Shown here piece by piece: positions 1-42,340 of a DNA stretch of 42,340 bases. Positions within the stretch are counted from its first letter, which is position 1; every line of letters begins with the position of its first letter. Origin of the DNA: Pseudanabaena biceps PCC 7429 (lineage in GTDB: Bacteria > Cyanobacteriota > Cyanobacteriia > Pseudanabaenales > Pseudanabaenaceae); contig NZ_ALWB01000013.1 of assembly GCF_000332215.1 (NCBI RefSeq), positions 1 to 42,340 on the forward strand. The letters run 5' to 3'. Made by a program: the position numbers and the translations under genes. The notes under the pieces are model-generated. The model was not told the DNA's origin. It did not search any database and saw only the letters and a list, made by a program, of their open reading frames with translations.

Positions 1-22
1 CCCTTGGTCTCATACCCAACTC

Positions 23-313
23 CTACAACGCCAAATTGTGAATATTCCTAATGTTGCCGATGTACCTGTCGAGGCCGCGATCGATCGCTCCCATTGGCAA
101 AAGTTTCATCTTATCGACACTCAGTACTCCTCCCTCTTTCTTGATGTTTGGCTCTACGCTTTGGTAGAGGTCTTTTCCTGTATAGCTTTCCCGTAGCAAA
201 AATCGGTTCACACTATCATGAGACACTTCTTTGAGGATCTCGCCTAACCTCACACAACTTACCTGTTTTGGTTCTGACAGTAAAACAAGATGTACTTGTT
301 CAAGTCACATTTT
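23..313 (-). pseudogene. Transposase remnant, IS4/IS701-like N-terminal part
   Basis: Read on the minus strand, this stretch encodes SHDSVNRFLLRESYTGKDLY and then GGVLSVDK, which resemble the N-terminal part of IS4/IS701-type transposases (HDSVNRFL and GGVLSVDD are usual there). Codons from about position 313 down to the first ATG at 253 continue the similarity (LEQVHLVLLSEPKQVSC), but an in-frame TGA precedes them. After LSVDK the reading leaves the family and stops at 23. The DDE catalytic core is absent. I conclude that this is a decayed insertion-sequence fragment. Family assignment is from motif memory only. Confidence 0.6.
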
Positions 314-392
314 GCCGTTGATGGTTTGCTGATTTCCCTCATTTTTGCTATGGCTATTGCTGGCTAACTCAATGCCTATTTTCTCCCTTTTG

Positions 393-1394
393 TCAATGCG
401 TAACTTCTAACTGTATAGGAATAAATCCTAATCTTTGGACGATTTGTTGTCCTTGGGGTGAGATGGCAAACTCGATGAATTGTTTGGCAATGGGGCTCGT
501 TTTCTTTTTGATCGCTAAAAATAAACTGCGGCTCAGCGGATATTTTCCTTCTTTAACGGCGACAATATCGGTGGGATTTACCCCATCGATCGCTATGATT
601 CTGACGATTTCCTGCTTTTCCACCTGCGAGACGGTGGCATAACTAATGCCGGTATCGCCCAATTCGCGCAGGATTGCCGTTGTTTCATCTTGTTTCCATG
701 TGATGAAATTTGGGCTATCAGGCACAAAGTCTTGACCGAGCAAAACTATATCTTGAAAGGTTCCTCTCGTCCCACTCGAAAGAGCGCGATTGATCACTTT
801 AATCGGTTGATTGGAGCCCCCAACCTGTGACCAGTTGGAGATCTTACCTTGGTAAATATCGCGTAACTGTTCTTTAGTCAAATTTCCTTTAAAGGGGTTA
901 TTAATACCCACGACGATCGTGATCGCATCTTTGGCGATCGGGACTAATTGGATCTCCGACTTGGCTTCTTCGGGCTTGAGCGGGCGGGAAGAAGCGGCGA
1001 TCGTGACCGTTCCCTCCATCAAATTTTTTAACCCCTGACTAGATCCTGTGGGCTTGCCGTCAGGCAAGCCAAAAGTAGTGGGAATATTGGGATTAACTTG
1101 GCTAAAGGCATTACGCAGTTCTTTGATCATGGCAACCATTGTTGTGCTGCCATCCATTTCTAAAACATTAGGATTGGGTAAAGATGTATCGATCTTTAAG
1201 TCCGTTGATGGTGAGGAGGGTGGATTAGCTGCATTTCCATTAGGCGAAGAAGATGATGAACTAGAAGAATTACTAGAGATATTTGATAGCGATGATTTTC
1301 CTTGTTGGGTAAAGAATAGATATCCCCCTCCAGCAAGTCCCGCAGTTATCAGCAATGATAAAAATAAAACCGTGGTTTCTTTACCCTGTGACAT
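393..1394 (-). CDS. PstS-like periplasmic phosphate-binding-type protein with N-terminal membrane anchor
   Basis: A 333-residue PBP-like protein. The ATG at 1394 (MSQGKETT) is chosen because the longer reading starts at a TTG and an AGGAA lies just upstream of the ATG. Residues about 8-28 form one hydrophobic anchor, followed by a Ser/Asn/Pro-rich linker. The rest matches the PstS type: DGSTTM near the mature N-terminus, TGSSQG, ASSRPLKPEE, LRDIYQGKISNWSQVGG and SSGTRGTF. In PstS, the GST and SGTR loops bind the oxyanion. Binding of phosphate or another oxyanion outside the membrane is therefore likely. No pstCAB genes lie beside it, so it could instead be a sensor or scaffold version. It stands alone and is transcribed away from the sulfur island. 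Confidence 0.8.
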   Translation of the reverse strand: MSQGKETTVLFLSLLITAGLAGGGYLFFTQQGKSSLSNISSNSSSSSSSSPNGNAANPPSSPSTDLKIDTSLPNPNVLEMDGSTTMVAMIKELRNAFSQVNPNIPTTFGLPDGKPTGSSQGLKNLMEGTVTIAASSRPLKPEEAKSEIQLVPIAKDAITIVVGINNPFKGNLTKEQLRDIYQGKISNWSQVGGSNQPIKVINRALSSGTRGTFQDIVLLGQDFVPDSPNFITWKQDETTAILRELGDTGISYATVSQVEKQEIVRIIAIDGVNPTDIVAVKEGKYPLSRSLFLAIKKKTSPIAKQFIEFAISPQGQQIVQRLGFIPIQLEVTH

Positions 1395-1470
1395 ATTCCT
1401 AAGTTCCTCAATAGTTGAAAAATACAACCAGAAAATGTACCGTCCTAGCAGGTAAGCAGCTAGGCATAAG

Positions 1471-1540
1471 TAAACTAAAACCTAGAAGAGCATACCACCC
1501 GCTGCGCGGGCGGTATGCTCTCTGGTTTTGTTTTTTAATT
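1471..1540. repeat. GC-rich hairpin element, terminator-like, copy 1
   Basis: Arms at 1487-1502 and 1506-1521 pair over 16 bp with one G-T wobble around a 3-base loop. An A-rich left flank (AAAACCTAG) and a T-rich right flank (TGGTTTTGTTTTTTAA) also pair with each other, giving a bidirectional terminator shape. The same sequence reappears at the right edge of the window (42292-42340). No gene ends here on the plus strand, so this copy is better seen as a dispersed element than as the terminator of a particular gene. Confidence 0.8.
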
Positions 1541-1597
1541 ATGCCGAACTACTTAGTCTGGATCGCTTATCGATTTCTTGTCAATATATATTCAGAA

Positions 1598-1783
1598 GGT
1601 TGGGTTAAGGAACGCAACCCAACTATGGGAAATGATAACCTCATTATCAACTTACTGCGCGCGCGCTCTCTCTGACGAAGTGAGAACTCCAATTTTATTA
1701 GTGAGGAAATATTAAGGTAAGGAATAAAGGCAATGTTGGGTTTCGTCGCCTCAACCCAACCTACAATATTGGCGATCGCACTT
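1598..1783. repeat. About 200-bp MITE-like element, copy 1 (left end degenerate)
   Basis: Begins with hairpin GGTTGGGTT-N-AACCCAAC and ends with GTTGGGTTTCGTC...CTCAACCCAACC followed by GGCGATCGCACT. It aligns along its length with 2497-2700 and 28111-28324, sharing CTCTCTGACGAAGTGAGAAC and GAGGAAATATTAAGGTAA. The outer left end AGTGCGATCGC present in the other two copies is missing here. No conserved open frame is visible. Confidence 0.85.
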
Positions 1784-1885
1784 TGATGAACGCAAGATGA
1801 TGAAGTTTGGCTGCTCCCGCATTAATCACAAGAAGATATTATCAAACAGTCGAGCTGTTAAATTGAACATAGGTTTAAAGGATTT

Positions 1886-2353
1886 ATGCTTAAAAATATT
1901 CTTAAATCACTGGTTTTAATATTTGTAATTTTTCAAGTTAGCTCTTATGTATTTTTCGCTCTATTCGGGTCAACAGAATTAATGTTGCCCTCACCATCGG
2001 GGAAATTCTTGACACTTGTAAAACAAGAAAAAGAGCTAGTAGGAGAAGACCGATACCGATATACTTGGGTTATAACAATATTTGATGAACACAATAATAC
2101 TGTATATAAAGATGATGGAGCTAATTTTACTGGTGTTCTTAATTCTGTCAGTGTAGTTTGGGATGCAAATGATAGAGTTTGGGCTTATAACTATGAAGAT
2201 GGTCGGATATTTTTTTGGGAAAGAGTTTCCGATAAGTGGGTAAAGACTTATTGGGGAGGAGAAAAAGAGAAAGAAACATCCCGTAATATTTACCCACCTG
2301 CATCCCTTTACCCACCACATCGTCCTCGTGAACCACATCGTCCTCGTGATTAG
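1886..2353 (+). CDS. Hypothetical exported or membrane-anchored protein
   Basis: 155 residues that I do not recognise. Residues about 4-28 (LKSLVLIFVIFQVSSYVFFAL) form a signal peptide or single anchor. The middle reads as beta-strands with alternating aromatics: SPSGKFLTLV, YRYTWVITIFDE, VVWDANDRVWAYNYEDGRIFFWE, as in proteins that wrap a small extracytoplasmic beta domain. The C-terminus is a proline-rich tail with a duplicated PHRPRE/PHRPRD. The gene lacks HIP1 sites and is AT-rich compared with neighbours. It is flanked by two MITE copies, so it may be a transferred gene. The start is the ATG after GGTTTAAAGGATTT; AAAGGA is a plausible ribosome site. Confidence 0.55.
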   Translation: MLKNILKSLVLIFVIFQVSSYVFFALFGSTELMLPSPSGKFLTLVKQEKELVGEDRYRYTWVITIFDEHNNTVYKDDGANFTGVLNSVSVVWDANDRVWAYNYEDGRIFFWERVSDKWVKTYWGGEKEKETSRNIYPPASLYPPHRPREPHRPRD

Positions 2354-2424
2354 TGCTCGGTTTTTAGGAAAGAACCCGACCGCAAAAATCATTCAAAAAA
2401 AGCTCAAAATGCTAAAATCCAACA

Positions 2425-2496
2425 ATGAGCTTTGACAACACCTGCAAATTCCTCGCCGAAACCTTCCCCAGCGACTTCGCCAGTTGGCTCTTGGGA
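2425..2496 (+). pseudogene. Rpn-family (PD-(D/E)XK nuclease-type) gene start, interrupted by a MITE
   Basis: ATG at 2425 opens MSFDNTCKFLAETFPSDFAS then WLLG, the standard opening of the cyanobacterial Rpn/DUF4351 recombination-promoting nuclease family (normally about 250-300 residues). At 2497 the frame runs straight into the MITE copy, which supplies the codons up to a TGA at 2599-2601 (59 codons in all). No continuation of the nuclease is seen after the element. The gene is broken and the nuclease core is lost. Confidence 0.65.
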
Positions 2497-2700
2497 AGTG
2501 CGATCGCTGATATTGTACGTTGGGTTAAGGATCGCAACCCAACCATGAGAAATGATAATCTCATTGTCGAGTTGCTGCTATATATCTCTCTGACGAAGTG
2601 AGAACTCTGATTTTATTAGCGAGGAAATATTAAGGTAAGAAATAAAGGCAATGTTGGGTTTCGTCATCTCAACCCAACCGATAAGATCAGCGATCGCACT
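2497..2700. repeat. About 200-bp MITE-like element, copy 2 (complete)
   Basis: The ends are inverted repeats: AGTGCGATCGC on the left, GCGATCGCACT on the right. Inside lie GTTGGGTT/AACCCAAC hairpins on both sides. The left end follows the LLG codons of the interrupted Rpn gene directly. Total length is 204 bp. No transposase is encoded, so any movement would need help in trans. Confidence 0.88.
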
Positions 2701-2738
2701 TAATGCCAGCAAAAGGCGATCGCTTATTTCGTTGAAAT

Positions 2739-3395
2739 CTAACGCTTGAAAGCAAGGGTCAAACCATCAGAGACAGGCAATAGCGATAGAGAAATCCGTT
2801 GATCTTGATGTAACTTCTCATTGAGGGCGCGAATTGCTAAAGTGTCAGCATCTTGAAACTCTGGATCAATCACTCGTCCGCTCCACAAGACATTATCGAT
2901 CGCAATTAAGCCACCTTTCCGCACTAATTGTAGCGATCGCTCGTAGTAGCCATCATAATTCTCTTTATCCGCATCAATGAAAGCAAAATCAAAGGTGTTT
3001 GCTTGACCCTCGGCAAGTAAGCGATCGAGTGTCTGAATTGCAGGTGCAATATGTAAATCGATTTTATGAGCAACCTCTGCCTTTTCCCAATAGCGTCTGG
3101 CAATGCTGGTATATTCTTCGTTGACATCACAGGCAATGACTTTCCCATCTTCAGGTAAAGCTAGAGCAACGGAAAGAGAACTATAACCCGTAAATACGCC
3201 CACCTCTAAGGTTTTCTTAGCCCCAATCAGTTGAATCAATAAAGCCATTAACTGACCTTGCTCTGGGGCAATCTGCATATTGCCTCTAGCATGGTTTGCA
3301 GTTTCATGTCGTAGTTCCTTGAGAAGAGGATGCTCTCTTAAGGTAACAGACAAAAGATAGTTATGCAGGCGATCGTTTAAGGCGGTAAATTTCAT
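2739..3395 (-). CDS. Class I SAM-dependent O-methyltransferase (caffeoyl-CoA O-methyltransferase type)
   Basis: 218 residues, the normal length for the family. It transfers a methyl group from S-adenosylmethionine to a hydroxyl of catechol-like substrates, with a divalent metal. SAM-binding motif EVGVFTGYSS is at about 62-71, acidic strand ACDVNEEYTS at about 88-97, and the metal and substrate residues lie in FIDADKENYDGYY (about 139-151) and IDNVLWSGRV (about 165-174). It is cytoplasmic and has no signal peptide. A homologous family in cyanobacteria methylates hydroxycinnamates, but the natural substrate here cannot be told. It is transcribed with the Uma2 gene upstream (19-bp gap), although the two are probably unrelated in function. 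Confidence 0.9.
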   Translation of the reverse strand: MKFTALNDRLHNYLLSVTLREHPLLKELRHETANHARGNMQIAPEQGQLMALLIQLIGAKKTLEVGVFTGYSSLSVALALPEDGKVIACDVNEEYTSIARRYWEKAEVAHKIDLHIAPAIQTLDRLLAEGQANTFDFAFIDADKENYDGYYERSLQLVRKGGLIAIDNVLWSGRVIDPEFQDADTLAIRALNEKLHQDQRISLSLLPVSDGLTLAFKR

Positions 3396-3414
3396 AAACT
3401 TGCTGATAAAAATA

Positions 3415-4029
3415 CTACAAAAGGCTTTCTAATTCTGGTGTTGCGGATAATTCCACATCTTCATAAATCAGCGATAAGGGACATTGAAAGTCAATACTAG
3501 TTAACTCAAAAATGTCAGGATTAGCAGTTTCAGCAAGATCCTCTGGGTAGCTAGTTAATTCCCATTTGCCAGCATTTCCCCGCCGATAAACATCAATACT
3601 AATTTTCTCAGCATCAATCAGGACATACTCTAGCAAGGTGGGAAAACGGCGATAATATTTGAACTTATCACCACGATCAAAGCCTGCGGTACTTGGTGAT
3701 AAAACTTCTACAATTATTTTTGGAAAGAAGATTGCTTCACGCGATCGCCGATCTTGCTCATTACAACTCACCACTATATCTGGATAGAAATACGGACCAT
3801 TTTCTGAAATCTTGACCTTGGCATCAGACATTCTCACTTTGCAGCCTTTTTCGCGTAAGAATGGCTTCAAAATGGTCGTTAAGTTTACGGCGATATCATT
3901 ATGGGGTAAAGTTCCACCAGCCATTGCATAGACTTCACCATCGATGTATTCATAACGAACTTGCTGTTCTGCTTCCCATACAAGATATTCTTCAGGTGTG
4001 AAGAACTGCTTTTTAAGATTAGCAATCAT
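3415..4029 (-). CDS. Uma2 family (DUF820) PD-(D/E)XK endonuclease-like protein
   Basis: 204 residues from the ATG at 4029 (MIANLKKQFFTPEEYLVWEA). This start is preferred over longer readings because CAGGGA lies just upstream and the family normally begins with FTxEEYL. Typical family features follow: YEYIDGEVYAMAGGTLPHN, the catalytic-type strand YPDIVVSCN (Asp), and FFPKIIVEVLSPSTAGFDR (E-x-hydrophobic, then SPSTxxxDR), ending with YVLID. Uma2 proteins are very abundant in cyanobacterial genomes. They are restriction-endonuclease-fold proteins of uncertain role, suspected to be mobile-element related. No partner gene is visible. Confidence 0.9.
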   Translation of the reverse strand: MIANLKKQFFTPEEYLVWEAEQQVRYEYIDGEVYAMAGGTLPHNDIAVNLTTILKPFLREKGCKVRMSDAKVKISENGPYFYPDIVVSCNEQDRRSREAIFFPKIIVEVLSPSTAGFDRGDKFKYYRRFPTLLEYVLIDAEKISIDVYRRGNAGKWELTSYPEDLAETANPDIFELTSIDFQCPLSLIYEDVELSATPELESLL

Positions 4030-4106
4030 CAATTTTTCCCTGTAACCTTTACTTAAAATAGCACATTTACGATTTACGCAAAATGACTCGAAAATCATAT
4101 TCCGTA

Positions 4107-4134
4107 GTAAGGGCAATTCATGAATTGCCCTTAC
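4107..4134. repeat. Perfect 28-bp palindrome of the GGGCAATTCATG family
   Basis: GTAAGGGCAATTCA joins its own reverse complement without a loop. A close relative with GGAGC in place of GGGC lies at 23952-23981. Here it sits between the BASS transporter and the Uma2 gene, both on the minus strand. Confidence 0.8.
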
Positions 4135-4163
4135 AGTTCTCGCGTAAGTTCTCTATTGATTGG

Positions 4164-5117
4164 TTATTGCGGATTACCTAGTGAAGAGGTGTTTACTTCA
4201 GTCGATGGAACCTGTTGACTTATTGATTGATTTACTGAGAATCTGGCAATCAATCGGATTACCACAAATAAAGATAAACTCGTCACCACAATGACACTGA
4301 TAATTGCAGGATCTTCAAAGTTTGTGCCAGCAACGATTAATGCTCCTGCAATATTGCGCTGAGCTGTGCCTACGCCAAGGGTTAACCTTGTGCCGAGATT
4401 CGGTCCCCCAAGCAGATATCCTACGGCAAAAGCGACGATGATAAAAATAGCGATCGCTAAAACAATACCGCTTTGGGCTAAGACGATCAGACTATTAAAT
4501 TGCAAGGCGAGGGATGAAGTTAAACCCAAGATGAGGGCAAAGCTATTGACTCGACGCAGAAATGGAATAACACTGATGGCGATCGCCTCAAAGCGTGCTC
4601 TAATCAATAGCCCGATCGCTAAGGGAGGTAATAGGGAAACAAATAGGGGCTTAGCAACTTGCCAAGGGCTAATCTGTACACCATCTAAAACTAGGGGCAA
4701 TACAATCGGCATAAAGATGGCGGAGGCAAGCATCAATACCATCATCAATCCTGCGGCAAAGGCAAGGTTCCCATTTACCATTTGCGCTAACTTCGGTAAC
4801 ACAGGGGGACCCGCCGCGACTGCAAGGATTGTAAAGCCAATCCTCATCGGTTCACTCACAGGTACAAAGTGTAGCAATCCCAAAACTAAAATCGGTACAA
4901 TTACAAGGTTTGCGATCAGAGAGCGAATGACTAGTCGCCAATTGCGAAGAGGCTCGATAATCTGCGGCACGGTGAGACTTAATCCTGTAGCTAGTAACAT
5001 CGCTAGAATAAATAGCAAAAAGGAAAGTCGATTAAGGAAGATAAAGTCAATTTTGTAAAAATAGAAGTCTAGTTGTTGGAGCAGATTAGGATTGAGATGG
5101 GATAATAATTCATTCAT
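4164..5117 (-). CDS. BASS-family (bile acid:sodium symporter type) membrane transporter
   Basis: 317 residues from ATG 5117 (MNELLSHLNPN); the longer reading would need a TTG. About nine hydrophobic segments are visible, starting near residue 29 (LSFLLFILAMLLATGLSL). Typical features of the SBF/BASS fold are the early TVPQIIEPLRNWRLVIRSL, AVAAGPPVLPKLAQM in the first half, and GVGTAQRNIAGALIVAGTNF in the second; the last corresponds to the sodium-site region of the family. The polar C-terminal tail is short. BASS carriers take up organic anions with sodium. It is the last gene of a run with the arylsulfatase and AhpD-like genes (73-bp gap), which suggests an organic or sulfated acid as substrate (inference). 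Confidence 0.8.
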   Translation of the reverse strand: MNELLSHLNPNLLQQLDFYFYKIDFIFLNRLSFLLFILAMLLATGLSLTVPQIIEPLRNWRLVIRSLIANLVIVPILVLGLLHFVPVSEPMRIGFTILAVAAGPPVLPKLAQMVNGNLAFAAGLMMVLMLASAIFMPIVLPLVLDGVQISPWQVAKPLFVSLLPPLAIGLLIRARFEAIAISVIPFLRRVNSFALILGLTSSLALQFNSLIVLAQSGIVLAIAIFIIVAFAVGYLLGGPNLGTRLTLGVGTAQRNIAGALIVAGTNFEDPAIISVIVVTSLSLFVVIRLIARFSVNQSISQQVPSTEVNTSSLGNPQ

Positions 5118-5190
5118 AGTGAATTTGAGAAGATTGTACAATTTAAACTGCTAGGCTAGACGGCGTAAAGTGCCGCCTAGCCCAGCCTAG

Positions 5191-5580
5191 CTATCTAAAC
5201 TGCTCGTCAATAGGCACTTGATAGCCATTAGCAAGACGATTAGTGGAATTTGCCGTAGCGACGATCGCTAGTAACTCGCCTCGAACTTTTTCGGTTAATC
5301 CTTTTGCACGGGCGGCAGCAGTATGGGAAGCGATACAGTATTCACAGCCATTGGTGACGCTAACGGCGATGTAAATCAATTCCCTTGTCAGGGGATCAAT
5401 ATCGCCTTCACCACCCATGACCTCCTTGAGGGTTTCCCATGTGCGACGGAGGGTGGGGGGATGATTGGCAAGAGCTTTCCAGAAATTGTTGATATATTCG
5501 GTTTGGCGAGTGGTGCGAATATCGTCATAAACTGCGCGTACTTCATCACTAGCGGCTGCGTATTCGATTAGGTTAGTCAT
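5191..5580 (-). CDS. Carboxymuconolactone decarboxylase / AhpD-like family protein
   Basis: 129 residues. The CMD/AhpD signature lies at about 77-86: NGCEYCIASH, with the CxxC pair and following His used for peroxide or disulfide chemistry in AhpD-type proteins. The preceding PLTRELIYIAVSV is also typical of the CMD domain. It is cytoplasmic and probably a small alkylhydroperoxidase or thiol-redox protein. It lies between the arylsulfatase (55-bp gap upstream) and the BASS transporter on the same strand, so the three probably form one operon. True gamma-carboxymuconolactone decarboxylase activity is unlikely without other protocatechuate genes. Confidence 0.88.
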   Translation of the reverse strand: MTNLIEYAAASDEVRAVYDDIRTTRQTEYINNFWKALANHPPTLRRTWETLKEVMGGEGDIDPLTRELIYIAVSVTNGCEYCIASHTAAARAKGLTEKVRGELLAIVATANSTNRLANGYQVPIDEQFR

Positions 5581-5635
5581 AGTAAATATGATTTAGGGAA
5601 TGGGATTTACTCATTCCCTGATTTAGTGGTTTTGT

Positions 5636-8056
5636 TTACAATAAATCAAGTTTGACCTGCTCTAAATTGCCAGTGAATTTAAAGGGGACTTGATAGCTAT
5701 CAACCACAGCGCTACCTGTATCTTGACCAACATCAAAGGTTTCATCTAAGCCAATGCGGAAGCCGACGGTTTTCTCAATGCGACCTTCAGCAACCTGTTT
5801 ATCATTGATAAATAGCTTGCCAGTGCCACCTGCACCAAGCCCGCCGCCATCGTAGGCAAAGTCGAATCTAACTTTAGATTTGCCGATCGCTACGGGTTCA
5901 GCGGATTGAATAATCGTGCGATCGCTATTCAGGAAGTTATAGGCATAGGTAGGTTTGCCATCTTGCAGAAAGAAACTCCAACCCGCAAAACGTCCGCCTT
6001 GAGTCACTAATACTCCTTCTGCGCCAGCTTTAGCCACATCTAAATCCGCAGTAATACTGAAGGAACGATTTTTGGTGTTAGGAGCGCTCCCTTCAGGAAT
6101 GCCAACAACTGATGTGTAGTAACTAAAGCTATTGCGCCCATTTGTGATGCTGGGACGAGTATTAATATCAAAGCGCTGAATTGTGCGATCGTCTAAGGGC
6201 AGAACCTTATATTTCTTGGCTTCCTTCAGAAAGAGATTTTGCAATTCCGCCAACTTTTGAGGATTATCTTTAGCTAAATCCTGAGATTCGCTAAAGTCTT
6301 GGGCAACATTGTATAGCTCCCAATTATCCTGCTCGAAAGTAGTTTTAGAGAATCGCTCCCAAGGCAAACGACCATGACGCGCCGCGGCTACCCAGCCTTG
6401 ATCGTAAATAGCACGGTTTCCAAACATCTCAAAGTACTGGGTTTTATGTTTGGAAGCCACCGCAGAATCGTCAAAGGAATACACAAGACTGGTTCCCTCA
6501 ATCGGTTGCTGTTTTGCGCCATTAACTACTTCTGGCTCCGTAATGCCAGCCGCTTCCAGAATCGTTGGTGCAATATCAATCACATGATGGAACTGGCTGC
6601 GAATAGCACCTTTATCCTTAATGCGATCGCCCCAAGCGACAACTAGACCATTACGAGTACCGCCGAAGTGCGAAGCGATTTGCTTAGTCCATTGGAAAGG
6701 GCTATCCACTGCCCAAGCCCAAGCGGCATGGAAATGATTAAAAGTCTTGGGACTACCCAAATCACCTAGGGCGGCGAGAACTTCTTGAGGACTTTCTTCA
6801 ACACCATTAAAGACCTTGAACTCGTTAACACTACCTGTTAAACCACCTTCTGCACTCGCACCATTGTCGCCAGCTATAAAAAAGACTAGGGTATTATCCA
6901 ATTCACCTAGCTGATCGATCGCCTCAATCACGCGACCAACTTCGGCATCGGTATGGCTGAGGAAACCTGCAAATACTTCAAATTGGTGCGCGTAAACCTT
7001 CTGCTCCGTAGAGGAGAGGGAATCCCAAGCGGGAATTTCCGCAGGACGGGGCGTGAGTTTCGTATCCGCAGGAATGATGCCCAGTTTAAGCTGACGCTCA
7101 AAAATATCAGCGCGTAATTTATCCCAACCTTGATCGAACTTGCCTTTGTATTTCTCAATCCATTCCTTCGGTGCGTGGTGGGGCGCATGGGTTGCACCTG
7201 TGGCAAGGTAAGTAAAGAAGGGCTTATCAGGAGCGATCGATTGCTGGGTACGAATCCATTTAATCGCATGGTCAGCAAGATCGGGAGTGAGGTGATAATT
7301 GGGATCATCTAAAGGCTTCTGAATATGTTGCGTATTCTCCACCAAGTTAGGACTCCATTGATTGGTATCACCGCCCAGAAATCCATAGAAATAATCAAAT
7401 CCCAAACTAGTCGGCCAGCGATCAAAGGGTCCAACGGCACTAGTTTCGTAATCAGGAGTATTGTGCCATTTGCCAAAGGCGGCGGTATTATAGCCATTGC
7501 TGCGTAATACTTCGGCGATCGTGGCGGCACTGCGAGGAAGGATCGCAGTATACCCAGGGAAACCAGAGGCAAGTTCTGTAATCACACCTGTGCTGACAGA
7601 ATGGTGATTGCGTCCTGTCAGCAAGGCGGCTCTAGTGGGAGAGCAGAGCGCTGTAGTATGGAATTGGTTGTAACGTAATCCTCGCGCCGCTAAGCGATCT
7701 AAGTTTGGAGTTTCAATCAATCCACCGAAAGCACTAGTTTGTCCGAAACCTACGTCATCAAGAAGAACTAATAATACATTGGGAGCTTTGGCAGGGGCTT
7801 TAATAGGTTTAGGAAAGTCAGGTTGAGATTCCTTGTAAGTCGTGCCAATTTTGCCCTTGAAAGGTGGTTGGGGCAATGGCAAAACATCGCCATAGTCCGC
7901 TAAGGCAGGTAAAGGGAGGAGGCTGGAAAACATTAAGGCGATCGCAGTTAAAAAACTGATTTTTTGGGCGATCGCTTTTTTAGTTTCCCATTGCAAAATA
8001 AACTGAAGAGAGCTTTTCCAAAAATCTCTCTTTGAAGAATTTGTAACTTTTGTCAT
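5636..8056 (-). CDS. Exported arylsulfatase (formylglycine-type sulfatase)
   Basis: 806 residues from ATG 8056; a longer form would start at TTG 8107. An n-region with lysines is followed by a signal segment at about 33-53 ([19 protein letters not shown]), so export is likely. The sulfatase domain follows: metal ligands in [11 protein letters not shown], the modification site [12 protein letters not shown] at about 138-149 whose Cys becomes formylglycine, FGKWHN, and the second metal cluster [10 protein letters not shown]. It hydrolyses sulfate esters to give free sulfate. The last about 150 residues form an added beta-rich domain, as in large AtsA-like enzymes. No maturation enzyme is intact in the window; only a broken FGE-like end is found at 10367-10525. 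It heads the operon with the CMD and BASS genes. Confidence 0.92.
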
Positions 8057-8117
8057 TATTGTCTCAAACAAAGACCGATAGTTACTGTTATCACGAGGCT
8101 TTAGCAAAAGTCGGTCG

Positions 8118-8231
8118 TCAAGAAGACATCATCTGATCTGGGTTAAGTTGCGATCGCTGGGTTGCTCCTACCGCGATCTCTAGTCTTTGATACAATCCTT
8201 CTGGCATTTGCAAAACAACTGTTTCAGCCAT
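8118..8231 (-). pseudogene. Short remnant of a cyanobacterial VTLQLP-type small protein
   Basis: ATG at 8231 encodes MAETVVLQMPEGLYQRLEIA then VGATQRS and a stop after 37 residues. The opening (E-T-V-x-L-Q-x-P-x-x-L-Y-x-R-L) is that of small cyanobacterial DNA-binding or antitoxin-like proteins, which are usually longer than 60 residues. The body seems to be lost here. It lies in front of the arylsulfatase on the same strand. Functional status is unknown; decay is the simplest reading. Confidence 0.45.
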
Positions 8232-8305
8232 ATTTTCTGAATAGTTTATGCCTCCAAAAGAGGGCAAGTGCAAACAACTACAAAAAAACTTTGAGAATAA
8301 TTGAT

Positions 8306-10135
8306 TTACATATTAGGAATAAATAAGATTTCTTGTGGACTAATTTCAAGGTTGTCAGACTCTAGTGCACTTTGTATTGAAGTTTGAAGACTTGGATATA
8401 ATGATGCATCTTCATATGCAGCATTTAGCCACTTTTTTCGTTCTTCATCTGCTCCTTCGTTTTGGAATAGTCTAGCAATTTCAAGCATACATGCTATTTC
8501 TATACGAATTGGGATAAAAAATTTGGTTGTCTTGAAGTGTTGTTCAACAAGGGCTTCAGCTTGTTTTCCTTTCCAATCCTGTGTCTTGTCATGAATAACA
8601 TCCACAACGAAACGCTGAAGTCCTTGCATTCTATCTCCAAAAGTGCTTTTCTTTAAAATAGTATCCCAAACTTCTTCGTCACTATTTATCATTTCGAGAT
8701 GAGTACAAAGTAGAGTAATGGCTTGAAGATATTCCTTTTCAGATTTCTTAGAGCTACTAATTAGACTTAGAGCTTGTTCTTTAAGAGCTTTCCAGTCATA
8801 AGATGGATTGGGATCAAAGCGAAAGACTGCCCTACCTGCCATAGAACCTGAGGTTGCTATACCCATAATCAAATCTAAGTCTGTTTGATTTTTTGATATC
8901 TGTTCATGAAGTTTTTCAATGTAGTTATCTTGGTAAATAACAAGGATGTCTTCAAACCAGTTTTGTGCATACTGAGATGTAATACTAAAAAGATTGCCAT
9001 CAGAACTTTTCATGCGGAGGTAGGCTGGATTACGATTTAATCTGATTATGCTATCATCTGATTCCTCTATCCAAGGATGAGAACGAAGATCGATGGCTTC
9101 TTGTTTCTCAATAAACTCTAGTATAATAGAACGGACTACTCGAAATAACCCTCTTAAAGTTAAATATGATGTTTTAACCTTTTCATCCTTTATGTCAATC
9201 GATTCAACCTCTTCAGATCGCTCCGATTCATCGATCAGGAATTGGGGGAGTAGTTTTAAGGCATGAGAAAACGAAGATCTTAAATCATAAGCATTTTCAA
9301 TGTTTTTGCGAATTCGTGAACGTCGTAATTGTGATTTTGAATTACTATTTGATGCTTTGTACAGATCTGGGGGAATATGATCGAGTGCAAAATCAGTAAA
9401 TCTTTTTGTAGCCTTTGGCTGTACGATATCCACCAAAACTCTGCGTAGATCATCAGCCCAAGTCTCATCGAGTGGAGAAATACGTTCATCTTGTAAAAGA
9501 TTATCAATCTTATCTCTTGATGCATTAGACACATTATCCCAAGTAGCTTGATAAGCTGGATGACCATTTGCTAATGCTTCAAGTGCAAACACAAGTAATG
9601 AGTATGAAAGTGTAGGATCACTGGAGAGAACATGAAGAGCACGTTCATATGCAGTAAGAGCTTGACAGATTGCAAGGTATTGTTTTCGAGGTATTGATAA
9701 AGTTTTCTGAAGCCAAGAATTAAGTGCTTCTATCTCTTCATGTCGTAAATTTGATGTATCCCTGAACATATCAGGTAAGATTCTCTTTCCTGCCGAGTGT
9801 TTTTTATTACAGTGTTGGTCAACTTCTTCTGGGGACTGAGCAAAAAACAAATTCATTCGTAGGATCAAGAGGAGCCTAATTTGCTTACATATTGCATCTA
9901 CAGGTGTTGGAGATGAACCAGCGCCAACAAAAATCGAGTAATTATTAATGGCTAATGTCCAAGCATAAGTATTAGAGATTATCCCTCCACCAACAATAAG
10001 AAAAGCTGGACTCAAGAATGTCAGATGTGGAAATTCATGGTTACAAAAAATAGTCCTAAACTCTTGAGTATCTTGGATATTCTCACTTTGAATCTCACTT
10101 TGAATATATTTTAACCAATAGATCTTTTGTAGCAC
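8306..10135 (-). CDS. Large hypothetical protein with Apea-like HEPN features
   Basis: 609 residues from a GTG at 10135; the first ATG inside would remove 93 residues, so the true start is uncertain. The central part resembles Apea-type HEPN domains: the helix SYSLLVFALEALANGHPA at about 182-199 and AYDLRSSFSHALKL at about 283-296 with an R-x4-H pair. In HEPN proteins such a pair can form an RNase site. The C-terminal half is helical without recognised motifs. No HIP1 octamer is seen in its 1.8 kb, whereas flanking genes have several, and the gene is AT-rich, so recent transfer is likely. A defence or RNA-directed role is possible but unproven. Confidence 0.6.
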   Translation of the reverse strand: MLQKIYWLKYIQSEIQSENIQDTQEFRTIFCNHEFPHLTFLSPAFLIVGGGIISNTYAWTLAINNYSIFVGAGSSPTPVDAICKQIRLLLILRMNLFFAQSPEEVDQHCNKKHSAGKRILPDMFRDTSNLRHEEIEALNSWLQKTLSIPRKQYLAICQALTAYERALHVLSSDPTLSYSLLVFALEALANGHPAYQATWDNVSNASRDKIDNLLQDERISPLDETWADDLRRVLVDIVQPKATKRFTDFALDHIPPDLYKASNSNSKSQLRRSRIRKNIENAYDLRSSFSHALKLLPQFLIDESERSEEVESIDIKDEKVKTSYLTLRGLFRVVRSIILEFIEKQEAIDLRSHPWIEESDDSIIRLNRNPAYLRMKSSDGNLFSITSQYAQNWFEDILVIYQDNYIEKLHEQISKNQTDLDLIMGIATSGSMAGRAVFRFDPNPSYDWKALKEQALSLISSSKKSEKEYLQAITLLCTHLEMINSDEEVWDTILKKSTFGDRMQGLQRFVVDVIHDKTQDWKGKQAEALVEQHFKTTKFFIPIRIEIACMLEIARLFQNEGADEERKKWLNAAYEDASLYPSLQTSIQSALESDNLEISPQEILFIPNM

Positions 10136-10366
10136 TAGTAACTATATCCAATTACAAAAAAATTAACTAGCTAAAAAATATTTTAACAATTTAATTATTC
10201 TAACTCAGCTATCTAGCTTGTGATGGCATAGTAAACATCTTACTATCGGTGACAAAGCGATCGCGCTTGATGATGACAAAAGGCGATCACCTATTTCTTC
10301 CTTACTCAACTTTTGATGTTTGAGGCGATTATTTTTGTCTACAAGGCTCTGCTAGCGATCGCAATA

Positions 10367-10525
10367 TTATTCAGTAGCAAGAACCAAGCGAAATCCAATA
10401 TGAGTAGTTCCTGTATCAGGAGACTCCGACTCACGCGCCGCAAGACGATAGCGACTAAAGTAATTGAGAGTGTAGAGATAGGAGCCTCAAAAACTAGCAG
10501 CGCGATCGCGAAAAGGCAGACAAGT
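10367..10525 (-). pseudogene. C-terminal remnant of a formylglycine-generating-enzyme-like (SUMF1-type) gene
   Basis: Minus-strand codons read LPFRDRAASF, a TGA at 10487-10489, then GSYLYTLNYFSRYRLAAR, ESPDTGTTHIGFRLVLATE and a TAA at 10367. This is the C-terminal signature of SUMF1/FGE proteins (GGSY....YRYR.AAR....PD....N.GFR). The TGA stands where an Arg is expected before GGS. The two catalytic cysteines of true FGE fall at Y and F in this sequence. Everything upstream of about 10525 is replaced by a heptamer repeat array. It is therefore a dead end-piece, probably of an FGE-like paralogue. Its position close to an arylsulfatase is notable. Confidence 0.7.
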
Positions 10526-10541
10526 AAAAACCTATTTTGCA

Positions 10542-10650
10542 TCACCAATCACCAATCACCAATCACCAATCACCAATCACCAATCACCAATCACCAATCA
10601 CCAATCACCAATCACCAATCACCAATCACCAATCACCAATCACCAATCAC
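10542..10650. repeat. Tandem heptamer array (CACCAAT)n, about 15 units
   Basis: The 7-bp unit CACCAAT is repeated without visible interruption for about 109 bp, resembling the short tandemly repeated repetitive (STRR) sequences of cyanobacteria. It lies directly upstream of the FGE-like remnant and downstream of the SDR gene. It is open in more than one frame only because of the unit length and composition, so I do not call a gene from it. Confidence 0.95.
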
Positions 10651-10651
10651 C

Positions 10652-10678
10652 CAAAAGACAAAAGACAAAAGACAAAAG
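10652..10678. repeat. Second heptamer array (CAAAAGA)n, about 4 units
   Basis: The 7-bp unit CAAAAGA follows the CACCAAT array after one or two bases. It has the same period and a different sequence. It ends just before the stop codon of the SDR gene at 10683. Confidence 0.85.
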
Positions 10679-10682
10679 CCAA

Positions 10683-11432
10683 TTACCAATACTGCGTCGT
10701 CGGACGAATCAAAATCTCATTCACATCCACACGTTCTGGTTGACTGACAGCATAGGCGATCGCATTGGCAATATCTTCTGCTTCTAGAGGCGTAATTGAT
10801 TTGCGAAGTGCTTGACTCTTTTCGTAGGCAACGGGATCGGAAATATGCTGATCGATTTCTGTATTCACCATTCCGGGTTCCACAACCGTGACGCGAATAT
10901 TTTGTGGTGTCACTTCCAATCGCAATGCTTCAGAAAAGGCATTCACACCCCATTTCGTTAAGTTATAAAGCCCAATTCCTGCGCGGACAGTTCGACCAGC
11001 TACGGAGGAGACATTGACAATATGTCCAGACTTCTGTTCTAAAAGCGTTGGCAAGACTGCGTGAGTGGCATATAAAACCCCAAAGATATTCACATCAATC
11101 ATTTTGCGCCAATCATCGGTATTCGCATTAGCGATTTGTCCTGCGATCGCAATCCCTGCATTGTTTACCAGAATATCAATCCGCCCAAAGGTTTCTTTGG
11201 TCTTAGCAATTAAGTTCTGTACTTGCGCCTCATCGGTGATATCGGTAATTACTTGGAGAACTTTACCGCCCGATGCTTCAATTTTTTGAGCAACTTCATT
11301 GAGCTTATCGGCGCGTCTAGCAGCGATCACTACATATGCACCCTCCGCAGCCAAGGCGATCGCCGTAGCCGCACCAATACCTGCGGAAGCACCTGTGATA
11401 ATTGCAACTTTACCTGCTAATTTTTTGGTCAT
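10683..11432 (-). CDS. Classical short-chain dehydrogenase/reductase (SDR)
   Basis: 249 residues, the usual length. It is an NAD(P)(H)-dependent alcohol/ketone oxidoreductase of the cytoplasm. The cofactor motif TGASAGIG is at about 14-21, followed by AARR (basic residues favouring NADP), the NNAG motif at about 90-93, catalytic Ser in VSSVAG, and YNLTK as the YxxxK pair. PGMVNTEI follows as expected. Unlike the second SDR at 30078, all catalytic residues are present. The gene is divergent from the ferredoxin operon and has the regulon palindrome 21 bp upstream of its start codon. TATAAG at 11450-11445 on the minus strand could be a -10 box but would give a nearly leaderless mRNA. The substrate is unknown; a carbonyl from organosulfur breakdown is inference. 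Confidence 0.92.
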   Translation of the reverse strand: MTKKLAGKVAIITGASAGIGAATAIALAAEGAYVVIAARRADKLNEVAQKIEASGGKVLQVITDITDEAQVQNLIAKTKETFGRIDILVNNAGIAIAGQIANANTDDWRKMIDVNIFGVLYATHAVLPTLLEQKSGHIVNVSSVAGRTVRAGIGLYNLTKWGVNAFSEALRLEVTPQNIRVTVVEPGMVNTEIDQHISDPVAYEKSQALRKSITPLEAEDIANAIAYAVSQPERVDVNEILIRPTTQYW

Positions 11433-11452
11433 GGGAAATCCTTGCTTATAAT

Positions 11453-11480
11453 TTACGGTATCTACATATTAATGCCGTAG
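11453..11480. promoter_or_regulatory. Regulon palindrome site a (TTACGG-N16-CCGTAG)
   Basis: Half-sites TTACGGTA (11453-11460) and TGCCGTAG (11473-11480) are inverted, and the outer ends are 28 bp apart, as in sites c, d, f and g. It lies between the divergent SDR and ferredoxin genes. Spacing to a -10 box is not as clear here as at the other sites. Confidence 0.7.
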
Positions 11481-11666
11481 TATTTGGGATTTAGTATGTC
11501 ACTAGGGGTGACAAAGAGCAATCAACAAACAATCAAAAAACAATCAAAAAACAATAAAAGTTTAGACAGCAGAATATTTAGTTAAACTAATAATTAGATT
11601 TTCAGAAAATTGTAGTCTGGACGACATTTGTTTTGAATAGGGCTGTGGCAGACTGATACAAATAAT

Positions 11667-11674
11667 CTACGGTA
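11667..11674. promoter_or_regulatory. Regulon half-site b (CTACGGTA) before the ferredoxin operon
   Basis: AATCTACGGTA is a perfect left half-site as in sites d and f, about 50 bp before the ferredoxin start. At the expected distance the right half is degenerate (AGAG instead of GTAG). It may be a weak or single-half site. Confidence 0.5.
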
Positions 11675-11724
11675 AGTCAGTCGGGAAACGAGAGTATTAT
11701 CGGTAATAAGGAGATAAGAAAACT

Positions 11725-12024
11725 GTGATTGAGCTTGTCAGTGCTACCCGTTGTATCCAATGTAATATTTGTGTCTCTGTATGTCCCACCAATGTTTTTG
11801 ATCGTGTTGCCGATGCTCCTCCTGTGATCGCGCGACAAAGCAATTGCCAAACCTGCTTTATGTGCGAGTTGTATTGTCCTGTGGATGCTCTGTATGTAGA
11901 CTCGAATGCCAATGAGCATGTAGTTGTGGATGAAAAGACTCTCATTGCATCGGGAGTTCTCGGCAGCTATCGCAGGAGTGTGGGCTGGAGCAAAGAGAAG
12001 GTTCCTGCTTTAGCAACATCATGA
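11725..12024 (+). CDS. Dicluster 4Fe-4S ferredoxin, AprB-like electron carrier
   Basis: 99 residues from a GTG at 11725, with AAGGAG 12 bp upstream. Two complete iron-sulfur motifs are present: CIQCNICVSVCP at about 10-21 and CQTCFMCELYCP at about 41-52, i.e. eight cysteines for two 4Fe-4S clusters. A short tail follows (VVVDEKTLIASGVLGSYRRS). It is a cytoplasmic electron carrier. Such small ferredoxins pair with flavoproteins of the fumarate reductase/AprA type, and one lies two genes downstream (13260). It is first in a plus-strand operon with an SsuA-like binding protein, the flavoprotein and the arylsulfotransferase-like gene. I infer a redox complex working on a sulfur compound; true APS reductase is not shown. 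Confidence 0.9.
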   Translation: MIELVSATRCIQCNICVSVCPTNVFDRVADAPPVIARQSNCQTCFMCELYCPVDALYVDSNANEHVVVDEKTLIASGVLGSYRRSVGWSKEKVPALATS

Positions 12025-12089
12025 GTTTAGTAGAACAGTTGAGCAAAAATTTAAGAGGTGTGGGTAATGCAACCCAAATCTGGACATAG
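12021..12089 (+). CDS. Possible 22-residue leader/coupling ORF
   Basis: An ATGA overlap with the ferredoxin stop opens MSLVEQLSKNLRGVGNATQI then WT and a stop at 12087-12089. It contains the ribosome site (AAGAGG) and the start of the next gene. It might couple translation of the ferredoxin to the binding protein, or be a chance frame or a remnant. No family is recognised. Confidence 0.25.
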   Translation: MSLVEQLSKNLRGVGNATQIWT

Positions 12090-13116
12090 AATTTTACCTA
12101 AATGGACAAAATCAGCGATCGCGGCGATCGCCATCCTTTCTTTGACCCTAGCTACAAGTGGCTGTAGCACAGGCACGGTGCAAGCAACTAAAGATACTGA
12201 GGCAACCAAGGTCGCCGCCAAGCAAACACCTACGGAATCCTTGGTACTTCGAGTTGGATTTATTAGCTCTGAAAGCAAGGTTCCCATTGGTCCTGAAGGT
12301 TGGGCTTTAGAAAAAAATTGGCTAGTTCCTGAACTCAAGGAATTTGGAATTAGCGAAGTAAAATTTGTGCCTTTTGTCGGAGGTCCCCCTCTGAATGAAG
12401 CGATCGCAGGAAATCGTCTTGATTTAGGAATGTATGGTGATACTCCTGCATTAGCTGGGAGATCGGCAGGTTTGAAGACTGTCATTATCAATCAAAATCG
12501 TGTTGGTAATGATGCCTATTTAATTACTAAGAAAAATGGCGCGAAAACTGTAGAAGAGTTAAAAGGCGAAAAGGTTGGTGTTACCAAAGGAACCTATTTA
12601 CATCGTTATTTACTTGGTCGATTAGAAAAAGCGGGTATTGCTAAGGATGTCAAGCTCGTTCAGGTTTCCACTGCGGATTCTAAAGCAGCACTAGAACGTG
12701 GTGACATTGCGGCTTATCCATTTACGATCGCGATCGGATTGGAGTTGATCGCTCAGGGATATCCTGCGATCGATCAAGCCAAAAATCATAAGGAACTGGT
12801 TGGTTCAGGTGTCACGGTGATAACTGAGGATTTCTTAAAAAAGAATCCTCGGTTTGCCGAGAAATGGGAAAAGATTCGTCTCAAAGCGCTGGAGGATATC
12901 AAAGCAAACCCTGATGCTTTCTATAAGTTTGCATCTAGGGTAAGTGGATATTCTGAGGAAGTCATCAAACAGGCTTATCCCATTGAGCTATTCACGAAAG
13001 AAGCCTTTCCTACGGAAGGTTTGCAACTACTCAATTCCACTAAGCAGTTTCTCGCCGATCAGAAGTTGTTAAAAACCAACTTTGAGATTAAAGAATGGCA
13101 GTCGCCTAGTTCTTAG
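12067..13116 (+). CDS. SsuA-like ABC transporter substrate-binding lipoprotein
   Basis: 349 residues from ATG 12067, supported by AAGAGG 8 bp upstream. Residues about 15-33 form a signal peptide with lipobox LATSGC, so it should be a lipid-anchored periplasmic protein. The rest is of the NMT1/SsuA fold: LRVGFISSESKVP, VGGPPLNEAIAGNRLDLGMYGDTPAL (the ligand-pocket region in SsuA), VEELKGEKVGVTKGTYLHRYL, and ALERGDIAAYPF. The expected ligand is an alkanesulfonate or similar anion. No ATPase or permease gene is next to it; the only ones in the window are at 33045 and 35308. It is in an operon between the ferredoxin and the flavoprotein. Confidence 0.87.
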   Translation: MQPKSGHRILPKWTKSAIAAIAILSLTLATSGCSTGTVQATKDTEATKVAAKQTPTESLVLRVGFISSESKVPIGPEGWALEKNWLVPELKEFGISEVKFVPFVGGPPLNEAIAGNRLDLGMYGDTPALAGRSAGLKTVIINQNRVGNDAYLITKKNGAKTVEELKGEKVGVTKGTYLHRYLLGRLEKAGIAKDVKLVQVSTADSKAALERGDIAAYPFTIAIGLELIAQGYPAIDQAKNHKELVGSGVTVITEDFLKKNPRFAEKWEKIRLKALEDIKANPDAFYKFASRVSGYSEEVIKQAYPIELFTKEAFPTEGLQLLNSTKQFLADQKLLKTNFEIKEWQSPSS

Positions 13117-13117
13117 A

Positions 13118-13197
13118 GATCCCCCCAGCCCCCCTAAAAAAGGGGGGAGAATTTTTTCTATCTTCTTCCCCCTTTTTTAGGGGGATTGAGGGGGATC
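13118..13197. repeat. Poly-C/poly-G inverted repeat, copy P1
   Basis: GATCCCCCCAGCCCCCCTA...GGGGGGAGA, spacer, TTCCCCCTTTTTTAGGGGG...GGGGGATC. It folds into a long imperfect stem with nested hairpins. Six other copies are in the window. It lies between the binding-protein gene and the flavoprotein gene of one operon. Confidence 0.9.
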
Positions 13198-13259
13198 GAA
13201 ACCTTAAACCGTAGACAGATCTCAAACTTATCGCCAAATTATTAATTGAGGAAAACATT

Positions 13260-14879
13260 ATGTCTCGCCAATCAAGCTCTCTCTCTGAACTAAATTTAGA
13301 AGCAGATGTATTAGTTATCGGTGGTGGTCCCGCAGGTACTTGGTCAGCATGGAGTGCTGCTCAAAGTGGCTCAAAGGTGATTCTCGTAGATAAGGGCTAT
13401 TGTGGAACCAGTGGTGCTGCCGCCGCCGCAGGCAATGGCGTATGGTACATTCCCCCCGATCCAGAACAGCGCGAACAAGCAATGGCAAGTCGGGAAGCAA
13501 TGGGCGGTTTCTTAGCCGATCGCAATTGGATGCAGCGCGTACTCGATCGCACCTATGACAATGTAAATACCTTGGCTGACTGGGGCTATCCTTTCCAAAT
13601 CGATAACGATGGTCAACCCATTAAGCGATCGCTGCAAGGTCCCGAATACCTGCGCCTAATGCGGAAAAAGATTCGCAAAGCAGGTGTGGAAATTCTGGAT
13701 AACAGTCCTGCCTTGGAATTGCTGGTTGATAACGAAGGTGCAGTTGCTGGCGCAAGAGGAGTTAATCGTCAGGCTGGTGAAAGCTGGACTGTGAAATCAT
13801 CGGCGGTAATTATTGCCACAGGTGGTTGCGCTTTCTTGAGCAAATCCCTCGGTTGCAATGTGCTGACTGGCGATGGCTACTTAATGGCTGCTGAAGCAGG
13901 AGCCGATTTCTCAGGGATGGAATTTTCCAATGCCTATGCGATCGCCCCTAGAGATTCATCGGTTACCAAAACTCGCTTCTATTCATGGGCTTCCTTTACC
14001 TACGAAGATGGCACGCTCATTGATGGAGCAGGATCGGCAAAGGGTCGTTCTGTGATTGCCAAGACTCTGATCGATCAGCCCGTCTATGCTCGTCTCGATA
14101 ACGAAGTCACTGACGAGATCAGAGATTGGATGCGGGCTTCTCAACCCAATTTCTTTATCTATTTCGATCGTGCTGGCATTGATCCCTTTACTGATCGCTT
14201 CCCAATCACCCTACGTCTAGAAGGCACTGTACGCGGTACTGGTGGCATTCGCATAGCTGATTACTCCTGCGCTACTTCCGTAGCAGGGCTCTACGCCGCA
14301 GGGGACGCAGCCACTCGCGAATTAATTTGCGGAGGCTTCACTGGTGGTGGTAGCCATAATGCAGCTTGGGCGACTTCTTCAGGCTATTGGGCAGGTCAAT
14401 CGGCGGCGGAATATGCAGTGCGTTTAGGAGCAAAAGTTAGCGATCGCCAAGTGCGTGCGGTTGGTGATGCAGGGCTACAACAGGATGGACGCAAAGCCTT
14501 TAATCCTGAAGAAGCGATCGCCACCACCCAAGGCGAAGTCTTCCCCTACGATCGCAACTGGTTCCGTTCGGAAACCACTCTCAAAGCTTCTCTCCAAAAT
14601 CTCGACCATCTATGGAATGAAATCCGCAACAGTGGCGCACAGACAAAGGAGCAAATTGTCCGTGCCCGTGAAGCTGCTTCAATGGTGGCGACAGCGAGAT
14701 GGATGTATAACAGTGGCTTAGCCCGCACCGAAAGCCGTGGAATGCACCGTCGGACTGATTTCAACAAGCAAGATGCTAATCAGCATTACCGTCTGCTTAG
14801 CGGCGGTCTCGATCAAGTTTGGGTCAAACCTGATGTTGAGTCGGTCAAGGTTGAGAAGAAAGAATTATTAACAGTTTAA
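13260..14879 (+). CDS. FAD-binding oxidoreductase of the fumarate reductase/SdhA/AprA superfamily
   Basis: 539 residues, cytoplasmic. The dinucleotide motif VLVIGGGPAG is at 17-26, followed by VDKGYCGTSGAAAAAGNGVW, where SdhA-type proteins have the flavin contact loop. RGTGGIRIADYSCATSVAGLYAAGD and GGFTGGGSHNAAWA (about 320-370) are the FAD-contacting second half typical of the family. It is shorter than AprA (about 650 residues) and ends with a helical tail containing SRGMHRRTDF, as in SdhA/AprA. Electrons probably come from or go to the ferredoxin at 11725. I infer oxidation or reduction of a small sulfur or carboxylic substrate. Weak ribosome signal TTGAGGAA lies before the ATG. The specific reaction is unknown. 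Confidence 0.88.
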   Translation: MSRQSSSLSELNLEADVLVIGGGPAGTWSAWSAAQSGSKVILVDKGYCGTSGAAAAAGNGVWYIPPDPEQREQAMASREAMGGFLADRNWMQRVLDRTYDNVNTLADWGYPFQIDNDGQPIKRSLQGPEYLRLMRKKIRKAGVEILDNSPALELLVDNEGAVAGARGVNRQAGESWTVKSSAVIIATGGCAFLSKSLGCNVLTGDGYLMAAEAGADFSGMEFSNAYAIAPRDSSVTKTRFYSWASFTYEDGTLIDGAGSAKGRSVIAKTLIDQPVYARLDNEVTDEIRDWMRASQPNFFIYFDRAGIDPFTDRFPITLRLEGTVRGTGGIRIADYSCATSVAGLYAAGDAATRELICGGFTGGGSHNAAWATSSGYWAGQSAAEYAVRLGAKVSDRQVRAVGDAGLQQDGRKAFNPEEAIATTQGEVFPYDRNWFRSETTLKASLQNLDHLWNEIRNSGAQTKEQIVRAREAASMVATARWMYNSGLARTESRGMHRRTDFNKQDANQHYRLLSGGLDQVWVKPDVESVKVEKKELLTV

Positions 14880-14932
14880 GTTCCCTCACCACCTCACCCA
14901 TAGCTTCCCTGTAAGGCTCATGAGTTATTGAA

Positions 14933-15007
14933 GATCCCCCCGAGCCCCCCTTAAAAAGGGGGAGAAAAGAAAATTCTCCCCCCTTTTTAAGGGGGGCTCG
15001 GGGGATC
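14933..15007. repeat. Poly-C/poly-G inverted repeat, copy P2
   Basis: Nearly perfect arms: GATCCCCCCGAGCCCCCC on the left, GGGGGGCTCGGGGGATC on the right, with an inner AAAATTCTCCC hairpin. It lies between the flavoprotein and the arylsulfotransferase-like gene, where it could slow the polymerase or protect mRNA ends. Confidence 0.92.
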
Positions 15008-15048
15008 TTCACGTTGAAACGTAGACAGAGAGAATAAAAGAGACAAAA

Positions 15049-16221
15049 ATGATGATCGCAATCGAAAAACCTAGTCAACAGCCCAATCAACAAACTGAAA
15101 TTAATCAACCCGTCGATCAAAATACCGTTCGCCGTCGTGGGACAGGGCTTCGGGCTTACAATCCTACTAAGGCTTTCAAGGGCTATACCCTATTCACTCC
15201 CTTAACAGGACAAGGTGAAATCTATTTGATTGATATTGAAGGCAATCTTGTCCATGAATGGAAATTACCCTATGCTCCTGGACTCTATGCCTATTTTTTA
15301 CCTAATGGAAATCTGTTCTATAACGGCAAAATCGTAGAAAATCCACCAAGGTTTCCTGCATGGCAAAACTTTAAGGGTGGTGTAGTTACCGAAATTGAGC
15401 CTTCAGGCAAAATCGTTTGGGAATATCAACATCCCGATCATCATCATGACGCGCGACGCTTGAAAAATGGTAATACAATCATTTTGGCGATCGAGAAGGT
15501 TCCTGCCGAGCTAGTTCCCAAAATCCAAGGTGGCGTTCCCAATAGCGAAGTCAATGGCACAGATATTTACTCTGATGTGCTTTACGAAGTCACTCCTACG
15601 GGCGAGATTGTCTGGACATGGCACGCCCACGAACATCTCGATCCTGAAACTGACATCATCACCAAGCAGGACTCGCGCCATGAATGGAGTCATGGCAACA
15701 CAGTCGGCGAACTAGCCGATGGCAATATTATCGTCAGTTTCCGTAATATTTCCACAGTTGCAATTATCGATCGCCAAACCAGCGAAATTATCTGGCGCTT
15801 GGGGGCCGATGTTTTAGCCCATCAACATTATCCCCATGAATTAGAGAATGGTAATATTCTCATTTTCGATAATGGAACCCATCGTCAAAATGTGGCGCTA
15901 CCATACTCTCGTGTCATCGAAGTAAATCGCGCCACTAAGGAAATTGTCTGGCAATATCACGATAAACCTGCTCAGAACTTCTTCAGCCCTTATATTTCAG
16001 GGGCTCAGCGCTTACCCAATGGCAATACTTTGATTACGGAAGGTAACTTTGGGCGCTTCTTTGAAGTAACTAGTGACGGTGAAATTGTATGGGAATATAT
16101 CAACCCCTATTTTGCGAGACGGAATTCGGGCGATATTCCTCCCCTTGCTCAAGGAGAAAACAATGCTGTCTTTCGTGCTTTTAGATATGCGGCGAAAGAA
16201 ATTCCTTGGTTGAAGAAATAA
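15049..16221 (+). CDS. Arylsulfotransferase (ASST)-family beta-propeller protein
   Basis: 390 residues; ATGATG start after AAAAGAGAC. The protein is built of repeated blades with the pattern LxNGNxL...G-E-I-V-W: GGVVTEIEPSGKIVWEYQHP, LYEVTPTGEIVWTWHAHEHL, TVGELADGNIIVSF, RLPNGNTLITEG, FFEVTSDGEIVWEY. This is the Arylsulfotran_2/ASST propeller, which in the enterobacterial enzyme moves a sulfuryl group between phenols through a histidine. Conserved-looking histidine sites are HPDHHHDARRL, SRHEWSHGNT and HQHYPHEL. Unlike classical periplasmic ASST it has no signal peptide, so it is probably cytoplasmic. A strong terminator follows. Sulfuryl transfer or hydrolysis is expected, with the acceptor unknown. 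Confidence 0.85.
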   Translation: MMIAIEKPSQQPNQQTEINQPVDQNTVRRRGTGLRAYNPTKAFKGYTLFTPLTGQGEIYLIDIEGNLVHEWKLPYAPGLYAYFLPNGNLFYNGKIVENPPRFPAWQNFKGGVVTEIEPSGKIVWEYQHPDHHHDARRLKNGNTIILAIEKVPAELVPKIQGGVPNSEVNGTDIYSDVLYEVTPTGEIVWTWHAHEHLDPETDIITKQDSRHEWSHGNTVGELADGNIIVSFRNISTVAIIDRQTSEIIWRLGADVLAHQHYPHELENGNILIFDNGTHRQNVALPYSRVIEVNRATKEIVWQYHDKPAQNFFSPYISGAQRLPNGNTLITEGNFGRFFEVTSDGEIVWEYINPYFARRNSGDIPPLAQGENNAVFRAFRYAAKEIPWLKK

Positions 16222-16247
16222 AGTGATTAGGCAAACTTAAAAATCAC

Positions 16248-16282
16248 AAAAAAGAGTTGATACTTTATATCAACTCTTTTTT
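16248..16282 (+). terminator. Rho-independent terminator of the ferredoxin-to-ASST operon
   Basis: Two perfect 15-bp arms, AAAAAAGAGTTGATA and its complement, with loop CTTTA; the right arm ends in TTTTTT. It begins 26 bp after the ASST-like stop codon. Confidence 0.9.
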
Positions 16283-16337
16283 GTATTCCATGTAACTTGC
16301 TTTTAAGATAAGCATATGTCACCATGATTTAAGTTAA

Positions 16338-16365
16338 CTACGGTATTTACATGTAGTTTAAGTAG
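16338..16365 (+). promoter_or_regulatory. Regulon palindrome site c plus -10 box, before the second SsuA-like gene
   Basis: CTACGGTA (16338-16345) and GTAG within AAGTAGATTA (16362-16365) have the same 28-bp end-to-end span as the other sites. A -10-like TATAAA lies at 16384-16389, with its centre 35 bp from the palindrome centre. No good -35 box is visible, as for an activated promoter. This leaves a leader of about 165 bases to the start at 16559. Confidence 0.7.
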
Positions 16366-16558
16366 ATTAAGTCTAAAAACTTATATAAAGATAAAAATGA
16401 CAAGTTTAATTAAAGATTTTCCTCGACAAAGTTGTTATTGTCGATAGATCAATTGCATTCAATTATTTTCAAGAAAACTTTTAGACAACTCTAATTTTCA
16501 CAACTAAATTAATTTTATCCGCCTCATAGACAAATCGAAATCGGACATTTATTTATAT

Positions 16559-17689
16559 ATGCTTAATGCTTTGAAGGATCGCTATCTCAGTCGTAAATTA
16601 GGAAGGCGATCGCTATTATTTTCGGCGGCTTACAGCATCGTCCTATCAACATCTTTACTTGGTTGCGGTTCTAATACTCCCATATCTAATTCGACTACCA
16701 ATACCTCAAAACCTGCGGATACCAAAACGACTGAAGCTAGCAAACCAACCCCTAGTGGTAGCAAAAAGGTAATTCGGATCATCAGATCTAGAGGGCTTGG
16801 AGGCTTGGCTGTACTAGAGAAGAAGGGTACATTAGCTAAGGAATTAGAAAAGATTGGCTATGAAGTCAAATGGCTAGAATTTGCCGCAGGTCCTCAACAG
16901 TTAGAAGCAGTCCTCAATGCTAATGGTCTGGATATTGCTTCCACTGCGGCTCATCCTCCTGTATTTGCTCAAGCCGCAGGGGGACCACTGGTATACCTCG
17001 CCGCCTCACCCACGAATGGCAAAGGTATATCCCTCTTGGTTCCCAAGGATTCCCCAGCCAAGACCATTGCCGATCTCAAAGGGAAGAAGGTTGCCTTTCA
17101 AAAAGCTTCCATTGGGCATTACTTAGCGGTAAGAGCCTTTGAAGATGCAGGACTAACCATTAATGATTTTGAATCCGTCTTTTTGCCTCCTGCCGATGCC
17201 GTTACCGCGCTTACACAGGGTAAGATTGACGCTTGGTATATCTGGGAACCTTTTGTTACTAGAGCAGAAATCGCTGGTATTGGGCGTGTCCTCACCGATG
17301 GCGAAAAGCTTCAAGATGTTCCTAATTACATTTCCACAAATCGCAAATTCTACGAAGAGAATAAGGAAGCCATTAAAGTTCTCTTTGAAGAAGTTGAAAA
17401 AGCTGATGCATGGGTAGGTGCTAATCCTAAGGAAGCCGCAGAGCTTTTAACTGATGTCGCCAAAATTGAAGTGCCAGTTTTGGAGAAAGTCCATACAAAG
17501 TATGAATATGGATTGCGTCCAATCACCGAAGAAACGATCAAGAGCCAAGAACGGGTAGCAGAGTTTTGGTTTAAGTACAAGTTGATTCCCAATAAACCCA
17601 ATGTGCGGGAAGGCTTTCTAAAGCCTGAAGAATATGAGTATTTGCTCCCTAAAAATGTACTTGCTCTCGCAAAAGAGAAGAAGTCTTAG
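16559..17689 (+). CDS. SsuA-like sulfonate-type ABC substrate-binding lipoprotein
   Basis: 376 residues. Signal peptide residues about 14-35 end in the lipobox LLGC, so it is a periplasmic lipoprotein. The fold is that of SsuA: VIRIIRSRGLGGLAVLEKKG, FAAGPQQLEAVLNANGLDIA, AHPPVFAQAAGGPLVYLAAS and IADLKGKKVAFQKASIGHYL, all close to family patterns (GPQxLEA, PPxFAQAAG). KIDAWYIWEPF carries the usual W-x-P. The expected ligand is an organic sulfonate or sulfate ester. The 17892 gene downstream is a clear paralogue (same order of motifs), and a truncated methyltransferase start lies between the two. The ribosome site before the ATG is poor. Confidence 0.9.
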   Translation: MLNALKDRYLSRKLGRRSLLFSAAYSIVLSTSLLGCGSNTPISNSTTNTSKPADTKTTEASKPTPSGSKKVIRIIRSRGLGGLAVLEKKGTLAKELEKIGYEVKWLEFAAGPQQLEAVLNANGLDIASTAAHPPVFAQAAGGPLVYLAASPTNGKGISLLVPKDSPAKTIADLKGKKVAFQKASIGHYLAVRAFEDAGLTINDFESVFLPPADAVTALTQGKIDAWYIWEPFVTRAEIAGIGRVLTDGEKLQDVPNYISTNRKFYEENKEAIKVLFEEVEKADAWVGANPKEAAELLTDVAKIEVPVLEKVHTKYEYGLRPITEETIKSQERVAEFWFKYKLIPNKPNVREGFLKPEEYEYLLPKNVLALAKEKKS

Positions 17690-17744
17690 GACTTAATTCA
17701 ACGCAAATTTAACGCAAATTCACAAATTTATAGGAGATACGTCA

Positions 17745-17867
17745 ATGACTGCTACAGCAATTCCTACCTACGATCCTACATTATTTCAGGGCGCAGCCCC
17801 TTACTATGTCCGCTATCGATCGCGCTTTGTATGCATCTGCATTGGTAGCTTGGAAACACTAATCTAA
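17745..17867 (+). pseudogene. Truncated SAM-methyltransferase N-terminus
   Basis: ATG at 17745 follows a strong TAGGAGAT. It encodes MTATAIPTYDPTLFQGAAPY then YVRYRSR, the opening of a class of cyanobacterial methyltransferases (DPTLFQGxAPYYxxYR), then diverges and stops after 40 residues. The catalytic GxGxG domain is absent. This is probably the residue of a gene lost between the two tandem binding proteins. Confidence 0.5.
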
Positions 17868-17891
17868 ATTTAGGTCTTTAGGATTTCAACT

Positions 17892-19004
17892 ATGACTTCC
17901 CCATTGTATTTACCCCGTCGTCGCTTTCTGTCATTAACTGCTCAGGGTTTAACAGGACTATCTACGGCTCTGTTTTTAGGAAGTTGTGGTAGCCAAACGC
18001 CAAGTACAACATCCAGTACAACACCTAGCCCCGCAGCTAGCAATAGCCCAAGGAGTACAAGTCCCACTGCGGCAATTGATCTTGGCATCAAAACTAAAGT
18101 CTTTCGCGTAGGATATCAATCCGCAGGTGACTTAGTAAGAGCACGAAAAGTTCTTGAAAAACGGCTAGAACCTCTTGGCGTAACTGTGGAATGGGCGCAA
18201 TTTGCTCAAGGTCCGCAACTAATGGAAGCGATGAATGTTGGAAAGATTGATTTTGGCGCAGTTGGTGAAAGCCCTCCCATTTTTGCTCAAGCCGCAGGAG
18301 CCGATATCGTTTATGTAGTTGGCACGAAAAACACCCCTCTGACTGGTCGTGCAAGCGTCATTGCTGTGCCGCCTGAATCGACAATTCAAAAGATCGAAGA
18401 TATTAAAGGTCAAGAGGTTTATTTTCAAAAGGGTTCTGCTTCCCACTATTTTATCGTCAGAGCTTTACAGGAAGTTGGCTTAACAATTAAAGATATCAAG
18501 GTTAAGAGTGCGCCCACAGTAGAAACTAGAGGAGCATTTATTGAAGGAAAAATTCCTGTCTGGGTATCTGGCGACCCTCATTATGCGATCGCTGAAGATT
18601 TAGGTCGAATTCGGGTCATCAAAGATGCAGTTGGTTTGGACTCTCCTGGAGCCTATTACGTCGCCCGTAAGCCCTTTGCTTTGGAGAACTTGGGACTACT
18701 CAAGGCGGTAATTGAGGAACTGCATGAACTAGATAAATGGTCAGAAGCAAATCGCACAGAAGTTACGGAAATTTACGCAAGGGAGTTAAAGCTTAAATCC
18801 AGTGTTGCCGAAAAAGTCATTGGACGGCGTACCTTTGCAGGACGCAGAGGACTGACTCCGCAGTTAATTAAAGAGCAGCAGAGAGTAGCAGATTTATTCT
18901 TTGATGAAAAGGTGATTCCCAAGAAAGTTGATATTCAAGGAGCCCTCTTACCTGTGGAAGTCTACGCTGCAATTACACCTCCAGAAATTTTAAAAGAATC
19001 TTAG
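17892..19004 (+). CDS. SsuA-like sulfonate-type ABC substrate-binding protein, TAT/lipoprotein signal
   Basis: 370 residues. Its N-terminus, PRRRFLSLTAQGL, is a twin-arginine-like signal followed by the hydrophobic stretch and lipobox LGSC (about 29-32), so folded export and lipid anchoring are likely. The binding-protein fold follows with the SsuA core: FRVGYQSAGDLVRARKVLEK, FAQGPQLMEAMNVGKIDFGA, VGESPPIFAQAAGADIVYVV (very close to the E. coli SsuA pattern), and VYFQKGSASHYFIVRALQEVGL. It is a tandem paralogue of the 16559 protein. Its stop codon is 3 bases before the hydroxyacid dehydrogenase start, so the two are co-translated. Ligand: sulfonates or related anions by family. Confidence 0.92.
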   Translation: MTSPLYLPRRRFLSLTAQGLTGLSTALFLGSCGSQTPSTTSSTTPSPAASNSPRSTSPTAAIDLGIKTKVFRVGYQSAGDLVRARKVLEKRLEPLGVTVEWAQFAQGPQLMEAMNVGKIDFGAVGESPPIFAQAAGADIVYVVGTKNTPLTGRASVIAVPPESTIQKIEDIKGQEVYFQKGSASHYFIVRALQEVGLTIKDIKVKSAPTVETRGAFIEGKIPVWVSGDPHYAIAEDLGRIRVIKDAVGLDSPGAYYVARKPFALENLGLLKAVIEELHELDKWSEANRTEVTEIYARELKLKSSVAEKVIGRRTFAGRRGLTPQLIKEQQRVADLFFDEKVIPKKVDIQGALLPVEVYAAITPPEILKES

Positions 19005-19007
19005 AAT

Positions 19008-19973
19008 ATGAAAGCATTACTTCCTAAAGAATTTGCCGATCGCTTAGAACCACATTTAACTAGCGATCGCTATCCCGATCTCGAAAAAGCATGGGTAGAC
19101 TCAACTGGCAAGATTGAAGGCGATCCTACGGATGCCGAGGTCTATTTTAATTGGTTCTATCTTAAACCTCCGACTCTGCATAAAGTCCTCGATGTTGCCC
19201 CAAAAATCCGTTGGCATCAAACCCCTAGTGCTGGGGTAAATCATATTCTCACGCCGAAATATTTAGAGCGCGATATTATCCTCACCAATGGTGCAGGCAA
19301 TTCTGCAATTCCGATTTCTGAATTCGTGCTGACCTACATTCTCTACCATGCCAAGAAAATCGATACCTTACTAGAGCTACGTCAACAACGTGGCTGGAAG
19401 CGTGGGTTTGAGCTACAGCTTGGTGAAATTTATAGGAAAACAATCCTGATTATCGGTGCTGGCAAGATTGGTCAGGCGATCGCTCAACGCGCCAAAGCCT
19501 TTGGACTAAAAGTAATCGGTTCGCGTAGTAATCCTCAACCCCTTGAGAATTTCGATTTGATTGTCGGTAAAGATGAATGGCGATCGCTATTGCCTGAAGT
19601 CGATTATGTGGTCATAGCCACGCCGCTTACCCCTGAAACCACCAAGCTTTTTGACGAAGCAGCAATTAATGCTTTGCGTCCTGAAGCCTTTGTAATCAAC
19701 ATTGCTAGAGGTGCGATCGTGGATGAGGATGCATTGATTAAGGCTCTCAAGGAAGAAAAAATCGCAGGTGCGGCACTTGATACCTTTACCGTCGAGCCTT
19801 TGCCTCAAGAGAGTCCCCTCTGGACTTTGCCGAATGTGTTCATCACACCCCATACTTCCGCTTCTTCACCAAGAGCGATCGATCGCATTGTCAATCTCTT
19901 TCTCGATAATCTACAACGCTATCGCACAGGTCAGCCTTTACGAAATGTAGTGGATAAGTCTACAGGATATTGA
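19008..19973 (+). CDS. D-2-hydroxyacid dehydrogenase (NAD-dependent)
   Basis: 321 residues of the D-isomer-specific 2-hydroxyacid dehydrogenase family. It interconverts 2-hydroxy acids and 2-keto acids. NAD-binding motif IGAGKIGQAI is at about 149-158. The catalytic residues are in their usual places: Arg in VINIARGAIVDEDAL (about 228-242), Glu in TVEPLPQESPLW, and His in ITPHTSASSPRA. It is cytoplasmic, 3 bases behind a sulfonate-binding protein. By context a sulfonated hydroxyacid such as sulfolactate is a possible substrate, but the sequence alone does not show this; glyoxylate/hydroxypyruvate reductase or phosphoglycerate-type activity is also possible. Confidence 0.9.
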   Translation: MKALLPKEFADRLEPHLTSDRYPDLEKAWVDSTGKIEGDPTDAEVYFNWFYLKPPTLHKVLDVAPKIRWHQTPSAGVNHILTPKYLERDIILTNGAGNSAIPISEFVLTYILYHAKKIDTLLELRQQRGWKRGFELQLGEIYRKTILIIGAGKIGQAIAQRAKAFGLKVIGSRSNPQPLENFDLIVGKDEWRSLLPEVDYVVIATPLTPETTKLFDEAAINALRPEAFVINIARGAIVDEDALIKALKEEKIAGAALDTFTVEPLPQESPLWTLPNVFITPHTSASSPRAIDRIVNLFLDNLQRYRTGQPLRNVVDKSTGY

Positions 19974-19981
19974 TTGCAAGA

Positions 19982-20062
19982 GATCCCCCCAGCCCCCCTT
20001 GTAAAGGGGGGAGAATTAATTATTATCTTCTTCCCCCTTTACAAGGGGGATTGAGGGGGATC
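19982..20062. repeat. Poly-C/poly-G inverted repeat, copy P3
   Basis: GATCCCCCCAGCCCCCCTTG ... CAAGGGGGATTGAGGGGGATC. Same layout as P1, in the gap between the hydroxyacid dehydrogenase and the GST-like gene. Confidence 0.92.
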
Positions 20063-20105
20063 AAGCCTCTCACTAAGCTCTACCATCATTCAAAGGAGCC
20101 AATCC

Positions 20106-21362
20106 ATGTCAACTGCAACTGTTATCTCTCCTCCCAATCACCAATTACCAATTACCACTTTTCCTAGTTGGGAATATCTCTTAGAAACTGCCCGTAAATA
20201 TACCGATGCAAGACGAATTCGTCGCGTTGGTCAACATCCATCTACACAGCCAATTCCTAGCAGTTGGGATAAATTACCCGCCAATGGCATTGCCCCAGTA
20301 TTACTCTATCGTGACTCAAACTCTTGGTGTCCTTTTTGCGAAAGAGTTTGGTTTGCCCTCGAAGAAAAAGGCATTCCCTTTACAACGGAATTTATCAATC
20401 TTAGCGACAAGCCCAAATGGTACACCGATCTCGTACCGACAACCCTAGTACCTGCGGCAAAGATTGAAGGCGAACTGGTTTACGAATCCAAAGATATTCT
20501 ATTGGCTTTAGAAAAACGTTTTCCTGAAGTGCCTTTACTGCCTAGCGATCCTGAAGAAAGAGCCGTCGCCGATCGCTGGGTTGAAGAATCAGAAACTAAC
20601 GGATTTCGCGATCTTGCCTATCAGTTATTGCGAAATGCTCCCGAAGATCCACAGAAATTAGAGGAATTAAGAGCGAAGTTTGAAGCGCAACTAGATATTC
20701 TCGAAGCCAATCTTGGCAAATATCCCAGCCCCTTCTTTCTTTCGGAATTTAGCATTGTCGATATTCTCTATAGCCCTCACCTCGATCGCTTAGCTGCCAA
20801 TCTACCCGTTTATCGTGGCTATCACATTAGGGGTAATTCACGATTTCCCAGAATCAATGCTTGGTTTGAGGCGATCGCCCAACGTCCTGCCTACCAACGC
20901 TCCGCCTCCGATAACACCACCAACAATTTGCTATTACGCCGCCGCTTTGGGATTGAGCCAATTGGTAATCCTGCTCCTCTTGATATTGATAGAGCCAATC
21001 TCTTAGCCAATCGTGCGGAAGCCGCTGAACGTCTGAGCGATAACCACGAATTAGCGATCGCAGATATTCTCAAAAACTCAGGTGTCGCCGCTTTAGCAGT
21101 GGACAACAATCTTGATGCAGTTCAAGAAATCGTCGATCGCCATTTGCGATTCCTTGCCAACTATCTGCTCTATGGCAATAGTGAAATCCTCGCTGGTGGC
21201 AATACTGGCGGTAAGGAAGGGACTGGCACACCCGAAGCTGCGATCGGGGCGATTACCTTTGCCTACCTTCGTAATCGCCTCTGTGCGCCGCGTGATTTGA
21301 GTGCGGGTGCAGCTACGGCGATACGTTTCGCAATAGATAAAGTTTTGGCTTCATTGTATTAA
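20106..21362 (+). CDS. Glutathione S-transferase-like protein with long N- and C-terminal extensions
   Basis: 418 residues; AAAGGAG is placed 8 bp before the ATG. The thioredoxin fold begins at about residue 60: VLLYRDSNSWCPFCERVWFALEEKGIPF, with a CPFC motif as in omega-class or DHAR/Ure2-like GSTs, followed by TTLVPAAKIEGELVYESKDIL (cis-Pro and the ESxxI glutathione contact). The helical domain follows to about 270. The last about 140 residues are an extra helical part with no known motif, and the first about 55 residues are also extra. It could cleave or form thioethers, or reduce mixed disulfides. It sits between the hydroxyacid dehydrogenase and the sulfatase-type dioxygenase. Its N-terminal codons include CCAATCACCAATTACCAATT, like the intergenic heptamer repeat. 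Confidence 0.87.
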   Translation: MSTATVISPPNHQLPITTFPSWEYLLETARKYTDARRIRRVGQHPSTQPIPSSWDKLPANGIAPVLLYRDSNSWCPFCERVWFALEEKGIPFTTEFINLSDKPKWYTDLVPTTLVPAAKIEGELVYESKDILLALEKRFPEVPLLPSDPEERAVADRWVEESETNGFRDLAYQLLRNAPEDPQKLEELRAKFEAQLDILEANLGKYPSPFFLSEFSIVDILYSPHLDRLAANLPVYRGYHIRGNSRFPRINAWFEAIAQRPAYQRSASDNTTNNLLLRRRFGIEPIGNPAPLDIDRANLLANRAEAAERLSDNHELAIADILKNSGVAALAVDNNLDAVQEIVDRHLRFLANYLLYGNSEILAGGNTGGKEGTGTPEAAIGAITFAYLRNRLCAPRDLSAGAATAIRFAIDKVLASLY

Positions 21363-21411
21363 ATTGTGCATTCATTTTAAGGCTTTATATCTTTCGCACA
21401 TATTTCTAATT

Positions 21412-21488
21412 GATCCCCCCTAACCCCCCTTACGAAAGGGGGGAAAGATTAAAAAAGTCCCCCTTTACAAGGGGGATTTAGGGGGATC
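21412..21488. repeat. Poly-C/poly-G inverted repeat, copy P4
   Basis: GATCCCCCCTAACCCCCCTT ... AAGGGGGATTTAGGGGGATC, with nested hairpins. It lies between the GST-like gene and the dioxygenase. Confidence 0.9.
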
Positions 21489-21515
21489 GAAACATTTAAC
21501 CTTTAGGAGAGAAAA

Positions 21516-22436
21516 ATGAGTTCCAAACATTTTGAAATCAAACCCGTTGCAGGGCGCATTGGCGCTAAATTGATTGGTGTTGACCTCAGCAGCAATCTTA
21601 GTGATGAAGTCATTGCCGACATTCGCAAAGCCCTTGTATTCTATAAAGTCATCTTCTTCCGCAATCAAAATCTAGATGCCGATGGACAACTAGCCTTTGC
21701 CCGTCGCTTTGGTGAAACCACTACCGCTCATCCCACAGTTCCATCACTGGCTAATCAGCCCCATGTTCTCGATCTCGATTACAGCCGAACTGAAAGTCGT
21801 GCGAACAATTGGCATACTGATGTCACCTTTGTTGACAGACCACCTCTAGGCTCAGTACTTCGTGCTGTCACTATTCCTCCCATTGGTGGTGATACGGTTT
21901 GGGCAAATTCTGTAACCGCCTATCAAGATTTACCTGTTCATTTGCGCGATCTCGCCGATACTCTCTGGGCAGTCCATAGCAATAAGTATGACTATGCTGA
22001 AGCTGCGGTAGAACTTTCTGAACAACAGAAAGAATATCGCAAGACTTTCACTTCTACAGTTTATGAAACCCTGCATCCTATTGTGCGTGTGCATCCTGAA
22101 TCGGGCGAACGTGGTCTATTTATTGGCGGCTTTGTGCGTCAGATTAAGGGACTCTCTCAGACCGAATCCAATGACATTATTCGCTTGTTGCAATCCTATG
22201 TTACTCGTCTAGAAAATACCGTGCGTTGGAAATGGAAAGAAGGCGATGTTGCCTTTTGGGATAACCGCGCTACTCAACATTATGCGATCGCTGATTATGG
22301 CACTCAACCCCGCCGAGTCCAGCGCGTAACCATTGCTGGCGATCTTCCCGTTAGCATTGATGGCACGCCTAGCCAAGCCGTTAAGGGTGATTCTTCCGCC
22401 TATACTCCTGCTCTAGCTGCTGTAGGTGTGGTATAA
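21516..22436 (+). CDS. TauD/AtsK-type Fe(II)/2-oxoglutarate dioxygenase (sulfate-ester or sulfonate cleaving)
   Basis: 306 residues; TTTAGGAGAG lies just before the ATG. The non-heme iron triad is visible: H and D in ANNWHTDVTF (about 98-107) and the distal H in ATQHYAIADYG (about 251-261). The 2-oxoglutarate Arg is in QPRRVQRVTIAGDLP. TauD releases sulfite from taurine; AtsK and Rv3406 cleave alkyl sulfate esters. WHTDVTFVDRPPLGSVLRAV and the end VSIDGTPSQAVKGDSSAY resemble the AtsK/Rv3406 branch more than TauD (recalled, not aligned). It is coupled to the FMN monooxygenase 4 bases downstream. Cytoplasmic sulfur-releasing enzyme. Confidence 0.9.
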   Translation: MSSKHFEIKPVAGRIGAKLIGVDLSSNLSDEVIADIRKALVFYKVIFFRNQNLDADGQLAFARRFGETTTAHPTVPSLANQPHVLDLDYSRTESRANNWHTDVTFVDRPPLGSVLRAVTIPPIGGDTVWANSVTAYQDLPVHLRDLADTLWAVHSNKYDYAEAAVELSEQQKEYRKTFTSTVYETLHPIVRVHPESGERGLFIGGFVRQIKGLSQTESNDIIRLLQSYVTRLENTVRWKWKEGDVAFWDNRATQHYAIADYGTQPRRVQRVTIAGDLPVSIDGTPSQAVKGDSSAYTPALAAVGVV

Positions 22437-22440
22437 AACT

Positions 22441-23799
22441 ATGACTGAAAAACGTAAAATAAGACTTGGTGCATTCCTGATGAGTTCAGGACATCATGTG
22501 GCAGCTTGGCGCTATCCTGATGCTAATGCTGAAGGTGGTTTAGATTTTAACCACTTCCGTCAAATCGCTCAAGCTGCCGAACGCGGTAAATTTGATACGA
22601 TCTTCTTTGCTGATGGTGTATCAGTACGCGATCGCGGTCAGGACAAAGACATCATCAGCCGTGCAGGTCACGTCGCGCATTTTGAACCAATCACTCTGCT
22701 TTCGGCATTATCTGTCGTTACGGAACATATTGGTTTGATCGCCACGGTTTCCACTACCTATAACGAAACCTATCATCTTGCCCGTAAATTCGCTTCTCTT
22801 GATTACCTGAGTGGTGGTCGGGCTGGATGGAATTTGGTGACATCGGCAACCGATAGTGAAGCGAAAAACTTCAATCTGGACAAACATCCTGACCACACGC
22901 CACGCTATCAACGCGCTCGCGAATTCGTTGATGTCGTCAAAGGACTATGGGATAGTTGGGAAGATGATGCGTTCATTCGTGACAAGGAATCGGGCATCTT
23001 TTTTGATCCAGATAAGTTCCATGTTCCCAATCATAAAGGCGAATATTTCTCCGTACGGGGACCTCTAAATGTGGCGCGTCCCATTCAAGGCTATCCTGTA
23101 ATCGTGCAAGCAGGTTCATCGGAAGATGGCAAAAACTTGGCTGCGGAAACTGCGGAAGTGATTTTCACGGCGCACCAAACCCTTGCGGATGCTAAAACTT
23201 TTTATGCAGATGTGAAGGAACGGGCAGCAAAAATTGGTCGCAATCCCGATCATATTAAAATTATGCCAGGAATCTTTCCTGTGATTGGTCGCACCGAAGA
23301 GGAAGCGCAAGAGAAGTTCCAAAAGCTACAGGATGGTATCGATCCTAAAGTTGGTTTGGCTTTGTTGGGTAGTATGTTGGGCAATGTTGATTTGTCGGGA
23401 TATCCCCTTGATGAACCTCTGCCTGATTTGCCTGAAACAGAGTTACACCAGAGTCGTCAAGATTTGTTGATTAGATTAGCAAGACGGGAAAATCTCACTA
23501 TCCGTCAACTCTATCAATGGATTGCAGGGGCGAGAGGTCATTATCAACTTGTCGGTACTCCCGAACAGATTGCCGATCATCTTGAGGAATGGTTTGTCAA
23601 TGATGCTGCTGATGGCTTTAATATCATGCCTCCCTATTTGCCCAGTGGATTAGAAGAGTTTGTGGATCTGGTAATTCCGATCTTGCAAGAGCGCGGGCTG
23701 TTCCGCACTGAGTACGAAGGAAAAACTCTTCGTGAAAATCTCGGTTTGCCTCGTCCAACTAATCAATTTGTGGTTGAGAAGGAATTGGTAGCTGCATAA
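22441..23799 (+). CDS. FMN-dependent monooxygenase of the NtaA/SnaA/DszA (SoxA) family
   Basis: 452 residues from ATG 22441; a longer reading would start with GTG inside the dioxygenase end. Luciferase-like family: LGAFLMSSGHHVAAWRYPDA near the N-terminus, RGKFDTIFFADGV, HFEPITLLSALSVVTEHIGL, LDYLSGGRAGWNLVTSATDS, and VIVQAGSSEDGKNLAAETAE (phosphate loop region). NtaA/SnaA/DszA enzymes use reduced FMN made by a separate reductase to oxidise nitrilotriacetate, pristinamycin or sulfones. By context a sulfonate or sulfone is likely. No flavin reductase is found in the window. Four bases separate it from the dioxygenase, and a hairpin terminator follows, so the unit ends here. Confidence 0.92.
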   Translation: MTEKRKIRLGAFLMSSGHHVAAWRYPDANAEGGLDFNHFRQIAQAAERGKFDTIFFADGVSVRDRGQDKDIISRAGHVAHFEPITLLSALSVVTEHIGLIATVSTTYNETYHLARKFASLDYLSGGRAGWNLVTSATDSEAKNFNLDKHPDHTPRYQRAREFVDVVKGLWDSWEDDAFIRDKESGIFFDPDKFHVPNHKGEYFSVRGPLNVARPIQGYPVIVQAGSSEDGKNLAAETAEVIFTAHQTLADAKTFYADVKERAAKIGRNPDHIKIMPGIFPVIGRTEEEAQEKFQKLQDGIDPKVGLALLGSMLGNVDLSGYPLDEPLPDLPETELHQSRQDLLIRLARRENLTIRQLYQWIAGARGHYQLVGTPEQIADHLEEWFVNDAADGFNIMPPYLPSGLEEFVDLVIPILQERGLFRTEYEGKTLRENLGLPRPTNQFVVEKELVAA

Positions 23800-23802
23800 T
23801 AA

Positions 23803-23833
23803 ATCGAAATTTTACCAAAGGTAAAATTTCGAT
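23803..23833 (+). terminator. Hairpin terminator after the FMN monooxygenase
   Basis: Perfect 14-bp arms ATCGAAATTTTACC with loop AAA. Only a short T-run (TTTT) follows, so termination may be moderate. It starts 4 bp behind the stop codon. Confidence 0.7.
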
Positions 23834-23843
23834 TTTGAGAATA

Positions 23844-23946
23844 ATACCAATTCACTGAAGTGAGCCAACACTTCAGTGAATTAAAAAACAAGCCCAGTAA
23901 GGTTTTGAGATTTCCAAAATAGCGTTGCCATTTTGGGAATTGGTAT
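23844..23946. repeat. 103-bp TA-flanked MITE, copy 1
   Basis: TA-CCAATTC at the left, GAATTGG-TA at the right. Inside are two hairpins: CACTGAAGTG...CACTTCAGTG and CCAAAAT...ATTTTGG. Copies of identical length are at 30923 and 39169. Confidence 0.9.
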
Positions 23947-23951
23947 AACAA

Positions 23952-23981
23952 TGTAGGAGCAATTCATGAATTGCTCCTACA
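23952..23981. repeat. Perfect 30-bp palindrome (GGAGCAATTCATG family)
   Basis: TGTAGGAGCAATTCA is followed by its reverse complement without a loop. It is a relative of the palindrome at 4107-4134. With the neighbouring MITE and the inverted repeat at 24136, it fills the 421-bp gap 23800-24220, where I see no gene. Confidence 0.85.
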
Positions 23982-24135
23982 TTTTCCATTTTTATTGTTG
24001 CATTCGTAGAAGTAGAACATTTGCGTCATTATCTATCAACTCTTGCCACAAAACTTAATTCGCAAATGCTCTACCCTCTTCGCTATTACCAATAAATTGT
24101 CCCCGCATTAAATTGTCCCTACGTTTTGAGGTGTT

Positions 24136-24200
24136 GGGCAAAGCATTCCCAAATTAAGGGCATCTCAAAATTTAGAGATTATGGCGGGAATGCTTTGCCC
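24136..24200. repeat. Inverted repeat GGGCAAAGCATTCCC
   Basis: 15-bp perfect arms GGGCAAAGCATTCCC and GGGAATGCTTTGCCC, with a nested ATCTC...GAGAT hairpin. It ends 20 bp before the MFS gene start and could lie in its leader. Confidence 0.85.
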
Positions 24201-24220
24201 CTACAGGAGATTCTTTAATT

Positions 24221-25600
24221 ATGAACTTTAGAAACTTTGAACGTACTGGTTTAGAAGATCTCTGGTCGCTCCATTATCCATCGCTATCGCTACTGGACTT
24301 CAACCCCAACGAAGAAGATCTAGAGCGCGATCGCAAATTGCCAAACCCCACTTATTCGCCTGATTCAATGTCCCAATCCCATTCTGTCGAGTCTCCTAAG
24401 AAAATCTCATCACCAAATTCCGAAGTAATTGAAGAGAACTTCACTAGCGATCGCAACTTGATTTTATTGCTATCGATTGTGAGTGGACTAGCGATCTCTA
24501 ATGTTTATTACAATCAGCCATTACTAGCCCAAATCGGGCGCAATCTTCAAGTTTCCGAAAGTCAGATTGGCATTGTTCCTGCGGTAACTCAAGTTGGCTA
24601 TTCCATCGGCTTATTACTACTCGTTCCCCTAGGCGATCGCCTCGAACGGCGTAAATTAATCGTCACCGTTTTGAGCTTGTTAGTCTTCGCAATTATCGGT
24701 ATCGCCATTTCTCCAAACCTCACCACCCTCACCATCGCCAGCCTCGCTCTCGGTTGTCTCAGCATTGTCGCCCAGTTAATCATCCCCATGGTCGCGCAAA
24801 TGTCCAGCCCCTTAGATCGCGGGAAAACTCTAGGACTCTTGATGAGCGGCTTATCCTTCAGTCTCGTCTTTGCCCGTACCATCAGTGGCTTTATCGGCGA
24901 AACCTTTGGCTGGCGATCAATCTATTGGCTCTCAGCAGGATTAATCGTCACCTTAGCCATTACTGTGCGTGGCAAACTTCCCATTGTGCCTCCCGCTTCC
25001 CAATTGTCCTATGTCAAGTTAATGGGAAGTATTTTGCAATTGATTCGCGAGCAACCCATATTACGAGAAGCTTCCCTAAATATCGCTCTTATTTTTGGTT
25101 CGTTCAATGCCTTTTGGTCAACGATGATCTTCTTTTTGGAATCAAACTATCATTACGATGGCAAAGTCGCAGGACTATTCGGCTTAGTGGGTATTGTCGG
25201 TGCTTTGGTCACACCTTTGATTGGCAGACTTGCCGATGAACATACACCTCGAAAAATCCTCAGTTATGCGATCGCCTTAGCATTAACAGCCTTTACAATT
25301 TTAGCGATCGCAGGAACCTATCTTTCAGGTTTAATCATTGGCGTTCTCTTCCTATTCTTAGGGATGCACGCCTCCTTCATTCTCAATCAAATCCGCATTT
25401 ACAGCCTCGTTCCCAATGCCGAAAGTCGTTTGAATACAGTCTATATGGTGACAAACTATACTGGCGGTGCGATCGGTTCTTTTCTCGGTGCGGTCGGTTG
25501 GAGCCTGTGGCAATGGCATGGTGTTTGTGCTGTCGCCATCACCCTGATTGGGCTTGCGGCGATCATTCATTTCAAGATATTCTCATTCTCAAAAGCCTAA
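24221..25600 (+). CDS. MFS transporter (YnfM-like exporter type)
   Basis: 459 residues with about 12 hydrophobic segments. The MFS motif A-like loop PLGDRLERRKLI is between helices 2 and 3, and GRLADEHTPRK marks the second half. SNVYYNQPLLAQIG before helix 2 is typical of this MFS branch. Unusually, about 80 polar residues precede the first membrane helix (helix at about 81-98). A second ATG at 24368 (MSQSHSVESP) would shorten this; CAGGAG stands upstream of the first ATG, so I keep it. Drug or metabolite efflux is likely; a sulfonate substrate is not shown. It is followed at 13 bp by the DOPA-dioxygenase-like gene. Confidence 0.85.
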   Translation: MNFRNFERTGLEDLWSLHYPSLSLLDFNPNEEDLERDRKLPNPTYSPDSMSQSHSVESPKKISSPNSEVIEENFTSDRNLILLLSIVSGLAISNVYYNQPLLAQIGRNLQVSESQIGIVPAVTQVGYSIGLLLLVPLGDRLERRKLIVTVLSLLVFAIIGIAISPNLTTLTIASLALGCLSIVAQLIIPMVAQMSSPLDRGKTLGLLMSGLSFSLVFARTISGFIGETFGWRSIYWLSAGLIVTLAITVRGKLPIVPPASQLSYVKLMGSILQLIREQPILREASLNIALIFGSFNAFWSTMIFFLESNYHYDGKVAGLFGLVGIVGALVTPLIGRLADEHTPRKILSYAIALALTAFTILAIAGTYLSGLIIGVLFLFLGMHASFILNQIRIYSLVPNAESRLNTVYMVTNYTGGAIGSFLGAVGWSLWQWHGVCAVAITLIGLAAIIHFKIFSFSKA

Positions 25601-25613
25601 ATCCAAAAAATTC

Positions 25614-25964
25614 ATGACTGAAACAAACATAATTACTAGCTACCATGCCCATGTCTATTATCATCCTGAAACCCGCGATGCTGCTGAGCAAGTGCGTCAA
25701 GAATTAGGCGATCGCTTTGAGGTGCAGTTAGGACGTTGGCACGATCAATTAGTGGGTCCCCATACGCGATCGATGTATCAGGTTGCTTTTGCTAATGACC
25801 AATTCGATCGCCTTGTTCCTTGGTTATTGCTGAATCGTCAAGGTTTAGCGGTTTTGCTACATCCCAATACTGGCAATGCGATCGCCGATCACACAGATCA
25901 TGCGTTATGGCTAGGAGAGAAGCTAGAAGTCAATCTAGAACCATTGCGTCGGGTTAACAATTAA
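25614..25964 (+). CDS. DOPA 4,5-dioxygenase family protein
   Basis: 116 residues from ATG 25614. The family signature is seen throughout: YHAHVYYHPETRDAAEQVR, RWHDQLVGPHTRSMYQVAF, and LLNRQGLAVLLHPNTGNAIADHTDHALWLG; the histidines are the presumed metal ligands. In fungi and plants this family cleaves the catechol ring of DOPA; bacterial members are mostly untested. It is cytoplasmic and probably co-transcribed with the MFS gene. It may act on a catechol released from aryl sulfates, but that link is only positional. Confidence 0.88.
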   Translation: MTETNIITSYHAHVYYHPETRDAAEQVRQELGDRFEVQLGRWHDQLVGPHTRSMYQVAFANDQFDRLVPWLLLNRQGLAVLLHPNTGNAIADHTDHALWLGEKLEVNLEPLRRVNN

Positions 25965-26005
25965 TCAGAATCTGATAGCCCCGAAAATAAGGAACTAGCA
26001 ATTAA

Positions 26006-26806
26006 ATGGCAAAATTCAATTATTACGATCGCATAGCTCAGAACTACGACCAAACACGCTGGTTAACAGAACCAATTGCCGAAGTGGTCGCCGATTTTAT
26101 GGTGAATTTAGTTGAGGCAAATCCTGACACTTCTTTGTTAGAAGCAGGGGTTGGTACTGGTGTAAATGTTTTACCTTTAGTCAAGCGTGGCTATGCGGTG
26201 ACAGGAATTGATGTTTCTCAAGAAATGCTCAATCAGTTTCGTCAAAAATTGTCAGAAGTTCCATCAAATCTGAATTTAATCTGCACAGATGCTTCTCAAT
26301 TAGATTTTCCAGATTGGAGTTTTGATGTAGTTTTAACTGTGCATATGATTCATGCTGTCGCTAATTGGCAAAGGTTTCTTGATGAGATTATTCGCGTGTT
26401 AAAACCCAACGGTTTTTATCTCAATGCTCAATGCATTACGCCCCCTGCAAGACTGGAATTTGAGAACTATTTTCGAGCAATCTTGGCAAAGTATGAAGCT
26501 CAGGATTCTCAGCCTGAACCTAAGCCAATCGCTAAAATCAACATAGACATAGACCAATATTTCCTCAACAAAGGCTATCAATCCAATTACTTAATAGCGA
26601 AAGAATGGAAAGTTAGTAATACAGTTAGAGAACTATTAAGTTTCTTTAAATTACGAGCCTATGGATTCTGTTGGCGCGTATCCGAAGAGATTTTTGAACA
26701 GGCGATCGCTGAATTTGAAAATTTTTGCATCAAGCAATATGGCTCTCTAGACATAGAATTATCATCAACAGCCAAATTTGAAATATGGGCATACCAAAGA
26801 CTTTAA
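26006..26806 (+). CDS. Class I SAM-dependent methyltransferase
   Basis: 266 residues; the start is ATG 26006 in GGAACTAGCAATTAAATGGC. SAM-binding motif LLEAGVGTGVNVLPL is at about 44-58, GIDVSQEML at about 70-78, DASQLDFPDWSFDVVLTVHMIH at about 97-118, and RVLKPNGFYL later. Similar to UbiE/BioC-type methyltransferases. The substrate is unknown. Its C-terminus overlaps the GNAT gene by 22 bp, so the two are translationally coupled. Confidence 0.9.
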   Translation: MAKFNYYDRIAQNYDQTRWLTEPIAEVVADFMVNLVEANPDTSLLEAGVGTGVNVLPLVKRGYAVTGIDVSQEMLNQFRQKLSEVPSNLNLICTDASQLDFPDWSFDVVLTVHMIHAVANWQRFLDEIIRVLKPNGFYLNAQCITPPARLEFENYFRAILAKYEAQDSQPEPKPIAKINIDIDQYFLNKGYQSNYLIAKEWKVSNTVRELLSFFKLRAYGFCWRVSEEIFEQAIAEFENFCIKQYGSLDIELSSTAKFEIWAYQRL

Positions 26807-27258
26807 CGCAACCTCTTATTCGTGCTTATCAAGATGCCGATCTCGATGCGATCGCTCAACTTTGGTACAACACTTGGCATGAGACTTTCCCCAATTTACA
26901 ACATCCGCATCCCTACCCTGAATGGAGAGAACTACTGCTCACAAAACTGATTCCACAGGGCAGTACTTGGATCGCCGAAGTTGAGCAACAAATTGCGGGA
27001 TTTATGCTGATCTTTCCTGAAAAGAGCTATATCGATCAGCTATTTGTCGATCGCCGTTATCAGAGTCATGGCATTGGTGCACAATTTCTTGATCATGCAA
27101 AATCATTACATCCTCAAGGATTAAGGCTCTATACACTTAGGGAAAATACTAGAGCCAGAGTTTTTTATGAACGCAATGGCTTTATTGCTAGTGAGTTATC
27201 AGTTAATACCTTTAACGGTCAACCCAATGTTGAATATATTTGGAAACCTAGGCAATAA
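26785..27258 (+). CDS. GNAT-family N-acetyltransferase
   Basis: 157 residues. Typical GNAT layout: LIRAYQDADLDAIAQLW at the N-terminus, motif A IDQLFVDRRYQSHGIGAQFLDHA (Q-x-x-G-x-G acetyl-CoA loop at about 93-98), and motif B ENTRARVFYERNGFI. It transfers acetyl from acetyl-CoA to an amine. The start codon lies inside the methyltransferase gene (overlap 22 bp). The substrate is unknown. Confidence 0.9.
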   Translation: MGIPKTLTQPLIRAYQDADLDAIAQLWYNTWHETFPNLQHPHPYPEWRELLLTKLIPQGSTWIAEVEQQIAGFMLIFPEKSYIDQLFVDRRYQSHGIGAQFLDHAKSLHPQGLRLYTLRENTRARVFYERNGFIASELSVNTFNGQPNVEYIWKPRQ

Positions 27259-27389
27259 CAACATAACTAGGCGATCGCTAAGGTTCGCGAGAAATCAGGA
27301 GAAATTTCTCTGTCCCGTCAAAATTTACACCCAGTCTAATGACCACCTCTTTTGCAATCGCATACAGTCTCGTAGATAAAGGTTTATAA

Positions 27390-27443
27390 GGCAATGTTGG
27401 GTTTCGTCACCTCAACCCAACCTACAAGATCGGCGATCGCACT
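27390..27443. repeat. Right end of the about 200-bp MITE, partial copy 4
   Basis: AGGCAATGTTGGGTTTCGTC, then the complementary AACCCAACC and CGGCGATCGCACT. Only the terminal third of the element is present. The remainder of the 27259-27624 gap has no gene beyond the short remnant noted at 27465. Confidence 0.8.
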
Positions 27444-27464
27444 CAAACCAACCTATCTTGACAA

Positions 27465-27581
27465 GGCATTAATTGGGGAAAGTTTGAAAGCGATCGCGAT
27501 CGCGATTTGGATATGCCCTACGAGACAGTTAGAAAATATGCCCAGATAGCCCGAAATGTGATCAGTTCTTTGGAAACATAA
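27465..27581 (+). pseudogene. Short C-terminal coding remnant, family unknown
   Basis: An open frame without a start gives GINWGKFESDRDRDLDMPYE and TVRKYAQIARNVISSLET, ending in TAA at 27579-27581. The sequence looks protein-like (MPYETVRKYAQIA) but I cannot name it. It follows a MITE end directly, so it may be the tail of a gene disrupted by that element. Confidence 0.25.
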
Positions 27582-27624
27582 TCAAGTTTTGAGACTTGCG
27601 ATAGGTTAACAATCTCAAAAACCC

Positions 27625-28032
27625 TTAATTTTGCGAGAGATCTGATTGATTTTTAGCTAACTCTTCCATCTTTTTGCGTAGGCTCAAGGGACGCATATCT
27701 GTCCATACTTGCTTAATGTATTCAAGAACTTCTTGCTTGGTTCCAGTTTTGCCAGCATCTCGCCAGCCAGAAGGGTTTTCTCTATGAGCAGGCCAGATCG
27801 AGTATTGTTCTTCGTAATTGACAACAACTTTATAAATTGTGTTATTCTCAGAACCATCGCTATAAGCAATAATGGCGTGGGAAATGTGAACTGAATCGTT
27901 CGATGATTTCAAAAGTGCTGCCATTGAAGAGGAGGTATTGCCAAGGTCTAAACCGAGGAATAAGCCGAGCATTAACATTGAGGTAAGACAGGTGGTAAGG
28001 AATCTCTTTGTTAGTGTTTTCATGGTGTTCAT
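27625..28032 (-). CDS. MbtH-like protein with an N-terminal signal peptide
   Basis: 135 residues. The C-terminal half is an MbtH domain: [20 protein letters not shown], then [20 protein letters not shown], then [16 protein letters not shown], with the N-x-E-x-Q-x-S-x-W-P, GW and WTDMRP(L/K)S hallmarks and all three conserved tryptophans. Cytoplasmic MbtH proteins (about 70 residues) bind and activate NRPS adenylation domains. Here residues about 10-37 are a hydrophobic signal-like segment ([19 protein letters not shown], then SMA-A), so the domain would be exported or anchored. No NRPS gene is visible. The function may differ from classical MbtH. Confidence 0.75.
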
Positions 28033-28110
28033 AGGTCTGTTTTTAATAGGTTTATTCTTAGAATTTTAACCTAACCGTATCAAATCAAGATCAAAACTAG
28101 GTGTATTCTA

Positions 28111-28324
28111 AGTGCGATCGCAGATCTTGTAGGTTGGGTTGCGTTCCTTAACCCAACCATGAGAAATGATAACCTCATTGTCGAGTCACTGCAATCTCTC
28201 TCTCTGACGAAGTCTGACGAAGTGAGAACTCCGATTTTATTAGCGAGGAAATATTAAGGTAAGGAATAAAGGCAATGTTGGCTTTCGTCACCTCAACCCA
28301 AACTACAATATTGGCGATCGCACT
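28111..28324. repeat. About 200-bp MITE-like element, copy 3 (first hairpin inverted)
   Basis: AGTGCGATCGC at the left and GCGATCGCACT at the right, 214 bp, with a small duplication (GACGAAGTCTGACGAAGTG). Its first hairpin reads GGTTGGGTTGCGTTCCTTAA, i.e. the loop is the reverse complement of the loop in copies 1 and 2. It ends 3 bp before the stop codon of the small secreted protein. Confidence 0.88.
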
Positions 28325-28326
28325 AA

Positions 28327-28680
28327 TTACCTAGACACACGAATAGGAATTACGTCTACAACTCCAACAGGGCGAATTTCGCTGTATCCCCCGTAAATAC
28401 TCCGAAGCAATACACCCGTATTAGCTATTCCAAAAACTCCCCCAGAATTAGGATTGCCATTGTATCTATGCCACTGTCCTCCAAAACGGGGCGAACATCC
28501 GCTTCCTGTACCCGAACGTTTAGGATCGGGGATGTAATAGTATTCTGGAACTCCACGTTTACCTTGCCTTGAATCATTAACACCGCAAACTTCTTGAGCT
28601 TGCAATTTTTGAGGTGCTAGGCAAATACTAATCGGTAAAGCAAAACTGAAGCCAACAATAATTAACTGTTTGATTTTCAT
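28327..28680 (-). CDS. Small secreted hypothetical protein
   Basis: 117 residues. A signal peptide is visible at about 1-29 (KQLIIVGFSFALPISICLAP...LQAQ), so the mature part is about 88 residues with two cysteines (EVCGVND and GSGCSPRF) that might pair. The rest is rich in Gly, Pro and Tyr: PEYYYIPDPKRSGTG and IYGGYSEIRPVGVVDVIPIRV. I do not recognise the family. The gene end touches MITE copy 3, so its original C-terminus may have been changed. Confidence 0.6.
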   Translation of the reverse strand: MKIKQLIIVGFSFALPISICLAPQKLQAQEVCGVNDSRQGKRGVPEYYYIPDPKRSGTGSGCSPRFGGQWHRYNGNPNSGGVFGIANTGVLLRSIYGGYSEIRPVGVVDVIPIRVSR

Positions 28681-28777
28681 GACAACTACTCAAATTAAGC
28701 AGGTTAACTATGTATTAGACGGAAAATTTCTATCTAATCACTCTATAAGAATAAACTATACAGAAAAATTCTGCCTA

Positions 28778-28918
28778 AGAGCGTGTTTGAGAAGTCTCCT
28801 ATCTAACATAAATTTCTGCTTCCCCCCCTTAATCCCCCCTTTTTAAAGGGGAGAAACTTGAATCCTCCCCCTTTTAAGGGGGAGTTAGAGGGGGTAAAAA
28901 ACTTCTCAAACACGCTCT
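28778..28918. repeat. Composite inverted repeat with nested poly-C/poly-G copy P5
   Basis: Outer arms AGAGCGTGTTTGAGAAGT and ACTTCTCAAACACGCTCT pair perfectly. Inside, CCCCCCCTTAATCCCCCCTT and the complementary GGGGGAGTTAGAGGGGG form the poly-C/G type seen elsewhere. Confidence 0.88.
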
Positions 28919-29271
28919 AAGAGCCTATTTTGGGGTTAATTAGACAGGGATTTTCCATCTAATTATCTAAATAGGCAGATTAGCCAGAATTTTTTAGACA
29001 ATATTCATTTAGGGAAAAGCAAAAAATATTTTTATTTACATATATCAACGCGATCGATTGGTTGCACATTACATTAAAAATAGAATCAGAAAGAATCGGA
29101 AATAGGAAAACCATAAAACTGTATATGGCGATCGCCTCAGCAAATAGAACTTTTGGGAAGATTTATTAGCAAAATCAGCCCGATACAAAAAAACTTTGTA
29201 TGCAAACAAATCTTTGTTATTCAGGAGACATCATTAGGGAAAACCTATATGTAATAATCATTACATATAAT

Positions 29272-29299
29272 CTACGGTAATTCGACAAATTAACCGTAG
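29272..29299 (+). promoter_or_regulatory. Regulon palindrome site d plus -10 box, before the GST/SDR unit
   Basis: CTACGGT (29272-29278) and ACCGTAG (29293-29299) are perfect inverted halves with the 28-bp span. TACAAT at 29319-29324 lies 36 bp from the centre. A 24-bp hairpin ends three bases before the site. The GST start follows at 29341. Confidence 0.78.
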
Positions 29300-29340
29300 T
29301 ATGCCTGTATAAGACATTTACAATACGCTAAGAATCCTCC

Positions 29341-30015
29341 ATGACTGCATTACATCTTTATTTTGCCAAAGCCTCTACCTTTGCTCAGCGCACTCGCGTA
29401 GTTCTACTAGAAAAAGGAATTGAATTCACTTCAACTGACGTTGATTTCCAGAATAAATCCGCAGAATTTCTCAAGGTTTCTCGCTATGGTAAAGTCCCTG
29501 CTATTGTCCATAACGGTTTTGAAATCTATGAATCGGCAATCATCAATGAATATTTAGAAGAAGTATTCCCCGAACCTGCTCTCTTACCTAAAGATGCTGG
29601 TCAAAAGGCGATCGCGAGAATTTGGATTGATTACGCCAACAATCGCTTTGTCCCAGCCTTTGTGAAATTATTGCGCGGTAAAACCGTAGAAGAGCAAGAG
29701 CAAGGACGAAGAGAATTTATCGAAGCTTTGCTTTTCATCGAACAAGAAGGTTTTGGTAAATTCTCAGGGAATGGCGATTACTTCTTTGGCGAGCAGTTGA
29801 GCTTAGTTGATATCAGCTTCTATCCTTGGTTTGAGCGCTTACCAGTCATCGAGCATTTCCGCAAATTTGAACTTCCCGCCGAAACTCCTCGCATTCAAAA
29901 ATGGTGGGCAGCTTTACGCGATCGCGAGTCTATTAAAGCAGTTGCTAATTCTAAGGAATTCTATCTAGAGAGATTTGCCAAAGTTCTCGGCGAACCTCTT
30001 CCTACTGGTAAATAA
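29341..30015 (+). CDS. Glutathione S-transferase
   Basis: 224 residues, the normal GST length. The N-terminal thioredoxin fold has [20 protein letters not shown] (a Ser/Thr rather than Cys in the active loop), [28 protein letters not shown] (cis-Pro VP and the ES glutathione contact). The helical domain follows with [14 protein letters not shown]. It is cytoplasmic. It could transfer glutathione to, or remove it from, an electrophilic substrate. It is the first gene of a unit with an SDR (62 bp apart) and is directly preceded by site d. In Lig-type ether cleavage GST and SDR genes occur together, which is a possible model for thioether cleavage (inference). Confidence 0.9.
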
Positions 30016-30077
30016 TCATTGCCCTCACCCTTCTCCCGCAGGAGAGGGGAACAAGAATATTATTAGGAATATCAACC

Positions 30078-30878
30078 ATGAGCTTAGAATTACATCTCAC
30101 TGGTAAAACGGCGATCGTCACTGGCGGTAGTGCAGGTATCGGATTAGCTACAGCAAAGGGACTATTTAAAGAAGGTGTGAATGTGGCGATCGCCGCCCGT
30201 AATCCTGAAAAGCTGGACAAAGCAGTTCAGGAAATTAGCGCACTTTCCAATGCTGGCAATAAAGTCATCGCGATCGCGGCTGACATCAGCCAAGCCGAAG
30301 GTGTTGATAAAGTCGTCGCCACTACACTCGAAACCTTTGGACAAATCGATATCTTGATCAACAATGCAGGTTCCGCTAAAGCGGGAAATTTACTAGACAT
30401 CGGTGATGATGTGTTTTTAGATGCGTGGAATCTCAAATTACTGGGATATATCCGCCTTGTGAGAGCCGTAATTCCCGACCAAATTAAGCGCCGTGATGGT
30501 CGAATCGTCAATATCATCGGTGGAACAGGTCGAACTGCTCGTCCGAATTTTCTCCCTGGTGGTACAACCAATGCGGCTTTGCTCAACTTTACCCGTGGCA
30601 TTTCTAAGGAACTAGCTCAGCATAATATTCGCATCAATGCCATCTCCCCCGGCTTGACGGAAACAGATCGTGCGAAGGATCTCGCTGAACAGCACGCAAA
30701 ACTCGCTAATATTTCCGTTGAAGAATATAGAGCGCAAGCTGTGAAGTTAATTCCTTTAGGTCGAATCGCCCAACCAGAGGATATTGCGAACTTGGCTTTA
30801 TTCCTAGTATCAGATTTAGCTGCTTCGATTACTGGTACAGAAATTCTAGTTGATGGTGGACAAACATCAGGAGTTTAG
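30078..30878 (+). CDS. SDR-family protein lacking the catalytic Ser-Tyr-Lys residues
   Basis: 266 residues. The cofactor half is normal: VTGGSAGIGLATAKGL at about 15-30, AARNP, and NNAGSAKAGN. In the active-site half, however, INIISS is replaced by IVNIIGGTGRTARPNF, and the expected YxxxK(A)AL reads GGTTNAALLNFT, so Ser, Tyr and Lys all seem to be missing. Similar sequences with NAAL occur in some SDR subfamilies, so this is a subfamily feature more than decay. The remaining ISPGLTETDRA, LGRIAQPEDIANLALFLVSD and TGTEILVDGG are typical of SDRs. Possibly a binding or isomerase role, or a different proton relay. It follows the GST. Confidence 0.85.
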   Translation: MSLELHLTGKTAIVTGGSAGIGLATAKGLFKEGVNVAIAARNPEKLDKAVQEISALSNAGNKVIAIAADISQAEGVDKVVATTLETFGQIDILINNAGSAKAGNLLDIGDDVFLDAWNLKLLGYIRLVRAVIPDQIKRRDGRIVNIIGGTGRTARPNFLPGGTTNAALLNFTRGISKELAQHNIRINAISPGLTETDRAKDLAEQHAKLANISVEEYRAQAVKLIPLGRIAQPEDIANLALFLVSDLAASITGTEILVDGGQTSGV

Positions 30879-30922
30879 TCATCAAGTAAAAAGTAGGGAA
30901 ATACTACACTTCCTTACTTTTT

Positions 30923-31025
30923 ATACCAATTCCCAGAAGTGTAGTTACACTTCTGGGAATTAAAACCCAAACCCAGCAAGGTTTTTTAATTCTAAAAATG
31001 GCGTAGCCATTTTTAGAATTGGTAT
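30923..31025. repeat. 103-bp TA-flanked MITE, copy 2
   Basis: TA-CCAATTC...GAATTGG-TA again, exactly 103 bp. The two internal hairpins differ in sequence from copies 1 and 3 but still pair: CCCAGAAGTG/CACTTCTGGG and CTAAAAATGG/CCATTTTTAG. Confidence 0.9.
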
Positions 31026-31087
31026 TACTCGATGGTTGATCTTTTCTAGAATCCATGTTAGCTTAAACCTCATAAGCCAATCGACTT

Positions 31088-31095
31088 ACCGTAGT
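31088..31095 (+). promoter_or_regulatory. Regulon half-site e (ACCGTAGT) before OsmC
   Basis: TTACCGTAG is a good right half. The left half at the proper distance is degenerate. A weak -10-like TATTTT lies about 34 bp from the inferred centre. The OsmC start follows at 31207. Confidence 0.45.
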
Positions 31096-31206
31096 TTCAT
31101 TAAAGTCCCATTATTTTTAATGGTTTTAGGCTAACAGTAGGTAGATTAGTTTTTTAATTTTTCTTAAATTAGATAGATTGTTCTATTTAGATACCACTTA
31201 AAATTT

Positions 31207-31746
31207 ATGACTGAAACCTTAACTATCACTCAAAATGTCCTACGCCCAGTCAGCAAGACAGGCTTAGAAAATTTGGCAGCAAATGCGAAAGCAAATCCAA
31301 ATGTCATTAAATCGATCAAGGTTAAAACCGTTTGTGAAGGTCAATTTCGCAATTTAACCTATGTGCGTGACTTGCCCGAACATGTGATCGATGAACCACC
31401 TAGCTTACTTGGTCAAGATACTGCCCCTAATCCTTCGGAAGCTGTGTTAGCGGCGCTAGGATCTTGTTTGTCAGTAGGCATTCATGCCAATGCGATCGTG
31501 CGCGGAATTACTCTAACTAAATTAGAATTGGAACTCGAAGGTGATATTAATATCACGGGAGTTTGGGGTATTGGCGATCTTAGCGAAAAGCGCTTGGGCT
31601 TTACCGATATCCGTGCCAAGGTGAATCTAGAAGGCAACGTTAGTCGTGCTGAATTAGAAGATTTGGTTGCCCATTCTAATCTCTGGTCGCCAGTTGCCAA
31701 TACGCTTCGTAATCCCGTAAATCTTGATGTAGCTCTAGCTGAATAG
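31207..31746 (+). CDS. OsmC-family (YhfA/Ohr-like) protein
   Basis: 179 residues. Conserved OsmC features: APNPSEAVLAALGSCLSVGI with the peroxidatic Cys at about 96, preceded by a beta-rich N-terminal part and followed by LELELEGDINITG and YDIRAKV-like strands. The second conserved Cys-Pro site appears as HSNLWSPVANTL, i.e. Ser instead of Cys. In Ohr/OsmC the two cysteines reduce organic peroxides, so this protein may have another role such as a thiol or hydrolase function. It is cytoplasmic and starts the unit that continues with the acyl-CoA dehydrogenase-like enzyme and the ABC genes. Confidence 0.88.
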   Translation: MTETLTITQNVLRPVSKTGLENLAANAKANPNVIKSIKVKTVCEGQFRNLTYVRDLPEHVIDEPPSLLGQDTAPNPSEAVLAALGSCLSVGIHANAIVRGITLTKLELELEGDINITGVWGIGDLSEKRLGFTDIRAKVNLEGNVSRAELEDLVAHSNLWSPVANTLRNPVNLDVALAE

Positions 31747-31843
31747 AACTTACTATTAAGAACTTGCTATTAAGAACTTGCTGCCAAGAATTTTCTGTCG
31801 ATCGCCATATTCCATCCTAACTTCTTTGCTAAATATTTGACCT

Positions 31844-33052
31844 ATGCAGGCTACTTTACCGCTAGCGTTTGAAAAGGTTTCCAGTCCACCTAGCTTTCCC
31901 GAAAGCATAGCCCCTAGTCCTTTGCTTACGAAACTGCAAGCAATCATCACCCAAGAACTTGCACCACTGGTACAGCGTATCGATCAAGAAGGATTATATC
32001 CTCGCGAGTTTATGCAGCACGTCGGTGCGTTGCAGGGATTTGGGCAGGCTGTTTCGACTGAGTTTGGAGGAACAGGGCATGGATTGAAATCCGCAATTCA
32101 AGTCATTGAGGCTATTTCCGCAGAATGTCTATGTACAGGATTTATGGCTTGGTGTCAGATCGCCTGTACTTGGTATATGCAGAATAGTGATAATTCCTAT
32201 TTGCAGACGCAGGTTCTACCACTAGTAGCGAAGGGAGAAATATTGGGTGGTACAGGGCTATCAAATCCGATGAAACACTTTGCGGATATTGAGAAGATTG
32301 CACTGAATGCCGAACGAAAATCGGGTGGTTATGTTCTCAATGGGCTATTGCCTTGGGTTTCTAATATTGGCTCTGGGCATCCCTTTGGCATTGCGGCGAA
32401 GTTAGCCGATCGCGATGGTTATTTAATGGCGATCGCTTCCGATCAATTCGATGGATTAACGCTCCGACAGAATGCCCACTTCATTGCTTTAGAAGGCAGT
32501 GGGACGTTTAGCTGTCATTTCAACGATGTATTTATTCCCGATGAATGGATTTTAGCAGAACCCTGCGAAGACTATGTAAATAGAATTCGTCCAGCCTTTA
32601 TTTTGACGCAGGTGGGTATGGGCTTGGGTTTAATTGCTGACTGCATCACTATGATTGAACGCTATCAATCGCGATTAGGTCATGTGAATGCTTTTCTGGA
32701 TGATCAAGCTGAGGATTTGGCTGCCGAATTAGCGATCGCCCGTCGTCAGACCTATGATTTGGCAGATGAGCTAAGTCAGCCCAATGTAAAGATTACGCCT
32801 GATCTACTAAGGGAAGTAATCAAGATCAGAATTGCAGGTTCGGAACTATCATTAAAAGCCGCCAATGCTGCCATGCTCCATGCAGGTGCGAGGGCATATC
32901 TGCATGGTTCTCGTCCTGCGAGACGATTGCGGGAAGCTTATTTTGTAGCGATCGTCACCCCTGCGATTAAACAACTGAAAAAGATGTTGCATCGTTTGGA
33001 GCAAGGAAATTTACAAGTTGCTGGCAAATTGCTGGAGATGCCCTATGAGTAA
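31844..33052 (+). CDS. Acyl-CoA dehydrogenase-like flavoenzyme (SfnB/DszC type)
   Basis: 402 residues. Typical family features: GFGQAVSTEFGGTGHGL, AISAECLCTGFMAWCQIACTW, LGGTGLSNPMKHFADIEKI (flavin-binding region, normally TEP/GG-SD), GGYVLNGLLPWVSNIGSG (the WITN-like site), and GSGTFSCHFNDVFIPDEWIL. The C-terminal helices contain MLHAGARAYLHGSRPARRLREAYFVAIVTP. I see no Glu at the usual catalytic base position of true acyl-CoA dehydrogenases. SfnB and DszC are flavin monooxygenases of this fold that act on organosulfur compounds, which fits the surroundings. Overlap of 8 bp with the ABC ATPase shows coupling. Confidence 0.85.
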   Translation: MQATLPLAFEKVSSPPSFPESIAPSPLLTKLQAIITQELAPLVQRIDQEGLYPREFMQHVGALQGFGQAVSTEFGGTGHGLKSAIQVIEAISAECLCTGFMAWCQIACTWYMQNSDNSYLQTQVLPLVAKGEILGGTGLSNPMKHFADIEKIALNAERKSGGYVLNGLLPWVSNIGSGHPFGIAAKLADRDGYLMAIASDQFDGLTLRQNAHFIALEGSGTFSCHFNDVFIPDEWILAEPCEDYVNRIRPAFILTQVGMGLGLIADCITMIERYQSRLGHVNAFLDDQAEDLAAELAIARRQTYDLADELSQPNVKITPDLLREVIKIRIAGSELSLKAANAAMLHAGARAYLHGSRPARRLREAYFVAIVTPAIKQLKKMLHRLEQGNLQVAGKLLEMPYE

Positions 33053-33881
33053 TATATTCACTGCATCATTAAGTAATGGAACATTGAGTAATGGAAATTT
33101 AACAGGTTCCGATCTGCCACTTCTCTCAGTTCAGAATTTGCATAAGCAATATCAGACGCGGCGTGCTTCCCTAACTGCCTTTGCCGATATTAGCTTAAAC
33201 GTGGGACTGGGCGAGGTGGTCTGTTTACTAGGAGCCAGTGGTTGCGGTAAGTCATCACTACTAGCAGCGATCGCAGGTTTACAGCAAGCTGATCGCGGTG
33301 AAATTTACTTACAAGGCGATCGCTTACAGAGCAGTCATCCGCAAGTGGGCATGGTTTTTCAAGATCCTTGTCTCCTGCCTTGGCTGAATGTAGCTCAAAA
33401 TATTGCCTTTGGGCTAAAGCTGAAGCAGATGCCCAAGTTGACGAAACCTGAGCTAAGAAACCGTATTTCCGAAGCGATCGCTCAAGTGGGTTTGCAAGGT
33501 TTTGAGCGCAGTTATCCCCATCAACTTTCAGGAGGCATGGCGCAAAGGGTTTCTCTAGCGAGAACTTTAGCCCGTCGTCCTCAATTACTGCTACTTGATG
33601 AACCCTTCAGCGCCCTTGATGCGATTACCCGCCTCGATATGCAGAATTTGCTGCTGCAAATCATTTCCCAGCAACAAACAACGGTGCTGATGGTAACCCA
33701 TGACATTGATGAAGCTCTTTTAGTAGGCGACCGGGTGTTATTGATGGCGCATCACCATATCCATCAGGAATGGTCGATTACTCAACCAAAGCCTCGTGTA
33801 CAACAGGCGCATCTCCTCTCAGAAATTCGCTTCGAGATTTTAGAATCCCTATCCACAGTAATGGGTAGCCCATATTTGTAA
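33045..33881 (+). CDS. ABC transporter ATP-binding protein (SsuB/TauB/NrtD type)
   Basis: 278 residues from ATG 33045 in the ATGAGTAA overlap with the preceding gene. Walker A GASGCGKSS is at about 63-71, the Q-loop in MVFQDPCLLPWLNVAQNIAFG, signature LSGGMAQR at about 158-165, Walker B LLLLDEPFSALDAITR at about 177-192, and H-loop MVTHDIDEALLVGDR. PWLNVAQN is the typical Q-loop sequence of nitrate/sulfonate/taurine transporters. It is the only ABC ATPase in the window, so it should energise the permease at 35308, and perhaps serves several binding proteins. Confidence 0.95.
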   Translation: MSNIFTASLSNGTLSNGNLTGSDLPLLSVQNLHKQYQTRRASLTAFADISLNVGLGEVVCLLGASGCGKSSLLAAIAGLQQADRGEIYLQGDRLQSSHPQVGMVFQDPCLLPWLNVAQNIAFGLKLKQMPKLTKPELRNRISEAIAQVGLQGFERSYPHQLSGGMAQRVSLARTLARRPQLLLLDEPFSALDAITRLDMQNLLLQIISQQQTTVLMVTHDIDEALLVGDRVLLMAHHHIHQEWSITQPKPRVQQAHLLSEIRFEILESLSTVMGSPYL

Positions 33882-33901
33882 CTTTCATAGGAGATTTAAC
33901 A

Positions 33902-35173
33902 ATGACTTGGAATAATATTTGTGATTGCTGTGGCATGAGTCGGCGTGATTTTTTGAAACTGACAGGTTTATTTTCTACTTCCATGGGAGTAACCTTAGCC
34001 ACAGGAGGCTGTCAGTCTAATCTAACTTCCACAGCTTCCAGTAGTTCTACGCCCACTTCTAGCAAAGTTGCTACCAGTCCTACCAATGCTAGCGGAAGCG
34101 ATCAACCCGTCAAGATTGGCTATTTACCGATTACCGATGCTTCGCCTTTACTGATTGCCCATGCGCGTAAACTCTATGAAGCAGAAGGCTTAACCGTAGA
34201 ACAACCTCGCCTATTCCGCTCTTGGGCGCAAGTAGTGGAAGCATTCCTTGCCCGTCAGGTGAATGTAATTCATGTCCTCTCACCAATTCCCATATCCCTA
34301 CGTTATGGACGTAAATTCCCTACTAAAGTCGTGGCTTGGAATCATACCAATGGTTCGGCACTGACCGTCTTACCAGAAATCGAAACCGTCAAGAATTTGG
34401 GCGGACGCACCATTGCTGTTCCCTTTTGGTATTCCATTCATAACGTGGTATTGCAACAGGTATTGAAAAAAGAAGGATTGAAAATTACGCGCAAAGCACA
34501 GGATACAGCGATCGCTGATGATGAAGTAAATCTCGTAGTATTGCCACCCTCAGACATGGTGTCGGCTCTAGCAAATAAGTCTATCGGCGGTTATATCGTT
34601 GCTGAGCCATTTAATGCGGCAGCCGAAAATCTGAAAACTGGTAAAATACTGCGATTTACGGGAGACGTATGGCAAGATCATGCTTGCTGCGTAGTAGCGC
34701 TCCATGAGGAAGATACGACCCAAAAGAAAGAATGGTCGCAAAAAGTAGTCAATGCGATCGTGAAGGCACAACTTTGGATTCGGGATAATCGTGAAGAAAC
34801 CGCCCAGGTTTTATCGAAGGAAGGAACTGGCAAATATACGCCCCATCCATTGCCTGCCCTCAAGCGTACCCTCACCTATTACGACAAAGAAGTCTATGGC
34901 AAACAAGGCGCAATTAAACATCCCGACTGGAACAATAATCGCATCGATTTCCAGCCCTATCCCTTCCCATCCTATACGGAAGAACTAGTGCGCTTGCTGA
35001 AGGAAACGCAAGTGGAAGGAGATGTTGCCTTTTTGCAAAATCTCGATCCCAAGGAAGTTGCAAAGGATCTAATCGATGATTCCTTCGTAAAAAATGCACT
35101 TCAACAGGTCGGCGGATTAAAAGCTTTCGGACTAAAAGAAGATTTCTCGCGTTTGGAAACGATTTCTATTTAG
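33902..35173 (+). CDS. NMT1/SsuA-NrtA-type substrate-binding protein with a TAT/lipoprotein signal
   Basis: 423 residues; TAGGAG lies 9 bp before the ATG. The N-terminus has SRRDFLKLTGLF (twin-arginine consensus S-R-R-x-F-L-K), a hydrophobic stretch and a lipobox LATGGC, so it is exported folded and lipid-anchored. After a Ser/Thr linker the binding fold starts: VKIGYLPITDASPLLIAHAR, FRSWAQVVEAFLARQVNVIH, ALTVLPEIETVKNLGGRTIAVPFWYSIHN, NLVVLPPSDMVSAL, GGYIVAEPFNAAAENL. The NrtA/CmpA-like EPF motif and late aromatic-rich part are clear. It belongs to the complete ABC set with 33045 and 35308. Sulfonate is the expected ligand by context. Confidence 0.9.
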   Translation: MTWNNICDCCGMSRRDFLKLTGLFSTSMGVTLATGGCQSNLTSTASSSSTPTSSKVATSPTNASGSDQPVKIGYLPITDASPLLIAHARKLYEAEGLTVEQPRLFRSWAQVVEAFLARQVNVIHVLSPIPISLRYGRKFPTKVVAWNHTNGSALTVLPEIETVKNLGGRTIAVPFWYSIHNVVLQQVLKKEGLKITRKAQDTAIADDEVNLVVLPPSDMVSALANKSIGGYIVAEPFNAAAENLKTGKILRFTGDVWQDHACCVVALHEEDTTQKKEWSQKVVNAIVKAQLWIRDNREETAQVLSKEGTGKYTPHPLPALKRTLTYYDKEVYGKQGAIKHPDWNNNRIDFQPYPFPSYTEELVRLLKETQVEGDVAFLQNLDPKEVAKDLIDDSFVKNALQQVGGLKAFGLKEDFSRLETISI

Positions 35174-35215
35174 AAACGATTTAAGAATTACTTTCTGGGT
35201 TCAAAAGCTCTAAGA

Positions 35216-35258
35216 GATCCCCCCCAGCCCCCCTTGCAAAGGGGGGCTGGGGGGGATC
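35216..35258. repeat. Poly-C/poly-G inverted repeat, short copy P6
   Basis: A single 18-bp perfect stem, GATCCCCCCCAGCCCCCC, with loop TTGCAAA, then the complement. It corresponds to one half of the longer copies. It lies between the binding protein and the permease. Confidence 0.92.
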
Positions 35259-35307
35259 TAGACAATCTCTGCATAGATTCCTAGATTCTCCCCCCTTTTT
35301 TCTTCCT

Positions 35308-36090
35308 ATGACTTCCACTATCCAACTCACAAAATCCGCATCGTGGATTAAATTACCTTTGCCTCTCTTGGGTTTAGCGATCGCATCCCTAATCTGGTGG
35401 CTATGGACAACTCCACTCTGGCATAGCGATCCAACCCTCGCTGATTTCTCCCCCGAACGCACCTTTGCCGCCCTAGTCCTCCTATTCAGCAAAGGAACAA
35501 TCATTCCCCACATTCTCACCAGTCTACGGCGGGTATTTGTGGGATTGACTGTAGCGATCGCTATTGGCGTACCGTTAGGAATCTTAGTGGGTGTATCCCG
35601 CCCCTTAGAAGAAACCACCTCCGCCCTATTCCAATTTATTCGGATGATTTCGCCATTATCTTGGATGCCTGTGGCGGTCATGGTTTTAGGTATTGGCGAT
35701 CTGCCTGTATATTTCCTGCTATCGATCGCGGCGGTATGGCCCCTTGTATTAAACGCTTCTGCAGGGGTACTTGCAGTTAATCAGCGCTGGTTGCTCCTCT
35801 CCCAAAGTCTTTGTGCCACAAGATGGGAAACTCTAACGCAGATCATTATTCCTGCGATTATTCCCCATTTGTTAACGGGAGTACGTTTAGCGATCGGGAT
35901 TATCTGGTTGGTGCTGGTTCCTGCGGAAATGCTAGGAGTGAGTGCAGGTTTGGGCTATTACATTCTTGATACTCGCGATCGCCTATCCTATTCAGAACTA
36001 GTTGCCGTCATCTTAATTATTGGACTAATTGGCTATGCCCTAGATAGTGTGCTACGGTTTGCTTATCAGCAATGGACGCATCGCAACTAA
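35308..36090 (+). CDS. ABC transporter permease (SsuC/TauC type)
   Basis: 260 residues with about six membrane helices, first at about 17-34 (PLPLLGLAIASLIWWLWT). BPD_transp_1 features: TSLRRVFVGLTVAIAIGVPLGILVG, FQFIRMISPLSWMPVAVMVLGIG, and the EAA-type loop VPAEMLGVSAGLGYYILDTRD, which contacts the ATPase. The sequence is typical of sulfonate/taurine/nitrate permeases. It lies after the binding protein and a poly-C hairpin in the same direction. It is the only ABC permease in the window. The start ATG is preceded by TTCTTCC, with no clear ribosome site. Confidence 0.92.
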   Translation: MTSTIQLTKSASWIKLPLPLLGLAIASLIWWLWTTPLWHSDPTLADFSPERTFAALVLLFSKGTIIPHILTSLRRVFVGLTVAIAIGVPLGILVGVSRPLEETTSALFQFIRMISPLSWMPVAVMVLGIGDLPVYFLLSIAAVWPLVLNASAGVLAVNQRWLLLSQSLCATRWETLTQIIIPAIIPHLLTGVRLAIGIIWLVLVPAEMLGVSAGLGYYILDTRDRLSYSELVAVILIIGLIGYALDSVLRFAYQQWTHRN

Positions 36091-36097
36091 AATATCC

Positions 36098-36172
36098 AAT
36101 CCCCATCAATCCTCCTTGTAAAGGGGGAAGAAGAAAATTCTCCCCCCTTTACAAGGGGGGCAGGGGGGGATC
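36098..36172. repeat. Poly-C/poly-G inverted repeat, copy P7
   Basis: CCCCATCAATCCTCCTTGTA ... TACAAGGGGGGCAGGGGGGG-ATC with a nested TTCTCCCCCC hairpin; the left arm is degenerate. It separates the permease and the TetR gene. Confidence 0.85.
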
Positions 36173-36224
36173 TAAACTTTGTCTATTGCTAGCCACTTAA
36201 CTCTATAGAAAAATCTTGTATTTT

Positions 36225-36803
36225 ATGGTGAATCTAAAACGTACCCGTGAAGATGTTCTTTATAACGTAATTGATTTAGTTCACCGCCAAGGCTTTCACT
36301 CCACTGGATTGAAGGAATTACTCTCCAGTAGCGGCGTTTCATCGGGGAGCTTCTATAATTACTTTCATTCCAAGGATGAGTTAGGTCACGCTCTGATTGA
36401 CTTTAAGTGGCATAAACTCAAATCGGCACTATTTGGAATTCCACAGCCCGATGCGATCGCCCAACTTTTTGCCATGATTGACCAACTCGAAAAAATCCAC
36501 CAAGCCGAACAACCCTGTGCAGGTTGTTTTCTTGGTAATCTCATCGTGGAATTAGTGGAACATGATGCTAGCTTTCGTCCGCATTTAATCAAAGTATTTG
36601 ATGAATGGCAGCAGGAAATTGCACGATTACTCCATGCGGGTAGTTCACAGCTTAAACCGAAAGTTGATCCCGATCGCTTAGCGCAACAACTACTCAGTGC
36701 GATCGAGGGAGCATTACTTTTGGGACGTTTATATAATAATCCTGAACGTTTACAGCATTATCTTGATGGCTGCCGTGATCTATTAACAGCATCACTGCGA
36801 TAA
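36225..36803 (+). CDS. TetR/AcrR-family transcriptional regulator
   Basis: 192 residues from ATG 36225; the longer reading starts with TTG. N-terminal helix-turn-helix: NVIDLVHRQGFHSTGLKELL...SGVSSGSFYNYFHSKDELGHALI (about 12-60), a standard TetR DNA-binding domain (the GVSxGxFYxxFxSKxxL pattern). The C-terminal helical part has PCAGCFLGNLIVELVEHD, like the AcuR/LmrA-type TetR branch. It would sense a small ligand in the cytoplasm. It sits between the transporter genes and the PhnD-like protein, so it is the best local candidate for a regulator of the island, though TetR proteins usually repress while the palindromes sit at an activator position. Confidence 0.93.
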   Translation: MVNLKRTREDVLYNVIDLVHRQGFHSTGLKELLSSSGVSSGSFYNYFHSKDELGHALIDFKWHKLKSALFGIPQPDAIAQLFAMIDQLEKIHQAEQPCAGCFLGNLIVELVEHDASFRPHLIKVFDEWQQEIARLLHAGSSQLKPKVDPDRLAQQLLSAIEGALLLGRLYNNPERLQHYLDGCRDLLTASLR

Positions 36804-36833
36804 TGATTTTGTGAAATGATTTTGTGAAAATCC

Positions 36834-37637
36834 ATGATTCTGAAAGCCATTTCTTATCTATCACCGAATCTATTTTGGTATTACCAAGCGATTACCGAGG
36901 CTATTGCACGCAACTGTGGTCTGACCATAGAACTAATAGAAGCAACAACCGATCCACTGGATGACCAATTATTACAGAATGATCAATGGGATCTCATATT
37001 TATCTGCGGACTGCCCCTAATTCGTCATAATCGCCGAGTAGTAAAACCATTGCAGTTATTAGCTGCGCCAGTGATGTTAGGCGATCGCTATGAAAATCAG
37101 CCCATTTACTTTGCCGACATTGTTGTGAATGCAGCTAGTAATTTTAAGCGGTTTGAGGATTTGGCAGGAACAAGATTTTGTTATAACGATCAGGGTTCTA
37201 ACAGTGGATACAATCTGTTACGTTATCGCTTATTACAACACTTACATCACAAAGAAACATCTTATTTTAGTCATGTTCGACAATCTGGTTCCCATCAGCG
37301 ATCGCTTCAGTGGATTGCTAATGGATTAGCTGACTGTGCTGCTATTGATAGCGTGGTGATGGAGGCAGAGCTACGCCAATTCCCGGAATTAAGACAATCC
37401 TTCCGAATTATTGAATCAATGCGATCGCCAATACCTCCGATCGCTGTATCATCACGCTTAGAGCCCAGTTTAATCGCACAGTTGCAAAATACTTTATTCA
37501 ATCCCGATTCAGATCTACAGGCAGTCATGGCAATGGCTCAAGTAAAGCGCTATGCAAAAGTAACAGCACAGGATTATGAACCTATTGCTGTTACTTTTGA
37601 TGCAGCTATGCAGTTAGGCTATGAAGCGATCGCTTGA
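36834..37637 (+). CDS. PhnD-like phosphate/phosphonate-type substrate-binding protein without signal peptide
   Basis: 267 residues. The fold is that of PhnD/SsuA/transferrin-type proteins: MILKAISYLSPNLFWYYQAI, DLIFICGLPLI, FADIVVNAASNFKRFEDLAGTRFCYNDQGSNSGYNLLRYRLLQ (the FxDLxGxxxxxNDxxSxSGY pattern), QSGSHQRSLQWIANGLADCAAIDSVV. Normally such proteins are exported, but this one starts directly with the first beta-strand and has no signal, TAT or lipobox. It may work in the cytoplasm as a ligand sensor, or the signal may have been lost. It begins 30 bp after the TetR gene and overlaps the TPR gene end by 19 bp, tail to tail. Confidence 0.85.
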   Translation: MILKAISYLSPNLFWYYQAITEAIARNCGLTIELIEATTDPLDDQLLQNDQWDLIFICGLPLIRHNRRVVKPLQLLAAPVMLGDRYENQPIYFADIVVNAASNFKRFEDLAGTRFCYNDQGSNSGYNLLRYRLLQHLHHKETSYFSHVRQSGSHQRSLQWIANGLADCAAIDSVVMEAELRQFPELRQSFRIIESMRSPIPPIAVSSRLEPSLIAQLQNTLFNPDSDLQAVMAMAQVKRYAKVTAQDYEPIAVTFDAAMQLGYEAIA

Positions 37638-38890
37638 GAATGGTGATAGCGCGAGTAGCGATCCTGCTGGATCAAGGCTTCTCGATGGGCATCCTCATAA
37701 ATCTGCACAAATAGCTTTCTTTGCGTATTACTACCACCCACCTCATGCAAGCGATGTAGCAAGGGCTTTAATTCTTTAGTAGTTTTTTTCCAGTCATAGA
37801 GCGCATAGGCAATAAGTCCCCTAGCCGCAGGTAGAGCCACTTCTTGCCAAGTCTTTTGTAAGTAGGGTTGGACTCTATGGGCATAGGCTTCCATGCTAAA
37901 GAGCATTTCTCTTGCAAAGTCAAGACGATTAGCACGAGCAAGAGCATAGATATAGTGCAAATCTTGAAATGGAAGTGCATGTTCATGGAGGCGATCGCGT
38001 AAATAAGGAGCAATTTGTTGCCAACGCTCAACAACATCAATTCCTAATAGCTCTAAACGCAGCAATAGAGAAATCGCTCCTACTTGATCCTTGGGAGTCG
38101 ATTTACGCGCCTTACCCCAAATATGATGATCATAAATGGATAAAACCCGATTAATCTCACCTCGTGATAGATAGAAGAGTGCAATATGCCACCAATTATG
38201 GGTATAGAGCATCGAATTACAATTTTCCCAAGTATCAGCAAAACTTTCCATCCATTCAATGCCCTCTTGATAACGTCCGCGAGTTTCCATCACATGGGCA
38301 ACGGCATGTTGTGCCCAAGGATCATAGCGATTGATATCTAAAGCAAATCTGGCAAGGCGTTCTGCTTCATCAAGGCGATCGCTTTGTTCTAGCCCAAAAG
38401 CAAGCATTCCCATTAAATAATGATTACCCGCATTGGCATTGAGTACGCTACCAGCAATGCAAGTTAAACCCGATTTGTCACCCATATAAAAGTAATGATA
38501 TTGTCCCTGCTGCACAGCTAACAGATCTTGAGGATAGCGAGTAACTATTTCTTCGCAATAGGCGATCGCCCGATCTATTTTTTTCTGGGCCCATGCTTCC
38601 GTTGCTAAAAAATGTAATCTTTCGCGTTCGTTGGCATTTGCAATATTATTTCTAGCTTGTTCTAAATAGGGAATTGCTTGCTGAGCATCACTCGCATTTT
38701 CTTGAGTGAGATAATAAGCTGCCGCAAATGTATTTGCCAAAACAGATTGCGAATCTGCGGCTACTGCTGTCAAGATGCTCGACTCAGCTTGATTGCCATA
38801 GCATAAGCACTGTTCTGTATATTGATTAATCGCCGCGATCGCTATTTCAGAAACAGTGGTTATATCAAGTCCTTGAGCATCTTTGAACAT
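37619..38890 (-). CDS. TTC38-type tetratricopeptide repeat protein
   Basis: 423 residues from ATG 38890 (MFKDAQGLDITTVSE), with AGAGG upstream; the longer version would use TTG. It consists of helical TPR-like pairs, e.g. ALDINRYDPWAQHAVAHVMETRGRYQEGIEWMESF and YTHNWWHIALFYLSRGE, which match the TTC38 family (WAxHAVAHVxExxGRxxEGIxW and HNWWHxALF). Bacterial TTC38 proteins occur in varied neighbourhoods and their role is unknown; a scaffold or an uncharacterised enzyme is possible. Regulon site f lies 57 bp upstream, which ties it to the sulfur genes. Confidence 0.87.
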   Translation of the reverse strand: MFKDAQGLDITTVSEIAIAAINQYTEQCLCYGNQAESSILTAVAADSQSVLANTFAAAYYLTQENASDAQQAIPYLEQARNNIANANERERLHFLATEAWAQKKIDRAIAYCEEIVTRYPQDLLAVQQGQYHYFYMGDKSGLTCIAGSVLNANAGNHYLMGMLAFGLEQSDRLDEAERLARFALDINRYDPWAQHAVAHVMETRGRYQEGIEWMESFADTWENCNSMLYTHNWWHIALFYLSRGEINRVLSIYDHHIWGKARKSTPKDQVGAISLLLRLELLGIDVVERWQQIAPYLRDRLHEHALPFQDLHYIYALARANRLDFAREMLFSMEAYAHRVQPYLQKTWQEVALPAARGLIAYALYDWKKTTKELKPLLHRLHEVGGSNTQRKLFVQIYEDAHREALIQQDRYSRYHHSQAIAS

Positions 38891-38946
38891 AATTATTGTC
38901 AACCTCTAAGGTTGAAGTCACGATTAAATGTAATTACCAAAACAAT

Positions 38947-38974
38947 CTACGGTATTTTGCCGTGTTTGCAGTAG
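38947..38974 (-). promoter_or_regulatory. Regulon palindrome site f plus -10 box, before the TPR gene
   Basis: AATCTAC (38944-38950, followed by GGTA) and GTAGATT (38971-38977) are perfect inverted halves, 28 bp from C to G ends. On the minus strand a TTTAAT box (38928-38923) has its centre 35 bp from the palindrome centre, as at site c. Confidence 0.75.
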
Positions 38975-39083
38975 ATTAGGGTAAGTCAATAATGAAAGTC
39001 AAGTAATGTAGAAGACATAAGCAAATTTGCGACAAATCATCACTTATCATCACTTATATAGCTATATTCACTTAAGTCAGGAC

Positions 39084-39140
39084 ATCAAACCCAATAGAGA
39101 GTTGCGGCGCGAAGCGCCGCAACTCTCTATTGGGTTTGAT
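39084..39140. repeat. Perfect 27-bp-stem hairpin
   Basis: Arms 39084-39110 and 39114-39140 pair perfectly around loop GAA; the core is AGAGAGTTGCGGCGC. TTTTTG follows. It is flanked by TATAGCTATA at 39057-39066 and 39162-39171. It lies between divergent genes, so it terminates neither; I treat it as a dispersed element. Confidence 0.85.
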
Positions 39141-39168
39141 TTTTGTCCTAACATTACGGACTATAGCT

Positions 39169-39271
39169 ATACCAATTCACTGAAGTGAGCCAACACTTCA
39201 GTGAATTAAAAAACAAACCCAACAAGGTTTTGAGATTTCCAAAATGGTGACATCATTTTGGAAATTGGTAT
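39169..39271. repeat. 103-bp TA-flanked MITE, copy 3
   Basis: TA-CCAATTC at the left and a slightly degenerate AAATTGG-TA at the right, 103 bp. Very close to copy 1. It is inserted at the TA inside the right TATAGCTATA repeat. Confidence 0.9.
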
Positions 39272-39333
39272 TACTCTGTCGGCAACCCCTGAATTTTGTT
39301 TGTAATGAATTAGAAAGTATTGTATCGTATTAA

Positions 39334-39361
39334 ATACGGTATCTTGGTAGGGATACCGTAT
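39334..39361 (+). promoter_or_regulatory. Regulon palindrome site g, before cysE
   Basis: TAAATACGGTATC (39331-39343) and GATACCGTATTTA (39352-39364) are perfect 13-bp arms. ATAC/GTAT replaces CTAC/GTAG, with the same 28-bp span. A -10-like TAAATA (39379-39384) is centred 34 bp away. Confidence 0.78.
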
Positions 39362-39473
39362 TTAATATTTTAGTTTACTAAATACTCCTTAAACGATTGC
39401 CATCCAGCCTTTGCTCCCAGCCTGCATAGCCATATCGTTCACTGCTATTACCTACCTGCAATTAACTAAATTT

Positions 39474-40271
39474 ATGTGGAATACCCTTGTCACTGACTTT
39501 CAAGTTATCTTTGAACGCGATCCTGCGGCTCGTAACTGGTTGGAGGTTTTTCTCTGTTATCCTGGTTGGCACGCCCTAGTTTTTCATCGGATCGCCCATA
39601 GCTTCCAACAGATCAAAATTCCCTTCTTGCCACGCTTGATCTCTAATCTTGCCCGTCTGTTTACAGGAGTTGAAATCCATCCCAGCGCTCAAATTGGTAG
39701 AGGCGTATTTATCGATCATGGCATGGGTGTAGTCATCGGCGAGACGGCAATCATCGGTGATTATGTCACGATTTATCAAGGGGTTACCCTCGGTGGCACA
39801 GGAAAAGAAACAGGAAAAAGACATCCCACGCTCGGTCGCGAGATTGTCGTAGGAGCAGGGGCAAAAATCTTAGGAAATATATCCATTGGCGATCGAGTCA
39901 ATATTGGAGCTGGCTCAATTGTGTTACGAGATGTCCCCGATGACTGCACGGTTGTGGGCATTCCCGCGAGAATCGTACGCCATCGCGGTCAATCTATCAA
40001 AGATACAGAACAGCAAACTAATCGCGAACATTTGCCCGATCCTGAAGCAGAGGCAATTAAAGCTTTATTTGAAAGGATTAAATCCTTAGAAGATGAAATT
40101 GATCGAATTAGACATAGCACCGCTGTTTACGAACCTCTAAGTACATCAATGCGCTTATCCGAAGTATCTCACGCCAATTCTCATATTAATCTCCAAGATT
40201 TAGAACGACATAACTCTATTTACTCCTCAAACTATCTCATTCAAGAATTTCTTGATGGAGCAGGGATTTAA
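39474..40271 (+). CDS. cysE: Serine O-acetyltransferase
   Basis: 265 residues from ATG 39474 ([20 protein letters not shown]); the longer reading starts with TTG. It makes O-acetylserine from serine and acetyl-CoA, the carbon acceptor for sulfide in cysteine synthesis. The family start DxxxxxxRDPAARxxLEVxxxYPGxHAL is complete. Left-handed beta-helix with hexapeptide repeats: [74 protein letters not shown]; the active-site H of FIDHG and the R-H-P-T are present. The last residue is Ile (LDGAGI), as in CysE proteins whose tail docks into cysteine synthase CysK. The C-terminal extension is longer than the E. coli one. Palindrome g upstream places cysE in the sulfur regulon. Confidence 0.95.
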
Positions 40272-40413
40272 TAGAAATATCCTGTCAGGTTGATTATGAA
40301 TGTGGGAGTTGATCATCAAAAAAGATAACTAATGTCTCACAGTATACTTACATCCACATTATCTTTCTTGCTACTGTTAGTTTACAGCGCTTTGCGCTCA
40401 AACTTGAACCAAA

Positions 40414-40456
40414 AAATTTTTTGAAAGTGCTGCATTGCAATACTTTCAAAAAATTT
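40414..40456. repeat. AT-rich hairpin before the porin gene
   Basis: Perfect 15-bp arms AAATTTTTTGAAAGT and ACTTTCAAAAAATTT around a 13-base loop. It is about 75 bp before the porin start and may lie in its leader, or terminate cysE transcription. Confidence 0.6.
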
Positions 40457-40530
40457 CTTGTCGTTCGTTTGATCGGAAATTGCTGCAAGTTAAGGGCTAA
40501 TTGCTCCAGTGTGAGGAACAAAAAATTTAT

Positions 40531-42276
40531 ATGTCGAAACTGAACAGAATGAACGCGAGAAAATTATTTTTTCTCGCTCCAAAAGTAATTACTGCGAGTT
40601 TTGCTGCGTCTACTTTTCTGTGTGGTAGTGCCAATGCTGAGACAAAATCTATTGCCAATCAACGCGCTCCACTAAGCGATCGCATTGTGTCAGATGCAGA
40701 TATAGTAGGCTCTACGAGCAATCCTAACCTAGTTGAAAGGGGACAATTGTACCCCAATACATATCCCTATACATACCCCTATACATTGTCCCAAAATGTC
40801 ACTTCAGTATCTCAACTTAGCGATGTTCGTTCGACAGACTGGGCTTTTGTCTCATTGCAATCTTTAGTAGAACGTTATGGTGTAATCGCGGGCTATCCCG
40901 ATCGCACTTTTCGCGGTAAGCAATCCCTTTCCCGCTATGAATTTGCGGCAGGGCTCAACTCGGCTCTAGACAAAATCAATGAAATCATTTCCGCAGGTTT
41001 AGCTGATAAGGTAAGTAAAGAAGACCTTGCAACCCTACAAAAACTGCAAACTGAGTTTGCCGCTGAACTCGCCACACTGCGCGGTCGCGTTGATGCCCTT
41101 GATGCCAAAACCGTAAAGTTAGAAGCACAACAATTCTCTACGACAACTAAGTTACGTGGAGAAGCAATCTTCAGTCTTGCCGCTGCTTCTGATGGTAGCA
41201 ATGTTCCTGTGGGTAGCGATCGCACCAATACCGTGTTCAGCTATCGGGCTCGACTCAATCTCGACACTAGTTTTACGGGCAAAGATTTATTGAGAACTCG
41301 CCTGCAAGCCAGTAATACTCAAAATTTGATTGCTCCTGCCTTAGCCAGTGGTAATACTACTCGTCTCTCCTTTGATACGGGTGGTACTGCCAACCAGTTC
41401 GATCTAAATCGTTTGTATTATCGCTTCCCGATTGGCGATAACTTTACTGCCTATGTTGCGCCAATTGGACAGACAGAGGATATTATCGATCAGCTCAATC
41501 CTCTCACCAATGACGGTCAAGGAACAGTTTCTCGGTTTGGTCGGTTGAGTCCATTATTGCGAATTGGCAGTGGTGGCAGTACTAATGCTGATGGTTCGAC
41601 AGGAAGTGTGGCGGTTTTAGGGTTTGATTGGAAAATCTCACCTCAGGGAAACTTACAAGTTGCCTATTCCGCCAATAATGCTTCCGCCGCTTCAGCAGGC
41701 GGTGCGGGTGGTTTGTTTGGGGGATCGACTGTGGCGATCGCTCAATTGGTATGGAAGCCAAGCGAAGCCCTAAAATTAGGAATTGCCTATGCTAATAGCT
41801 ATCACCAAACCGCTAGCCTCAACTCTGGACTCAATCAGGATTCAATTACTGGTGGCACAATCACTGGTACGAGAGCAAATACGGTTGTGGGTAGTCTTGT
41901 TTGGGATATTACCAACAAGATTACTTTCAACACATGGGGTTCTTACGTCTTTGCTGATGCTGTGGGCTCTGCTGGTTCGACTACTTTTACAAGTTGGGCG
42001 ACTGCATTGTCATTCAAAGATGTATTTAATGAAGGCGATCTTGCTGCGATTATTTTCGGTCAACCTCTCTACAAAAATAGTGTAAGCGGCACGGCAACTA
42101 AAGGTGTAATTGCGGCTAATGATGCTACTCCTTACCATTTGGAAGCTCTCTATCGTTTCCGCGTTACTAAGAATATTAGTATTACTCCCGCAGTGTATTT
42201 TGTATTTAATCCTAACAGTGATAAAACTAATGGTACTGCCACAGTCGGTATAATTCGTACTACCTTCACTTTCTAA
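40531..42276 (+). CDS. SLH-domain outer-membrane porin (OprB/iron-uptake-porin family of cyanobacteria)
   Basis: 581 residues from ATG 40531, with GTGAGGAA upstream; the longer reading begins with TTG. Signal peptide about 10-37 (VITASFAASTFLCGSANAE). An SLH domain follows: VSQLSDVRSTDWAFVSLQSLVERYGVIAGYPDRTFRGKQSLSRYEFAAGL, which binds the peptidoglycan-linked polymer. Then a coiled coil (KEDLATLQKLQTEFAAELATLRGRVDALDAKTVKLEAQ) and an approximately 380-residue beta-barrel ending with TFTF (terminal Phe, the outer-membrane assembly signal). This is the common cyanobacterial porin layout. It would let small polar nutrients through the outer membrane; its place behind cysE suggests, but does not prove, organosulfur uptake. 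Confidence 0.93.
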   Translation: MSKLNRMNARKLFFLAPKVITASFAASTFLCGSANAETKSIANQRAPLSDRIVSDADIVGSTSNPNLVERGQLYPNTYPYTYPYTLSQNVTSVSQLSDVRSTDWAFVSLQSLVERYGVIAGYPDRTFRGKQSLSRYEFAAGLNSALDKINEIISAGLADKVSKEDLATLQKLQTEFAAELATLRGRVDALDAKTVKLEAQQFSTTTKLRGEAIFSLAAASDGSNVPVGSDRTNTVFSYRARLNLDTSFTGKDLLRTRLQASNTQNLIAPALASGNTTRLSFDTGGTANQFDLNRLYYRFPIGDNFTAYVAPIGQTEDIIDQLNPLTNDGQGTVSRFGRLSPLLRIGSGGSTNADGSTGSVAVLGFDWKISPQGNLQVAYSANNASAASAGGAGGLFGGSTVAIAQLVWKPSEALKLGIAYANSYHQTASLNSGLNQDSITGGTITGTRANTVVGSLVWDITNKITFNTWGSYVFADAVGSAGSTTFTSWATALSFKDVFNEGDLAAIIFGQPLYKNSVSGTATKGVIAANDATPYHLEALYRFRVTKNISITPAVYFVFNPNSDKTNGTATVGIIRTTFTF

Positions 42277-42291
42277 GTAGTTCTGCATAAT

Positions 42292-42340
42292 TAAAAAACA
42301 AAACCTAGAAGAGCGTACCGCCCGCTACGCGGGCGGTACG
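42292..42340. repeat. GC-rich hairpin element, copy 2 (cut by the window edge)
   Basis: AAAAAACAAAACCTAGAAGA, then GCGTACCGCCCGC, loop TAC, GCGGGCGGTACG. It is the same element as at 1471-1540, here directly behind the porin stop codon, where it acts as a plausible terminator. Confidence 0.85.

Follow-up and report, generated by a model that had tools for sequence, protein, structure and literature searches.

The window considered here, the whole stretch of 42,340 nucleotides of Pseudanabaena biceps PCC 7429 (NZ_ALWB01000013.1), belongs to a draft genome of 5.47 Mb in 464 contigs, which we call G000 and in which the window is contig C13. Between an SDR oxidoreductase gene and an arylsulfatase gene it holds two remnants of an FGE gene, a gene for a sulfatase maturase, and the features of this region are as follows.

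10683-11432, minus strand: SDR oxidoreductase gene, the upstream neighbour of FGE in relatives
10541-10651, between the SDR gene and the 5' remnant: heptamer array of 15.9 copies, an ancestral intergenic repeat upstream of FGE
10488-10539, minus strand: 5' remnant of FGE, encoding the signal peptide QNRFLLVCLFAIA in a frame that differs from that of the 3' remnant (from blastn and frame)
10487, minus strand: deletion joint, at which 794 bp of the G005/G006 gene are gone and one base is unaligned (from blastn)
10367-10486, minus strand: 3' remnant of FGE, its last 39 codons and stop (from DNA identity to G005/G006 and translation)
10339-10542, minus strand: open reading frame of 67 codons from an ATG start, made by the deletion; the signal peptide is followed by the 3' part of FGE out of frame
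10255-10362, minus strand: repeat of ~108 bp found across the genus, with GCGATCGC (HIP1) at both ends, empty here
8306-10135, minus strand: open reading frame of 609 amino acids between the relic and the sulfatase, with no family over cut-off
5636-8107, minus strand: arylsulfatase of 823 amino acids, Cys-type

Two remnants of an FGE gene

The relic was identified through its DNA. Window positions 10284-10486 are 86% identical, along 203 bp, to the FGE genes that remain intact in G005 and G006 (E ~1e-62), and a DNA search matched the 5' ends of the intact genes of G005, G006 and G025 to 10488-10539, the match extending over query positions 11-53 for G006 and G005 and 11-67 for G025. Positions 706 and 1501 of the G005 and G006 loci (L012 and L013) are separated here by a single extra base, and the TGA at 10487-10489 spans this joint. 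As protein, the 3' piece of 38 amino acids covers positions 220-254 (also given as 226-254) of the 255 in the Pfam FGE-sulfatase profile at E=0.0076 and 16.8 bits, a weak match below the curated cut-off of 23.3; hence the family assignment was based on the DNA match instead. Both ends of the relic find homologous sequence, in the same order, in an intact gene at the syntenic position, which defines the relic as a pseudogene, and it lacks the full-length FGE-sulfatase domain of a functional FGE. The relic is too short for a tree, and its orthology was established from synteny and from the common C-terminus LVLATE; over 105 nt it is 89% identical to G005/G006, 89% to G023 and 88% to G025, values that do not separate these relatives.

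A preliminary description, made from the letters of the window, had read GSYLYTLNYFSRYRLAARESESPDTGTTHIGFRLVLATE and a stop on the minus strand with a TGA directly preceding, and this reading of the codons was correct. It had recognized a defunct FGE gene close to an arylsulfatase of the Cys type, which the remnants, the joint and the synteny bear out, and the SUMF1/FGE similarity that it expected around 10340-10540 was found, weak as protein and strong as DNA. It was mistaken in holding that there was no upstream part, since 10488-10539 is the signal-peptide 5' end, with QNRFLLVCLFAIA in the next frame.

Decay of the remaining codons

The motif GSYLCA(P/A)NYCSRYR, with both catalytic cysteines, was read in all eight intact copies, which comprise six genes next to an SDR gene or the tail of one, the FGE gene on contig C281 of G000, and G007:C219. 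Tyr and Phe replace the two cysteines in the relic, which thus lacks the cysteine pair of a functional FGE. The preliminary description had noted these residues, and they are indeed there; as an original state they do not stand, because retention of both cysteines in 8/8 intact copies marks Tyr and Phe as mutations of the relic. An ancestral FGE without the cysteines is ruled out on the same count.

Over the 35 codons common to all copies, the private changes of the relic are five nonsynonymous and one synonymous, compared with two nonsynonymous and 25 synonymous variants among the intact copies (Fisher p=0.0005 against the 5:1 of the relic); over 38 codons the relic has five nonsynonymous and two synonymous private changes. 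Two of the five nonsynonymous changes fall on the catalytic cysteines. In five pairs of intact copies dN/dS is 0.09-0.16. The intact FGE genes are under purifying selection, and the substitution pattern of the relic is relaxed.

Gene order in related genomes

A close SDR gene (E <= 1e-90) is present in 6/26 Pseudanabaena genomes, and the gene that follows it is a full-length FGE in five of these (G003, G005, G006, G017 and G025) and the relic in G000. The sulfatase comes directly after FGE in G017, with at least two other genes in between in G003, G005 and G006, and on another contig in G025, such that it shares the contig of SDR and FGE in four of the five intact genomes. The flanks of the window (a ferredoxin-like gene and the next ORF; CMD, an SBF transporter and a methyltransferase) match the same relatives.

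Two further observations concern the surroundings of the sulfatase gene. A Uma2-type gene (3415-4116, minus strand) has no DNA match in the related loci that were fetched and was possibly inserted. On the minus strand, window positions 8150-8236 match the beginning of a small gene that in G005 and G019 neighbours an HNH-like gene.

Maturation of the sulfatases

The sulfatase at 5636-8107 matches PF00884 at 222.4 bits and carries the C/S-x-P-x-R motif, as is characteristic of type I (formylglycine) sulfatases; it is one of three PF00884 sulfatases in G000, all with CSPTR, the other two lying on contigs C24 and C184. Among the seven SUMF1-domain proteins of this genome, both cysteines occur only in the product of C281:196-1197 (334 aa, on a contig of 5.85 kb). 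This protein has the full-length domain of a functional FGE (profile positions 3-255 of 255, 266.8 bits) and matches FGEs of solved structure from bacteria and human at E ~1e-71, with both cysteines aligned. The six other SUMF1-domain proteins were rejected as maturases, the first cysteine of the motif being missing by eye. A radical-SAM sulfatase maturase (anSME, TIGR03942) was sought in G000 and likewise set aside, the best match scoring 27.5 bits where the cut-off is 349.45.

We infer that the three Cys-type sulfatases, that at 5636-8107 among them, would all be matured by the C281 FGE. The preliminary description had argued that maturation must come from elsewhere, through an intact FGE or an anSME in the genome; the former exists on contig C281, with both cysteines, and hence there is no maturation puzzle. 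Across the genus, PF00884 sulfatases occur in 8/26 genomes, all of them within the 10/26 that have such an FGE (Fisher p=2.9e-5, kinship ignored), and FGE-like genes without a PF00884 match are found in G001 and G023. Surveys of FGE and sulfatase genes in cyanobacterial mats are in print (PMC9723792), and a search of the literature on FGE in cyanobacteria and on FGE pseudogenes returned nothing about this locus.

The C281 FGE (196-1197) and the sulfatase at 5636-8107 both begin, by eye, with hydrophobic signal-like stretches, and maturation may therefore occur outside the cytoplasm. Ahead of the intact FGE on C281, positions 70-144 are 77% identical, along 76 bp, to the stretch on the promoter side of the window's SDR gene (~11454-11529), a resemblance that would fit the loss of an SDR gene from beside the C281 FGE.

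Origin of the locus and loss of the gene

The relic is very probably a syntenic FGE pseudogene, left in a locus of the form SDR - FGE - (...) - sulfatase (locus A) that was probably gained laterally, and reduced by a deletion of ~794 bp and by point mutations. Locus A originally had this order with an intact FGE; through the deletion the codons of the signal peptide were fused to the final 39 codons in a different frame, and substitutions altered both catalytic cysteines, among others, with either event perhaps the first. The FGE of this locus may have been dispensable because G000 already had another, on C281.

As to where the locus came from, the sister of G000 by rpoB is G007, with 96.5% identity against 88.1% for the next best (25/26 genomes, G021 having no rpoB). 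These two genomes have in common the C281-type FGE, 92% identical over 1375 bp and grouped with tree support of 100/100, and a sulfatase whose gene is flanked alike in both (C184 in G000, C28 in G007). The SDR/ferredoxin stretch of the window is absent from G007, where one 26-bp match was all that was found. The sulfatase of the window is 91-93% identical to that of G025 and ~91% to that of G017, and only 77-85% to those of G005/G006. Lateral gain of a second SDR-FGE-sulfatase locus, from another Pseudanabaena lineage, followed by loss of the spare FGE and retention of the sulfatase, is most likely the history of this locus. That locus A is instead old in the lineage of G000 and was lost in G007 is unlikely. 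G000 and G007 are a single pair and gene loss is common, both of which favour such a loss; however, most genes of locus A share 90-95% identity with G025/G005/G006, whereas rpoB of G000 is 85-87% identical to that of the same genomes, this one core gene serving as the yardstick for lateral transfer.

Three other accounts of the joint can be given very little weight. An artefact of assembly or sequencing, with the true FGE gene intact, has in its favour the draft state of the genome, whose 464 contigs leave room for a false joint, and the repeats on both sides of the relic; it is nevertheless highly improbable, because the part that remains carries five amino-acid-changing substitutions, both catalytic cysteines included, and misassembly makes no point mutations. 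The lost middle, moreover, was found nowhere else in the G000 contigs, except as the distinct C281 gene. Recombination within the heptamer array, to which the preliminary description had attributed the loss, can hardly have removed the gene. The array does abut the 5' remnant, so its position at the end of homology was well observed, but the joint at 10487 lies within the gene, ~54 bp away, with the 5' remnant in between. Shorter arrays of the same heptamer stand at the same place in G005 and G006, upstream of an intact FGE, and the array is thus neither a mark of loss nor the breakpoint. Finally, it is scarcely credible that the joined ends yield a small secreted peptide, newly formed and functional in its own right: the signal-peptide codons are in frame with an ATG, but the FGE part is out of frame, the joint occurs in 1/6 genomes with this SDR locus and there is no hint of selection, and the 67-codon reading frame is probably meaningless.

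As a syntenic pseudogene, the relic is an ordinary dead gene and a new example of gene decay. It offers a clean, small case of the loss of a maturase gene where another genomic copy can serve the same sulfatases, and a warning against inferring that a maturation system is missing from one broken neighbour.

A repeat of the genus beside the relic

The ~108-bp repeat begins 4 bp past the stop codon of the relic, immediately on its 3' side. A composite copy was found (E <= 1e-8) in 24/388 genomes of the class, namely 23/26 Pseudanabaena genomes and one genome of the same family. Our survey covered 54 loci with 87 sites, drawn from this search and from the DNA search that identified the relic, of which three 22-bp matches (G001, G015 and G020) were left out. 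Orthologous loci of different species were counted separately, and because a part of the candidates in each genome was scored, the numbers of copies are minimum values. Of the loci, 14 were picked mostly for visible repeat pairs and the remainder were added regardless of content. Folding as single-strand DNA gave z-scores of -2.35 to -3.03 in four copies, which are only modest, and strong folding of the repeat was discounted.

Where two repeats follow each other within 1.5 kb, their orientation agrees in 31/31 cases. An ORF from a cluster classed as toxin-antitoxin lies in 24/30 gaps of 300-1500 bp between repeats, where the class was set after the clusters had been seen, by Pfam on representatives and, for some partner clusters that Pfam did not match, solely by position beside a toxin. 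Such an ORF is present within 700 bp in 29/54 loci, leaving 25, the window included, without. Among small ORFs of 50-160 aa, Pfam returned at least 57 toxin-antitoxin-type matches in 129 of the 231 ORFs close to repeats (with some members possibly counted twice), compared with at least two, both DUF433, in 36 of the 79 control ORFs from 20 stretches of the same genomes, as counted over the families listed (25 of 29 and 25 of 32, respectively). One locus of G019 (L079, G019:C88:18000-24500) is an array in which six repeat sites enclose five gene pairs, namely a MazF-type pair, RelB/ParE, an HNH gene and its partner, an MNT/HEPN-like pair, and YefM/YoeB.

Several comparisons bear on exchange at the repeat. 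The YefM/YoeB units of G000 and G015 occupy different sites and, within the bounding repeats, share 94% identity along 762 bp. At the parB site, G007 (L225, C479) has a DUF433/DUF5615 pair between two repeats and G005, G001 and G004 have one repeat, a difference amounting to a single ~776-bp cassette; the pair is present in G007:C479 and G009:C176 (L087) and absent from G005:C91 (L224), G001:C2 (L216) and G004:C3 (L222). Behind FGE, a RelB-like/ParE pair lies between the halves of the repeat in G005/G006, and in the window these halves are joined directly. From 10288 down to 8180, a stretch that includes the 609-aa reading frame, the window is 95-96% identical to G019:C85, and this similarity starts exactly at the second half of the repeat, making the repeat a junction between two ancestries. 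In G019:C85 the stretch with the 609-aa reading frame likewise follows a repeat; ~117 bp are missing in the window. PADLOC and NCBIfam gave no family for this reading frame, and Pfam a weak sub-cut-off match to DUF1368.

We tentatively suggest, as a reading that falls somewhat short of probable, that the repeat beside the relic is the empty unit of a Pseudanabaena-wide cassette system, non-attC by its consensus, that trades toxin-antitoxin pairs, and at the same time the junction where a 2.1-kb unit with the 609-aa reading frame entered between FGE and sulfatase. The pairs traded might include YefM/YoeB, RelB/ParE, MazF-type, PIN, DUF433/DUF5615, MNT/HEPN and BrnT, through recombination at repeats with GCGATCGC ends. 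Ordinary homologous recombination would suffice for loss and for exchange; reaching new sites would require more. If such a system exists, the repeat would show how toxin-antitoxin pairs disperse and accumulate in a genus that is free-living, and natural filled and empty alleles are at hand for testing. A literature search on cyanobacterial or mobile toxin-antitoxin cassettes between repeats, mostly in non-subscription sources, gave no account of this Pseudanabaena repeat family. We judge the repeat more interesting than the relic and worth a separate study.

Comparison with known systems

Compared with the SUMF1/FGE family (PF03781), to whose C-terminal core the 3' remnant corresponds, the relic has a gap of ~794 bp, a frameshift, and Tyr and Phe at the cysteine sites; the syntenic genes that are intact and the C281 gene are full-length FGEs with both catalytic cysteines. 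SUMF2 (pFGE) is a full-length FGE paralogue without the cysteine pair. The relic likewise has no cysteine at the two sites; unlike SUMF2 it is not full-length, and its cysteine loss is counted as part of decay because all eight intact relatives keep both residues.

The repeat recalls the attC arrays of integrons, in which direct repeats of ~100 bp lie between small gene cassettes, since it too forms direct repeats of ~100 bp around small cassettes. The consensus ends RYYYAAC...GTTRRRY, however, were found in order in 0/36 Pseudanabaena copies, and identity with integron attC was rejected. A cyanobacterial parallel is MaOC1 of Microcystis, a toxin-antitoxin pair flanked on either side by identical direct repeats of 152 bp (PMC7935541), which resembles the Pseudanabaena arrangement as a type II pair between direct repeats. 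MaOC1 is a single locus with another repeat length, whereas the Pseudanabaena repeat extends over 54 loci, with several toxin-antitoxin families and both filled and empty sites.
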